Assembly (NCBI RefSeq): GCF_964355755.1 | Contig: NC_092676.1 | Coordinates: forward strand, 6,182,288-6,246,287 | Source of the DNA: Antedon mediterranea | Lineage: Eukaryota; Echinodermata; Crinoidea; Comatulida; Antedonidae | Length of the DNA: 64,000 bases | Direction: 5' to 3' | Shown: positions 1 through 64,000 of the stretch, piece by piece | Position numbering within the stretch: the stretch's first letter is position 1 | Layout: every line of letters begins with the position of its first letter | Notes under the pieces: generated by a model | Told to the model about the DNA's origin: nothing | What the model saw: the letters and a program-made list of their open reading frames with translations, nothing else | Database searches by the model: none | Made by a program: the position numbers and the translations under genes

Positions 1-29
1 CATAAGCTCACCACACCTGTTTTAGATTT

Positions 30-470
30 CAAATATTAAAAAAAACAACCTTTAATTTTCCAATAAAGTAAGACTGAAAAATTGTAATTGTTTTGTTGAA
101 TACACCATTTTAAAGTCACAATAGTTATTCACTTTGACCAAAAATGGGATTGGGGAATTAAAAATTATTGATGGTTCCTGATAAAACTGTAATTTTAAGA
201 AAATGTAGCCAATTGGAACCCCATAGTCTGGAAGTTAATGGGTTTCTTGTTAAATGAAATGTTTATTTTTGTCTTTTTCAAGGAAAATCATTCTTTTGAT
301 TGCTGTATTTTGTTTTTGACGAAAGTGAATAACTTTTTTAAAATTACCAAATGTTATTCATCTTTATTTTTCATGTTTTGGAGGAAAATACATGTGTACT
401 ATTTTGAAACCAAATTTATTTTCTAACCCGTTTTGCCTCTTAGATAAATTCAAGAAAATTTAACTTTTAT
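30..470. repeat. Degenerate MITE-C-like copy at window edge
   Basis: Contains phrases shared with the MITE-C copies at 11.5, 23.5, 28.4 and 32.4 kb: a TTGTTGAATA(C)ACCATTTTAA stretch, then TTATTCACTTTGACCAAAAA, and near 320 the mirrored GTGAATAACTTTTT. No clean termini are visible, so this may be a decayed or truncated copy. Confidence 0.4.
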
Positions 471-1444
471 CTGTACAGGAAGTTAAAAACTCGAAGGTTA
501 TTCTTAGGAAGTGCAATGCGTGAATAATTCATAACACCTCATTCCTGTTCAGTAAATGGGTTACACAATTCAGACTCGAATTCGATATCAATGCATTCAT
601 TTTGTTGACACTTTTATAGACACCATTCACATCCAATTATTTTTTATAGGAATTGAAAATAATATATCATAAATACACTACCTATATAGTTTTATTTTAT
701 TGTATGTATTGCTAATTATAGTCTTGGAGTATATATATCCTGATTGTATTCACTAATGTAATAGTTTGACATTTTTTTATTCTATATTTATTATAGAGGC
801 TGATAAATATTGATTTTTTTTTTTTATTTTCCATTCTTTAGCATGCTTATTTTCAAGGGCCTCATAGTCCTATAGTATTTTAACCCAATTTTGTTTATTA
901 TTTCGGCTGTTTTAATTAAATTTAAAATTAAATATACGATAAATTGTTTTTTTTACATTTAACTAACTTATATTTCTAAAACCAAAGTACAAATATGTAT
1001 TTCCAGTGTTATGTGTATGATTATTTTTATATTGAAATATTGCCCGCCCTCTATATTAACCTAGAAGTTGACCCTAAAACGACCCTAAACCATGTAAACT
1101 TATTTTTGTTAATAACTCGTACTGTATACTTAACCCGCCTACATTAGTGTCGTCATGTGGCGCAGACGATACCGATTGACCAATAAGGTGCTAGAGTTGG
1201 ATAAATCATGACGATAATTTATTGTATGTTTTTAGTACTATTAATGGCTAGACGCTGTAACAACCATAATTGGAAATTGCAATTACCCACTAATTAATAA
1301 TTATGCACGTCTGCTATCTTCATCCTGTTATGTTTACTTAACTGAATGTAAAGTAGCATTCAACATAACTGATTTTTATTTTAATTATTCAATCTAATTT
1401 GGGAAAATTGATTGCGAGTTTATACGTGGCTAGTTGCGACCGCC
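471..1444. other. Intergenic, nothing recognised
   Basis: AT-rich sequence with no ORF that resembles a gene, no tandem array and no splice-competent exon that I can recognise. Confidence 0.6.
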
Positions 1445-2459
1445 TTAAAGGAAAGGAACACCCTGGGCTAAATGTGCCACTGTGCTTATAGATAAATGTA
1501 ATAAAAACATGATTACAATGGTTCAAGGTACAATAGTAAGCAATTTAGTTAAAAAATAGACTTTTAAACGACAACATATCGGAAATTGAACAGCGCCATT
1601 TTGACAGGTTAAGAGCAAATATGTGACGTCAGATTAGGTGGACGCATTCAAGCAAATCCAAGCGTCCATCGTCTTAGTACAGTATTTCAATATGGAAGTG
1701 CGGGATATAACCATAAATAAAATCAATTAAATAGCCTAACATACCTAATAATTCGGAATATGGCTTGGAGTTTTTATAATTCAGAAAATTTGGAACCAGA
1801 ATATACAGAAAGAGAGTTAGTTTTGCGTTGTGCAGATGAGGAAAAAAGAAGAGAAGAAGAACATTCTCGAGCATAACAAGCCGTCGAAGAATGGTGTACT
1901 TGCGGCCAGTGTATCTGTACTGTATGCCTTACTAGGCCTAGAACTCGTGTTGAACGAAAATAAAGTAGACACTGCATCGTCAACAGCCTTCGTTTGGAAG
2001 GTTTACCAGTTAATTCCCCATCCAAATCCCGTTTGAAACAGCTAGGCAATAAAAGTAACAATAGATTAATAATAGCTGAAAGATTTACGAATTGGCTTGC
2101 AGAAGAAAAGATCGAGCGAAGGTTTGTTTACCAAGCCAGCGCATGCTCATACCGCGTCATCGCCGTCCTGCATGACCGCATGTCGCGTTATTAGCCAATC
2201 ATATTAGCGGATTCGCTTATCCAATAGAAGCGCCGAATGCAACCGCGAATCTTAAAATTTTCGTCGGCCGTATCTGACGTCACAAACAGGCTGCCATGAG
2301 CACAAGATGGCGATTTTCAAATGTCTTGAAAACAGCTTTAAAATCCTGTTTACTAGAAAACTACAAATCCGATTTAAACATAAATTGTTCTGAATATTAA
2401 GTTGGTAGGGTTACTTTTATAATAGTTAGGTAAAATATTAGGTTGTTCCTTTCCTTTAA
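1445..2459. mobile_element. TTAA-flanked DNA transposon, about 1.0 kb
   Basis: The element is bounded by a perfect 16-bp inverted repeat, TTAAAGGAAAGGAACA at 1445-1460 and its reverse complement at 2444-2459. If the outer TTAA is the target-site duplication, the true inverted repeat is AGGAAAGGAACA (12 bp). TTAA target sites are typical of the piggyBac and Kolobok superfamilies; which of these applies is not decidable here. There is no intact transposase. The interior carries a broken reading frame with a zinc-binding-like motif (next entry). Confidence 0.75.
1760..2194 (+). pseudogene. P2X7-C-terminal-like (P2RX7_C) domain remnant
   Basis: From the ATG at 1760 the frame reads an acidic start (NSENLEPEYTERELVL), then an EEKRREEE run, an in-frame TAA, and EEWCTCGQCICTVC. 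It meets a second TAA at 1961-1963 and continues open to the TAG at 2192. The FEPE-like start followed by a W-C-x-C-G-x-C cluster resembles the intracellular ballast domain of P2X7 receptors, which also occurs alone in many invertebrate proteins. The later part (FTNWLAEEKIERRFVYQASA) is compatible with the rest of that domain but weaker. Two stops within about 65 codons argue that this copy is dead. It lies wholly inside the TTAA-flanked element, so it probably is or was element cargo. Family assignment is from motif memory only. Confidence 0.45.
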
Positions 2460-5060
2460 TGATTAATGACGTCACATTTTCCAGAAAGCTAATCAGTTAC
2501 TTAACACGTTACTAATGTTAACCTTTGACCTAGTGATGCACCAAACGTATGTAGTAATAATAATGTTCGCAATTAACGATTTTTGCAGCGAATTAGAAAT
2601 ATTTTTTTACAAATACTGATTGAACTAAACAAATTAACCCTAACAAGTGCAATAAACTGCTCAGTATTATACTGGTTTACCGATAGGTATTATTTTATTA
2701 ATCTAGAATAGAAAATTGAAAATATATTATTTTGTTTCTTTTATATAGTTTGTATTGAAAAAGTATCATTTTATATAAAGTGCCTATAACTTGTTGATCG
2801 TGTAAAAGCGTATTCAAACTAAAACCAAATACGTGTACGTAATTATTATCTAATAGTACAAATTAAATGATTTTGAACATTTTTTTAATTAAAGAATTGA
2901 TACAATCATGTTGGTTGTCTTATTTTACCTTATGGCCTGTAGTATCCAATAAATATAATACATCGTTCATATTACTATATCAGAAATTGAGCGAAATAAT
3001 TAAAGAGATCAACAGAGGATGCTCTATTTAATAGTTTGGCCCATAATGAAGATACATGTAACTCGAGTTGTTTTTTTTTATAAACTATTGTGACGTCACC
3101 GTGAAAATCTAGAAGTATGATATAGCTAATGAAAACGATAATAACATAATTCATGTATATCATTTGCTTTCATCCAAAATATAACGAACGGCCAGTGTAA
3201 TGTAGTTGAGGTCGTGAACAAACGTGTTTATCTTCAACCCGTTTCTTATTTTTCAAGTTCGCTAAGCACCCACCCTGAAACTTGACCAATGATAAAGCGA
3301 CATGCGTATGATCCACTGATTGTGATTGGTCAAATTACTTGTATAGCGCTTACAAGTCCTTGTGTTTCGTCTTAGTGGGAAGCCTAATATGCGTTTTATC
3401 GTCTTGTACTTTTTTCTTTACACCATATAGATCGGTCAGTATTTTACCGTTCATACTTTTGAAAAAAATCAACACTTTGTGTTCTTTTAAGGGTGATGCA
3501 AGTACTTCTCGAGAAGTCATTTGTAATATTTTGTAATTGGCTGATGATCTGGAGGCTGGATTTTAATGGTTTACATGTAACATATAGGCCTACATGCAAG
3601 GTGTTCTTCGGCGTATTTAAATAATAATCTTTACACTCTCATGTTTAATGTTGTAGCTATCTCAACATCCCTGAACATTTAGTGCAATTAACTATTCAAT
3701 ATTTACATAACCTTACATCTTAATAGACCTACTTATTTTGCCTTGCTACATAAAAGACCAAAGAACTACTCTGAGGCAGCAGGATAATTTTCTCTGACAA
3801 TTATTATTAACCGCAATGATAGTAAATGATTACTACCTGATATAGAACATTATTCATTACAACATTTTATACTGGAGTACAGTACTATTATGTAGGTTAA
3901 ACATTCAATTCAATTCAACTTAACATTTATTTCTTCCTTCAAGAAAATGAGGTAAACATAACAAATTCCAGTAAAATATATAACAAGTCAATTGATGATA
4001 AAAAAAAGTATACAGATATTAATGCTAAAGTCACTGACGCTCAGAATAGAAAAAGAAGCGAAATACCTGTACAGAGTACTTTGCAAAATATAGACACCGA
4101 CAGAGGGCGTGCTATTTTATATTTCTGCCCATATTGAAGATACAGATAACTCGAGATTTTTCTAAGCTTCATTTAAAAATCAACAAGATGGTCTGTTGGT
4201 ATATAGCTATTTACAGACAAATGAAGATAAAAAATACAACTTAGTAAAATTATATAACAGTATTTCCCAAATGCTGTGCTAGCACTTTTGCTAAGTAAAA
4301 TTAAAAAGAAATAGAAAAATCTGTATACCGTTTTGTATACAAGATGATTGCGTAAACTAAATTCTGTTTTAGAAATAGTTTTGTGTTATATTTGACGATT
4401 TTATGGAAGTAGTTTCCGTCGGTTGATAAGATATTCCAAATATCCGGCCCCTAGTTTGAGTTATTCTGCCTTTAGATATCGGACGAAAGCTCAATGTATT
4501 TTTAATGAATAAAAGATGGAACATCATGAGAGAAGTAATGATGGATAATGCCGTCGTTTGGCATGGGCTTAGTGACTCTGGTGGTCTGTTTCAATTTGTG
4601 AAGTGTGATGTGGAATGTAAATGTGTAAATGAAAAACTGGTTCAAGATTAATTAAAATGTTCAATTTTCACCGCACAACTGACAACTACAATTGCTACCT
4701 ACACACAATGCCGTCGGCGACACCCCTTCCCGACGCCCCTTCCACTTTGGATCTCCAGGGTTTACATGCATGAACAAGAACGTGTTGGTTGTAATATGAC
4801 TTTACCGCAATGACTGGAATTTAAGAACAACGATGATGACGATACAGACTATGACGTAAATGACGTTTGAGTATAAACATGTGCATATGATGGCAATAAA
4901 GACGTCATTTGAAAAGCACGAAGATGCTGTGGCTAAATGGAGACGATGATTATGGTGATGGCGATGACGAGTACGAAGACAATGATGGTGACACATTACA
5001 AAATTTAAATAGGAATTTTCACACCGTTCGAGAAGAAAAACAACGCACATGCACACACAA
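2460..5060. other. Intergenic, no gene seen
   Basis: No supported coding exon. A T-rich SINE-like stretch starts near 3905 (repeated CAATT then ACATTTATTTCTTCC), similar in style to those at 6.38 and 6.90 kb. Around 4900-5000 a GATGATGG-rich low-complexity stretch creates a histidine-rich antisense ORF that I do not believe in. Confidence 0.55.
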
Positions 5061-5802
5061 CTAAAAATGTTCTATTTTGCGGGGGAATGGATGGGGTAGG
5101 GATCGAACGAACAAGGACAACTGTTTTATTCAATAAAGCAGCACAACACAACTAAAAAATGTTCTATTTTGCGGGGGAATGGATGGCGTATGGATCGAAC
5201 GAACAAGGACAACTGTGTTTTATTCAATAAAGCAGCACAACACAACTAAAAAATGTTCTATTTTGCGGGGGAATGGATGGCGTAGGGATCGAACGAACAA
5301 GGACAACTGTGTTTTATTCAATAAAGCAGCACAACACAACTAAAAAATGTTCTATTTTGCGGGAGAATGGATGGGGTAGGGATCGAACGAACAAGGACAA
5401 CTGTGTTTTATTCAATAAAGCAGCACAACACAACTAAAAAATGTTCTATTTTGCGGTGGAATGGATGGGGTAGGGATCGAACGAACAATTCAAGGACAAC
5501 TGTGTTTTATTAAATAAAGCAGCACAACACAACTAAAAATGTTCTATTTTGCGGGGGAATGGATGGGGTAGGGATCGAACGAACAAGGACAACTGTGTTT
5601 TATTCAATAAAGCAGCACAGCACAACTAAAATGTTCTATTTTGCGGGGGAAATGGATGGGGTAGGGATCGAACGAACAAGCACAACTGTGTTTTATTCAA
5701 TAAAGCAGCACAACACAACTAAAGATGTTCTATTTTGCGGGGGAATGGATGGGGTAGGGATGGAACGAACAAGCACAACTGTGTTTATTCAATAAAGCAC
5801 AG
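5061..5802. repeat. Minisatellite, 93-bp unit x 8
   Basis: Eight head-to-tail copies start with TGTTCTATTTTGCGGGGGAA near 5069, 5160, 5253, 5347, 5440, 5539, 5632 and 5726. Each continues through ATGGATGGGGTAGGGATCGA and TTTTATTCAATAAAGCAGCA. Copies differ by a few substitutions and 1-9 bp indels. Every unit carries AATAAA. Small ORFs here are by-products of the repeat. Confidence 0.95.
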
Positions 5803-8005
5803 AGTATTGGGTTATAATGTAAACCGTCGTGAGGTAAACTGTGCTCTTATACACATTTTTCTGTGTTTTTTTTTTCCATTTTTCCAACTTGCACAATAAT
5901 TATTATACGGTACATGTACAATCAATTTATAAATCGTTCATTGGATGACGTCACACTGCACGATTTCGCGCCCAATATGATTTCATGTGTTTATTCATAA
6001 AATGTCCTAAACTAATAGATTTAGTTTCAACACACGGATTTATAGCAATTTAATATTAATTATGCAAATAAATTAGTTATAGAGTATCATGAGACCGAAA
6101 ATATAAGTCGTCTGAATCTATGTAACATCATCTTCCATGGATATTTATTTGCAGACTTTATTCGCGATAACATCAATAATTCGTAGGCACGTTGAAATGA
6201 TTCTGAGCTGCTTTGCCTGAATGACCATCTCCTGTACTCTTTCCTCCTCCTGAAGCCAGGTAAGAGTAAATTTCTACATAATTCTTTCCTGAGTGTATGT
6301 TTAGAAAAAAAACTACGTATTTCATATCAATTTTGTTTTATTTAAAAGTATAAAATTCCATTTAAAAGTTCATTCAAAATAATTATATTTCATTTCATTT
6401 ATTTTTATTTAAAAACATGATAAAACAATACAAATTAACATAACAAAATCCGTGACGATGACGGGATTATAAACAAAAGCAAACTTAATTGCTGTACAAA
6501 TTTTCTCCGCCGTCACGGACGGGTGACATACAAAAGACAATTAGTCATTTGAGTCATTTGAATATAAAAATAATACAAGATATACAATATGCCTATAATA
6601 AATATATACATATTATATATAATATTCAGGGGACTCCACTCTTGAGGAAGGTAAACTTTGTTTAGTGTCCCCAGGTGTCCTTAATGTGAGTTTGTGCTGT
6701 ATTCAAGATTGTTGAGGGGATCTCTCAGTTGTTGTCAGTCTCGAAAGAACGAATAATATGAATCATTCCGCATTGCATTTTGTTTCCTTCTCTCTCTCTC
6801 ACCTTCGGGTTTGTTTGTTATGTTTAGTGACTTAGTTCACGGTTTTAGACAAAGGTAAGTTGGCGCTGTATATTATCTCATCTAATAATGTGATCAATCA
6901 ATCAATAATAATTTATTTCTCAAATAAAAACAAAGTACAGTTAACATTTTCTAAAATACTATAATAAATAAAAAATGAGAAAATGGGTACCCCGCTGGAA
7001 AATAAGCTTGATGAAAGATGAATCAACCATGAAAATGATGAGTTATATATTGTGCTATGAGAATAACAGATTCAGTATAACCTGCGGCCTATTGATGATA
7101 CCGTTTGTTTGCTGATAAACTAATTAACTAATGTAACTGTTGATATCGGGGATTTGCATTGCGAAAATCTCGGATTTAGTCTATATAAAATCTATAATAA
7201 TATGACGTTTTCAACCGTGTGTTTTCGTCTTACTTCGTTCATAATATGGGTATTCAACCTATACACGGAATATTATGTATAGTATAAATAATTGTTAAAT
7301 CATACACTATGAATATAAATTAATTAATTTTGAAAAATAGCATTCTCCGGGCAAAACATTTTTACGCAAAGAAGGCTAGGCTTCTTGTCTGCTTTTCCAA
7401 ATATCAATAATTAGATATACTATACCACTTATTTTAATATTCAATAAAGAAAACCTAAATGAAAGACGAAAATCAATAGAATGATTTCTGAGGGGGAGGA
7501 AGAAGATTGGTGGTGGAGATGGATTTACGCGTGTTATCAAAACTATTACAAAAAATTGATGGCGCACTCGATCAAGAGCAGACGACTTTTTTGATGATCT
7601 GGGAAATTTCACAACATGGAAGAAATAATATGTTTGTAGACATGTGTTTACAAAATTAGTCAAAAGTCAGTGAAACAATTTGTATTAATGATTAGGAATG
7701 AGAGTATTCATTTACAGTTCCTTATTTTAGAGTATAATGAGCTTACTAGGCCTACCCATTACGTTTTTTTAGGCTAGGCCTAACTAGCTAGCCTATCTTC
7801 TAGGCTCTACCTCTCAGTCAGTCTGTCCTGCTAGGGTAGGCCTAGCTAGTAGGCCAAGAATCCCCTAGGCTAGGCTTAGCACAGGTAGGAAGGCCTTGCA
7901 TGTGTAATAATTAGTAGGTAGGTGCTACGCATACTGCTGTAGTTGGCTATACCTAGGTCTAGTCATAAAAGTTTAAAACATTTTTCATTTCAATGATTTT
8001 TTTAG
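5803..8005. other. Intergenic upstream of ASCC3
   Basis: Contains T-rich SINE-like tails near 6385-6540 and 6895-6960, and from about 7740 to 7960 a cluster of TAGGCCTA/CTAGGCCTA words just upstream of ASCC3. A polypyrimidine tract ending in AG (8004-8005) precedes the ASCC3 start codon and could be the acceptor of an unseen 5' UTR exon. The promoter was not located. Confidence 0.5.
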
Positions 8006-8020
8006 TTTTGAAAGAAAAAT

Positions 8021-11000
8021 ATGCCTTTACCAAGACTAACTGGTGCGCTACGAGCTTTCTCATCTGTCTCTGCTGAAGAAAACAGCTCGTTCGATATAGA
8101 CTTGGTGACGAAAAGACAAAGGCAGGCTGAGCAGAAGGAACAGAATGGAGTAACATGGCAGAGGTTGAGAAGCTCATTGGAAAAGACCAGGAATGTGGAT
8201 CATGATGTAGTTGATGGCTTAAGAGAACTGGCTGAAATCTCGAGAGAATTGGGTAAACTCAGGATCTATATATATATTTATCATATAACATCAAATTTAT
8301 TTATTTATTTTATTTGAACAATATTTAATGAGGGTGATCCATCCAGCTGATCATTAGGGACCCTCAAACAATACACACAGTAAATACAAAATAAACTTTT
8401 AAATACAAAATTAACAAAGATAAAAATATATATAAATATACAGTAGGCCAACTATGTAAGAAAGATAATTAATAAATAATATCAGAGAGAGAGAAAGAGA
8501 TGTTTTTTCAAAAGAGATTTAAAGGAGAAGAAATTGTGAGGGTTACGAATGCTTAAAGGTAAAGAATTAAAGAAAGAAGAAGCATTGAAACTGAAAGAAA
8601 GTTTAAAGATATGTTTTAAATAAAATTTTGTAGGCCCCGGTCCTTCTTATTCTTATCTTTATTGCCAATCAAAACAACAACAAACAAACAACTAAAGTAA
8701 GGAACAGGAAGCACAAAGGGGAACTAAATTACAAGAGCACAATGTACAATCAAATAAATTGAAGGCAAGGGTTTTAAATAAATAAATTGTTTGTTCCACA
8801 GTTGGAGCTGATGCTGTACAGACTTTGGTTGAAAGCACTGCTGTGTTCCTTTTTGAAACTTTCAAAGACTGCGAGAGAGTAAGTCAAAAAGAATCATCAG
8901 CCTTGAAGAGAATGCTAGGCCCGTTCCCAGCATCAGTTGCAACAAAAGCATGTGGCATCGTGCAGTCAATCGTGAAGCATATCCCGGAGAAGGTGCTTAT
9001 CAACCTCTTCGAAACCAAGCCAGATAACCGGAAACAATTCGGTGAGAACATTCACTTCTCCTATGACGAGAAAACATTTGATTTATCGTTATTTGACGAG
9101 GAATCCGACGATGAGTCAGCAAAATTTGAGTTTGATATGAAGTATTCTTCAAAGATGGAATCCAAGGTGTCTTCAGCTTTGACCTATGACCTTAATTGGT
9201 TGAGGTCACAGGTTAAGTTGTTCTTTGGTGATGATGACACCACAACTGCTTCAATTGGACTTACAGTTGATGACCTTTGTGTCAAAATTCTTAGTGACCT
9301 GAAGTCTCCAAGCAGCAATGATGAACTTCAAGATGTGGTAAGTTAATAAATGTATTCACATTTCTAATTGTGGCACAATTGTTTGGGTGGTTTACATACT
9401 TGCTTATCAATACCAGGGTTTTTGGTTCAAATCCTGTCTGGAAATTCTAACATTGTCAATCAGATGCCTCTATGTACAGTATACTTAACTCATTAATATT
9501 TAAACTTCATATACATACAGTACTGTACCCCTTTTGTAATTGCATTCATTCTGATATGCCTAAATTAATGCTCTGTCTACACAGTATCAAGCTTTATGTG
9601 ACAAAAAATGTGATATGCCCATATGGATATGGTGATGTCATATTACTATCATATTTGAGCATATCACTACCATATTTGGGCACACACTTTTTGTCCAACT
9701 AGTTTGATAGTGTAGACAGAGCTTTATACACAGTAAATCCTGTCGTTAAAAAGATAAAAACCAATAGCCCTTTCACATTGCCTACCAAACTTGAAACCAG
9801 TGAATCAACTACACTTTGTATACTGTGTGTTGTAAACTCATGTGTTTTGCTAGGCAGTGTGAAAAGGGTATTAATTTGTCCTTATGGTTTTAGAATGTTC
9901 ACTGTGTGAATCCCATTTTATGTCAAAGGCAATGACTTTCACATAAATTGATTTGATACTGTACTACCACTACTGTGCATCAGGAAATCAATTTATTTGA
10001 TAAGGTAACTGTGTACAATTTATTGATTAATTTCAGCTTTTTGGTTTCCTTGGTTTTGAAAGATTTGAATTTATCCAGAACCTGTTAACAAACAGGAAGC
10101 ATATTGTTGAAGGAAGCAATGAAATGCTAACAAAAAGAGGTAAAGTAGTGCCGTTGTGGTCTGGTAGCTTGCCTACAAACCCAAAGTCCTTGGTTCTATT
10201 ACATATAATTTGGGGTTGTTTTTTTTTCAGTTGTAAAGGAGGAAAAACCAGTCAGACCAAATTATGGGGCACAAGTAACAGTACAGGTAAGGCACCATTG
10301 TGAGCATTTTATTGGAATCACTTACAGTATTGGGGTATAAAGCTCTGTCTACACTATCAAATTTTATGTGACAAAAAAATGTGATTTGCCCATGTATATG
10401 GACATGATGATGTCATATCACTACCATATTTAGGAAAATCACTTCCATATTTGGGCACATAATACTTTTTTTGTCAAACTAGTTTGATGTGTAGACAGAG
10501 CTTAATGTATGTTTGATTCATTGACATTATTCATGTTGCAGGTTTTTAAGAAGGTTATTATCCAGATTCCAGGGTACATTCCTGTGTTGAAATACTGTCT
10601 GCTAGTGTTACCATTTTGAATCCAATATTTATACTGTGTACTTTTATTTGTAACTTTGTTTCATGACGGTGTATTTGGCCCTCAAATACTTACAAAACAT
10701 GAACATAAAGCAAGAAAATAATGAATCAATCCATCATCACAATAATCTTACGTAGCTGCAGGAAGTGACCAGAGATTTCCAGTTACCTTGGACATACTTT
10801 TATTTGTTGAGCCATCCAAAATTGTCTTTAAAGCAAGTTGCAACATTAAATTAAGTTAGAAATCCTAAATCCTGCACTACATTTTGATAGCTTTTGGCAA
10901 TGGAATGGTATAACGTTTTGACGTCACATTATAGTGCTCTTTTATAATAACATTAATGTTGATCAAGTTATTTCAGAGAAAGCGGATACTGTTAATAAAG

Positions 11001-14000
11001 AAGAGTGATATTAATTGTCTGTATAACATTGACTTGCCAATAGTCTCTTTACACTGATTACTGACCTATATTATATTGATACTTAATTTATTCATGTACT
11101 TTGCAATTGGTGCAAGTAGAACGATTTCTATTAAGTCTGGAATGAATGAACAATCAAGAAATTATATTTTAAACAGAACACAGTTTTAGAATGTGTCAGG
11201 TGGAAAAGTAGACTAATTATATTAATCATTATTGACAGTACATTCTTGCACTTTATTGATTCAGATATAAGCCCAAGCTTCAGTTTTCTCTATGTATACT
11301 GTAAGCCACATCCAGTATAAGCCCACCTCCACTGTAAGCCACTTCCAATATAAGCCCACCTCCACTACAAGCCCACCTCCAGTATAAGCACACCTCCAGT
11401 ATAAGCCCACCACCAGTATAAGCCCACCTCCAGTATAAGCCCACCACCAGTATAAGCCCACCTCCAGTATAAGCCCACCTCCAGTATAAGCCCACCTCCA
11501 GTATAAGCTGACATCCTTATTTACCAATCACATTTGTATTGTCCCCCAAAAACATGAAAAATAAAAATTAATAAAATCAGATTTTGAATAGATTATTTTG
11601 TAGAAAAAAAATGGAAATAATTAATGTTTTCACTATAAAATTACATGGTTAATGGTTAAATTCAACCAAAAACCCATTGGCTGGCAGCCAATTTGACTAT
11701 TTTTAGCTTTAAATTACATTTTTTTAGGTAAATACTTTTTTTTTAATCCAATTTTTGGTCAAAGTGGATAACTATTTGGTGACATTAAAATGGCATATTC
11801 AACAAAAAAAATTTTAAGAATTAGATTTTCAGGGGGACAATACATAGAGATATAGAGATATTTCCCTAAATATTAAGTATTTCACTTAACTCTATAAATA
11901 TTTCAGGATCTGCCACTGTTTATATATTTGGTCTGTATCTACTAAATAAATGTATGTTTAATTTACATTAACTGTAAAAGAAAAACTTAAAGTAGGTCTA
12001 ACCATGTAATTATCATTTTTACATAAATTATATTGTTCGAAAACAATATGAGGAAATGACGATTCAACGTCAGAGGTAAAAACAAACCGCATAGCACATT
12101 AATGAGAATTAAAAAGGGTATTAACATTGTAATATTATTCCGTTATTAGGAAATCAAATCATGATATAACCAGTTTAAATTTAATTGTAAAAACCTACAG
12201 AATGAGTCTAGTCTTCTCATTATTAGTACAATTTTCAACGGAAGTTTACGATAATATTTAGGAAGTAAAGAAATACAGAGCCCCTTGTGGGAGAAGTTGG
12301 CCACCTGATGTGTGTTTAGTGTATTACACAATACAGATCGTCTCAATGTGCCAAGTGAACTAAATGTTGCACGTTCTTAGTCTGCTTTCCTATGTTCATG
12401 TCTATGCAGCACCAATAGACAGAGGACATGAGTACCAGTACACTAGGGTAAGCCTTTCCTATGGTCTATGTAGCTACTTTGGGTACGTCTCTTCAATCAC
12501 AGGGGACATGAGTACCAGTACACTAGGGTAAGCCTTTCCTATGGTCTATGTAGCTACTTTGGGTACGTCTCTTCAATCACAGGGGACATGAGTACCAGTA
12601 CACTAGGGTAAGCCTTTCCTATGGTCTATGTAGCTACTTTGGGTACGTCTCTTCAATCACAGGGGACATGAGTACCAGTACACTAGGGTAAGCCTTTCCT
12701 ATGGTCTATGTAGCTACTTTGGGTACGTCTCTTCAATCACAGGGGACATGAGTACCAGTACACTAGGGTAAGCCTTTCCTATGGTCTATGTAGCTACTTT
12801 GGGTACGTCTCTTCAATCACAGGGGACATGAGTACCAGTACACTAGGGTAAGCCTTTCCTATGGTCTATGTAGCTACTTTGGGTACGTCTCTTCAATCAC
12901 AGGGGACATGAGTAAAGGTACACTAGGGTAATTCTTGAAAAGGGCAAATAAGCGTGTACAGTGTATCAACGGTTTACATCCAATAGACTTTCTATCACAA
13001 GATGCCTCCAGCCTTGAGTTCTTGCCATTTTGGCTCTAAGTGTGGTGTATTGACTTCTGTTCTTTATTTCTTGGCTCCAGTTTTGATTTCATAGTTTCCT
13101 TACTCTACCATAATTCCTTGGCTCCCATTTCTTGGTTTATTTAAACAAGGCCATATACAAAAATGATATTAGTAGATAAAAACAAAAATCCACATTAAAT
13201 GTGTATTTCAATTTAACAGGGCCAGCATGAGTTTGACATTTTCAATTTTCACCACCCACCTCGATTCCCCAACACAGATCGCCATATTTTATATCAATAA
13301 ATATATAGCGTCTGTTTTTAACCTCTAGCTTTAACCTTGATTTAATCTTTTTATTTTATTGAAAAATTATATTTTGAGTATCCCATTCGAAAAGTACTTT
13401 TAGATTGAATAAAAGAATAAATATATTTGATAATAATAATGCTTCAGTCGAAGAATTCAAGAAATAGTTTATAAATAAATTAAAACTATAGCTCTGTCTA
13501 CACTATCAAACTAGTTTGACGAAAAAAGTGTGATGTGTCCAAATATGGTAGTGATATGCCCAAATATGGTACAGTAGTTATATGACATCATCCTTCTGTC
13601 TTTATATAAGTTGGACACATCACATTTTTTGTTACATAAACTTTGATAGTGTGGACACTTCACAAACATGTAAAACAATCTCTATGCACCCCATAAAAAC
13701 ATTTTCTGAAAAATCGATGAAACTCCATGATATAATTATGATGGACACTTCTTTCCTTAGAGGAATTATCTTTAAAACTGCGCCGGGATGTACTATAATT
13801 CCCTCATGAAAAACGCATTTGCAGGTACATACATATATACATATTGATCATTGCTTTAATAATGAAATCATAGTTGTGCACTGTGAAGTTTTTCCCCAAT
13901 ACATCCCTGTATTGTGTGCTTGTTGAGATTTAACAAACTCATCTAATATTATAAGCATGTTTACAGCATAGATTGTATCTTCTATAGTTCAAATAGGGTT

Positions 14001-16797
14001 AGAAGGAAAACACCATAACCTTTAGTTTACATGTAAAATCTTGTATTTTATTAAGGGCCTAGTCGGTGCCTTATTAAAACTGTCATGTACCAGTATACAT
14101 AATAAGTTTTGTTATGTCAAGGTTTTTGATTATTGCTTAGCCAAATTAGTGTCAGTTACCAATGTTGAGTATTTAATACCATGCTTTTCTTGGCCTTCTT
14201 TCAACTGGATTATTATGAATATTAGAATGGTACTTGTTAATATTGTACAAATAAAAGTGTTTGATGTTTTTCAACCATTTTTCTTTTCTTTGCCTATATT
14301 TTATTATTAGCAGATGCAATGGTAAATTTTATTATTAAGACTAATAGGACTTTTTCCAGTTTTACTAGACTGTAAATTATAAATTCATATACCGGTATTA
14401 GCTATTAATGACTTTATTATTAACAGCCTCATGTCTAATTAATAATTATTAATTTGAAGATTAAACAATTTTTTTTTCAGGATTTTGATTTTAGTGTAAG
14501 TAAATAGTCACTGCATACATATGTGTATCATTGTGCATCATGCATGGCTAATAAATTATATATTTTTATCAGGTGTTGAAAAAAATTATTCGTACTGTCT
14601 CGTATTTTTTTATATATTCATATTATTGACACATTTCTTTATGGAAGTAAACAAGTTAATTCATAGGTCAGACATTTAAAAGTTCAGTTATTGGACAACA
14701 AATAAAAACAAAAATGTTGTTTCGTTTTCATGCATAAAACTACATGTCAAATGAAATTTAATATAAATATATTTTTTAAAAGAACTGAAAATCTCACATG
14801 GATTTTTAGACACATTTTTGTTCCCCAACGGGACCAACATGGCCAGTAGCCACGTTTTTTTATATTTGATTAATATAGTGATTTTCTTCATGATTAGAAT
14901 TTTATAAACTTTTAAACTTGTCTAGAATATTATTATTTCCCTCTTTTCTAATATTTTTTGCCTATCCACCATTTTCCTGTTTTTCACTTCAATTTTTAAG
15001 CTTACTAATGCAGAACAATAATAGGCCTACATTTTCTATAAAAAAATATCAAAAAAATCAGATTGTGCATACATTATAAATGCTTTTGCCTGTTGAAATG
15101 AAAGATTCAACCAATCAAAGCACAGAGATTTTATATTGGCTGCAGACAACCATCATTCTGAGCATGTCTGTTAAATTGAAAGATTCAACCAATCAGAGCA
15201 CAGAGATTTTGTATTGGCTACACAGACAATCATCATGAGAGAGTGGTGTTCTAGATGTTGGACATATTCACTAGATAATTTCATTAATTATTTGAAGACC
15301 TTTTACCATTTACAGAATATTTTAAGTGCAAAATGCAAAGTTACAGTTTATAAGGTTATTAATAGAGTCATTTAATGGCAAAATTGTAGAAAATGTATGT
15401 TTTTTCCATTTAATAGCTAGCTAGGCCCTATCAAATTGATCTTATTGGAGCCTAGCTAGCCTAGACACATGAAGGGAATTTGAGGCCATATACCTGATGA
15501 ATGTAGGACAGTTTATGTGGTAATACATTGTCTGAATCATAGATTTTGTGATGTTTCTAATGTATTTCTGCAAATAAAATAATTAAAATAGGCCCTAGCC
15601 TACTACAATATGATTTATAATTTAGTATTTTTAGTCATTTAAAAGTTTTTGTTACATATTTTACACCTGGCCTAGGCCTAGCTAGGCTAGCCTCCATGCC
15701 CTAGGCACACAGGCCTAGGTCTGTTTTAGGCCTAGAAAATCAAATTATATTCTTTTGGTTTCAGTCTTCTACAGAGAAAGCTTTGTCACGTCAAATCCGT
15801 AGAGATGAGAAAAAGATAGCTAGAAAGGTGGGAAAACATTCTGAAAATGTTGCAGAAAGTGTTGAGGAAGATTTTAATCCACAATACCTGAAAGTTGAAA
15901 GGTAATTTGTAATTAACGGACTGAGTGACTAACAAGAAGGAAGGTGACACTTTACACTGTAATGAGAGTGAACTCCTTTCCAGAGGACATCCCTATTAGT
16001 ATAATTCCTATTAAAGAACACTTTGTTTGATCCAAAGGTGTCCCCTTAATAATTATTATTAGGAGTGGAGTTGGCTTGGTGGTTATGATGCTTGGCTACC
16101 ATTCCAAGGGTCCTGGGTTCAAGTCCCGTCACATGTCAGGATTTTTTCTAAGGACCAAATTACAACTCCACTCCCAAAGACTTGTAATAAGACTTTGTTT
16201 ATGTAGAGCATCTTGTGTATATATTTGTCTTGTGAACCTCTGAGGGTCTCTAATGATCGGCATTAGCTGGATGGATCACCCTCATTAAATATGGTTTTAA
16301 AAAAAAAAAAAATTATGGAGTTCTACTTTTCTTTAAAATTCACCAAAATTAACTGCATAGTATTTATGCTTTTTTTATTATTGACAGGGAGCGTGCATTA
16401 CGAGATGCAAAGCGTAACCCACTACTTTCAAAGCGTTCATCAGCACAGCAGCCACAGAACGTCTATCCGTATGTCTTTGACGCCCTCAAGAGTGCGCAAG
16501 CAACTTCATCATTTGTTGGAGGTTGCAAGGTATGATCATCTTTAATTTGTGTTTTCCGCAATCTAAGTGTGATTTGCCCAAATATGGTAGTGATATTCCC
16601 AAATATGGTAGGGCTATGACATCATCATGTCCGTATATGGGCACATCACATTTTTTATTTTTATGTTAAAGATGATCCTGCCAGAGGGCCATGAAAAATA
16701 CAGCAACAAAATATATGAAGAAGTGCGTATACCACCATCATTGCCACCACCTACAAGTATAGGGGAACACAGAGTGCCTATATCTGAGCTGGATGAG
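8021..16797 (+). CDS. ASCC3: ASCC3 exons 1-7: N-terminal region
   Basis: Exons 8021-8252, 8802-9337, 10037-10139, 10231-10286, 15765-15901, 16388-16529, 16672-16797; residues 1-444. This is the part that in human ASCC3 contacts ASCC2 and precedes the helicase core. Recognisable stretches are [14 protein letters not shown], the [11 protein letters not shown] segment, a basic [10 protein letters not shown] run, and MILPEG...YEEVRIP just before the first cassette. Sequence is much less conserved than the core, as expected for this family. Exon 2 carries an acidic DEESDDES stretch. Intron 4 (10287-15764) is 5.5 kb, mostly repeats. Exon 7 starts only a few bases after a MITE-A remnant. Confidence 0.93.
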
Positions 16798-19700
16798 GTA
16801 ATGTTTTTTTTGTAATACTATATATTTACATATATCTATATAATCACCAGAGGCACGGAACAAATTCTAAACCCCCGGGTGATATACTGAAAATGTATTT
16901 ATTTTAAACGATAATATGAGGACATCTGTGAGAATCAGAAAAATATACATATATCTTTTTTCCTTTTTTATCATTCGTTTTTCGTGTTTGTATCGTTCCT
17001 GTTCTTTAAGTGTTGAGGGCATGTCAGCCTCGGCTGTTATGAGTCACCCTCATTAAACAAAGTTTAATAAAACATAAAATGTATTATATTCATAGTATAT
17101 TATTAAATTAAATGGAAAAGTCCACATTGAATAGTGTCATGTACGCCAAAATTGAAATTTCTTCCAACTGCAGATAGCACAATTAGCATTTAAAAATACA
17201 AGGGCACTGAACCGTATCCAGTCTGTAGTTTGCGATGCAGCTTACAACACCAACGAGAACCTGTTGATTAGCGCCCCCACAGGTGCTGGTAAGACCAACA
17301 TTGCGATGTTAACTATATTACGAGAGATTAAACAACATATAGAACAGGGTGTTATTAAAAAGGATTCATTTAAGGTTTGATACATTTTTTTATTTACATA
17401 ACTATTTGTCTTTAAATTTATAGTTTTAAGTTTCTCTCTATTCCTAACAACTAATTCACATAATATGTAAATAATTTAATCAATTGAATCCAAGCCTTTT
17501 ATCCAGTACACTTTTTTCCTCATATACCCATCCCAAACATGACCCAATGTTTGAGTTAAGTGGTCCTTTATTTTATAGATTGTAATGCCAAAAAAAAAAA
17601 TAAAAAAACGCTAAGGACCATATGTTTCAGATAATATATGTAGCACCTATGAAAGCTCTTGCTGCTGAGATGGTCAGGAATTTTGGAGGACGTTTGTCCC
17701 CACTGGGAATCTCTGTAAAAGAACTGACCGGTGATATGCAACTGACCAAGGCTGAAATAATGAAAACTCAAGTAAGAATCAGAATCTATTTAACTGTCTT
17801 CATTTAAATTTGATGATAGTAAATATTAAAGTTTTTTCACTGCCCATAAACCACAATTTAGATGACATAGTCATGAGGATACATTCTTTAAAGCTCTATT
17901 AAACTAGTTTGACAAAAAAGTGTGAGGTGCTCAAATATGGTATTGATATGTCTTTGTGTCCATATATGAGCACATCACATTTTTTTTGTCAAGTTTTATA
18001 GTGTAGACTAAGCTTAATACATGAGTTTATTCTGACCCAAAACTGATATTTTTCTAATAACCAGTGATACCATCACTAAAAGCTGAATTGTGCTTTTGGC
18101 GTACCGTACATTAAAAAATAGAAAAATAGCTTTTGGCGTACCGTACATTGAAAAATAGAAAAATAGCTTTTGGCGTACCGTACATTGAAAAATAGAAAAA
18201 TAGCTTTTGGCGTACCGTACATTGAAAAATAGAAAAATAGCTTTTGGCGTACCGTACATTGAAAAATAGAAAAATAGCTTTTGGCGTACCGTACATTGAA
18301 AAATAGAAAAATAGCTTTTGGCGTACCGTACATTGAAAAATAGAGAAATAAAGATAGATAAAAATGCATCAAATTGATTGTTAACAACATCCTATTACCT
18401 TCTTGTTAATTGTAGAATCATAATAATTGCAATGGGATTGTACAATGTGTAGTATAATCTGGGGTAGAGGGTTGTTTTGGGTATAGTTTTGCTTAGGATA
18501 TTTAGATATGTTTTTCACTGAAATGGTCTAAAATATTATGAATATAGATGTTGGTGACCACACCAGAGAAGTGGGATGTGGTAACAAGAAAGAGTACAGG
18601 CGATGTGGCTTTAACTCAACTGGTTAAGCTGTTAATTATTGATGAGGTTCATCTACTTCATGAAGACAGAGGAGCAGTCATTGAAAGTCTTGTGGCTAGA
18701 ACACTAAGACAGGTAAATTAGTATACAGTTACTGCAGTCATTGAAAGTCTTGTGGCTGGAACACTAAGACAGGTAAATTAGTATACAGTTACTGCAGTCA
18801 TTGAAAGTCTTGTGGCTAGAACACTAAGACAGGTAAATTAGTATACAGTTACTGCAGTCATTGAAAGTCTTGTGGCTAGAACACTAAGACAGGTAAATTA
18901 GTATACAGTTACTGCAGTCATTGAAAGTCTTGTGGCTAGAACACTAAGACAGGTAAATTAGTATACAGTTACTGCAGTCATTGAAAGTCTTGTGGCTAGA
19001 ACACTTAGACAGGTAAATTAGTATACAGTTTCTGCAGTCATTGAAAGTCTTGTGGCTAGAACACTAGACAGGTAAATTAGTATACAGTTACTGCAGTCAT
19101 TGAAAGTCTTGTGGCTAGAACACTAAGACAGGTAAATTAGTATACAGTTACTGCAGTCATTGAAAGTCTTGTGGCTAGAACACTTAGACAGGTAAATTAG
19201 TAATATACAGTTACTGCAGTCATTGAAAGTCTTGTGGCTAGAACACTAAGACAGGTAAATTAGTATACAGTTACTGCAGTCATTGAAAGTCTTGTGGCTG
19301 GAACACTAAGACAGGTAAATTAGTATACAGTTACTGCAGTCATTGAAAGTCTTGTGGCTAGAACACTAAGACAGGTAAATTAGTATACAGTTACTGCAGT
19401 CATTGAAAGTCTTGTGGCTGGAACACTAAGACAGGTAAATTAGTATACAGTTACTGCAGTACTGGTTGATTACTGTAAGAATAGCAAAGGTACAGCGCTG
19501 TTGAATGCAGTGAATGACCAGTACTAATTTGTATTTATAATATTCTTTAGACTATATATATCTTTACTCTTTTTAAAAGTTTTACTAATGATTTTTATTT
19601 TATTTTATTATATTTATATTTTTGCTTTATGTACACGACAACAAACGATCAAATAACAGTTTTTCACATTGCAACTTATACAACGTAATTTTGAAAACTA

Positions 19701-22700
19701 CAACCATTTTTCTATATACATACAAGGTACATTTCTAGTCTAACAAAAACATTTTTCTAAACTTTCTATTATTTAAAAGTCGAAGATAGCCAGGTCTCGG
19801 GTCCATTCTATTGTCGTCACAGATTGATATCTTCATCAGTACTTCTATGAATGGATGATTAGGTGGGAACACGAACGCTAGTTGATCATACCCAGTACCG
19901 TTTTGATCGTACGATTAATCGGGAAACCACCTCACGAGCATGGAGGAAATATATCTGTATATGCTCAGAGTTAACAGATAATGTTACAGATAACAATAGA
20001 TATACCATACATTCTAACATAAAAAGTGATGTGCTTAAAAATAAATGATCTAAAATTGTTCACGTGATCAAACAATAATGATTTTTATTTTAAAATTTGA
20101 ACATTTTATAGACTCTAAGTTAAGCTACATCATCAAATTAAGTGTTCTAAAATATTGTACCTAAACGTCTATATTTTGTGTTTTTAATGCCATTCCTCTA
20201 TAGATATATATTTCTTTCTAAAACAAAAATTCTTATTTTGCCATTCTTTTAATGTAATAAAAATTAAACTATATTTAACCTTTTAAAGCTTTGTCTACAC
20301 TATGAAACTAGTTTGACAAGAATAGTGTGATGTGGCCAAATATGGTAGTGATATGCCCAAATATAGTAGTAATATGACATCATGTCCATATATGGGCACA
20401 TCACATTTTGTTGTCACATAAAGTTTGATAGTGAGACAGAGCTTTTATGTTTTTTAACCTGCATTTCAGGTGGAGTCGTCTCAAAGTATGATCCGTATTA
20501 TTGGTCTGTCAGCCACACTACCTAACTACCTTGATGTGGCTAGGTTCTTGAATGTCAATCCATACGCCGGACTATTTTATTTCGATGGAAGGTTCCGGCC
20601 TGTGCCATTAGGTACTACGTACATCGGTATCAAAACTAACAATATAATGCAGCAGAGGCAGGATATGGATAACGTCTGCTACGAGAAAGTGTATGATGTC
20701 GTAAAATCAGGTCAGCAGGTAAGACCTCATTTCATTTCATATTGTTTATATATCCATCAACATCTATGGCAGTCTAATTCCCAGAAACATTGTAGAGTTG
20801 CTTGTATATATGTATCATTGGCTGATAAATTTATTTTGTTTTCGATTAATCAATAGAAGTTGTGCTGTATATGTTTTCATTATTAGTAAAATGTAACAAT
20901 GTTTGTACAACTAATAAGCATAGGTTTGATGATGTGTTGGTCCTCTTCATGGGCACCTAAATAGCTTCAGGCATCATCATCAAAGAAACACTTTAAAAGT
21001 TCAATAATACATATTACAAACTACCAGACTGGTTCCCAAATTCCAAGTAGCATTATTTGTTACAGATGCCAGTTATGCCTCTAAAAATAAAATGACCGTT
21101 TCCTTTCATTGTGTATTATAACTAACATGTTGTTGTTATCTATTACAATTTCTTATTACCAGGTTATGGTGTTCGTTCATGCTCGTAACGCCACTGTACA
21201 TACAGCAATGAATCTAGTGGATATAGCTAAAAACCAAGGGCAGGCTGAGATGTTCCATGCTAAGCCATCACCACAGTATGGAAGTGCTCAAAAACAGGTA
21301 GGCCTAGAAGAAAGTTTTATATAAAAATAAGAAATGACAAAATTGTTCCATTGAAAACATTTTTAAGGGATGATCTAGTAATCAAATTTCTTCATCCATA
21401 GCAACATCGCAAACAAATGCTTGTTTATTTAATAAATAATAATTCTCAATTCAAATCTCAATTATACATTTGTTAAGGTTTCCCGATCAAGAAATAAACA
21501 GTTACGAGAGTTGTTCAATGATGGCTTCTCCATCCATCATGCGGGAATGCTTCGGCAAGACAGAACGATGGTTGAAAGGCTTTTTGCTGAAGGTCACATC
21601 AAGGTGTTATGCTGTACTGCTACTCTTGCTTGGGGCGTCAACTTACCAGCACATGCTGTCATAATAAAGGTAGACTATTAAAAAAATAAATTTGTATAGC
21701 AATGTAGATCAATGTAGTACAACAGCAGGAAAGTCAACTGAAACTAAGTATCTGTCAATGACGGCCATGTGTCTTGAGAAGAAGACGGCTACAAGAACAG
21801 TATTGAACAGTATGAATCCAAGAAAACAGTTAATATGACTAAAATAATTTAAGCTTATTAAAAAGAACACAGACTTATGGAATTTAAGGGTATGATAGTT
21901 AGCAAGGAGCTACACATTGCCCTGTGGTGGTAGGAAGTTTCACCATGCCTTACCATAATTGTGAAATCAAACATACTGTATTTAAAAGTCTTAAACAAGT
22001 GTTGTGCGATATTACATTTTTATCGATTGTGTCTGTTGTGTAGAGTTTGAAATTAGTATCATGGTTTAATGTTCTTTTGATTCCAGGGTACACAAATATA
22101 TGATGCACAGAAGGGTGCTTTTAAAGACCTGGGAATTCTGGATGTCCTGCAGATCTTTGGTCGTGCAGGGCGCCCTCAATACGATACTCATGGCGAAGGA
22201 ACAATCATCACAACTCATGATAAGCTGAACCACTATTTATCGTTAATGACAAGGCAGAACCCAATTGAGAGTCAGTTTATTGAGAACTTAGCAGACAATC
22301 TCAATGCAGAGGTTAGGTTTTAGTATTTTTTAATTTCTTTATGAGATGCTCTTCTTGAAAACAAAGTAGAATATAAATATGGTTGTTCACAGGTTGCCCA
22401 TACAAACAGTGAATAATATGATATATTAAACGACTATTACAGGGCCCCTCGTCAGAATATGCTGTTAAGGGTTACCCTCTTTGAATAATATTTAATAAAA
22501 AAAATATAAAAAGAGGGTAGATCTAGTAAACTATAAATTGAAATCAACCCAGTGTTAAGCTCTGTCTACACTATCAAAATAGTTTGACAAAATGATGTTC
22601 CCAAATATGGTAGTGATATGATATGTCCATATATGGTCATATCACAAAGTTTGGTAGTGTAGACATGTTTTAGTTAAACAAAATAAACAAATTTGTTTGT

Positions 22701-25700
22701 TTACAGGTTGCCTTAGGAACAGTAACCAATGTAGAAGAAGCAGTGCAGTGGTTAAGTTATACATATCTATTTGTGAGAATGTACTTAAACCCATTGGCAT
22801 ATGGACTTAATCACAAAATGATGCAGGTAGGGCAGATAAATATTTATACTTATCAAATGGAAACACTCTCCTAATGAAAAAATGCTTTAGTAAGGGTACA
22901 TAGTCCTTAAATATATAATTTGTCTTTTTGCATAACATTTTCCCCTGCAAAAATTGCACTAAAGAAAAGTAAGACCAAGTGAAACCAACCAACCAACATG
23001 AATCACAAAAGTTAGAAAGGAAATGAACATTATATAGACACAGCACAAACCTGACCATGATAGTGTAAAATGGCATAGAATAGCGTGTAAAGCATCATTT
23101 CACAAGACGAGAGGGCAGCTGATGATGATAACATTTTCATTTTCTTCGTCATATTAATAGAATGATCCAGGGCTTGAGAACCATCGTAAAGACCTGATAT
23201 GCGTGGCTGCCAAACAGCTTGACAAAGCACACATGATACGCTTTGATGAACGCACCGGTTACTTAAACTCAACAGACTTGGGACGAACTTCTAGCCATTT
23301 CTATATTAAGTATGCAACCATTGAAAAATTTAATGAAGTACTGAAACCACTCATGACTGAAGCTGATGTGTTTAATATGGTGTCACAGGCGCAGGAATTT
23401 GAACAAATTAAGGTAGATGAATTCTTTTTATTTAGGAGTGTTGTTAACTTTTTCATCATAGTCTTATTTCCACCAAGCTGTCTTGCATAAGAAAATTGAA
23501 CAATTTTGATGTTAAGATAATTAAAGATGTATTGTACCCCAAAAACATGAACAATAAAATCAGACTTTAAATAGGCTATTTTGCAGTTTGAATCAGTTAT
23601 TCACTTCTGTAAACAAAAACAATATTATTTCAATTATAATACAAAAGAAACGGTTAATTTTAATTAAAAACCATTTAAATATTTTTTGCTTTAAATTACA
23701 TTTCTTTTCAGGTAAATAATTTTTTTTTATCCAGTTTTTGGTTAAATTGAATAACTATTACGTGACATTAAAATGCCATGTTCAACAAAAAATTTGAAAA
23801 CAAATATATTTTACGAGTAAAATTTCACTAAGCTGTTGTGCAAAGCTGCATCAGAAAATTTAACTTTTATATAAGATTTTTTACTAAAATTAATACAATA
23901 TATTTTCGTTAGGTACGGGATGATGAACTGAAGGAGCTAGATCGACATGCCCATGATAGTTGTGTGATGCCAGCAGCAGGTGGTGTGGAGAATGCACACG
24001 GAAAAGTGAACATTCTACTCCAGGCGTTCGTTTCCAGGCAATTCCTTGATAGCTTCTCACTTGTCTCAGATTCAGCTTATGTGGCACAGGTAACAGGCTT
24101 AGATCAGGCATTACTGAGCATATATATTCAGCTACAGTATAACTTTTAAGCCTTGTCTACACTATCAAACTTTGTGACAAAAATATTTATATATGGACAT
24201 GATGATGTCATATTACGACCATATTTAGGCACATCACTTTTTTTGTCAAACTAATTTGATAGTGTAGATAGAGCTTTAGTTAATTAAATTGTTTCCAGTA
24301 AATCCCTTTTCAGACACCCTTCCAAAGGTACTCTGTAAAATGTTAATAACATACAATTTTTCTATAGAATGCTGCAAGAATAGTAAGAGCACTTTTTGAA
24401 GTGTGCCTACGCCGTGGTTGGCCGTTGATGGCATACCGTTTGCTAATCTTATCTAAAACTGTTGACAAGCGTCTTTGGCCGTGGGAAAACCCTCTTAGGC
24501 AATTTCCTATTCTCTCTGCCGACATCCTTAGAAAACTAGAAGACAAGAATTTGACGATAGACCGAATCAAAGATATGCAACCAAATGAAGTTGGTAAGCG
24601 GGAAATCATTTTTTTATTTTGAATGGGCTATTTTATTTTTACCAAGCATTGTGCTTGTATTTATTTTTATTTATTACTTTTTATTTTTTCTTACAATTTT
24701 TACATATTATTTTTGTATGTAACTTCTTAATAATTTATTTTTATTAATATTAATAAATACTAATTTAATCAATCTGGAATAGATTAGTAATTGGTAATTC
24801 CATTTTTACTAGCATTGTGCTTGTATTTCTTTTTATTTATTATTATATTTTTATTTCTTCATATATTTTTCACATAATATCATTCATGTATGTAATTTCC
24901 TAATAATTTATACTTGTTAATAATTTAATAAATCTAGAATTGATTTATTTTATATAGTAATTGGCTATTCCATTTTTACTAAGCATTGTCAAATTTCCCC
25001 CCTTTCTCTGACTGACTGACTCTGACAATATTTATACTTTTTATTATTGATTTTTTTACATAGACCATTCGTGTATGTAATAATTTCCTTAATTACTTAT
25101 ACTTGTTAATGTAACACCATTTTATCTTCCACAGGCCACATGGTTCACCATGTACGAATGGGAAAGATCATTAAGCAATGTGTTCAGCAGATTCCGTCCA
25201 TTGACATTGATGCATCCATTCAACCAATCACAAGATCCGTTCTACGGGTTCAGCTCAAGATCCGTGCGGAATTTCAATGGAATGATAAGGTCCATGGTAC
25301 CGGATCGGAACCCTGGTGGATCTGGGTTGAAGACCCCGAGAACAACCATATCTATCATTCTGAATATTTTCTATTACTTAAGAAACATGTAAGGAAATTT
25401 ATTAAGTGTTAAGCTCTGTCTACACTATCAAACTAGTTTGACAAAAAAAGTGTGATGTGCCAAAATATGGTAGTGATATGCTTAAATATGGTAGTGATAT
25501 GCTTAAATATGGTAGTGATATGCCAAAATATGGTAGTGATATGCTTAAATATGGTAGTGATATGCTTAAATATGGTAGTGATATGCTTAAATATGGTAGT
25601 GATATGCTTAAATATGGTAGTGATATGCTTAAATATGGTAGTGATATGCTTAAATATGGTAGTGATATGCTTAAATATGGTAGTGATATGCTTAAATATG

Positions 25701-28700
25701 GTAGTGATATGCTTAAATATGGTAGTGATATGCTTAAATATGGTAGTGATATGCTTAAATATGGTAGTGTCCATATGGGCACATCACATTTTTTTGTCAC
25801 ATGAAGTTTGATGTGATTATAGTGTTTACGTTATTTATGTAAATAGCCTACTTGGTCTGCGAGTTGCTTTATTTGCATATTGGTCTTACTATAGTGATCT
25901 TCTGCGGCAACCCACCTCCCTATTAATGGGACACCCCTAAAGTGTCTCCTTTGTGGTATTATGTTTGGAACTTTCCAGTGAAACAAACAATATATCATGT
26001 TTTACAATTGTGGCCAACAACTCATGCGGAGGAACTTTGTGTGGTCCGTATGGATTCTAATTTATTTTAAATTATTTAGAAATTAATATATATATAATAA
26101 AATATTGAATAGTATCATATAAATAAATAATAATTATTTGTTGATAGGTTGCAAGTGAGGAAGCACAGTCATTAGTATTCACAATCCCAATATTTGAGCC
26201 TCTACCAACCCAGTACTATGTAAAGGCTGTGTCAGACAGATGGATTGGAGTGGAGACTGTCTGTCCTATATCATTCCAACATTTGATTCTACCAGAGAAA
26301 CATCCTCCTCACACAGGTAACACTACAACAATAAGTTTATTCTATGAATGATTCTAATCATTGTAGTGGAGTTTAGCTTGGTAGTTAACATGCTTGCTTT
26401 CCAATCTCAAGGTTGAATCCTGACCTAGGTCCAGAGTTCAATCCTGACTTAGTGCCAGTGTTGTATCTCACGACTCTTTCAACTCCACTCCCTAAGCCTC
26501 AAATGAGACTTAGTTTATGAGATAATTTATCCATTCTGTAATTGGCTAGTTTTTAAATAAAAAAGTTTTATATGTGGTATAGTGGGAATACTACACCTGT
26601 ATCATTTGTCACTTTTGAAGATGGGCTTACACCTAATATCTGAATCAGTACATTAACCTTACCTTTTATTAGGAAATTTCATATTTTATTTTCTACAAAA
26701 ATACATACGCTTTACAATAAACATTTGTCTAAATGTATTCTTATTTTGTATTTATTTTTACAGATTTATTGGATCTGAATCCATTACCAATTACTGCATT
26801 GAGAAACCCAATGTATGAGGCATTATACCCATATACGCATTTTAACCCAGTACAGGTATATCAATTTTTAAACATTGAGACATTCTAAACTTTATTTTAT
26901 TTCCTTTTTTTAAAACAATGGGAACAATGATAAAACTTTACTAGTTTTATTTGCCATGAAAATCGGTATATGATATTTGGGTTTCTTCTCTTCAGACTCA
27001 AATATTTCATCCAGTGTACCACACAGATCATAATATTCTGCTAGGTGCTCCTACTGGGTCTGGCAAGACAGTCGCTGCAGAGATTGCTATGTTTAGGGTC
27101 TTCAATGAGTACCCAGACACTAAGGTAAATTTGTCATCTTATGTTCTATTTAATGTACAATTTATTTCCATTGTTCACAATAGGCAAACATATCTTAACA
27201 TTAATAGAATTAAATTACTGCCTAACATTTTTTAATGATTATTACTTTATTTGTAATTTCTAAAGGTTGTTTATATTGCACCGCTCAAAGCATTGGTAAG
27301 AGAAAGGATGGCAGACTGGAAAATAAGGCTGGAGAAAAAGCTTGGCAAACGGTAATATGATACACAATACAATACATACAATATGTACCACCTATCTGAT
27401 AGGACAGTAATTGATTTACTATTGGTAATCCTAAAGGCCAATTTATACAGATGATTGGTAATAAAAATATAGAATCTATGTTATTCCTTATGTTATGAAG
27501 GGCGTGTGGCGCAGTGTGTTGGACGTTGGACTACCGATCGTCAGACCTAGGTTCGAATCCAACTCTCGCCGCATTGCTTGTATCCGTAGGCAAGATACTT
27601 TACTTACGTTGCCTCTCTCCACCCAGGTGTATAAATGGGTACCCAGTTAGATCTAGACAAAACTTTGCGCTGGTTACCGGCTGCATTATGGGAGTATGTT
27701 TCCATACGTGTTTGATCCCAAAAAAATACTGGGGTAATAATGCTTGTAAAGCGCCTTTGAGCATGATTACTCATGAAAAGGGCGCTATATAAATGTGGTA
27801 TTATTATATTATTATTATTATGACCAATTAATTACACACATGCGGAGCGGACTTGCGTTTTCCGCTTAAAATAGATACAGATTCTATGTGGGACAAGCTA
27901 TGCAGTTTTTCCGCTTACCGTTACCTCTCGTCTGTGTAAATCGGCCTTTAGCCATATGTCACATAAAATAAATAAGTAATATACAACCTCTTTTTATCAT
28001 GTACTGTACATCTGTATTGGCTAAGGAATTTTCCGATTAGTTTATTGTGTTGTTCATGTTAAAATAATCTCCAAAGTAATGTGGTGTGTACATCTCTTTT
28101 CTCTGACAGTGTTGTGGAGTTGACTGGTGATGTGACACCAGATATCAAAGCCATCGGCAAGTCAGACGTGATAGTTACCACGCCTGAGAAATGGGACGGC
28201 ATCAGTCGTAGTTGGCAGAATCGCAACTATGTAAAAGCAGTGTCGGTCATCATTATTGATGAGATCCATCTACTAGGTTTGTTTAATTTTAGTGTTTATA
28301 GTGTAATTGTGGAATCTAAAGAAATATTTGTTGGCTTTTGATTGGTTGCTTGTTTTAAAGATGTATTGTTCCCCTGAAAAAATTTTTTTTTTAAATTTTT
28401 TTGTTGAATATGCCATTTTATGTCACATAATAGCTATTCACTGTGACCAAAAACTGGATCGAAAAAAGAAAAAAAATTTAAAGCAAAAAATACTAAATTG
28501 TCTGTAAGAGTTTCTTTAGTTTGTTTTGGTTTTTTTTACAGAAGTGAAGAACTTTATTCAAACTGCAAAATAGCCTTTTTAAAGTCTGATTTTATTAATC
28601 TTAATTTTTTTTTTGGTGGACAATACATCTTTAATAATAGTTGAATGAGATATAATTGTTGGTTTTTGATTGGTTGCTTGTTTTGAATTAGACTACAGTA

Positions 28701-31700
28701 TTCAGAGTACAGTATCTAGTTGTTTTTTTTTAGGAAAGTTATGAGGAAAATATGCAAACATCCTCTCAAACTATCCATTTTTTAGAGTGTTCAGTTTTGA
28801 GAGAATTAAACATCCCCATTTCTTTAATTTATTGTAGGTGATAGCCGAGGTCCAGTTCTCGAGGTCATTGTGTCTCGAACCAACTTTATCTCATCTCATA
28901 TGGAAAGGAAGGTCCGCATTGTTGGCCTATCGACGGCACTTGCAAATGCAAAAGACCTTGCTGATTGGCTTGGTATATCTCAAGTAAGTCCCATGATATT
29001 GTTTGCCTTGTCTTATTATTAGAGGATAGCTATTGTATGATGCAACACCACCAATGTGATATGAGCATGTCTGTAAAGCATTTAGTTGTGATAGCTTCTC
29101 ATCACTTCTTGCTGCTGATGCATCTTTATTCATTATTATATCATTTTTACCATAATATCTTTTATTTTGCATTTGTTCAAATTTATAGGTAGGGTTATTT
29201 AATTTCCGACCATCCGTTCGTCCAGTCCCGTTGGAAGTACACATTGATGGGTTTCCAGGAAAGCATTATTGCCCTCGCATGGCCACTATGAACAAACCAA
29301 CATTTAAAGGTAATTGACATCCCTAAAATGATCATGACTTCTAGAATGTTGTTGACTTTTTAGTAATTCACTGTTTTTAATTTTTGTAAATTTAAAATTC
29401 TTATTTTTAACGAAAAGTTGATTGTTTCATATTCTTGTTTCATTGCAGCAATCAAAACTCACTCTCCCAGCAAGCCAACATTGATATTTGTGTCGTCAAG
29501 ACGACAAACGCGATTAACTGCATTGGACCAAATTGCCTTCCTAGCAACAGATAACAACCCAAAACAATGGCTACATATGCCTGAGAATGAGGTAAAATAC
29601 AGTATATACACTTGTAGTTTAGGTTTAGGGTTTTGAAGCAGTCCCCAGAGAAAAAATAGGCATTATAATATGTCCAAAAAGGCTAAAAACACCCAAGGCC
29701 TCCATCGTTAGAGGGCCACTTAGGGTTCCTGAACCAGGGGCCTCAGGCATCTGCTTTATGCCACTGATTTGAACGAAGGTCTTTTTTTATAAATTGGTTT
29801 ATTCATTTACTTATTATTTAGATGGAGTCAATTATTTCTGGAATCAAAGATCATAACTTGAAACTGACATTAGCCTTTGGCATTGGTATGCACCATGCTG
29901 GTCTACATGACAGAGATAGAAAGACTGTTGAAGAATTGTTTGTTAATATGAAAATACAGGTATGTAAATGCTTTACTCTTTACCCTGTTCTGTTGATTGA
30001 TTGATAGATATTGATTTAAATTGATTGATTAATATTGATACTTGTAATACAGAATGATCTTGTATTTACAGGTCTTTGGACTGTATTATATGAATTTATT
30101 AAGAGAAATAAATGGATTAATATTGATATTAATTATTGGTATCGATTGATTTATATTGATTGATTGTTTGATATTTATTGATTGATATTGATACTTATGT
30201 AAGAGAAGGAAACCAATAATGTTTGAACTTGTCTGTATTTTATGTTTTCTTTAGAGAAATACAAGGATTAATATTGATATTTATTATTGGTATTAATTGA
30301 TTGATATTGATTGTTTGATATTTATTGATTGATATTGATACTTCTGTAAGAGAAAGAAATCAATAATGTTTGAACTTGTCTTGTTTTCTTTAGAGAAAGA
30401 CAAGGATTAATATCGATATTTATTATTTTTATTAATTGATTGATATTGATTCTTTGATATTTATTGATTGATATTTATACTTGTATTACAGTTAGAAGAA
30501 GGAAACCAAGAATCATTGCACTACATTTTTATTAATTCTTTTTTCATTTTATGTTACATCAAAGGTGCTGATAGCAACAAGCACACTGGCGTGGGGTGTT
30601 AATTTCCCAGCTCACCTGGTGGTTGTCAAGGGAACGGAGTTCTTTGATGGAAAGACAAAACGTTATGTGGACTTTCCTATCACAGGTAGGTTTTATTTTT
30701 TACAGATTTTATATTATTATTTTATATAGATTAATAATGTTTTTGTTTTTTATGTTATATTTAATATGCACTATGCCTTGGAATTTAAATTATTTCAAAT
30801 TGAATAAAAAAAAATTTACTTCTTCTTTTGTCTGTTGAGGTAACTATATACTGTATAATAGTAATTTGCTCTGTCTACACTATCAAACTTTATGTGATGG
30901 ACATGATGATATCATATCATTACCATATTTGAGAATATCACTACCATATTTGGGCACATCACATTTTTTTTTTGGTAAAATTAGTTTGACAGAGCTATAA
31001 TCTATGGCATTTTAATTTTTCAGATGTTCTTCAAATGATGGGCCGAGCTGGACGACCGCAGTATGATGATCAAGGCGTGGCTGTCATTCTAGTACATGAC
31101 ATCAAAAAGCACTTTTATAAGAAATTCTTATATGAACCTTTTCCTGTTGAATCTAAGTGAGTGGAACTTTTAACTACAGTATAGGGGGATAGAAAGCTAT
31201 ATGTCTGTGTCTTGTATTCAATTTAATTCAACAGACATTTATTTTATAATTGAAAAGTGGAATAAAGTCCAGCTAAAATGGTCTGGTCTTTGGAATATTT
31301 TAGTTTCAACTTATGTCAAATGTGTTTGAGTATTATAACTAATATCCACTTAAAATTTATTTCTCAATAAAATCATGATAAAATTACTTTTATTTCACCT
31401 TTATATCACTTTTATTTTGCTAATGACAGCCATAGCCAAAATATAGATTACAATAGATGAATGAATTACCTTAGTACACATGTCTTTTTATGAATGTTTT
31501 TTAGTCTATGGTTCTATTAAATAACATTTTATTCTGTATAAATATGTTTTTAAATAAATAAATATAAAAAAAATCCAGTGCATGTATTAACTAGAAAGCC
31601 ACTCCGAGAGGGCATACCTCCGCCTACTGTAAAATTCTCCTACATAAGATTTCTCCGGCTAATTTCATTACAAGCATGTGTATGCGAGTTTGTTGTAATG

Positions 31701-34700
31701 GTTATGTAACAAGCCTTTCAATTAACAATAGCTTCAGTTGACTAACAATAGAACAGCAACGCGAAAATCAAACGTGTGAATTTGAAAAGAAATAGGTTTT
31801 TTAAACTACTCGCATCAAAAAACGTGCACATTAAATCAAATTATGTTTTAAAATTACAAATCACAAATTATAACTCTTGCCTCTTGTTCAAAAATGAAGT
31901 TTTTTGGACAAGTAGTTCTCGAGAAAATGCAATTTCAGTTTACTTGTTACTTTAAGACTGCTCGCCGGCTTTTGAAAAATTCTGTCCTATCTTTTAACAC
32001 TAGCAGGTCTAATAAAGTATACTAAAAAGTGGTCCAGAATTGGGACTGTGGTCCCAAATGGTCCCAAAATTTTATGGAATGGTCCTTGATCACATATCTA
32101 TCTGTCTATTCATTTTGGTAAAGATCTTGTAATTACTTTTTGAGTAATCCTGCTAACAAACAAACAAACAAACACACGCTACCGATTTCATATACCTCCT
32201 TGGCGGAGGTAAAAAATGAAAGAAACATGTCTTTGTTACAATTGTTGTTATCAGTTTGTTGGATGTACTACCAGAGCATTTGAATGCTGAGATTGTTGCA
32301 GGAACCATAACCTCCAAACAGGATGCCATGGACTACATCACATGGACATATTTCTTTAGAAGACTTCTAATGAATCCAAGGTAATAAAGTCAAACATATT
32401 TTAGCGTGTGCTAAATACAATCTTTCCTTCACTTAAAGATGTATTAAAAATGTCCCTTGAAACACAAAAAAATGAAGGTCAAAATACTCTAAATTTAAAG
32501 TGGCCATATCAAAGTAATATTAAAGTTATTCACTTTAAGTCGAAAATTTGAGCCAAAAACAACAAGTTTGCGTGATTAACAGGTAAATTAGTTTGATTAC
32601 ATTTCATCTGGAAAATCGTCACGAGCGAAAGTAAACAAAGATTTCAAACCATGAGTACGCATTATGCATATGCTAAATTAGGATTGTTTACAACTCGTCA
32701 CGGTTAAGAAGGTATTTTCACACAGATCATGAGGAAGTTTTATGATTATGCATACAGAGTAGCCAAACAAGCGCGTTTCATTATGGGATATGTTTTGATT
32801 GAAAACTTTGACTGGAAGTCAAAGTTATTTTTTTAACAAAAAAACGTCTGTTAAATTTTTGTTTTTTAAATATTATGATACTTCAAAATGACCCACCTTT
32901 TTTCAAAATCTTTTATTTTTTATTTTTTTGGAATTAGTCAAAGGGACAATACATCTTTAAGCTCTGTCTACATGAACTATCAAACTGGTTTTGACAAAAA
33001 AGTGTGATATTTCCATATATGGTAGTGATATACTCAAATATGGTAGTAATATGCTCAAATATGGTAGTAATATGACATCAGCATGTCCATTTGGCACATC
33101 ACATTTTTTTTGTCATAACAATAGTACTGACACTTACCATTTCTTTACTTTTTGTTTACAGTTTTTATCAACTGGAGAAAACTGATCATGACAGTATTAA
33201 CAGATTTCTCTCTCACCTTGTTGAGAAATCTCTGATTGATTTGGAGTTGTCATTTTGTGTGCTAGTTGGTGAGGTAACAAAATTACCTTTTTATTTTTTC
33301 TCTTTGTGTCTAATGTTTCAAATTCAAAATTACATTTTAATTTAAATGTATAATGGTATTATAATATTATACAGTAGAATTGAGGGAACAACTTTACCCT
33401 TGTTCGTTTGTGTGCCTTAAATAGGTATGTCCTCCTGAATAGATGTTCCCCTAAATAGGGATGCCCCAAATTATACAGCTCTACAGTATTATAATCTGTC
33501 TCTCTCTACACTATTAAACTTTATGTGACAACAAAAATGAGATGTACCCATATTTGGACATGAAGATGTCATATCACTACCATATTTAATAATAATAATA
33601 ATAATAATAATATTTATTCGGTCATCAATGTAAAAATAACCAGGAATGAGAATAGGCTAAAGCCCAAACAGATTCTGCACTCACTCCATACAATACAATC
33701 AGTTAAAGATAAAACCATATACAAGAAAAATACAAATAAATTATACATAACATGAAATATAGTGTTTTGTTAGAGCAGCCTTAAATATTGAAATTGTTTG
33801 TGAAACTTTTATGTCATTTGGTATTTGCTCCCATAGTCTAGGAAAGGAAACAAATACAGAATTATGAAAAGTATTGCCTTTCGAATTCCAACGTAAAAGC
33901 CTACCCGGACATCTTTCACTAGTTTTAATATACTCATTGAAAGAATGGGGACAGCAACCTTTTAACACCTTAAATCCTAATGAAAGTCTATGTAATTTAA
34001 ACAAGTCATCAATAGATAATAATTCAAGCACTTTCAACCTATGAAAATAAGATGTGTCCCAGGAACCTTCCTTTCTAAACATTATTATCCTTGTTGCTTT
34101 CCTTTGTATACTTTCTATTCTATTAATATATGATTTCTCAAATGGTGCCCACATTGAACAACAGTAGGTAATCACTGGAAGTAATAGAGCTTTGTATAAG
34201 TTCAACATAGCTAACCAGGACATATTTTTACTACATTTTGAAATGAAACCAAGCAATCTGCTTGCTTTACAGTACAACATATATAATTAACTTGTGTATG
34301 ACAAGACAACGAACTATTTACATAAACACCTAGAAATTTGAATTCTGTAACTTTAGGAATATTGTCTGATTCTATGGTATAATCCCAGTTAACTATCTCT
34401 TTACATCTTGTAACATGCATTACGGCGCATTTGACAGGATTTAAGGGAAGTTTGTTTACATTTGCCCATTTTCCAATTAAATCTAAATCCTTTTGAAGCA
34501 ATTTACAATCATTATTGTTATAAATAGGACGTGATAATGTGTGATCATCAGCAAATTGAAAAAGTGAAGAAGAAATATTATTTACAATATCACTTACATA
34601 AATCAAAAATAAAAGAGGGCCCAAAACTGACCCTTGTGGTACCACTGAAGTAACATTTACCCACTCTGACTTTTCTCCTCTGTAAATAACCCTTTGGCGT

Positions 34701-37700
34701 CTATTTGAAAGAAAATCTGTAATCCATGCATTAGTGTTTCCACCAATGCCACAGTTATTAAGTTTCTTAATTAATCTTTTATGAGACACCTTATCAAATG
34801 CAGATGAAAAATCAAGAAAAATAATATCAATATTTTTAGTTCTAAGCTCTGTGCCCATGAATGAAAAACCTTTGAAAGTAAAAGTTCAGTACTATACATT
34901 TGTCTAAACCCAAACTGATTTTCTGAAAGGATATTATTATATTCTAGATATTCCCTTAAGCGATAACAAAGCAATTTCTCAATAATCTTACAAATTATGG
35001 GAGTTAAGGACACTGGACGATAGCTTTTCATTTCGTCTTTGGGTTTTCCATTTATTTTGAAAATAGGTACAACATTTGCATCCTTCCATTGTTTTGGTAA
35101 AATACCTTTTTGTACAGTTAAATTAAAGAATGTACATAAAACATTAGCCAATTGTGCCTTACATTGTGACTTTAAGAATATTGGAAGCAAACAATCAGGT
35201 CCTGGTGATTTGGATACATTTAACTGTGAGAGGGCATAAAGTACCTCAGGCATCACAAAGGGTTCACATTCAAAGTTGGTAAGACAATCTATTGTATCCA
35301 AATCACAATGCTGATCATTATCTATGCAAAAGTTGTTTACAAATTGTGTATTGAAAAGATTAGCCAACACCTTAGCATCAGATACCATTGTGTTATTTAT
35401 CTTAAAGCTAATAACATCTGAGTCATTTTTTATAGACCTTATATACGCCCAGAATTGTTTTATATCAGTTGTAGCTTTGTTTGAAATATTTACAACATAA
35501 TCCCGATGGCTACAATATATTGACTTTTTTAATTCCCTGCTACAAGATTTGAATTTATTTATGCTTTCTTCAGTTCCTACTTGTTTAGCAATTTTGTACA
35601 ACTTTCTTTTCTTTGTGCAAAGCTTTTTGATTTCTGGAGTTATCCAGGGAAAAGATTTTGATTTTTTACATTTCCTAGTTGGTACAGATTTTGAAATTGC
35701 AAAATTGATATTACTAGAAATAGTTTCCCATATATCACTAATATTATTATATTGAAAACAATTCTCCCAATTAAAATTATCTAATATAGTCTGCATTTTT
35801 GAAAAATCAGCCTTTTTAAGAGCATACAATTTTAGTTATGTCCTTAGCACGTTTATATGACACTTTAACAGAGATCTCAACTGCTTCATGATCATATGAT
35901 TCAAAATTATAAATTGTACGACATTTTTCAATCAGTAGTGGATTAGAAACAAATACTAAATCTAAGAAATGTCCTTTACTATCACGTGTAATATACGATG
36001 GTTGTTTTAAGACTTGAACTAACCCAGTAGAGTTTGTTGCATCTAATAGACCATTCGCTATAGCTAGTTAAACCACTACTTTTATCTACCTGTATATCAT
36101 TCCATTCAATATGTATGTTAAAACATTGAACATATCACTACCATATTACTACCATATTTCGGCACATCTCAACTTTTTTTAAACTAGTTTAATAGTGTAG
36201 ACAGAGTTTAAGGCGTTTCTCTTTTTTCAGGATAATCGTTCAGTTGAGCCTCTTACGTTAGGCTGTATTGCCTCCTTCTACTACCTGAACCACAAGACAT
36301 TACGTATGTTCCACACCAGTATCAAGTCTGAGTGTACCGTACCAGATCTTATCAACATCTTAGCTGTAAGTCAATAGTTTATTGTGTAAACAATAATAAT
36401 TTAATCGCTTGTCCTGTTGCTTGATCATTATCATGCAAATAAAATAAATTGGCAACATTCAAGAAAAGTACAGTAGGCCATATAAAAATAGAATGTAATG
36501 ATATGTAACGTGTCAAGATAGATTTATTTACTATTTAAATCAAGCCTGTTATGTGGGTGTCAATTATTAAAAGAAAGAGGCCATTTTGTATCATCGTAAA
36601 CAAATGTTTTTGGTTTTTTTTTAGAATGCTCATGAATTTAATGAACTTCCAGTAAGGCACAATGAAGATGGTATTAACAGGTTAGTGCAAATATCAAATG
36701 ATAGTTTACACATTGCTTATTTACATATATTGGTTGTCTTGTAATTTTTTCTCATTTATTAAATATGCTTTAATCATATCATTACCTTGGCGCATATACC
36801 CATGTGGTCATTCGTCAGTATTCATCCAGATCCAGATCCAGATCATAAGACAGGTTGAGAACAAAAGTTTACTGATGAACTGATTCACTACTTGTCTTAG
36901 TTTTAATAAATGATTTTTTTTGTCAACAGTGAACTTGCCAAGAAACTGCCTCTAGAGGTCAACCAGCATTCATTTGATGACCCTCACACAAAAGCTCATC
37001 TACTATTCCAGGCCCATTTCTGCAGGCTACAGCTACCTAGCAGTGACTATAACACAGACACTAAGTCGGTCTTGGATCAGGCTATTAGAGTTTTACAGGT
37101 AAGAAATATATATACAGTATAGGCCTAGAATTGTTTTGACCTACAGTACTACACAATGTCTCTACCATTGCATGTCCACTTCTACAAGTTATGGCTACTG
37201 TACCTAGCTGTTAAAGTTAGAGTTATAGATTAGGCCCAGGAATCATTAATTTCCTATTCTGACAAGTGATATACTGCTGCCAAGTGAATGCATCACAAAT
37301 TATTTTGATAATCTATATATCACATGTCAAAAGTGTAATATACTTTTCCTAATTACTGCATTTTCATTCCAGGCTATGTTAGATGTAACAGCTGACAACG
37401 GTTACCTAGTAACAGCATTATCTATTATCAACATAATCCAGATGGTGTTACAGGGTCGCTGGATCAATGAGTCTAGTCTTCTTACAATTCCTCACATAGA
37501 TTCATCGATGCTAAGTTTGTTTAAGTAAGTTTGACTAAGTTTTTGCCTGCCAGCCAACGGCACACTTTCATTTGCTAACAATGTTAGCTAAACAACTTAA
37601 GCTCTATCCACACTATCAAAATTTATTTGACAAAAAAAATGTGATGTGCCCATATATGGACATGATGATGTCATAATGTCCAGTCATATCACTACCATTT

Positions 37701-40700
37701 GGGCACATTGGTTTTTTTGTCAAACTAGTTTGATAATGTAGACAAAGCTTTAAGCCTTGTCTACACTATCAAACTTTATGTGTCAAAAAAGTTTGATGTG
37801 CCTATATATGGTAGTGCTATGCTTAAATATGGTAGTGATATGACATCATCATGTCCATATATGGGCACATCACATTTTTTTGACACATAAAGTTTGATAG
37901 TGTAGACAAAGCTTTATACTGCAAACTTGTTCCCATATGTGATATAGAAAATAATTTTTTTCTTTTTTTTTAGATCTCATTCAGGTTTGATTGAAACTTT
38001 GCCAGAGTTAGTGCATCATTGTCGTGGTAACAAAGTCACACTCCATAAACTACTTTCAGAAAAATTAAGTGACAGGCATATAAATGAGGTATGTTTTTAT
38101 TTCTTGTGTTTGTTGTATTCATTTGAATGGACATTTGAGTCCCCTTCACTAAATGTCATATTGATCATATGTCTCCCTACTAAATCAGAGTTTGAATAAA
38201 TGCACAATGCAATGCCAAGAACAGAGGAGATATAGCATAGCAAGTACAATGCTATATTAAAAGGCTTCCTACTCTAATTTAGAGCCTGAAGAATTAATGA
38301 ATGAAATAAATAATAGCAAACATATTACAGTAAGTGAATTCTTACAAATCTTTGTAAATAGTTTTTTTAACTACAGCAAATATAAAAATTGAGTGTGTAC
38401 AGTCACCAATTCAATTAGTAATTGTTATTATTAGTATTGTGGTAAACTATGTCAATTTGTTTTGTTTTTTAGGCTTGGGATATGCTGCATAAACTGCCTA
38501 TGATACAGATGGAGACGAACATGCAAGGACTCTGGATTAACAGTACAGAAAATGAACAGAGATCTGTTCCTACAACATTTATCCGTAAGTATTTCAACAA
38601 CAATCTAACAATTTGTATTAGCAACAGGATTTTTATTCTAATATTTTCTGTGGAAGTGGAACATATTTTGCAGATTATCAATATAAATCCAAAGGCAAGT
38701 TACTGAAAAATGACGAATCAGTGGCTAGATCTCAATGGAGATACAAAAAAAAAAAGCAATGAAAAAAGGCAATGCTGTGGGTATCAGTGGCTGGATCTCA
38801 ATGGAGATACAAAAAAAATAAGCAAAAAGTAAAATCAAAATGGTAAAGTAAAACAGCCAGAAAAATAAGCAGAGCTTCATTTCTGGCAATACTTGATTTT
38901 CATCAGTGCAAGTGAGAGTACTTCGACAAGATTGATTGACATTAGGGAGGTTTCGCAACCTTACGAATACGATAACGAAACGGATACGTCATGCATTTGT
39001 GAAACTTTTGAGCTGATCCCCATTTCATATTCGTAAAGCGTATTCGTGTTGACGAATATCACCAGTCATATTCGTAACTACAAAACGAGTATAGTTTTTG
39101 ATCTATTTTGCACATTTTGCATTTGAATCAGGAATGATTCATGATTATAATATAATTATAGATTTATTGAAAGTAATTTACTAAAGTAATTTACTAAAAT
39201 GCCAAGTCAATTTTGATAAATAGCAGTTTTTAAAGTCCTCACTCGCTTTGATGTTAAGCTAGGCCTAGGCAGCCAAGCACCACGCTTCGCTCAAATTTAC
39301 CACAGTCATATTTTGGACGCGCCTCAATATTTCGTTGCCATGCGAAACAGATTTTTTTATGGCTTTCGAAAACGAATACGTGTGCGTGACGTATCCGTTT
39401 TCGTTATCGTATTTGTAAGATTGCGAAACCTCTCTAATATATCTATATATTTGTTTATACTTGTTAGGAGGAATACCAAAAGATAAAGATTACATTAAAG
39501 TTCATGCAGATCAGGAGTATGTGCTAAGTATTAATCTCAGAAGACTCAAAGGAGGAACTAATGTAAGTTGTAACACTCTTTAAAGCGTGGTTCCCACTAG
39601 CAACGCAACGCAAGGACGTAACGCAACGCAAGTGAATTGACCAATCACAAGCGATGGCTTATTCGTTTGTGATTGCTAACTGTCTATAACTTCGCTTGTC
39701 ATTGGTTAAAACGTTTACGTCCTTGCGTTACGTTCTAGTGGGAACCAAGCTTAAGTAGAGAAAGTTGGGTCAATGTAGCAAAAAAAAATAATGAGTACAC
39801 CTAGACAATATTAAAACAGAATTTATTTTTGTGGTAAATATCTCTTAAAGACCTATCAGAACAACATATCAAATATGGAGAAAAAATGTAGTTGAAGAAA
39901 TTAGACTAATGTTCCTAAAACCAAATTGGCTGCTATCTACAGTATTGGTCTATATATCAGGTATAGTCTAGAATTTAAAGTCAAACACATTTCAAAGAAA
40001 GTTTTTTTTTTTAAGAAGAGTACTAAAAAGTGGAGCTGGAGTGACTAACATGCTTATATTATTATTACTATAAACTAGTTTATCCATTCTGTAATTAGCG
40101 AGTTATTTGCATGTTTAAAATGTATTAAATTAAAAACAAAATATCCATAGGATTTCCAATTGAATAACTGAATAATGGCAATTAATCTATGTCTTTTTTT
40201 TTTCTCTTTCGTGGGGGTCACCCACATTTATTCATTCCTTTTACAAATATATATTATATAACATACATACATTTTTGTAAAAATATAAAACAATAAAATT
40301 CAATATAGTAGTTAAAAAGGCACTATATCTATACATGTACATAAAATTGATGGAGTAAAAGTATGCTTTAAAAACGTACATTTTATGTTTATTGCAAGTT
40401 ATGTCTATAATATTTTTTCTCTGATTTTTAAGGATTTAAATTTAAAACTTGCCCATAATAAACCCATGATTAAACCCCTCTTTTTCTAGAATGATAAGAA
40501 AGCTGTAGCGCCTAGATTTCCAAAACCAAAGAGTGAAGGATGGTTCATGATATTAGGAGATATCGAAAACAAGGAATTGCTAGCGTTGAAACGAGTTGGA
40601 TTTGTTGGCCGTTCTTCAACAATACAACTCTCTTTTTTCACCCCAGAAAATTCTGGTATGTATTATTAATTTGCCACCAGGGAAATACTTTTCTTGTTTA

Positions 40701-41132
40701 ATGTTTGTTAATTAGCTATATAATTTTTAAATCTAGAAATAGGGTTTTCCCAGAATAAGGATTTCCAAAAAAAAAACTATTTCCTTTAAATCATTCCTTT
40801 TTACAAGAAAGTTTCACCTAGAAGTGTCCACTGAATAGGAGTTACCTGTAGTGTTAAAACATATATTGCCTTTTACGTTTCACAGGAAAGTGTCATCTTA
40901 ATAGTGGGTGTCTCCTGAATAGAGTCTTTATATAATATGTAATACTGTATAAAAAATGCAGATTCTCTTTATTTAAATATCTTTGCGATGTTTTTCAGGT
41001 CATGTGATATACACAATATATTTGATGAGTGATAGCTACCTAGGTCTTGATCAGCAATACAATATATGTCTAGATGTAGTATCAGCGGATAAAGGACTGG
41101 AAGATGCAGTTTACATGTCTGACGATGATTGA
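8021..41132 (+). CDS. ASCC3: ASCC3, activating signal cointegrator 1 complex subunit 3 (whole gene)
   Basis: Complete 41-exon coding region, 6486 nt, 2161 residues; human ASCC3 is about 2200. ASCC3 is the Ski2-like 3'-5' helicase of the ASCC complex. It unwinds DNA for ALKBH3 alkylation repair and, as the Slh1/RQT2 equivalent, pulls collided ribosomes apart. The ATG at 8021 opens [14 protein letters not shown], nearly the vertebrate N-terminus. Two cassettes are visible: APTGAGKT (about residue 478), DEVH (590), SAT (627), GRAGR (830); then APTGSGKT (1328), DEIH (1432), GRAGR (1667). Each is followed by a Sec63 region. All 40 introns are GT-AG and the frame is continuous to TGA at 41130-41132. 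Exon coordinates are in the next five entries. Introns are loaded with repeats, but no key catalytic residue is lost. The identification is as firm as is possible without a search. Confidence 0.97.
8318..8375 (-). repeat. SINE 3' fragment (antisense)
   Basis: AATGAGGGTGATCCATCCAG, followed by TGATCATTAGGGACCCTC, is the reverse complement of the 3' half of the SINE at 16.06-16.30 kb. It sits in ASCC3 intron 1, in opposite orientation to the gene. Confidence 0.7.
9385..9450 (+). repeat. Fragment resembling a tRNA-derived SINE head
   Basis: GGTTTACATACTTGC... followed about 30 bp later by TTTGGTTCAAATCCTG resembles an A-box/B-box pair of the SINE at 16.06 kb. Short and diverged. Confidence 0.35.
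9571..9726. repeat. MITE-A copy 1
   Basis: Starts CTCTGTCTACACAGTATCAA and ends with TTTGATAGTGTAGACAGAGC. The interior has paired TATCACTACCATATTTGGGC blocks. It is in ASCC3 intron 2. MITE-A has inverted termini reading about AAGCTCTGTCTACACTATCA. Confidence 0.9.
10339..10504. repeat. MITE-A copy 2
   Basis: Full-length copy in ASCC3 intron 4: AGCTCTGTCTACACTATCAA at the left, GTGTAGACAGAGCTT at the right. Confidence 0.9.
10505..11310. other. ASCC3 intron 4, no feature recognised
   Basis: Non-coding intron sequence. A TGACGTCA palindrome lies at 10919-10926. Confidence 0.6.
11311..11512. repeat. Minisatellite, 17-bp unit, about 12 copies
   Basis: The CCAGTATAAGCCCACCT unit is repeated with small variants (CCACTACAAGCC, CCACCAGTATAAG). 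The antisense frames read as tryptophan/glycine-rich ORFs; these are artefacts of the array. Confidence 0.95.
11533..11848. repeat. MITE-C copy
   Basis: Begins TGTATTGTCCCCCAAAAACA and ends GGGGGACAATACA, a clear inverted terminus, with TTTTGGTCAAAGTGGATAAC inside. In ASCC3 intron 4. Confidence 0.85.
12421..12940. repeat. Satellite, 80-bp unit x 6.4, nearly identical copies
   Basis: Units start at 12421, 12501, 12581, 12661, 12741 and 12821 with AGGGGACATGAGTACCAGTA (first copy AGAGGACATG), then a partial copy from 12901. Internal copies look identical base for base, so the expansion or homogenisation is recent. Confidence 0.97.
12941..13488. other. ASCC3 intron 4, no feature recognised
   Basis: Intron sequence without array, inverted termini or plausible exon. 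Confidence 0.55.
13489..13660. repeat. MITE-A copy 3
   Basis: GCTCTGTCTACACTATCAAA at the left end and CTTTGATAGTGTGGACAC at the right, with the AAATATGGTAGTGATATG interior. In ASCC3 intron 4. Confidence 0.9.
13661..15764. other. ASCC3 intron 4, second half
   Basis: AT-rich. Two copies about 70 bp apart of a short block (AAAGATTCAACCAATCA then AGCACAGAGATTTT, at about 15100 and 15180) form a local tandem duplication. TAGGCCTA words cluster at 15420-15730. No exon was recognised; the protein alignment needs none here. Confidence 0.6.
16061..16303 (+). repeat. tRNA-derived SINE with poly(A)
   Basis: Head reads GGAGTTGGCTTGGTGGTTAT (A-box-like); a B box GGGTTCAAGTCCC is at 16115-16127. The body ends with GGATGGATCACCCTCATTAA and an A-run. 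Fragments of the same 3' end occur at 8.3 kb (antisense) and 17.0 kb. In ASCC3 intron 5. Confidence 0.85.
16565..16660. repeat. MITE-A copy 4 (core only)
   Basis: Retains AGTGTGATTTGCCCAAATAT through TATGGGCACATCACATTTTT but lacks the outer CTCTGTCTACAC termini. It abuts the acceptor of ASCC3 exon 7, which begins at 16672. Confidence 0.85.
17015..17075 (+). repeat. SINE 3' fragment
   Basis: GAGTCACCCTCATTAAA plus a short A-rich tail matches the end of the 16.06 kb SINE. In ASCC3 intron 7. Confidence 0.55.
17174..22311 (+). CDS. ASCC3: ASCC3 exons 8-14: first helicase cassette
   Basis: Exons 17174-17374, 17631-17771, 18548-18712, 20470-20718, 21163-21297, 21478-21669, 22087-22311; residues 445-880, all in phase 0. 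Motifs in order: Walker [21 protein letters not shown] (Ia), ELTGDMQL (Ib), TTPEKWD, DEVH (II), LSATLPN (III), [10 protein letters not shown] (IV), [33 protein letters not shown] (V), and [10 protein letters not shown] (VI). This is the N-terminal RecA pair; in vertebrate ASCC3 it is the less active or regulatory ATPase, but all catalytic residues are present here. The last 37 bases of exon 10, with its 5' splice site, are the founder of a 13-copy satellite in intron 10. Confidence 0.97.
17889..18015. repeat. MITE-A copy 5
   Basis: AAAGCTCT..TTAAACTAGTTTGACAAAAA at the left, TTTTATAGTGTAGACTAAGC at the right; shortened interior. In ASCC3 intron 9. Confidence 0.85.
18090..18346. repeat. Minisatellite, 37-bp unit x 7
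   Basis: CTTTTGGCGTACCGTACATT plus GAAAAATAGAAAAATAG repeated seven times with almost no variation; GTACCGTAC is an internal palindrome. Lies in ASCC3 intron 9, 200 bp before exon 10. Overlapping antisense ORFs are repeat by-products. Confidence 0.97.
18674..19460 (+). repeat. Satellite of the ASCC3 exon 10 3' end and its 5' splice site, 60-bp unit x 13
   Basis: The founder is the last 37-38 bases of exon 10 plus the first intron bases. Each later unit repeats GCAGTCATTGAAAGTCTTGT, then GGCTAGAACACTAAGACAG, then the donor GTAAATTAGTATACAGTTACT. There are 12 copies after the native one. Copies vary at one site (GGCTAGA/GGCTGGA at about 18755, 19297 and 19417), one copy lacks 2 bases near 19066, and one has an extra 2-3 bases near 19203. 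Confidence 0.97.
19561..19935. repeat. Interspersed repeat, about 375 bp, copy 1
   Basis: About 95% identical by eye to 52006-52387 (ATCTTTACTCTTTTTAAAAG at the start, CGGGAAACCACCTCACGA at the end). No coding capacity, no clear inverted termini. In ASCC3 intron 10. Confidence 0.9.
20285..20445. repeat. MITE-A copy 6
   Basis: AAAGCTTTGTCTACACTATG to GATAGTGAGACAGAGCTTTT. Ends 25 bp before ASCC3 exon 11. Confidence 0.9.
22556..22672. repeat. MITE-A copy 7 (shortened)
   Basis: TTAAGCTCTGTCTACACTAT to TTTGGTAGTGTAGACATG. Ends about 35 bp before ASCC3 exon 15. Confidence 0.85.
22707..26316 (+). CDS. ASCC3: ASCC3 exons 15-20: winged helix and first Sec63 region
   Basis: Exons 22707-22826, 23161-23412, 23913-24089, 24368-24593, 25135-25388, 26148-26316; residues 881 to about 1279. 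Signature stretches are [104 protein letters not shown], and [15 protein letters not shown]. This is the winged-helix, ratchet-helix and FN3-like module that guides the strand in Ski2/Brr2-type helicases. Exon 19's donor lies about 20 bp from a MITE-A copy with an expanded 21-bp satellite. Confidence 0.96.
23521..23840. repeat. MITE-C copy
   Basis: AAAGATGTATTGTACCCCAA at the left, with AAATAGGCTATTTTGCAG and the mirrored TTGGTTAAATTGAATAACTA inside. The right terminus is decayed. In ASCC3 intron 16. Confidence 0.7.
24146..24278. repeat. MITE-A copy 8
   Basis: TTAAGCCTTGTCTACACTAT to TTTGATAGTGTAGATAGAGC. Ends 90 bp before ASCC3 exon 18. Confidence 0.9.
24620..25130. other. ASCC3 intron 18: diverged internal triplication
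   Basis: Three diverged copies of a block (GGCTATTTTATTTTTACCAAGC; TAATTCCATTTTTACTAGC; GGCTATTCCATTTTTACTAAGC) recur about every 165-180 bp, each followed by TTTATTTTTATTATT-like sequence. Probably an old tandem duplication. Confidence 0.55.
25409..25825. repeat. MITE-A copy 9 with internal 21-bp satellite
   Basis: Left terminus TTAAGCTCTGTCTACACTAT is intact; the right terminus is degenerate. Inside, the element's own TATGCTTAAATATGGTAGTGA unit has expanded to about 15 copies (25465-25770). A normal copy has about two. Begins 21 bp after exon 19's donor. All ORFs here, on both strands, are satellite artefacts. Confidence 0.95.
26363..26560 (+). repeat. Diverged tRNA-derived SINE
   Basis: GTGGAGTTTAGCTTGGTAGT.. 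then GAGTTCAATCCTGAC and CAACTCCACTCCCTAAGCC parallel the 16.06 kb SINE. It lacks a clean tail. In ASCC3 intron 20. Confidence 0.6.
26764..31156 (+). CDS. ASCC3: ASCC3 exons 21-30: second helicase cassette
   Basis: Exons 26764-26855, 26996-27124, 27266-27351, 28110-28276, 28838-28983, 29189-29309, 29449-29591, 29822-29959, 30565-30685, 31024-31156; residues about 1280-1705. Motifs: [124 protein letters not shown], and [15 protein letters not shown]. In human ASCC3 this cassette carries the main helicase activity. All ATPase residues are intact. Exon junction phases vary (0, 1, 2), unlike the uniform phase 0 of cassette 1. Confidence 0.97.
27497..27832 (+). repeat. tRNA-derived SINE with (ATT)n tail
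   Basis: GTGTGGCGCAGTGTGTTGGA is an A-box-like start and GGTTCGAATCC a B box at about 27551-27561. The body contains GTATAAATGGGTACCC and the tail AAAGGGCGCTATATAAATGT is followed by (ATT)n. The tail suggests mobilisation by a LINE ending in (ATT)n, as the one at 33.6 kb does. In ASCC3 intron 23. The flanking structure is not a folded tRNA gene. Confidence 0.85.
28355..28636. repeat. MITE-C copy
   Basis: AAGATGTATTGTTCCCC at the left, GGACAATACATCTTTA at the right; TATTCACTGTGACCAAAAAC inside. In ASCC3 intron 24. Confidence 0.85.
29995..30490. repeat. Degenerate TTGATATTGAT repeat, about 150-180 bp period
   Basis: ASCC3 intron 28 is built of runs of TTGATTGATATTGATA, with three larger copies that each include AGAGAAA.ACAAGGATTAATA (about 30100, 30255, 30395) and GTAAGAGAAGGAAACCAATA-like text. 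Confidence 0.8.
30867..31000. repeat. MITE-A copy 10
   Basis: GCTCTGTCTACACTATCAAA to AATTAGTTTGACAGAGCT; the right terminus is shortened. Ends about 23 bp before ASCC3 exon 30. Confidence 0.85.
31572..32216. mobile_element. Interspersed element ending in CTCCTTGGCGGAGGTAA
   Basis: Starts near AGAAAGCCACTCCGAGAGGG / CATACCTCCGCC and ends AACAAACAAACAAACACACG then ACCTCCTTGGCGGAGGTAA. The CTCCTTGGCGGAGG end with AACAAAC repeats is a recurrent motif of non-autonomous elements in marine invertebrates; the superfamily is not certain. In ASCC3 intron 30. Confidence 0.55.
32255..41132 (+). CDS. ASCC3: ASCC3 exons 31-41: second Sec63 region and C-terminus
   Basis: Exons 32255-32380, 33162-33273, 36231-36365, 36625-36680, 36930-37098, 37373-37524, 37974-38088, 38473-38584, 39468-39562, 40490-40655, 40999-41132; residues about 1705-2161. 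Recognisable are [125 protein letters not shown], and [14 protein letters not shown]. The FK-to-IETLPEL stretch across exons 36/37 is about 10-12 residues shorter than in human ASCC3. Intron 32 (33274-36230) holds a LINE fragment inserted antisense. Confidence 0.95.
32434..32956. repeat. MITE-C copy, abutting MITE-A
   Basis: TTAAAGATGTATTAAAAATG at the left and GGGACAATACATCTTTAA at the right. Its terminal TTAA is directly followed by GCTCTGTCTACA of MITE-A copy 11, so the two elements touch. In ASCC3 intron 31. Confidence 0.85.
32957..33121. repeat. MITE-A copy 11
   Basis: GCTCTGTCTACATGAACTAT at the left (small insertion), interior AAATATGGTAGTAATATG blocks; right end truncated after TTTTTTTTGTCATAA. 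Ends 40 bp before ASCC3 exon 32. Confidence 0.85.
33495..33586. repeat. MITE-A copy 12, left half (split by a LINE)
   Basis: CTACACTATTAAACTTTATG through CATATCACTACCATATT. The other half is 36131-36210. The 17-bp CATATCACTACCATATT at 33570-33586 is repeated at 36131-36147 as the LINE's target-site duplication. Confidence 0.9.
33587..36130 (-). mobile_element. 5'-truncated non-LTR retrotransposon (CR1/Jockey-like)
   Basis: A 2.5-kb LINE, antisense to ASCC3, in intron 32. On the minus strand it runs from the end of an endonuclease domain through reverse transcriptase to a 3' end GACCGAATAAAT followed by (ATT)n at 33587-33610. A 17-bp direct repeat (33570-33586 and 36131-36147) flanks it exactly. 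The 5' end lies within the endonuclease, so it was dead on arrival by the usual truncated reverse-transcription route. Confidence 0.93.
33741..35829 (-). pseudogene. LINE ORF2 remnant: reverse transcriptase, frameshifted
   Basis: Three overlapping minus-strand frames (34771-35829, 34211-34858, 33741-34280) together read as one RT protein with frameshifts between them. Motifs: [18 protein letters not shown] linker, [67 protein letters not shown], the catalytic FADD, LNPVKC, and the C-terminal [15 protein letters not shown].. IQRKATRI region. These are typical of the CR1/Jockey branch of non-LTR elements. Upstream (35830-36060) the antisense text contains the end of an endonuclease domain (a [10 protein letters not shown] and DHEAVEISV stretch), also broken. 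No function is expected. Confidence 0.93.
36131..36210. repeat. MITE-A copy 12, right half
   Basis: CATATCACTACCATATTACT through TTTAATAGTGTAGACAGAGT. Ends about 20 bp before ASCC3 exon 33. Confidence 0.9.
37598..37751. repeat. MITE-A copy 13
   Basis: TTAAGCTCTATCCACACTAT to TTTGATAATGTAGACAAAGC; directly followed by copy 14. In ASCC3 intron 36. Confidence 0.9.
37752..37917. repeat. MITE-A copy 14
   Basis: TAAGCCTTGTCTACACTATC to TTTGATAGTGTAGACAAAGC. Tandem with copy 13, sharing a TTTAA junction. Ends 56 bp before ASCC3 exon 37. Confidence 0.9.
38717..38822. repeat. Local tandem duplication, 66-bp period
   Basis: ATCAGTGGCTAGATCTCAAT recurs at 38783 as ATCAGTGGCTGGATCTCAAT; both are followed by GGAGATACAAAAAA. 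In ASCC3 intron 38. Confidence 0.85.
38941..39440. repeat. MITE with about 50-bp inverted termini (MITE-G)
   Basis: Left end TTAGGGAGGTTTCGCAACCT then ACGAATACGATAACGAAACG; right end is its reverse complement with few mismatches, TCGTATTTGTAAGATTGCGA then AACCTCTCTAA. About 500 bp, no coding. In ASCC3 intron 38. Confidence 0.9.
39580..39755. repeat. MITE-B copy 1
   Basis: GTGGTTCCCACTAGCAACGC at the left and GTTCTAGTGGGAACCAAGC at the right form long inverted arms around CCAATCACAAGCGATGGCTT. In ASCC3 intron 39. Confidence 0.93.
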
Positions 41133-42900
41133 GGAAGGTAATTGATTTGATAAAAGAAGGTTGGCATGGAATATATTTCAGGCAAAGACGGTAAAAATGA
41201 TTTTTTTTTACATCAGAAGTTGGAAATGTTTACATCATCAGAATTTGTTGAGGTGGAAAACAGCAGTAGTATTGGAAAATTCTATTATAAAAATGTCAGT
41301 AATTGGGAATATTAGATGACATAAAAAATCTGTCAAAAAAATATCATGGAATAAACAGTATTGATGATTGCAGGAATAAAGGAAAGTTTTACTATATATC
41401 AAAAGACAACATGGTGTTATGGGGGAAAATAGCATGGAATACATTTTACACTACTTTGTTGCAATAATAGAAAAGATGACATCATCAAAAATTATTAATG
41501 CAGGAAACAGCATGGACTGGAGTTTCATTTATTGGAGGATTTCAGAAATAAAAATCAACATTTATTTCATCAAGGAAATAACATGAAATATCTACAGTAA
41601 TTGGAAGATGGAAGATATACAATTATATTGACTGGGATGAAGGGCACAGTTCAAAATATGGCCCAAACCAAGATGATCTGGAGACTTTACTATAGGATGA
41701 GGTGATATAGTCAAATCATCAGACCACTAAAGGCTACATTTTGAACTGTATCTTAGGCAATTTTGTAAGCTGAAGCGAATGCATAAGATAGACTTAAAAG
41801 AGATTTCGGGAGGATTGGAGAAATAAAGGAAAATACTATGGTATCTAACTTCATTTTAGGAAATATGGAATACATTTAAGTTATTGGGAGAGATTACATG
41901 TTCAAAATTGAAGAAGAATTGCAGAAATAAATGGAAGGGTTACAAGAGAGACATGGAGCATTGATTATGAAGATTATTAAAGAAACATGTTGGGAAATAT
42001 TATGGATTGCATTCTACTTGGATAATAAAACGGATTAAGGAAAGGGTTAGAATTTAGGATGAAAGTTAATTCTGATGCGGAAGATATAGTCAAGAAAGAA
42101 GATTACGTGGAATACATTCCAAATATCAGAGACTTTTGAGGAAAAGAAAGCTATTACATAGATCATGATTCAGAGCACATTAATAAAACAATAAAGGAAA
42201 GGGTTGCATAAGCGGAAGATTTTAGGACGAAACTTAATACTGATGATGGAAGAAGATAAGATAAATAGTCAAGAGGAAAGATTACATGGAATACATTCCA
42301 AATATCGGAGGATTTTGAGGAAAAGAAAACTATTACATAGATCATGATCCAGAACAAATGATAAAAAAGATCAAGTATGAATAATTGGGGAATTGGTGGG
42401 GTATGGGGGTTGTCTTTTGGTTGTTGTGTATCATAATACTAATGATTAAGAAGATAGGGATAATAAAGAGGAAAATAGCATGGAATACATTTCAAATATT
42501 AAAGGATTAAGCAAGAAAAGGAGAAGATTGACATTGAATGTATTACTGATGCTAAAAAAAGATATATAAATTATTATGAGGGAAGGATGGGTGGGTAAGA
42601 AAAATGATTACATTATGAAACATTATTTATAGAGGAAAATAGCATGGAAAACATTTCAAATATTAAAGGATTAAGCAAGAAAAGGAGAAGATTGACATTG
42701 AGTGTATTACTGATGCTAAAAAAAGATTAAAAAAAGATATATAAATTATTATGAGGGAAGATTGGGTGGGTAAGAAAAATGATTACATTATGAAACATTA
42801 TTTATAGAGGAAAATAGCATGGAAAACATTCCAGATATTGGAGAATTAGAGAGTGATAACAGATACTACCATTTAATAGACAAAGTGTTTAACAGCGAGA
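41133..42900 (+). repeat. Purine-rich decayed tandem repeat, likely ASCC3 3' UTR/downstream
   Basis: The strand is strongly A+G-rich from just after the ASCC3 stop. The phrase GGAATACATT(C/T)CAAATAT or a close variant returns at about 41169, 41434, 41873, 42110, 42287, 42479, 42643 and 42822, with a spacing near 165-190 bp in the later part. 42466-42633 and 42634-42805 are two near-identical units. AATAAA occurs several times (e.g. 41350-41355), so the poly(A) site is not decided. Confidence 0.7.
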
Positions 42901-43525
42901 GAGAGCACCAGTCGTTTACTGATAAGAAAAGAAGAAATCTATCGTTTTATCGTTGTTTTATTCTGAAGTTTATTTGAATTAGGTTTTATGCAGCTTACTA
43001 ATAATGATTTAAATGTAAAATTTGCATCGATGGTGATGAATATGATAATGCTTATGATTCATATAATTATACTGTAAAAAATAGTATTTTATTTTAGTTT
43101 TTAAAAATCAGCGAATTTCAATTATATGAATATTGTACTTCACTGTATATTGAACAAAATGTTTGTTTTACTTTATGTTTTGGCGGCGGTTGCTTACCAT
43201 ACGCTTTATCGTTAATAGTGTATGTCAGTGTTTTGCCTCAATGGCAGCCCATAGAAACAATCCTTTTCATTGAACTCTTTGTTATGCTATGTTCAAACTG
43301 ATTGGTCCAAAGGCCAATTCACATTTCCTGGTTCATAGGTCTGTTAGTTTTAGCATTTTATCTGCAAACTCTTTAAAAAATAACAATGATTGTTTCCCTT
43401 CTTATTTCTTTGATGATTTTGTCAGAAACTAAGCACAAGTACTTTAACCTTATAAATCTCAGTTTAAGTTAAACCTGCTTTTGCACGTTATATTAGTAAC
43501 GCGATTTTGTTTGCAAAGGGTATTA

Positions 43526-43531
43526 AATAAA
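43526..43531 (+). terminator. Candidate AATAAA before the SLC51A gene
   Basis: AATAAA lies 2.4 kb past the ASCC3 stop and 270 bp before the next start codon. It could end a long ASCC3 3' UTR or be chance; earlier AATAAA copies exist. Confidence 0.2.
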
Positions 43532-43580
43532 CGTACTTTTTGGTTCGTGTGGACAGGTAGAAGCACTCAGGGTCGTCAAG

Positions 43581-43619
43581 AGGTCAAGTTGGGAAATATA
43601 AGGTCAACTTATTTGACCT
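43581..43619 (+). promoter_or_regulatory. Nuclear-receptor half-site cluster upstream of SLC51A
   Basis: AGGTCA at 43581-43586, AGGTCA at 43601-43606 (preceded by AAATAT, a monomer-type A/T extension) and the inverted TGACCT at 43614-43619. They are 180-215 bp before the start codon. Vertebrate SLC51A is induced by the nuclear receptor FXR through such half-sites; use of this cluster here is inference. Confidence 0.4.
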
Positions 43620-43796
43620 ATACGTCCAGTAGGGGTTCGACTCGACTTTCGTAATCGACTCTATTTGAGTGTTTACCTGTAAACCTCTCTGTGTGTAGTG
43701 TACATACAGTAGTATAACGTATATTGTGTAGAGAACGTCATCGGCGTTGTATTACGAGTATTATAATATTTTAAGTGGCGATTCAACATTTTTGTG

Positions 43797-46700
43797 ATGA
43801 TTGACATCATCATGCTGAACGATACCAATGAAACAGTTTGCGCTACTACCTTGGTGACGTCAAAGGAAATGTTTGAATGTAAGTGACGCACCTATCGTGT
43901 CGGCTTCTTTTAATGTTCACCTTAGTTGTTGTTCCTACTACGGTGTAGTTGAAGTGAAATTAACTACTGTCGACTATTTTACTGCATATATATAATTAGA
44001 AAACCGGTGGTGAGCCACAGTCTCATCACCATAGTAACAATAGACATTGATAGGCCTTCTTAAATTTAGCTTTAGCATTTACTGTATGTAGGTCCACGTT
44101 CTACTCTAGGCCTACTTTGTTTCGTAGGAGTATATGAATATAAATTAGTATTACCGTAGTTATAATAATGTATAACATAATATACACGATCATTTTCAAT
44201 TACTGAGTCATTTATTTTCAATATTGATACTGTGTATATTATTGAACATCCGAAATTATTATTAATGTTAGGCCTATATGTTTTTTATTTCTTATAGGGA
44301 ATACGTCACATATATCAAGTAAGTTACTCCTTGCCACAGCCTCAGTTTTAACATGTCTTACTTTTTGTTTGTTCCTCGAATCTTTCAAGTATATGACATC
44401 AAAAGTACCGTTTGGAGCCAGAAGGGGCTACTTAGCTTGGCTGATTGGAATATACCCTGTAAGTACGCGTCCTATTATTTAGTACCGTATTTAAAGATCA
44501 AGTACTTAACACACTGATGACGCCATTGATTAGGTAGCGACGAGTCAAGTGCATTTTAGAATTCAACCATAAATGTTTGTGGCCTGTTAACATTTAATAT
44601 AATAGCCTTGATATGTGTATTTATTCTCTCGGGTAGGCATACATCTCATGTAGAATTATGTTCTAAATTAAATACATTAGTAGCGGCAGTTTTAGGCCTA
44701 AAAATCGCACTTCTATACCAGCAGTATATATATGTATATATATATCCAATCTGCAGACAGTACTGTTTCGATCTTATTAGATCTCGTCAGTGCAGCTCAG
44801 GTTTCGAAATGAAATGTACCGCAGAACTGGCACATAGGCTGAGCCAGGTATGCGAGACATGGTACACTGATTATGAACACAAAGAGTGCACAAGCTCAAC
44901 GAGCGTGCTTTGCAAAATGCTAATAGTATTCACAACAAAAATTATATATATATTTATAATATATATATAAATGTGCCGTTTGTTTTATTCTGAAACAGGT
45001 TTTCTCGGCAACGTCTCTAACTGGTATTTATATTCCACGTGCGTCTATTCTTGCCAACTGGTGCGCCAATATGTAAGTATGCATAGTACGCCTAATGACT
45101 AAATTTTTCTACAATTTCTTATAGGTTTTTTATTCTTTAGAAAAAAAATGGTAGGGCCTATTTATTAACAGGATTGAGAATGAAAATGCTCTACTGTAAT
45201 AATTGAAGGAGTAAAATGTCCTGAAAGATGGTGGTAGGCCTAATCATAAGCGCAAAGTGTCTGCGAAAGAAAATGCATTCATTAAATTAAAATTATCTTG
45301 AGAAAGAAAAAGATTTTGATAGGCCTATTCGTTGATGGAAAGTTTCCCGATTGTAGTTTGGGCGTACCTGGTCATTTTGTATTTAATTTAATCTTATAGG
45401 CAACTTACAGTTTGTATTTTATTTCTATTTCATAACAGTTATCTAGCCGTATGCATATATGCGTTTCTTATGTTAACGGTCAATTATTTCGGAGGGGTCA
45501 TGGTTATGGTTGAAAGACTGAAAGATACCAAGATTCGTCTAAATCGACCTCCGCTTGCTTGCTGTTGTCTCTGCCTGCCTAACATAATTTTGACAGAGTA
45601 AGTTATATTTAAAGTACTGTCGTATTTTTTAACACGGCATCTCCCCCTTCTCTACTTCTTCCCTCTATCTTTCATCGTCTCGTTCTACCTGTATAGTCCA
45701 GTACTGAAAACACGTATAGGTACAGTAGTAGAATTGGCTACGACTTACGAGTTAGGATTTTATCAAAATGGATCATCAGCAGTCATCATGATTGCGTATA
45801 TTTTCTTTTTTTCTAACCAACAGTATGTTTTGTCTTCAGGGTACATTTTCATAGAATACGAATTGCCGTTCTACAAGTGTGTGTTATTCGACCATTGGTT
45901 CTGTTTATTGCCGCCGTTCTTTGGGCAGACGGAATCTATGTTCAGGCTCAGGTACCGTAGCTTACTATTATTGCACAATGGAATGTCCGTATTTTAAGAG
46001 TCAGCAAAGACTCATGATGATTCTAAAAGAATATCCTATCCTATACAAAATGTACATCCAATACTACCTATCAAATTGTGAAGAAAGCGAAAAATACGTA
46101 TGTAGGCCTATATGCCTTGGTGTTGACTTTAAACTTCATAAAGGGGCGGAGCCATGACATCACCGCCGCTTGAAGAAACAGGCAACTTTCGTTAATTAAA
46201 CTGTTCATCCACCAGGTTGTGATTTTGCCAAAGCAATATAACCGGGTAATTACTGAACGGGGCGGAATTTGTGCCGTCTCTTCGTGCCCAAAATTAATAG
46301 TACGAATTAGATACAGGCATCATGTTTTCTCTCGTATAGATTTCTAAAGATTCAGCATTTGTTTATCTCAACACGGTTAGTCTTATCTCAACCTTGATCG
46401 CAGTTTATTCTCTGTCAATACTTCACAAGGCGTCGGTCGAACCGCTCAAGGGATATCTTATCAAATCCAAGTTTATAAGTATGAAGATTGTTATGTTAAC
46501 AACAAACATTCAGAATTTAGTGTTGGCTTTCTTGTCCCGATTTGGAGTTATAGAATGCAGTACGCATTTCAGCTCAGAAGTAAGAGCAAACAGTAAGTAG
46601 GCATTTAATTATGATTAATTTTGACAGATAAAGCTTGGTTCCACTAGGATGCAAGGATGTAAGCGAAACGAAAGCGAAATAATTTTAACAATCATAGGCG

Positions 46701-48558
46701 ATACAGGGCCGTAGCCAGGATCTGTCAAGGGGGGGTTCGCACACTAAGTATTTGGGTCACCCCCACCCCCATACCTACCCCCCCCTGAGGCGAAGCAAAT
46801 TTTGTTAAATGACACCCCTAGATGGCCGGAAAAGACACTCTCATGCAGCATGCTACCAATGAGCAAAACGATCGTACTTGGACTCATGGACTAACGATAA
46901 CATTTGTTGCCGTATGTTAGATGCGCGTGCTCTGTGCGGAACCGCCGATTGTTTGATCATTTTACTCGATATTTTGTTTTGCGTTCAAGTTCAATGCGAA
47001 CGTACGTCTAGGAGAAGCCCCGAAAAAAGCACACTGGGTGAAGGCAAATGCAATTCTTATTATAGCTCTATCTATAATATTTATTTACAGCAATTTGTTG
47101 AGGAAATTAAATATGCCAATGTAAATAGGTGATATTGATACATTTGAGTACGTATCGGCTGGTGGTCTAGAAAAAAATAATCGGATGTCATAATGTGAAC
47201 TACAGTACATGATACCATAGATATTATAGTGTAAAATATTAATATTCACTATAATCCTCTATGATACATTATACTTTATAGCCACACATAAATACTGATG
47301 TATGTCGGAAGGTTATATACTTTATGCATGCTGCCTGACTGCCAGTGATCTAAACAATTGGTACGCAGTTGTCTGGCGGTGTCCTTTGTACGAATCGTTC
47401 GTCCGTCCCCCAGCTCGCTGTGAGACGCGTCAATATCATGTTACATGCAGGGACCAAACATTTGTTTTTCAGGTTAAAATCGGCAATTCATTTGCAACTC
47501 TTTACAGACTATATCACTCGAAGTACTCTCATACAGGGAAGAAGGTACTGTATGAGTTATTCCGAACGAGTTTACAAATTTTTTAATTTACGAACAACTT
47601 TTTGTACTGTGGGGCACGTATTTGGACGATTTTCGGAGATGAGGGTGAGGTATTGGGCATGTCGGGGATGGGGGTTCGCAGTCGGTTAAGGGGGGTTCGC
47701 TGTAAAGGGGGGGGGTTCGCCCGAACCATAAAAACCCCCCCTGGCTACGGGCCTGCGATAGATTATTCGGTGATTGGTCAACTCGCTTGCGCTGCGCTTA
47801 CGTCCTTTCGTTGTGTCAAAGTAGGAACCAAGTTTAAGCGGCTAACCGATAGACTGTCGCTCACAGTAATTTCTTGCAAAATACGACTGAATGAACGAAT
47901 TATACCAACACCATATCTAGAGGTCCAGTTGTATTCCCACTACATATAGTCTATTCCACTAAAGACAAATCCTAAAATATTTATTGACTTAAGCGGAATA
48001 CTTAGTATCAAAAATATCTGACTTAAGTATAATTGGTGAATATGGCCACATGTTGTTGGGAAAGAAAATGAGACCACCACTAGAACCATTTATTAAAAGC
48101 CATTTTCCATTTCACCCCCAAAAAAATAAAGAAAATAGAGATCATGGCCGTAGGGTGGTCCGTCTAAACCCAAAAATGTGTATCGTTATAATTATAGTAG
48201 GCCCATCTACTAACAGCACACTCACGCACCAAGTTTATACTTTTAATGGCACTTGTTTTGTTTTACGTTTTGTTTCACAGTTTTGTATAACTACTTAGTT
48301 GTGTTTGAGACATTTTTCATGCTTTTCATTGGACGATTGATCTTAAGCCAGTGGAAGGACATACGATGCAATCCAGTAGACACGCTAAGCATGGCCAGTT
48401 CAGGTTTGCCGCCAAATATATTTGATCTTGATATCAACGACGCCGCTAGGCGTAACTATATTTCACTTTTGAAAAGCGTTTCAATGATGGATGAAACGGT
48501 AGTAAAGACGGCGTGTGAAAACTCGAGGATTGTGAAAACGTTGGAAACCGATGTATGA
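43797..48558 (+). CDS. SLC51A: Organic solute transporter subunit alpha homologue
   Basis: Seven coding exons, 1119 nt, 372 residues: 43797-43878, 44298-44458, 44999-45072, 45439-45597, 45840-45951, 46340-46592, 48281-48558; all GT-AG and in frame. Seven hydrophobic segments are visible, starting with LLLATASVLTCLTFCLFL and ending near YNYLVVFETFFMLFIGRLIL. Family landmarks are FKYMTSKVPFGARRGYLAWL, GIYIPRASILANW, a loop LACCCLCLP matching the cysteine cluster of human OST-alpha, and RPLVLFIAAVLWADGIY. OST-alpha pairs with OST-beta (SLC51B) for facilitated export of steroids and bile-type solutes across the basolateral membrane. Human alpha is 340 residues. Start could instead be the in-frame ATG at 43812. 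The cysteine loop favours SLC51A over TMEM184. AATAAA signals follow at 48615, 48646 and 48837. Confidence 0.9.
46629..46706. repeat. MITE-B copy 2, left half (split by insertion)
   Basis: AAGCTTGGTTCCACTAGGAT then GCAAGGATGTAAGCG... up to ATAGGCGATA. Its other half resumes at 47755 with CGATAGATTATTCGGTGATT. In SLC51A intron 6. Confidence 0.88.
46707..47754. mobile_element. TIR element inserted in MITE-B, about 1.05 kb
   Basis: Ends are CAGGGCCGTAGCCAGGATCT at the left and CCTGGCTACGGGCCTG at the right, an inverted repeat of about 16 bp with G-runs just inside. Flanked by CGATA on both sides, a 5-bp target duplication. GGGGGTTCGC motifs recur near both ends. ORFs inside are short and unrecognised; likely non-autonomous. 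Confidence 0.8.
47755..47850. repeat. MITE-B copy 2, right half
   Basis: CGATAGATTATTCGGTGATT through GTGTCAAAGTAGGAACCAAG. Completes the element interrupted at 46706. Confidence 0.88.
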
Positions 48559-49214
48559 TCGAATACAAAATGATCGGCGACGTTGTTAGGCGACGTATGG
48601 CCGAAGCTGAACCAAATAAATTATTTCCACATACCATTTAGTCGCAATAAAATCTACGACGATACGACAAGACGATATCGTTATTTATTGTCGTTGATAT
48701 TATCTGTTATCGTTTATTTACACTCGTTTGTGAGACTGTATTTCTGTTTCTGTCATCTTCCTGTTATCTAGATTTCATTTTTATACAACCCGTGTGTTTT
48801 GATATACAGTAAATGAATACGGTATTAGGATTAGAAAATAAATGGCAAGAAAACGCAATAATTTAATGTTAATTAAGATTTAATTTAAGAGGAAGATTTT
48901 TACTTAAAATATACTTTATGCAGTTTATTTTATTTTATTTCATCTTCATCCAACAGCGACCAAAGTCGCCCATAACAGGATTTTATATACTGTACATTGC
49001 AGAAACAGGGTGTTCGATTTGGCAACTTTACGATAGATATTAATGGTATTTCATAGCGTACAGAAATTAGTCTAATTCTTCCATGGTCATAAGCTATTCG
49101 ATATGATTACTGTTAAATACATCGCTTTTCATATTGTGTTTGTCGTATTAGAAAAGTATTAAAGACAAGCCTGTAGATATAAAATATTTATCAAGTTCCT
49201 AGGTACTATAGCTA
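48559..49214. other. SLC51A 3' UTR and gap to the minus-strand gene
   Basis: Contains AATAAA at 48615-48620, 48646-48651 and 48837-48842 for the plus-strand gene. A T-rich SINE-like stretch is at 48940-48990. The two genes converge here. Confidence 0.5.
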
Positions 49215-52200
49215 CTATTTATCCTGTTTTGGTGGATTACATTGTAGAGCCCAAGCTATCTCCATAAACGGGTCAGCATCAGTATTGGTGACGTAAGTAG
49301 CTTCCATAAGTTTAGTCACTGTTCTTTTCCGTACCCAGTCATTTAAGAACGACTTATATAAACTCGCAGATAATACCGACATATCGAATCCGTGTATGGC
49401 GTATCCACGTCTAGAGGTCCACTTTGCACCATGGGGTGACAGGCATTTTTTAACGTGAACACATTTAATAACGTCTTCCCATAAACGTTCATGCAGACTG
49501 GAATTTCTCACCATCAATAACCCACCAGATTCAATCATCGGAGAGTTTTCAAGTTGTTTCTTAAATGTCTCATTCAGCCCCATATGTAAAAACATATTAG
49601 GATGCGTGTTGGATACTACAGATCTGTTGAGCAGTTTCGCCGCAATTCCGTAGTTTTCTATTGTGTACGGAAAAAGGTGGTCGATGGAACTTCGGAATCG
49701 TGACGTCGGATTTGCATAGTACACTGCGCCATATTCATCCAGAAGATCCTTTAAAAGGAAAGTAATGATAATACCTGATTTGCATATTGTTCAGGTGTAA
49801 GCAAGCAATGTCAAATGGCAATCTCATTTTCTAATAGTAGCTAATCTATATTATAAGTGAGAGAGTTTGTAAGTTTGTCTGTCTGTTTGTTCGTTATACA
49901 CATTTTTGTTACTGCACGTAACCTTACATGAGGTATCAAAATGACCGCAATTAATTGTACCGGGAATGTTAAACTATATTTGAACATCATCCGCCATCTA
50001 GGATCCAAGTTAGGGACCAAAATGTGTTCAAAATGGCCCATTTTCCCCCACTTTTGATGTTTGTTCGTTATACAAATTTCTGTTTCTGCATGTAACCATA
50101 CATTATGGGGTATCGAAATGACCGCAATTGTACCGGGAATGTTCTAAACTATATTTGAACATCATCCGCCATCTAGGATCCAAGTTAGGGGCCAAAATGG
50201 CCTATTTCCCCCCACTTTTGATGTTTGTTCGTTATACACATTTCTGTTTCTGCATGTAACCATACATATGGGGTATCAAAATGATCGCAATTGTACCGGG
50301 AATATTCTAAACTATATTTGAACATCATCCGCCATCTAGGATCCAAGTTAGGGGCCAAAATGTGGTCAAAATGGCCCATTTCCCCCCACTTTTTGATGTT
50401 TGTTCGTTATACAAATTTCTGTTTCTGCATGTAACCATACATATGGGGTATCAAAATGATCGCAATTGTACCGGGAAGGTTTTAAACTACGTTTGAAAAC
50501 CATTTATACCAAGATTAGATATTCCAATTATCAGCCAATTTATCACCTATTTATTTACACATTTTACAACGTACATTTTGAAGCTGAAGTTGAATTGAAT
50601 TTGTCGTGGGAAGAATTTGTTTTAAAAATAGAGTGTGGGGTGTTATTGAAGAGGGGTGAGTATAAGGAGACCTGGAGTCGGGTGTTAATAGGCTTCCTAC
50701 GGTACTGAAAAGGCTGTAAATTAATTTTGAAACCCGCCCTGGGGCGGGTATAATTGTTAGTCATGTATAAAAGCTTCTTACGTGAAAGTGGCGACAACGT
50801 TTTGTAAAAGTCATATGGACATTTTAATTAACACAACGATATAAAAGTGAGACGGAATGTAACCCAAAAAGTTCTGTTCCCACGCAACGCAAAAACATAA
50901 GTGAACCGAAAGTAATCTGACCAATCACAACGCGATGGATCATCCGAACTATCGCTTGTGATTGGTCAGCTCTTGCGGAAGCAAGCTTTAGTTGATTGGT
51001 CAGTTGGGATAACAAACTTACCTTCATTGCTAGCACCCTCCATCCGTTGTTATCAATGTTCTTGATATGGCTGGGATGGTTGCGAAATGGAAAGTCTTTT
51101 ATTTCTACGTTGCATAGTTGTTTAAGCTGTAGAAAAAAATAACTAACTCTGTAAATGTATATTGGTGCTTAACAATTAAATGAGTGAAATGAACTTACAT
51201 GTAATGCTCTGCACTACCAAATGTGAATATGATGTGCCCATATTGGGACACCAGGGGACACGATGACGTCATACCACTACCATACCACACCTTTTTTGTC
51301 AAACTAGTTTGATAATGTAGCTCAGCACTGTCTTCCTTTATCATATTTGTGTGACCTCAACAATTTTAAACACTCATTTTTTTTAGTCCGTTTCATGAAA
51401 TGATAGACACTTTAAAAATAGTAACATAGTTATTCTGATAACATATATGCTATAACAAATGCTGGACTTACACGGTTTTTAATACCTTCTTTCATCCCAA
51501 GATTGTATATAATAATCTTCCGTCTGGGCATGTGAATTTGTGCCGATACGATTAAGCCAAATCCTATTTTTGCATTAAATTTCGTAAATCCTGTCATAAT
51601 CACAGTCTGTGCTTTTAACTGGTCAACTGTCCAGTTTCCAATACCAACCGCTGTGCTTACTTGATGGATATTTTCCATGTATACTGGTTTTTGGTTGGCA
51701 AACATTTCATTCATAAACTGTTGAAATTCTAAATGTTCTTCTGTGTGGTTGTTAGGTTTGATTAGGTGACTATTTTGCTTGCTTTTGTAATACAGGTTTT
51801 GCCGGGATTCTGCTAGGTGACTGTAGATTTTAGAATTAAATATATGTATTTGCGGTAACAACCCGTTCTTATGTTGTTGATTGTGCTTCTGACTTGCATG
51901 GTCATCCGTGACTACTTGTGAAACCAAAGTAAAAAATAAAATAAGTTAGCTTACACATTTCATAGCAGCAATAACATAACACATCGTGATCTCTTTGCTT
52001 TTCTTCCTTATATCTTTACTCTTTTTTAAAAGTTTTTAATAAACGATTTTTATTTTATTATATTTATATTTTTGCTTTATGTACACGACAACTTACGATC
52101 AAATAACAGTTTTTCACATCGCAACTTATACAACGTAATTTTGAAAACTACATCCATTTTTCTATATACATACAACGTACATTTCTAGTCTAACACAAAG

Positions 52201-52867
52201 TTTTTCTAAACTTTCTATTATCTAAAAGTCGAAGATAGCCAGGTCTCGGATCCACTCTATTGTCGCCACAGATTGATATCTTCATCAGTACTTCTATGAA
52301 TGGATGATTAGGTGGGAACACGAACGCTAGTTGATCATACCCAGTACCGTTTTGATCGTACGATTAATCGGGAAACCACCTCACGACAATAACATCGTTT
52401 CGTTAACACATTTCATAGCAGCAATAACATCGTGAAGTGGTGAAATCATGTGTTTCGTTACACATTTCATATAGCAGCAATAACATCGTGAAGTGGTGAA
52501 ATCATGTGTTTCGTTAACACATTTCATAGCAGCAATAACATCGTGAAGTGGTGAAATCATGTGTTTCGTTATGTTTATTTGTATTGTTTTATTATGTTTT
52601 TAAATTGACGAAATAAATTAAATGAAGCGGAAAAAAAATGTTAATCTGTTAATTTTTACTTGATTGTTCTTGAATATATGAACAAATGCAAAGTAATATA
52701 TTATACAGTATAATATTTGTCATTTAACAAACACGGGATGGTATTGGCGGGGAAAATGTAATGAACTTACGTGTATGCCTTAATCTAAATATAAGTAAAA
52801 TGTATACAACTACACACACGACGCAACCAGCAAAGAAAGCGGTTAATTTACACGGTTTTATTTTCAT
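49215..52867 (-). CDS. DUF1647-type type II membrane protein (putative glycosyltransferase-like)
   Basis: Four coding exons, 1179 nt, 392 residues: 52771-52867, 51472-51914, 51022-51126, 49215-49748; GT-AG junctions, stop at 49215-49217. A polypyrimidine acceptor lies two bases before the ATG, so a 5' UTR exon exists upstream. Residues 1-32 are a short basic start and one membrane anchor (CVVCVVVYILLIF), typical of Golgi enzymes. The core reads VIMTGFTKFNAKIGFGLIVSAQIHMPRRKIIIYNLGMK, split here across an exon end with KEGIKNR, then LCNVEIKDFPF, NGWRVLAMK, DLLDEYGAVYYANPTSRFRS. This order is that of Pfam DUF1647, a family usually placed near sugar transferases. N-glycosylation sequons (NHT, NWT, NRS, NSS) fit a luminal domain. 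Where relatives commonly have an acidic D-x-S after the GAVYY strand, this has NPTS. Substrate unknown. Confidence 0.82.
49888..50490. repeat. Tandem repeat, about 170-bp unit x 3.5
   Basis: GTTTGTTCGTTATACA starts units near 49887, 50059, 50224 and 50399. Each contains GGGTATCAAAATGACCGCAA-like text, CATCCGCCATCTAGGATCCA and a CCCCCACTTTTGATG end. In the intron between the last two exons of the DUF1647 gene. Confidence 0.92.
50865..51017. repeat. MITE-B copy 3 (diverged)
   Basis: TTCCCACGCAACGCAAAAAC, CTGACCAATCACAACGCGAT and CGCTTGTGATTGGTCAGCTC match the MITE-B arms; the right end is diverged. It ends just before the exon at 51022. Confidence 0.75.
51204..51328. repeat. MITE-A copy 15 (diverged)
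   Basis: GCTCTGCACTACCAAATGTG at the left and CAAACTAGTTTGATAATGTAG at the right, with ATGTGCCCATAT and TGACGTCAT inside. The only clear MITE-A outside ASCC3. Confidence 0.75.
52006..52387. repeat. Interspersed repeat, about 380 bp, copy 2
   Basis: Matches 19561-19935 in the same orientation with few differences, ending GGGAAACCACCTCACGA. In intron 1 of the DUF1647 gene. Confidence 0.9.
52388..52570. repeat. Tandem repeat, about 60-bp unit x 3
   Basis: ACACATTTCATAGCAGCAAT then AACATCGTGAAGTGGTGAAA and TCATGTGTTTCGTTA, three copies; the first lacks the middle part. One partial copy also lies at about 51954-51984, on the other side of the 375-bp repeat, which therefore seems to have inserted into this array. 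Confidence 0.85.
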
Positions 52868-53036
52868 TTCTGAAAAAAAAAAAATGAAAAGCCTACAAAG
52901 TACATAACAATAGTAGGTATGCCTATACAGTAGCCTACTATGAATAGTTTGAAACGTTATATTGCAATCAACGCAGGACTGAACACAATACAGTAGTGAC
53001 GTAATGACGATATGCTAGGACCAATTTATGATAAGG

Positions 53037-53235
53037 CAAAAAAAAAAAAATTGTTTGTTTGCTGTCATCCGCCGCCCCTAATTTCGCCAAAAATTTGGGG
53101 CGGAGATAAGAAAAAGTTTTTTTTGTACGTTGAGGGCGCTTTTTAAACAAAAGTTTTTTTATCACTGGGTGACTACTTCTTCGCATGCAGCTAAAGTAAA
53201 ATGACGTCACGTTAAAGCCTGTCGTCAAATAAGCG
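53037..53235. repeat. Inverted-repeat arms a and d (left)
   Basis: ATTGTTTGTTTGCTGTCA (53050-53067) recurs inverted near 58530-58550. ACTACTTCTTCGCATGCAGC then AAAATGACGTCACGTTAAAG (about 53171-53215) recurs inverted at 53925-53972. Confidence 0.75.
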
Positions 53236-54544
53236 CGGAGCGGCGCTATACAATCTTTGATTTTACAAAATGTTTTCAGTGATAAATGATGGTGCGATCG
53301 GTGGTACGGAAAATAAAATTATTCCGATTTTGTTCCTGATAACAAAGAAGCAGATTAAATATAGTTGTTTATTTGACCCATTTGGCTTAGATGCCTATGC
53401 CTAGAAAGATTTTCTATGATACTATCTACTCACTAGCGGCCTAAAATACAGTATATTTGAGTAGTAGTTTATTAGTACACTACACACTATCACTGCCTAT
53501 CAGGCCATCCATATCCTCCTTCATCGTTACCGCGTGGCATAGTGTACATCTGCACGATGCCACGGCTAACTACACTTCCCACCCACCCTAGCAGCTAGGT
53601 ATGCACTGCGCTGCCACTAGGCCTAGGGCCTAGCCTATTTCGGATCTCATGTCTTGCAACATCTGAAAATACATAATGTACTAATAATACTGTACATTAT
53701 TGTTATTTTTTATTCGCACTGGAAGGAAGTATCCAGGCTTTCCTGTTATGTTAAAATTAAATATATTATTTATTATCCTCAGCAGTGAAAAAAATTATAT
53801 TTTGTTGTACAGTATATGCCGTGATTTTAATTGTTAAAAACATGATCGTCAGTAGTCGATGGCTCAGGAGTTTCGATAAATCTCGCGTCGCGCGTGGTGG
53901 AAAACACGCGCATGATACTCTGTGACGACCCACTTTAACGTGACGTCATTTAGCTGCATGCGAAAAAGTAGTCACCGATTTTTTTTGGCCGAAAAGGTGT
54001 AAAAATCGAGTATGCGAGGATGAAACAATAAAAATAATAACGTAGCATATATTTCGGTGTATAATCGCACTTTTGACACGCAAATTTAACCTCTAAATTA
54101 AGGGTGCGTCTTATACACTTATACAACATAAATGCCTCAACACACAGATATCGCCACCTCGTTTGCTAGGCCTGGGCTTTTTAAGGTAAGGCCTAGGCCC
54201 ATATTAGTATTTACTAAAGTCTAAATAAAGAGTAGGCCTAGCCTAGTACAGTGTACTAGCGTAACAGCAACCTGCTAGTTTTCAAGGCATTCTAGCGTGA
54301 TTTTGTACTAAATATGATGAAAAGACTTGTTCATTATGGAGCTGTTTTAGGCGCTCCGATAAAATTTCATTTGTAAACGTAACGTTAACGATTGGAATAG
54401 TATTATAGTTATACGCACGACCGTCGTACCCCCAGCGTGAGCGAGTAGTTCTTGGCAACCACATTGTGTACACAGTATTCGACTAGTATATTCTCCAGTT
54501 GATTATAGCATAGACCTAGCGTACACACTTCTAGGATACATAGA
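53236..54544. other. Gene-free spacer with inverted pieces
   Basis: Holds the inverted partner of 53171-53215 at 53925-53972 and, at 54050-54122, ATATTTCGGTGTATAATCGC plus GGGTGCGTCTTATACAC. Both of these recur inverted or direct at 58225-58285. The GTGCGTCTTATACAC words recall pogo/Tigger-type termini. No supported exon. Confidence 0.55.
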
Positions 54545-55230
54545 TACTCGTATCCGGATATTCACCCCCTGGACATTTACCCCCCGGAAAACTACCCCCC
54601 GGACAACCACCACCTGGACCACTACCCCCTTTAGGACAACTACCCCTTTAGGACAACTACCCCCGGACAAATACCCCCCGGACAACAACCCCCTTAGGAC
54701 AACTACTCCCTTAGGACAACTACTCCCTGGACAACTACCCCCGGACAATTACCCCCTAGGAACAATTACCCCCCCGGACAATAACCCCCGGACAATTACC
54801 CCCCCCCCCCCTCCCGGGTAATTACCCCGCGGACAACTACCTCTGACACAATACTCCCCGTAGGACAACTACTTCCTGGACAATACTCCGAGGGCAAATA
54901 ATCTTTTAGGACAACTACCTCCGTAGGACAACTAGCCCCTGGACAACTACCCCCCGGACAATTACCCCTAGGAACAATTACCCCTGACAATTACCCCCCG
55001 GCGATTCCCCCCCCCCCCGGGTAATTACCCCGCGGACAACTACTTCTGACACAATACTCCCCGTAGGACAACTACCTCCTTGACCTGGACAATACTCCGA
55101 GGGCAAATAATCTTTTAGGACAACTACCTTCGTAGGACAACTAACCCCTGGACAACTACCACCCAGAAAAATATCCCTTTAGAACAACTACCCCCCGGAC
55201 GGACAACTACCACCCAGACCATTCAACAAC
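54545..55230. repeat. C-rich minisatellite (GGACAACTACCCCC)n with higher-order repeat
   Basis: Degenerate 14-bp units GGACAACTACCCCC. From about 54800 a longer unit of roughly 205 bp (GGGTAATTACCCCGCGGACA ... GAGGGCAAATAATCTTTTAG ...) is repeated once at about 55017. The complementary strand is G-run rich. ORFs are artefacts. Confidence 0.93.
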
Positions 55231-55303
55231 CTGACTCTGCAACAGTGTATAATAGGAATTAATAACTATATTTTAATTCGTTACTTTGACGAACTACTAT
55301 TCA

Positions 55304-55340
55304 CTAGATGGTACGCTCGCTTCGCTCGCGTACCATCTAG
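55304..55340. other. Perfect 37-bp hairpin CTAGATGGTACGC..GCGTACCATCTAG
   Basis: 13-bp perfect stem around TCGCTTCGCTC. A second hairpin with the same core and a different stem lies at 59731-59767. It marks the outer end of the 0.9-kb inverted-repeat arm. Confidence 0.9.
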
Positions 55341-56212
55341 GCCTAGGTCGTGCCCACAGATGGTTCTCGAATACATAATAATGTCAGCGTTAAAAAACTG
55401 GCGATTTCAAATGTACAATAATGTAGGACAATAATACATGTCGTTTACAGGAACGAATAAATAGACACTGTGATTTATGTACTCAACTAAAATTAGCACC
55501 CTGGGAATTACTTCCGAAAGAGAAACTTGTCACAAAATGAGACCAATTGTTTAAGTCAAATTTAAACAAACTTAATTTGTGTTTTGTATGTAACAATATG
55601 GTTGAGGGATGGGGAAGAGGATGGGTGCAAAGAGGAACAATTTTTAAATATATTCTTTATCCATTTAGTAACGAAATATTAATTGTTTTCATGTTTTACA
55701 AATAATATACCACTAAACACAGTAAAACATGCGATGTAATACTTTGTTGAAACTATCACCGTCCTAGTCGATTGAAATAGTACAGTACATGTAACGATAC
55801 ATCACTAACGACGTGTATATGTTTATATAATGTTAAACAATTTGTGAAAACCACCTCTATTCGGGGCAAATCATAAATTCGATTTAATCGTTAATAAATA
55901 TTAAATTATCTAACTCAACTTAATTAGTAGGCCTAATGGTTTTCAATTGTTTCTAGAGCCAATTCATACTTAAGTTGGTTCCTACCCTACCCACCAAAGT
56001 TGTTGTTGATATCCCTCGTACCACCGTAGGCCTATCCTCTACTGGCTTTACAACGCTACTCATGCCAGTGAGGGAAGGGTGATGATGTGGGTGGTTTAAC
56101 TGCAATAATAAAGATTTGTACATAATATACAGCGACAGAAAACGCTAGCTCATTATCCGTTAAAAAAAAAATCTATATCCAACCTCTGCAGCACAGATTG
56201 AAAAAAAAATGG
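55341..56212. repeat. 0.9-kb inverted-repeat arm A (left)
   Basis: Pairs with 58872-59730 over nearly its whole length (for example ATCACCGTCCTAGTCGATTG against CAATCGACTAGGACGGTGAT). By eye over 90% identical. Non-coding. Confidence 0.95.
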
Positions 56213-57334
56213 ATCGAATTTCTGTTATGAGTATACAGTACTTGCCTTTACGACGCCTAAGGGAATAGACACTTGTGGAACAGAGATTGGAATGTTCCAT
56301 TCATCGCAAATCAATACATTTGTATAAACGTATATTAAAGGTATCAAAATAGCATTTTTTAAGGAAAATCGGCCTGTCTTCAACATTATGATGCTATACT
56401 CGAGCTGTTCAACCGGTTTTCAGCTATTAAAAACAATTATCGTAGGAGGAGATAGGAAAATGCGAAGTGTCCTCGTATTATTGTGTGCGGGTATTTTTCA
56501 AATTGACATCAATTAGACAGTGTATACCACGATCAGAAAACACCCCTATTTGGGGCAAATCGTTGAACCTAAATTCGTTTTAATCGATCAATAACTAATT
56601 ATTATTATTATAACAGGGTTACATCAGGTGGTTAAAATCAGTACCGAAATTACGAACCAACTTTATATACCATCGAGTAAACATTCTAGAAATAACGCGC
56701 GATTTACCGAATTTTGCCCTTACGTAAATTTATATATAGATTATTGTAAACAAAAGTAAAAGATCAGGGAAGAGTTAAATTAAAAGAGTAATTTAACTCT
56801 TCCCTGTAAAAGATTGAACATAAATATAGCTTGGTATAAACTGAAGATTGTCACACATGATCATAGGATAGTCGAACGTAATTATTTAGTACTCCCTGTA
56901 TTTACTGTAAAGACTGGGTTTGCTAATAATAATAATAATTTTTGCGTCAGGACAATGCTTCGATAACCACTGGTCTTAAAAGAATTAATTTTTGTCTCAA
57001 ATTTAGTCATATATGTATTTTTGTACACTTGAAGAATAATATCACTTTTGATATTTGACCTCAATGTTCACTCACCGAATAAACGGCGATCTTTAAATAA
57101 ATTCCCCTCAAATAAACAGTGACCATGTCACTCCCATGAAACATCATATGGAATAATCGGCGTCTATTTCCATTAGATTATACCCCCTCCCATTGAATAA
57201 ACAACTTTCTTCCAATAAATGTCCACCTAAAAACCACCTAAACAATAAACAGCCCAGGCCGTTTTTTCAATAAATACGGTACTTTAAATCTAGCACATCT
57301 AGGGTCTAGCGTGCTGTTAAACAGAATAATCGGT
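56213..57334. other. Loop between arms, gene-free
   Basis: Contains a short perfect hairpin at about 56767-56810 (AGGGAAGAGTTAAATTA / TAATTTAACTCTTCCCT). At 57070-57290 degenerate AATAAAC(A/G)-type short repeats (CCCCTCAAATAAACAGTGAC, CCAATAAATGTCCACCT); the same style occurs inverted at 59.94-60.24 kb (TTTATTCGAGGG). Confidence 0.55.
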
Positions 57335-57785
57335 TAAAAACGGGTGTTTCGAAACTAGAGACTCGAGACCAGAGACCAGAGACCCGAGACCCAATACGAA
57401 AAGAGAGACCTAAATATACGAAAAGGGAGACCCACGTACGAAAAGGGAGACCCCACTATACGAAAAGGGAGACCCCACTATACGAAAAGGGAGACCCTAG
57501 TATACGAAAAGGGAGACCTAAATATACGAAAAGGGAGACCCAAATATACGAAAAGGGAGACCCAAATATACAAAATGGGAGACCCAAATATTCGAAAAGG
57601 GAGACCCACTATAAGAAAAGAGAGACCCCTCTATACGAAAAGAGAGACCACACTATACGAAAAGGGAGACCCTAATATACGAAAAGGGAGACCCAAATAT
57701 AGGTCTCCCTTTTCATATTGGGTCTCGTGTCAGGTCTCTGGTCTCGGGTCTCTAGTTTCGAAACACCCGTTAAAAACAGATGATT
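57335..57785. repeat. Foldback element with internal 22-bp satellite
   Basis: Termini GGTGTTTCGAAACTAGAGAC (left, from about 57341) and GTCTCTAGTTTCGAAACACC (right, to about 57767) are inverted over about 65 bp. TTAAAAA flanks both sides. Between them GAGACCCAAATATACGAAAAGG-type units repeat about 14 times. Confidence 0.93.
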
Positions 57786-57829
57786 TCATTTTTACAGAAA
57801 CCGGTCCTATATATTTGTCTACTTTTGGA

Positions 57830-58078
57830 TTGGGGGGGGGGGGGTGGTAGTTGACCGGGGGTAGTTATCCTAAGGGGGTAGTTGTCCTAAGGGGGTGGTT
57901 GTCCGGGGGGTAGTTGTCCGGGGGGTTGTTATCCTAAGGGGGTAGTTGTCCTAAGGGGGTAGTTGTCCGGGGGGTAGTTGTCCGGGGGGTAGTTGTCCGG
58001 GGTGTAGTTGTCCTAAGGGGGTAGTTGTCCGGGTGGTAAACATCCGGGGGGTAACTGTCTAGGGGGTAGGTGTCCTAG
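57830..58078. repeat. G-rich minisatellite (GGGGGTAGTTGTCC)n
   Basis: Exact reverse complement of the 54.5-55.2 kb unit; about 16 copies. Both arrays start from a TTCTAGGA word at their outer edge (54529 region; inverted at about 58071-58080), so they look like arms of one inverted duplication. Confidence 0.93.
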
Positions 58079-58871
58079 AACCCATGCACTCGATGTTGCG
58101 GGTGCGAAACTCATGAATAACAAGTTAGAAAGAACTGACGGAATGGTGGACTTCCCTTCTTGTTGAGGCTGGGCGCGGCCGTCTTATACATCGACGATAT
58201 ACAAAATACCGATATTCTACTCTCAGTTAGGGGGTGCGTCTTTACACAGGTGCGACTTATACACCGAAATATACACTAACTTCTAAAATATTTAATTAGG
58301 CCTGCTAACAACGACCTACTGTGTAGTAGGCCTAGCCTAGGCTAGTTTAGACACGGGGCCTAACGCGCCCAAAACAGATTTAAAGTGTGAAACAAATTAT
58401 GAATAGATGTTTGAGCTCGTTGTTTTATTCAGTGTGTTTTGTTACTCTCAAATTCGCGTACAATTAACAGAGAAATTAACATAAAAAAAAAACTTTTTTC
58501 CACCCCCTCCCCCTACCAAAAAAAAAAACTTGACAGCAAACAAACAATTTTTTTTTTAGCCCTAATCTGAAAATGCAAGCAACAAAGCCTAACACACTAT
58601 AGTTGCTTAAAATACTTGGCGGTGAATAATGCAACGAAATTAAAAAATAAAACGGCTTACCTGCCAGACTTCAACCTGTACGAATCATAAGACCATATCG
58701 TTGGTCAATATTTCAGCATTTCTTTGGTCTTGCATTGTTTGAAGAGAAGCTGGAGCATTACAAAGACTATTATACTTTTTTATTCATGGTATAACAAATA
58801 TTGACAGTTTCTATTTTACCAAACAGTTGGTCTGTTCCATTATGGCTAAAGGGTAATTTGTAATCTATATA
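58079..58871. other. Inverted partners of the left arms
   Basis: 58225-58285 (GGTGCGACTTATACACCGAA) is the inverted partner of 54050-54080. 58480-58565 (TTGACAGCAAACAAACAAT) is the inverted partner of 53050-53067. No gene. Confidence 0.6.
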
Positions 58872-59730
58872 TCCATTTTGTTTTCAATCTGTGCTGCAGA
58901 GGTTGGATATAGATTTTTTTTTACGGATAATGAGCTAGCGTTTTCAGTCGCCGTATATTATGTACAAATCTTTATTATTGCAGTTAAACCACCCACGTGA
59001 CATCATCACCCTTCCCCCACTGGCATGAGTAGCGTTGTAAAGCCAGTAGAGGATAGGCCTACGGTGCATCACATGCCCTAAACGCAGAACAACTTTGGTG
59101 GGTAGGGTTAGGAACCAACTTAAGTATGAATTGGCTATAAGAAACAATTGAAAACCATTAGGCCTACTAATTAGGCCTAAGTTGAGTTAGATAATTTAAT
59201 ATTTATTGACGATTAAGTCGAATTTATGATTTGCCACGAATAGGGGTGGTTTTCACAAATTGTTATACATTATATAAACATATTATAAACGTCGTAGTGA
59301 TGTATCGTTACATGTACTATACTATTTCAATCGACTAGGACGGTGATAGTTTCAACAAAGTATTACATCGCAATGTTTTACTGTGTTTAGTGGTATATTA
59401 TTTGTAAAACATGAAAACAATTAATATTTCGTTACTACATGGATAAAGAATATATTTAACAATTGTTCCTCTTTGCACCCATCCTCTTTCCCATCCCTCA
59501 ACCCTAATGTTACATACAAAACACAAATTAAGTTTGTTTAAATTTGACTTAAACAATTTGTCTCATTTTGTGACAAGTTTTTCTTTCGGAAGTAATTCCC
59601 AGGGTGCTAATTTTAGTTCAGTACATAAATCACAGTGTCTATTTACTCGTTCCTGTAAACGACATGTATTATTGTCCTGCGGTACGTACATTTGAAATCG
59701 CCAGTTTTTTAACGCTGAAATTATTATGTA
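58872..59730. repeat. 0.9-kb inverted-repeat arm A' (right)
   Basis: Reverse-complement partner of 55341-56212; starts CCATTTTGTTTTCAATCTGT and reaches the hairpin at 59731. Single-base differences and small indels only. Confidence 0.95.
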
Positions 59731-59767
59731 CTAGAGGGTGAGCTTGCTTCGCTCGCTCCCCCTCTAG
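59731..59767. other. 37-bp hairpin CTAGAGGGTGAGC..GCTCCCCCTCTAG
   Basis: Same length and core (GCTTGCTTCGCTCGC) as the hairpin at 55304-55340, but a different stem sequence that still pairs apart from one or two mismatches. Confidence 0.85.
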
Positions 59768-60585
59768 GAAGTGTAGACGATGGTTCTCGGAATGATAATG
59801 TTCTCCTTATACATTTTCTGTCGGTTACCATTATTGAAAATGCTTGACATTCGTAAAACTAAACTACTTTGTTTCACAGTGTTTTAGATGATTAATAACA
59901 TTTTAAAGTATAGTTTTTATTGTTTGGTAGGGCCCTTTGGGGAGGCGGAGGTCATTTGAGGGAGGTGCTTATTCGAGGGATATATGTTAAATGTTTTAGT
60001 TCTAATAATATGGTAACATTTATAATCAAATGAAATCCTCTCATATATATGAAAAGTGGTAAAAAAGAATAACAAATGCTTGGTAAATTGCAGATAACAG
60101 TGCGGTGAATTCTACTACAAATAGTATAATTGTGTTATTATAAATATGTGGATGGACGTTTATTAGATAGTTGGGTTGTGGGGGGGGGGGGGAGTTATTA
60201 TTCAAAGTGATTTTTTATTGGAGAGGCGTTTATTCAAATGAATACCATCCTAATAATTATTAGTACATTATTTAATTTAATCATCTTTTGAAACTAACTG
60301 CCGTGACAGAGTGGGCCCAAGAAAGAAGACATTACGGCTTGCAACATGGGCAGACATCTCGGGACACAGGAAGATAGCCTACAGTTATTCCTGCAAGCTT
60401 ACTCAATAAAACTCAGCTATCGGGATTTCACTCGAAAAATGTCTTATCAAATCTCCCTATGTAATTTTATAATACTATTCCCCACAATATATTCTGATTC
60501 TTTATGGCGTATATTTAATTTGATCTTTATTAATTTGCAGTATAATTCCTATTATTTAACTACTGTACCTTCACACACGTGTGGT
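59768..60585. other. Gene-free spacer
   Basis: Includes GGAGGCGGAGGTCATTTGAG and GGAGAGGCGTTTATTC short repeats and a 13-G run near 60180. No exon recognised. Confidence 0.5.
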
Positions 60586-61470
60586 ATGTTTTAAAATAAA
60601 CAAAAAACTGAAATGGCTATGATTAATGGCCAATTTTTTTTTCGTCTTCCAAAGGGACACTGTATTGATTGATGGAAAGTGCCTGTTTCCAGTCACCTTT
60701 AGGGTCAAATCTATTATTTTAACTGCTCCCTTGTGTATAAAAGAAAGAAAATATTTGAAACTAAGGTGAACTTATCTTAAACCCGGAAATTACTTTGACC
60801 GGGAAGAATTGAAATTGAGAGGAAAATCCAATGTTGAAATCATAAATGTTGTTATAAAAATCTTTATAATATCTTCCTAAGATATAAATATGGAACAATA
60901 GCGTCGGCGTGCACACTAATGTTATCAAATCTACGTTTCGCGGTACATCTCGGATAGATAAGGTAGGTATCCAAGGCGGAGATTTGTACCGAAGTTTTTG
61001 CATTGTGCTCGCCTATGTCAGAATTAATATGTTTTAAAATAAACAAAAAACTGAAATGGCTATGATTAATGGCCAATTTTTTTTTCGTCTTCCAAAGGGA
61101 CACTGTATTGATTGATGGAAAGTGCCTGTTTCCAGTCACCTTTAGGGTCAAATCTATTATTTTAACTGCTCCCTTGTGTATAAAAGAGAGAAAATATTTG
61201 AAACTAAGGTGAACTTATCTTAAACCCGGAAATTACTTTGACCGGGAAGAATTGAAATTGAGAGGAAAATCCAATGTTGAAATCATAAATGTTGTTAAAA
61301 AAATCTTTATAATATCTTCCTAAGATATAAATATGGAACAATAGCGTCGGCGTGCACACTAATGTTATCAAATCTACGTTTCGCGGTACATCTCGGATAG
61401 ATAAGGTAGGTATCCAAGGCGGAGATTTGTACCGAAGTTTTTGCATTGTGCTCGCCTATGTCAGAATTAA
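60586..61470. repeat. 443-bp tandem duplication
   Basis: 60586-61028 and 61029-61470 are almost identical (a handful of single-base changes, e.g. TTATAAAAATC versus TTAAAAAAATC). ORFs in it are mirrored in both copies and resemble nothing I know. Confidence 0.97.
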
Positions 61471-61485
61471 CCATAATTTATATAT

Positions 61486-61518
61486 AGATTCGAGAACCAT
61501 CTGTGGGCACGACCTAGT
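61486..61518 (-). repeat. Third copy of the arm A end motif
   Basis: TTCGAGAACCATCTGTGGGC then ACGACCTAG is the reverse complement of 55342-55372, just inside the arm A hairpin. No hairpin accompanies it here. Confidence 0.85.
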
Positions 61519-62408
61519 TTTATTATCAATTTTCGCAGAAGATTTTATCTGCCATTTACTATTACTGTCTTATTATATCAATAATTGGTGTGAAGAAAGT
61601 TGGCATGATTATAATTGTGGTTAAAACCAAGTAAAATTAAGTGAGACTTAACACTCACATGTTACGGTACAAAACCAGTAGGCCTACATTATAGAGAAAA
61701 CGGCTGAGAAATAATATTGTAATAATACCACGACAATAAGCCAACATATCTCCACTTGGTTGTTCAACACAATATAACTTTTATTTAGCGCTGTTCCATA
61801 CGTTCTTTTTCTTACTACTGCTGTCTGCCTTTTGTTATGCAAATTATCATTGTACTATTATAGTACAATGCTTAAAACCTTTTTTACAAAGTGTAGTTCA
61901 TGGAGATGTTATACCTCCATATCTCTATGCGCCATACATACAAGGAAGGTAAACTATCCGAGTTCTATTGCTTTTGGAAACGGCGATTGGACCAAGAGTC
62001 TGAGGTAGGCCTACTGTAAATTTATACTATATTTGTTATTTGGCGAAACATAGTATCTGGGTAGGCTTTTGGTAGGTAAAAACATACGTGGCGTAATTGT
62101 TTAGTTCTAGTTCTAGTTTGTTTTATCTTTATACTGGGTGACCTCTTCAGTCAAAGACTGATCTCCCAGAGGGCCCAGTTGGTGATCAGTGGCTGTGATG
62201 TACTAGTACACCGGGGTAACCCCCTACTCGTCTCGAAAGATGTACTAGGTTCTTTAAAGTGCACACGAGCAAGTGTTTAGTTTGGTCATAGAGATATTCT
62301 CTATGGTTTGGTATAGATCGTTTTAGTTACGCTTACTAAAGATTTAAATGATAGGCCTATACGGTTAAATGATTGATCCTAAATCATTCATTTTACGTTT
62401 CAGAAAGT
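61519..62408. other. Region upstream of the second DUF1647 gene
   Basis: Contains a short perfect hairpin (CATTGTACTATTATAGTACAATG) near 61850 and a repeat-like stretch at 62140-62270 (GGGGTAACCCCCTACTCG, GTACTAGTACACC). The last bases before 62404 are a weak acceptor, so a 5' UTR exon may lie here. Confidence 0.5.
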
Positions 62409-63676
62409 ATGAGGTGGAAATCATGCATTACTACATTTGTTGCACTTGCTATTACGATGTTTACTTTATATACCTGTGTCAAAGGTCAGTAATTTAAATT
62501 TATTTTTCCATATATGAATATATATAAAGATATTGGATAATACACCTATGATTAAAAGTAGGAATTATTCGCAGTAATGTAATAGTATGGTAGCTAGTCT
62601 ATAAAAAGCGTAGCTTCTTCCCCTATACCTCCATGCCTGAGTGAAAGAAAACCAAATAATGGGATTCTAGATACAAATTAGAAAAAATGCATTTTTAAAC
62701 AATTATTTTGGAAAAAAAAATTAGCTATGCTATGCAAAATACATTGTGTGAGCCCTGTTGTGAAAATGTTATGTGAGGAATTAAAAATTGTGGTCAGAAA
62801 GTTTATATTTTTTATTTATTTGTTATAATATTCATTTTTTAATGTATATTTTTCAGTTCTTTTTCAAGGCTTCATTTTAGAAACCAACGATATAGTGAAA
62901 AATGTTAAATTGTCCGTACCAATAACACGGAATCCAAAAAGAAGGCCTGTCTACAGCTACAACACCGACGGCCGTGTACACACCAGTAATACCACAATTG
63001 ACATTAGCAAGGAAATAGATTTATTAGAATTGGACAGAAGGATAGTTATTGCGGCAGGGTTTAGTAACAAAGAAACTTACACAGGCCTAGGAATGATAAC
63101 GTCTATTCAGGCCCATATGCCTAACAAGAAAATTATTATTTATGATCTTGGAATTAGTAAACATAAAGTTAAATCTGTAAGTTTTTATTACAAAAATATT
63201 TTCTTCTCCTAAGTTACATTATCATAATATGAGAATTCTACTTTTTTTATCCTAAAGATGGAGGTAACAAATAATTAATTTACCTCCATGTCATAAACAG
63301 CTCAATCTAACGGTAAATCAACTGCATACAGATATCATTTTTACACCAAAAACATTTCTTGCAACTGGTGTCTTGTGATGGTCAATCGACACATTTCCAA
63401 TGTGCTTGTGCAAGTTGCGAAAATATTTGTCTGGACATATCGTTCAAATTTAACGATAACAACATCATAAGCAGGCATTCTCGGGAACTTAAATTCAATT
63501 GTATATTGTAGTATTACTTATATTAGTACTAAAATAATGTAGTTGTTATTAATTTATATTTCTAATTTCAGATGAAATGGATGTGCAATGTTGAAATTAG
63601 AAAGATTAATTACACCTTTTACCCAAGTCATGTTGAAATGCATGACAACATGGCATGGAAAATACTAGCAATTAAA
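62409..63676 (+). CDS. Second DUF1647-type membrane protein, N-terminal part (gene continues past window)
   Basis: Three coding exons: 62409-62484, 62857-63176, 63572-63676; 501 nt, 167 residues, in phase 0 at the last donor, with no stop before the window ends. The start MRWKSC plus TTFVALAITMFTLYTCV is a signal anchor. The core RIVIAAGFSNKETYTGLGMI, AHMPNKKIIIYDLGIS, CNVEIRKINYTFYPSH, NMAWKILAIK is a clean match to the DUF1647 pattern (the YDLG motif intact). Intron phases (1, 0, 0) and the 105-nt third exon equal those of the minus-strand gene at 49.2-52.9 kb, so they are paralogues in head-to-head orientation. Sequons NTT and NYT suit a luminal domain. The stalk is shorter than in the other copy (320-nt versus 443-nt second exon). 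Enzymatic role is presumed, not shown. Confidence 0.85.
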
Positions 63677-63730
63677 GTGAGTATGAGTAGTAACATGCAT
63701 ATAATTATCCTAACACTCTTGTAACCGTAA

Positions 63731-63893
63731 GCTTGATTCAGACGCAACACTAGGACGAGACGCAACGTAAGCGAATTGACCAATGATAAGCGACTGTAAT
63801 AATCCGTAGCTTAATTTGATTGATCAAAGATCAAATCACGTACGTTGAGTTGCGTCTCTGTGTTGCGTCTCTAGTGGGAACCAAGCATTAGCA
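63731..63893. repeat. MITE-B copy 4
   Basis: AGACGCAACACTAGGACGAG ... GCGAATTGACCAATGATAAG on the left; GTTGCGTCTCTAGTGGGAAC then CAAGC on the right. In the intron after exon 3 of the second DUF1647 gene. Confidence 0.88.
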
Positions 63894-64000
63894 CTGATCA
63901 CAGACTCGCCACTCCTATCAAGTTACGTTTTTAGGTCACACTTAAGTTTTGTACAGAATGAGTGTTTCTTCTCTATTGTGAACGTAGTTGTATACCAATG

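Follow-up and report, generated by a model that had tools for sequence, protein, structure and literature searches.

The ASCC3 locus and its exon-end array

The window, meaning the whole 64-kb stretch of DNA that was analysed, contains a gene for ASCC3. Both exons that flank the array described here match human ASCC3 (Table 1), in agreement with the gene name given in a first-pass annotation of this DNA, and its label 'exon 10' for the array-bearing exon is also the number reached in a by-eye count of coding pieces. When the human ASCC3 sequence was used as a probe, ordered matches were found from 8.0 to 41.1 kb of the window, and three further weakly conserved ASCC3-like pieces were seen by eye, two of them around 10.0-10.3 kb and the third around 15.7 kb. 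The assembly that was searched comprises 354,431,138 bases in 18 contigs, with C1-C11 of 22-41 Mb and C12-C16 of less than 0.6 Mb, and its genes point to an animal. The array-bearing exon was matched once in it, and the sole other match is a 51%-identical relative on C8, presumably BRR2/SNRNP200. Because one copy was found and the matches to the human protein lie in order along the gene, ASCC3 looks functional. The exon encodes conserved ASCC3 residues up to its donor and the next exon carries the protein on. The array lies within one intron that is flanked by two conserved exons, and the last 39 nt of the upstream one would have founded it.

Tandem Repeats Finder, run on the 64-kb window, reports this array with a period of 60, 13.1 copies and 97% matches, and a script split it into 13 head-to-tail units with starts at 18674, 18734 and so on to 19396. 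Ten of the 13 units measure exactly 60 bp, copy 7 has 59 bp, copy 9 has 63 bp and copy 13 consists of 60 bp plus a trailing GCAGT; with indels allowed for, the length is 13 x 60 + 5. Each unit is composed of 39 nt of exon (GCA to CAG, 13 whole codons in phase 0) followed by 21 nt of intron. The earlier proposal of a unit built from exon plus intron was therefore correct in kind, while its split of 36 + 24 was off by three. The donor CAG/GTAAAT (CAGGTAAAT) is kept in all 13 copies, which confirms the reported row of 13 near-identical donors, and the sequence TTACTGCAG lies upstream of 11 of the 12 internal copies, with TTTCTGCAG upstream of copy 7.

Copy 1 has the consensus sequence. Across the whole array, copies 2, 6, 7, 9, 11 and 13 depart from it, by 6 substitutions in all together with the loss of 1 bp in copy 7 and the gain of 3 bp in copy 9. 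Copies 2, 11 and 13 share one A-to-G change, and copies 6 and 9 share one A-to-T change, a recurrence that would be the expected trace of block duplication or of exchange between copies. Such near-identity fits the recent growth that had been suggested for the array. A two-unit query found a single locus, on C7, in the 354-Mb assembly, and the 115 nt downstream of the array matched only themselves, in a search that can miss weak matches. A mobile element or dispersed satellite was rejected as the source of the array, since the unit and the downstream stretch were matched nowhere else in that search. The 66 bp past the array appeared palindromic by eye and were considered as an inserted element, a candidate that was dropped because this stretch matched only itself. 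The predicted RNA fold of three units was no more stable than that of shuffled sequences (z -0.80).

Table 1. Features of the ASCC3 locus (positions in the window) and of arrays at other genes of the assembly; a slash marks the splice junction
Feature	Position	Strand	Description	Basis
ASCC3 coding exon	18548..18712	+	165 nt, 55 aa; helicase cassette 1, DEVH box; ends in phase 0	PDB 8alz_B E 1.7e-37; Pfam DEAD; translation
Next ASCC3 exon	20470..20718	+	249 nt (multiple of 3); acceptor tttcag/GTGGAG	PDB 8alz_B E 5.9e-40; boundaries set by hand
Minisatellite	18674..19460	+	13 copies, 60-bp unit	Tandem Repeats Finder; copy table; unit matched only here in assembly
Copy 1	18674..18733	+	Real exon end and native donor (GT 18713-18714)	
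Copies 2-13	18734..19460	+	Intronic; 12 further CAG/GTAAAT donors	
GT of copies 2-13	18773, 18833, 18893, 18953, 19013, 19072, 19132, 19192, 19255, 19315, 19375, 19435	+		
GCAGT, exonic half	18674..18678	+	Presumed founding microhomology	Sequence; inference
GCAGT, intronic half	19456..19460	+	Presumed founding microhomology; unique intron follows it	Sequence; inference
TAG	18719..18721	+	In frame whenever a donor past the first is used	
GOPC exon-end array			11 donors, 27 or 31 bp apart	PDB E 1.5e-22
ABCC-family transporter exon-end array			8 sites, 58-72 bp apart, 2 without GT	PDB E 5e-5
DNAH3-like dynein exon-end array (L024)	C1:19363306-19368754		68 bp, about 80 units by coordinates, 5.4 kb	E 6.3e-15 to DNAH3
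DHX8 exon-end array			Mostly 37 bp apart, 9 donors in piece fetched	PDB E 1.1e-20
STAT5-like exon-end array			Tenth case, via acceptor search; 68-69 bp apart, 9 donors in piece fetched	E 6.9e-12; Pfam STAT_alpha 3.7e-10
DDX54 acceptor-side array				E 1.3e-12
RFC2 acceptor-side array				E 2e-13
ABCA-like C-terminus, acceptor-side array				Pfam R1_ABCA1 E 1.2e-4, below its cut-off
L045 acceptor-side array	C1:22507592-22507970		28-bp units, about a dozen by coordinates, then open 93-residue frame	

Splice signals within the array

As a yardstick for splice signals, 29 donors and 28 acceptors of ASCC3 were used, with boundaries set by hand and one of the 29 acceptors unplaceable. The donor shared by the native site and the array ranks 8 of 29 among these donors, itself included, so the native donor is strong, and because of this rank copy 1 needs no help. 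The first-pass annotation had also offered an alternative to its regulatory proposal, in which a strong native donor operates and the array is tolerated, and this is the better-supported half of that annotation. The native acceptor of the array-bearing exon (18548) is moderate, with a score of 4.79 on a native leave-one-out range of 0.3-14.1; because of this moderate score, definition of the exon may be fragile.

Within the array, the weight-matrix score of the TGCAG acceptor in the common unit is 1.27, lower than those of 27 of the 28 native acceptors and equalled or exceeded by 819 of the 3,439 AGs in the window. This scoring covered 8 of the 13 TGCAG sites; variant sites upstream of copies 7 (2.25) and 10 (1.57) score slightly higher, and the final site, where the array ends, scores lower (-0.58). 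The preceding AG lies only 9 nt upstream of that of the TGCAG, against a native minimum of 15 nt among the 28 acceptors. The unit holds a second AG, preceded by ATAC, whose score of 4.01 falls inside the native range and which has another AG 7 nt upstream of it. In addition, the distance from donor to acceptor between neighbouring copies is 25 nt, whereas none of the 28 introns measured is shorter than 139 nt. The internal acceptors thus seem poor, and the weak score, the crowding of AGs and the 25-nt intron argue against the earlier suggestion that the sequence before each copy could serve as an acceptor by which internal units are spliced in.

The consequences of misuse can be read from the frame. 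Translation confirms that a later donor would read GTA AAT TAG, with the stop that had been predicted (Table 1). Downstream of TGCAG, 11 of the 12 internal copies have a stretch of 35 nt, and copy 7 has one of 34 nt. Inclusion of such a stretch would shift the frame, as had been stated, and would do more than that: read in the frame that continues from the native donor, 10 of the 12 contain a stop (all except copies 6 and 9).

Exon-end arrays at other genes

The assembly was searched for three copies in tandem of each of three donor words, CAGGTAAGT (at periods of 39-69 and of 70-99), CAGGTAAAT and AAGGTAAGT. Among the matches listed, 24 distinct repeat families were recognised (6 + 8 new for CAGGTAAGT, 5 for CAGGTAAAT and 5 for AAGGTAAGT), one flank of each was inspected, and nine of these families were judged to adjoin a coding exon end on the correct side. 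A database homologue was found for five of the nine, namely ASCC3, GOPC, an ABCC-family transporter, a DNAH3-like dynein and DHX8, and a STAT5-like array was added by the acceptor search described below (Table 1). The ABCC and DHX8 exons rest on PDB chains, with no Pfam match at E <= 1, and the best PDB match of the dynein exon is labelled malate dehydrogenase, a chain whose 4069 residues, together with neighbouring DNAH matches, identify it as dynein. The other four donor-side families (L014, L028, L037 and L043) were counted by a protein-like open frame on the correct side; presumably L037 is PEX3-like and L043 CFAP54-like. Rows left out on the donor side as non-coding-looking, although their frames were of comparable length, were L012 (37 aa), L015/16 (36-38), L018 (37), L020 (121) and L038 (43).

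The three acceptor words yielded 38 families among the matches listed (6; 14 besides the STAT array; 18). A homologous exon start adjoins three acceptor-side arrays, those of DDX54, RFC2 and an ABCA-like C-terminus, and L031, L045 and L053 were counted by open frame alone; rows left out include L032 (68), L057 (58) and L048 (52, a coding-type internal repeat). No Pfam match above cut-off was obtained for L031, L045 and L053 or for the four donor-side families counted by frame (the scan took in 60 residues of L053 and the first 60 of L045). The counts of nine (donor) and six (acceptor) are therefore soft, while five and three rest on database matches. Among the matches listed, 9 of 24 donor families versus 6 of 38 acceptor families gives a Fisher p = 0.07, and we make no claim of a firm donor-side bias over the acceptor side, the words differing in specificity; another figure for donor versus acceptor, p = 0.007, was set aside because it compares unlike criteria.

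In control searches, the one-base control word CAGATAAGT produced 3 repeat families versus 6 for CAGGTAAGT at the same spacing. In comparisons with backwards words, which count matches and not families, CAGGTAAGT gave 79 against 18 at periods 39-69 and 53 against 9 at periods 70-99, and CAGGTAAAT gave 162 against 77, whereas AAGGTAAGT went in the opposite direction (144 against 1,342); the acceptor words gave 18 against 46, 72 against 62 and 129 against 92. Real donors raise the CAGGTAAGT word count anyway, and no claim is made that donors are enriched in arrays.

Exon-end arrays recur at several conserved genes of this genome, so the ASCC3 array is not a one-off. The arrays have from 3 to about 80 copies, with units of 27 to 79 bp. 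In one of them (L028), the unit comprises about 59 nt of exon and 2 nt of intron; a strong donor, AAG/GTAAGT, is seemingly created by the repeat junction, and the last copy enters a weaker AAG/GTTAGA. Across the ten exon-end arrays, with the frame assumed in the four arrays identified by eye, eight would meet a stop inside the retained sequence if the next donor were used, and all ten would meet one if the third site were used. The exceptions to the former are GOPC, where the next donor adds 27 nt in frame with no stop, and the DNAH gene, where the frame is shifted with no early stop. In the ABCC array the second site lacks GT, and the next usable one, the third, meets the same early stop. Most misuse of a later donor would accordingly be predicted to be wasteful, and GOPC would be the one gene where it is not hidden by decay.

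Two other tandem repeats carry splice-like signals. One (L018, C11:839562-839846) has a 69-bp unit with a pyrimidine-rich tract and then CACAG immediately adjoining GTAAGT, and resembles tandem recursive splice sites. The other (L003:1157-1486, minus strand) consists of 78-bp repeats with TATCCAG/GTAAGT, in which divergent copies mostly retain the donor, and has a partial copy near 1900.

Comparison with known splice-junction repeats

The closest relatives of the ASCC3 array in the literature found are human. The 31-bp VNTR of CBS is named c.1444_1467+7(16_21), which denotes a unit of 24 exonic and 7 intronic nucleotides in 16-21 copies (PMC2630376), and for these repeats at the exon 13/intron 13 boundary more copies are described as going with lower CBS activity (PMC5188458). 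As in that VNTR, the ASCC3 unit consists of the 3' end of a coding exon plus the start of the intron, with a donor in every copy; unlike the 31-bp, polymorphic and activity-linked CBS repeat, the ASCC3 array has a 60-bp unit (39 + 21) in 13 copies and is known from one assembly. The VNTR in intron 18 of ABCA7, the closest case studied, has a 25-bp unit that starts with the native donor GT, is present in 23.7 repetitions in the reference, lies in a C-rich region and has one allele of 9.7 kb (PMC5954066). According to the same report, retention of a single unit amounts to 2 +/- 1% in the tissues compared, retention and nonsense-mediated decay (NMD) are independent of length, and longer arrays show more skipping of the next exon (exon 19), with 33% less mRNA between extremes (PMC5954066). 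ABCA7 shares with ASCC3 an array that adjoins an exon and repeats the native donor in each unit; in ABCA7 that donor forms the first two bases of the array, and use of the next donor breaks the frame (PMC5954066). In contrast to ASCC3, the ABCA7 unit is described as intronic, donor GT included, and as lacking any exon body, and splicing was measured there, where the ASCC3 case is one of sequence (PMC5954066). As in the CBS and ABCA7 VNTRs, the native 5' splice site belongs to the ASCC3 unit, with 13 of 13 donors intact, and the exon-adjacent copy keeps both exon and donor.

Other duplications across splice junctions show what may follow from them. In CBS 844_845ins68, a 68-bp duplication of the intron 7/exon 8 junction creates two equal splice sites, and splicing is said to favour the distal one strongly, which makes the duplication harmless in the mRNA (PMC2630376). 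With its two copies and intron-to-exon junction, this case is nearer to the DDX54 and RFC2 acceptor-side arrays than to ASCC3. For human segmental duplications, a 2009 study describes minisatellites expanded at exon-intron boundaries, going from 162 alignments to 27 intron modifications after manual inspection (PMC2812944); those concern recent paralogues with units that average 30 bp x 4, whereas ASCC3 is a single-copy conserved gene with a longer unit. In the potato RdRp gene, a tandem duplication across the boundary is reported to have made a new intron (PMC4974935). The ASCC3 block likewise crosses an exon-intron boundary, but no new intron would be expected from it, the old one being lengthened.

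The ASCC3 array therefore joins the known CBS/ABCA7 type, and the interesting part is recurrence: a type represented by isolated human cases in the literature found can recur within one animal genome, and no description of many such arrays in one invertebrate genome was found in open-licence PubMed Central text. Arrays of this sort would often escape gene predictors and the mapping of short reads. In addition, 13 donors with nine identical bases and near-identical surroundings, which differ mainly in their distance from the exon, constitute a natural test of 5' splice-site choice, and RNA-seq for the species, if it exists, could answer how a choice is made among equal donors without new experiments.

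Probable origin and tolerance of the ASCC3 array

We consider it probable, at roughly three chances in four, that this is a young minisatellite that was seeded across the 5' splice site at GCAGT, is tolerated, and is removed with the intron from copy 1. This reading builds on the anatomy of the array, the absence of a second copy among the matches found, the intact exon, the equal donors, the poor internal acceptors and the similar arrays at other genes, and the low retention of single units in human ABCA7 (PMC5954066) speaks for it as well. An exonic GCAGT and a second GCAGT 60 bp further along, in the intron, would have bounded a tandem duplication, and this founding duplication would then have expanded to 13 copies; a length of 13 x 60 + 5 is the expected trace of tandem duplication between such 5-bp words. 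With a duplicated block that extends across the exon end into the intron, the exon-adjacent copy would keep the exon and its donor intact while later copies become intronic. The exon would be defined by the first donor (18713) and most probably joined to 20470, and occasional use of a later donor would place a stop two codons on, so that nonsense decay would be predicted to clear the message. The array would then be a tolerated and fairly neutral repeat, of a kind that recurs in this genome.

Placement at a junction is not surprising in itself. Of random placements of a 60-bp unit in the exon-rich part of ASCC3 (16672-37525), 15.6% cover a junction and 7.9% a donor; the former figure would be lower if the long introns at the 5' end of the gene were counted in. 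ASCC3 contains three arrays (at 12419, 18092 and 18674) that have 5 or more copies of a unit of 25 bp or more, and the whole window contains four; 11 fixed-position 10-kb stretches on C1-C11 (110 kb) contain two. Because 15.6% of random placements cover a junction, one junction-spanning array among three is unremarkable and no special targeting is needed.

Some points weigh against this reading. A 5-bp microhomology may arise by chance; the donors are equal, so that the first has no advantage in sequence, only its nearness to the exon; and the link seen in human CBS and ABCA7, where activity or expression falls as copies increase, may count, by analogy, against neutrality.

Alternative explanations

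That link is the basis for the most substantial competing view, length-dependent control of dosage, in which longer alleles yield less ASCC3 protein, either through competition among the copies for U1 snRNP or through an effect on how the next exon is spliced; such control need not be selected and may be a mild burden. The architecture is that of CBS, in which more repeats accompany lower activity (PMC2630376; PMC5188458), longer ABCA7 arrays accompany more exon-19 skipping and less mRNA (PMC5954066), and skipping of the next ASCC3 exon, at 249 nt, would stay in frame. The first-pass annotation had proposed that copy number could tune ASCC3 output through nonsense decay of misspliced messages, and such tuning is possible in view of the human precedent. 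Yet unit retention and NMD are reported as length-independent in ABCA7, so that the proposed route is not what was observed there (PMC5954066), and a conserved DNAH gene in this genome bears an array of about 80 units. We regard control of ASCC3 dosage as rather unlikely, and its generalization, in which splice-site minisatellites form a genome-wide class at conserved genes (helicases, dynein, STAT, transporters), the spliceosomal helicase DHX8 among them, with copy number as a fast-mutating, heritable dial for the splicing and dosage of many genes together, as improbable. The microexon branch of the earlier annotation fares worse than its human-precedented regulatory idea. Each unit does have an AG before it and a good donor after it, and its second AG scores within the native range, so internal units might act as tiny exons (35 nt) that give poison-exon or microexon isoforms; however, the weak TGCAG, surpassed or equalled by so many AGs of the window, the spacing of only 7-9 nt between AGs and introns far below the native minimum make this very unlikely.

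An assembly artefact, with the array absent or of another length in the animal, is comparably far-fetched. Such errors are usual at near-identical copies, but 787 bp is short for long reads, the changes scattered over six copies depart from perfect repetition, and similar arrays occur at several other loci. Finally, the array might be retained for its many U1 sites, which would reinforce definition of the exon or shield the intron from early polyadenylation, as 13 intact donors could suggest. Intact donors are expected of young copies, however, and two of the eight sites in the ABCC-like array lack GT, which indicates that donors are not guarded as a rule, so this idea is scarcely credible. 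A young, tolerated minisatellite remains the preferred reading of the ASCC3 array.

Other repeats in the window

Three arrays of near-identical copies lie in a stretch of about 7 kb inside ASCC3. An 80-bp x 6.4 array with 99% matches (12419-12931) is located in an ASCC3 intron, and its unit contains an acceptor-like CACAG and a donor-like AGG/GTAAGC, so that it looks like a tandem pseudo-exon; it was considered as a second exon-end array of ASCC3 and rejected, since the by-eye pieces near 10.2 and 15.7 kb place it in mid-intron. A 37-bp x 7 array, also with 99% matches (18092-18350), ends about 200 bp upstream of the array-bearing exon.

Elsewhere in the window, a 21-bp word similar to GTGATATGCCCAAATATGGTA, or its complement, forms short arrays at 9639, 13530, 16569, 20322, 25452, 30916, 33017 and 37794, and apparently forms the core of a dispersed element whose ends are inverted, as at about 20290-20440. 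Arrays of GGACAACTACCCCC and its reverse complement lie at 54564-55194 and 57842-58077, and the same family is found in a sampled stretch from another chromosome (L006:1235-1652). At 60585-61470, a 443-bp segment is tandemly duplicated with 99% matches.
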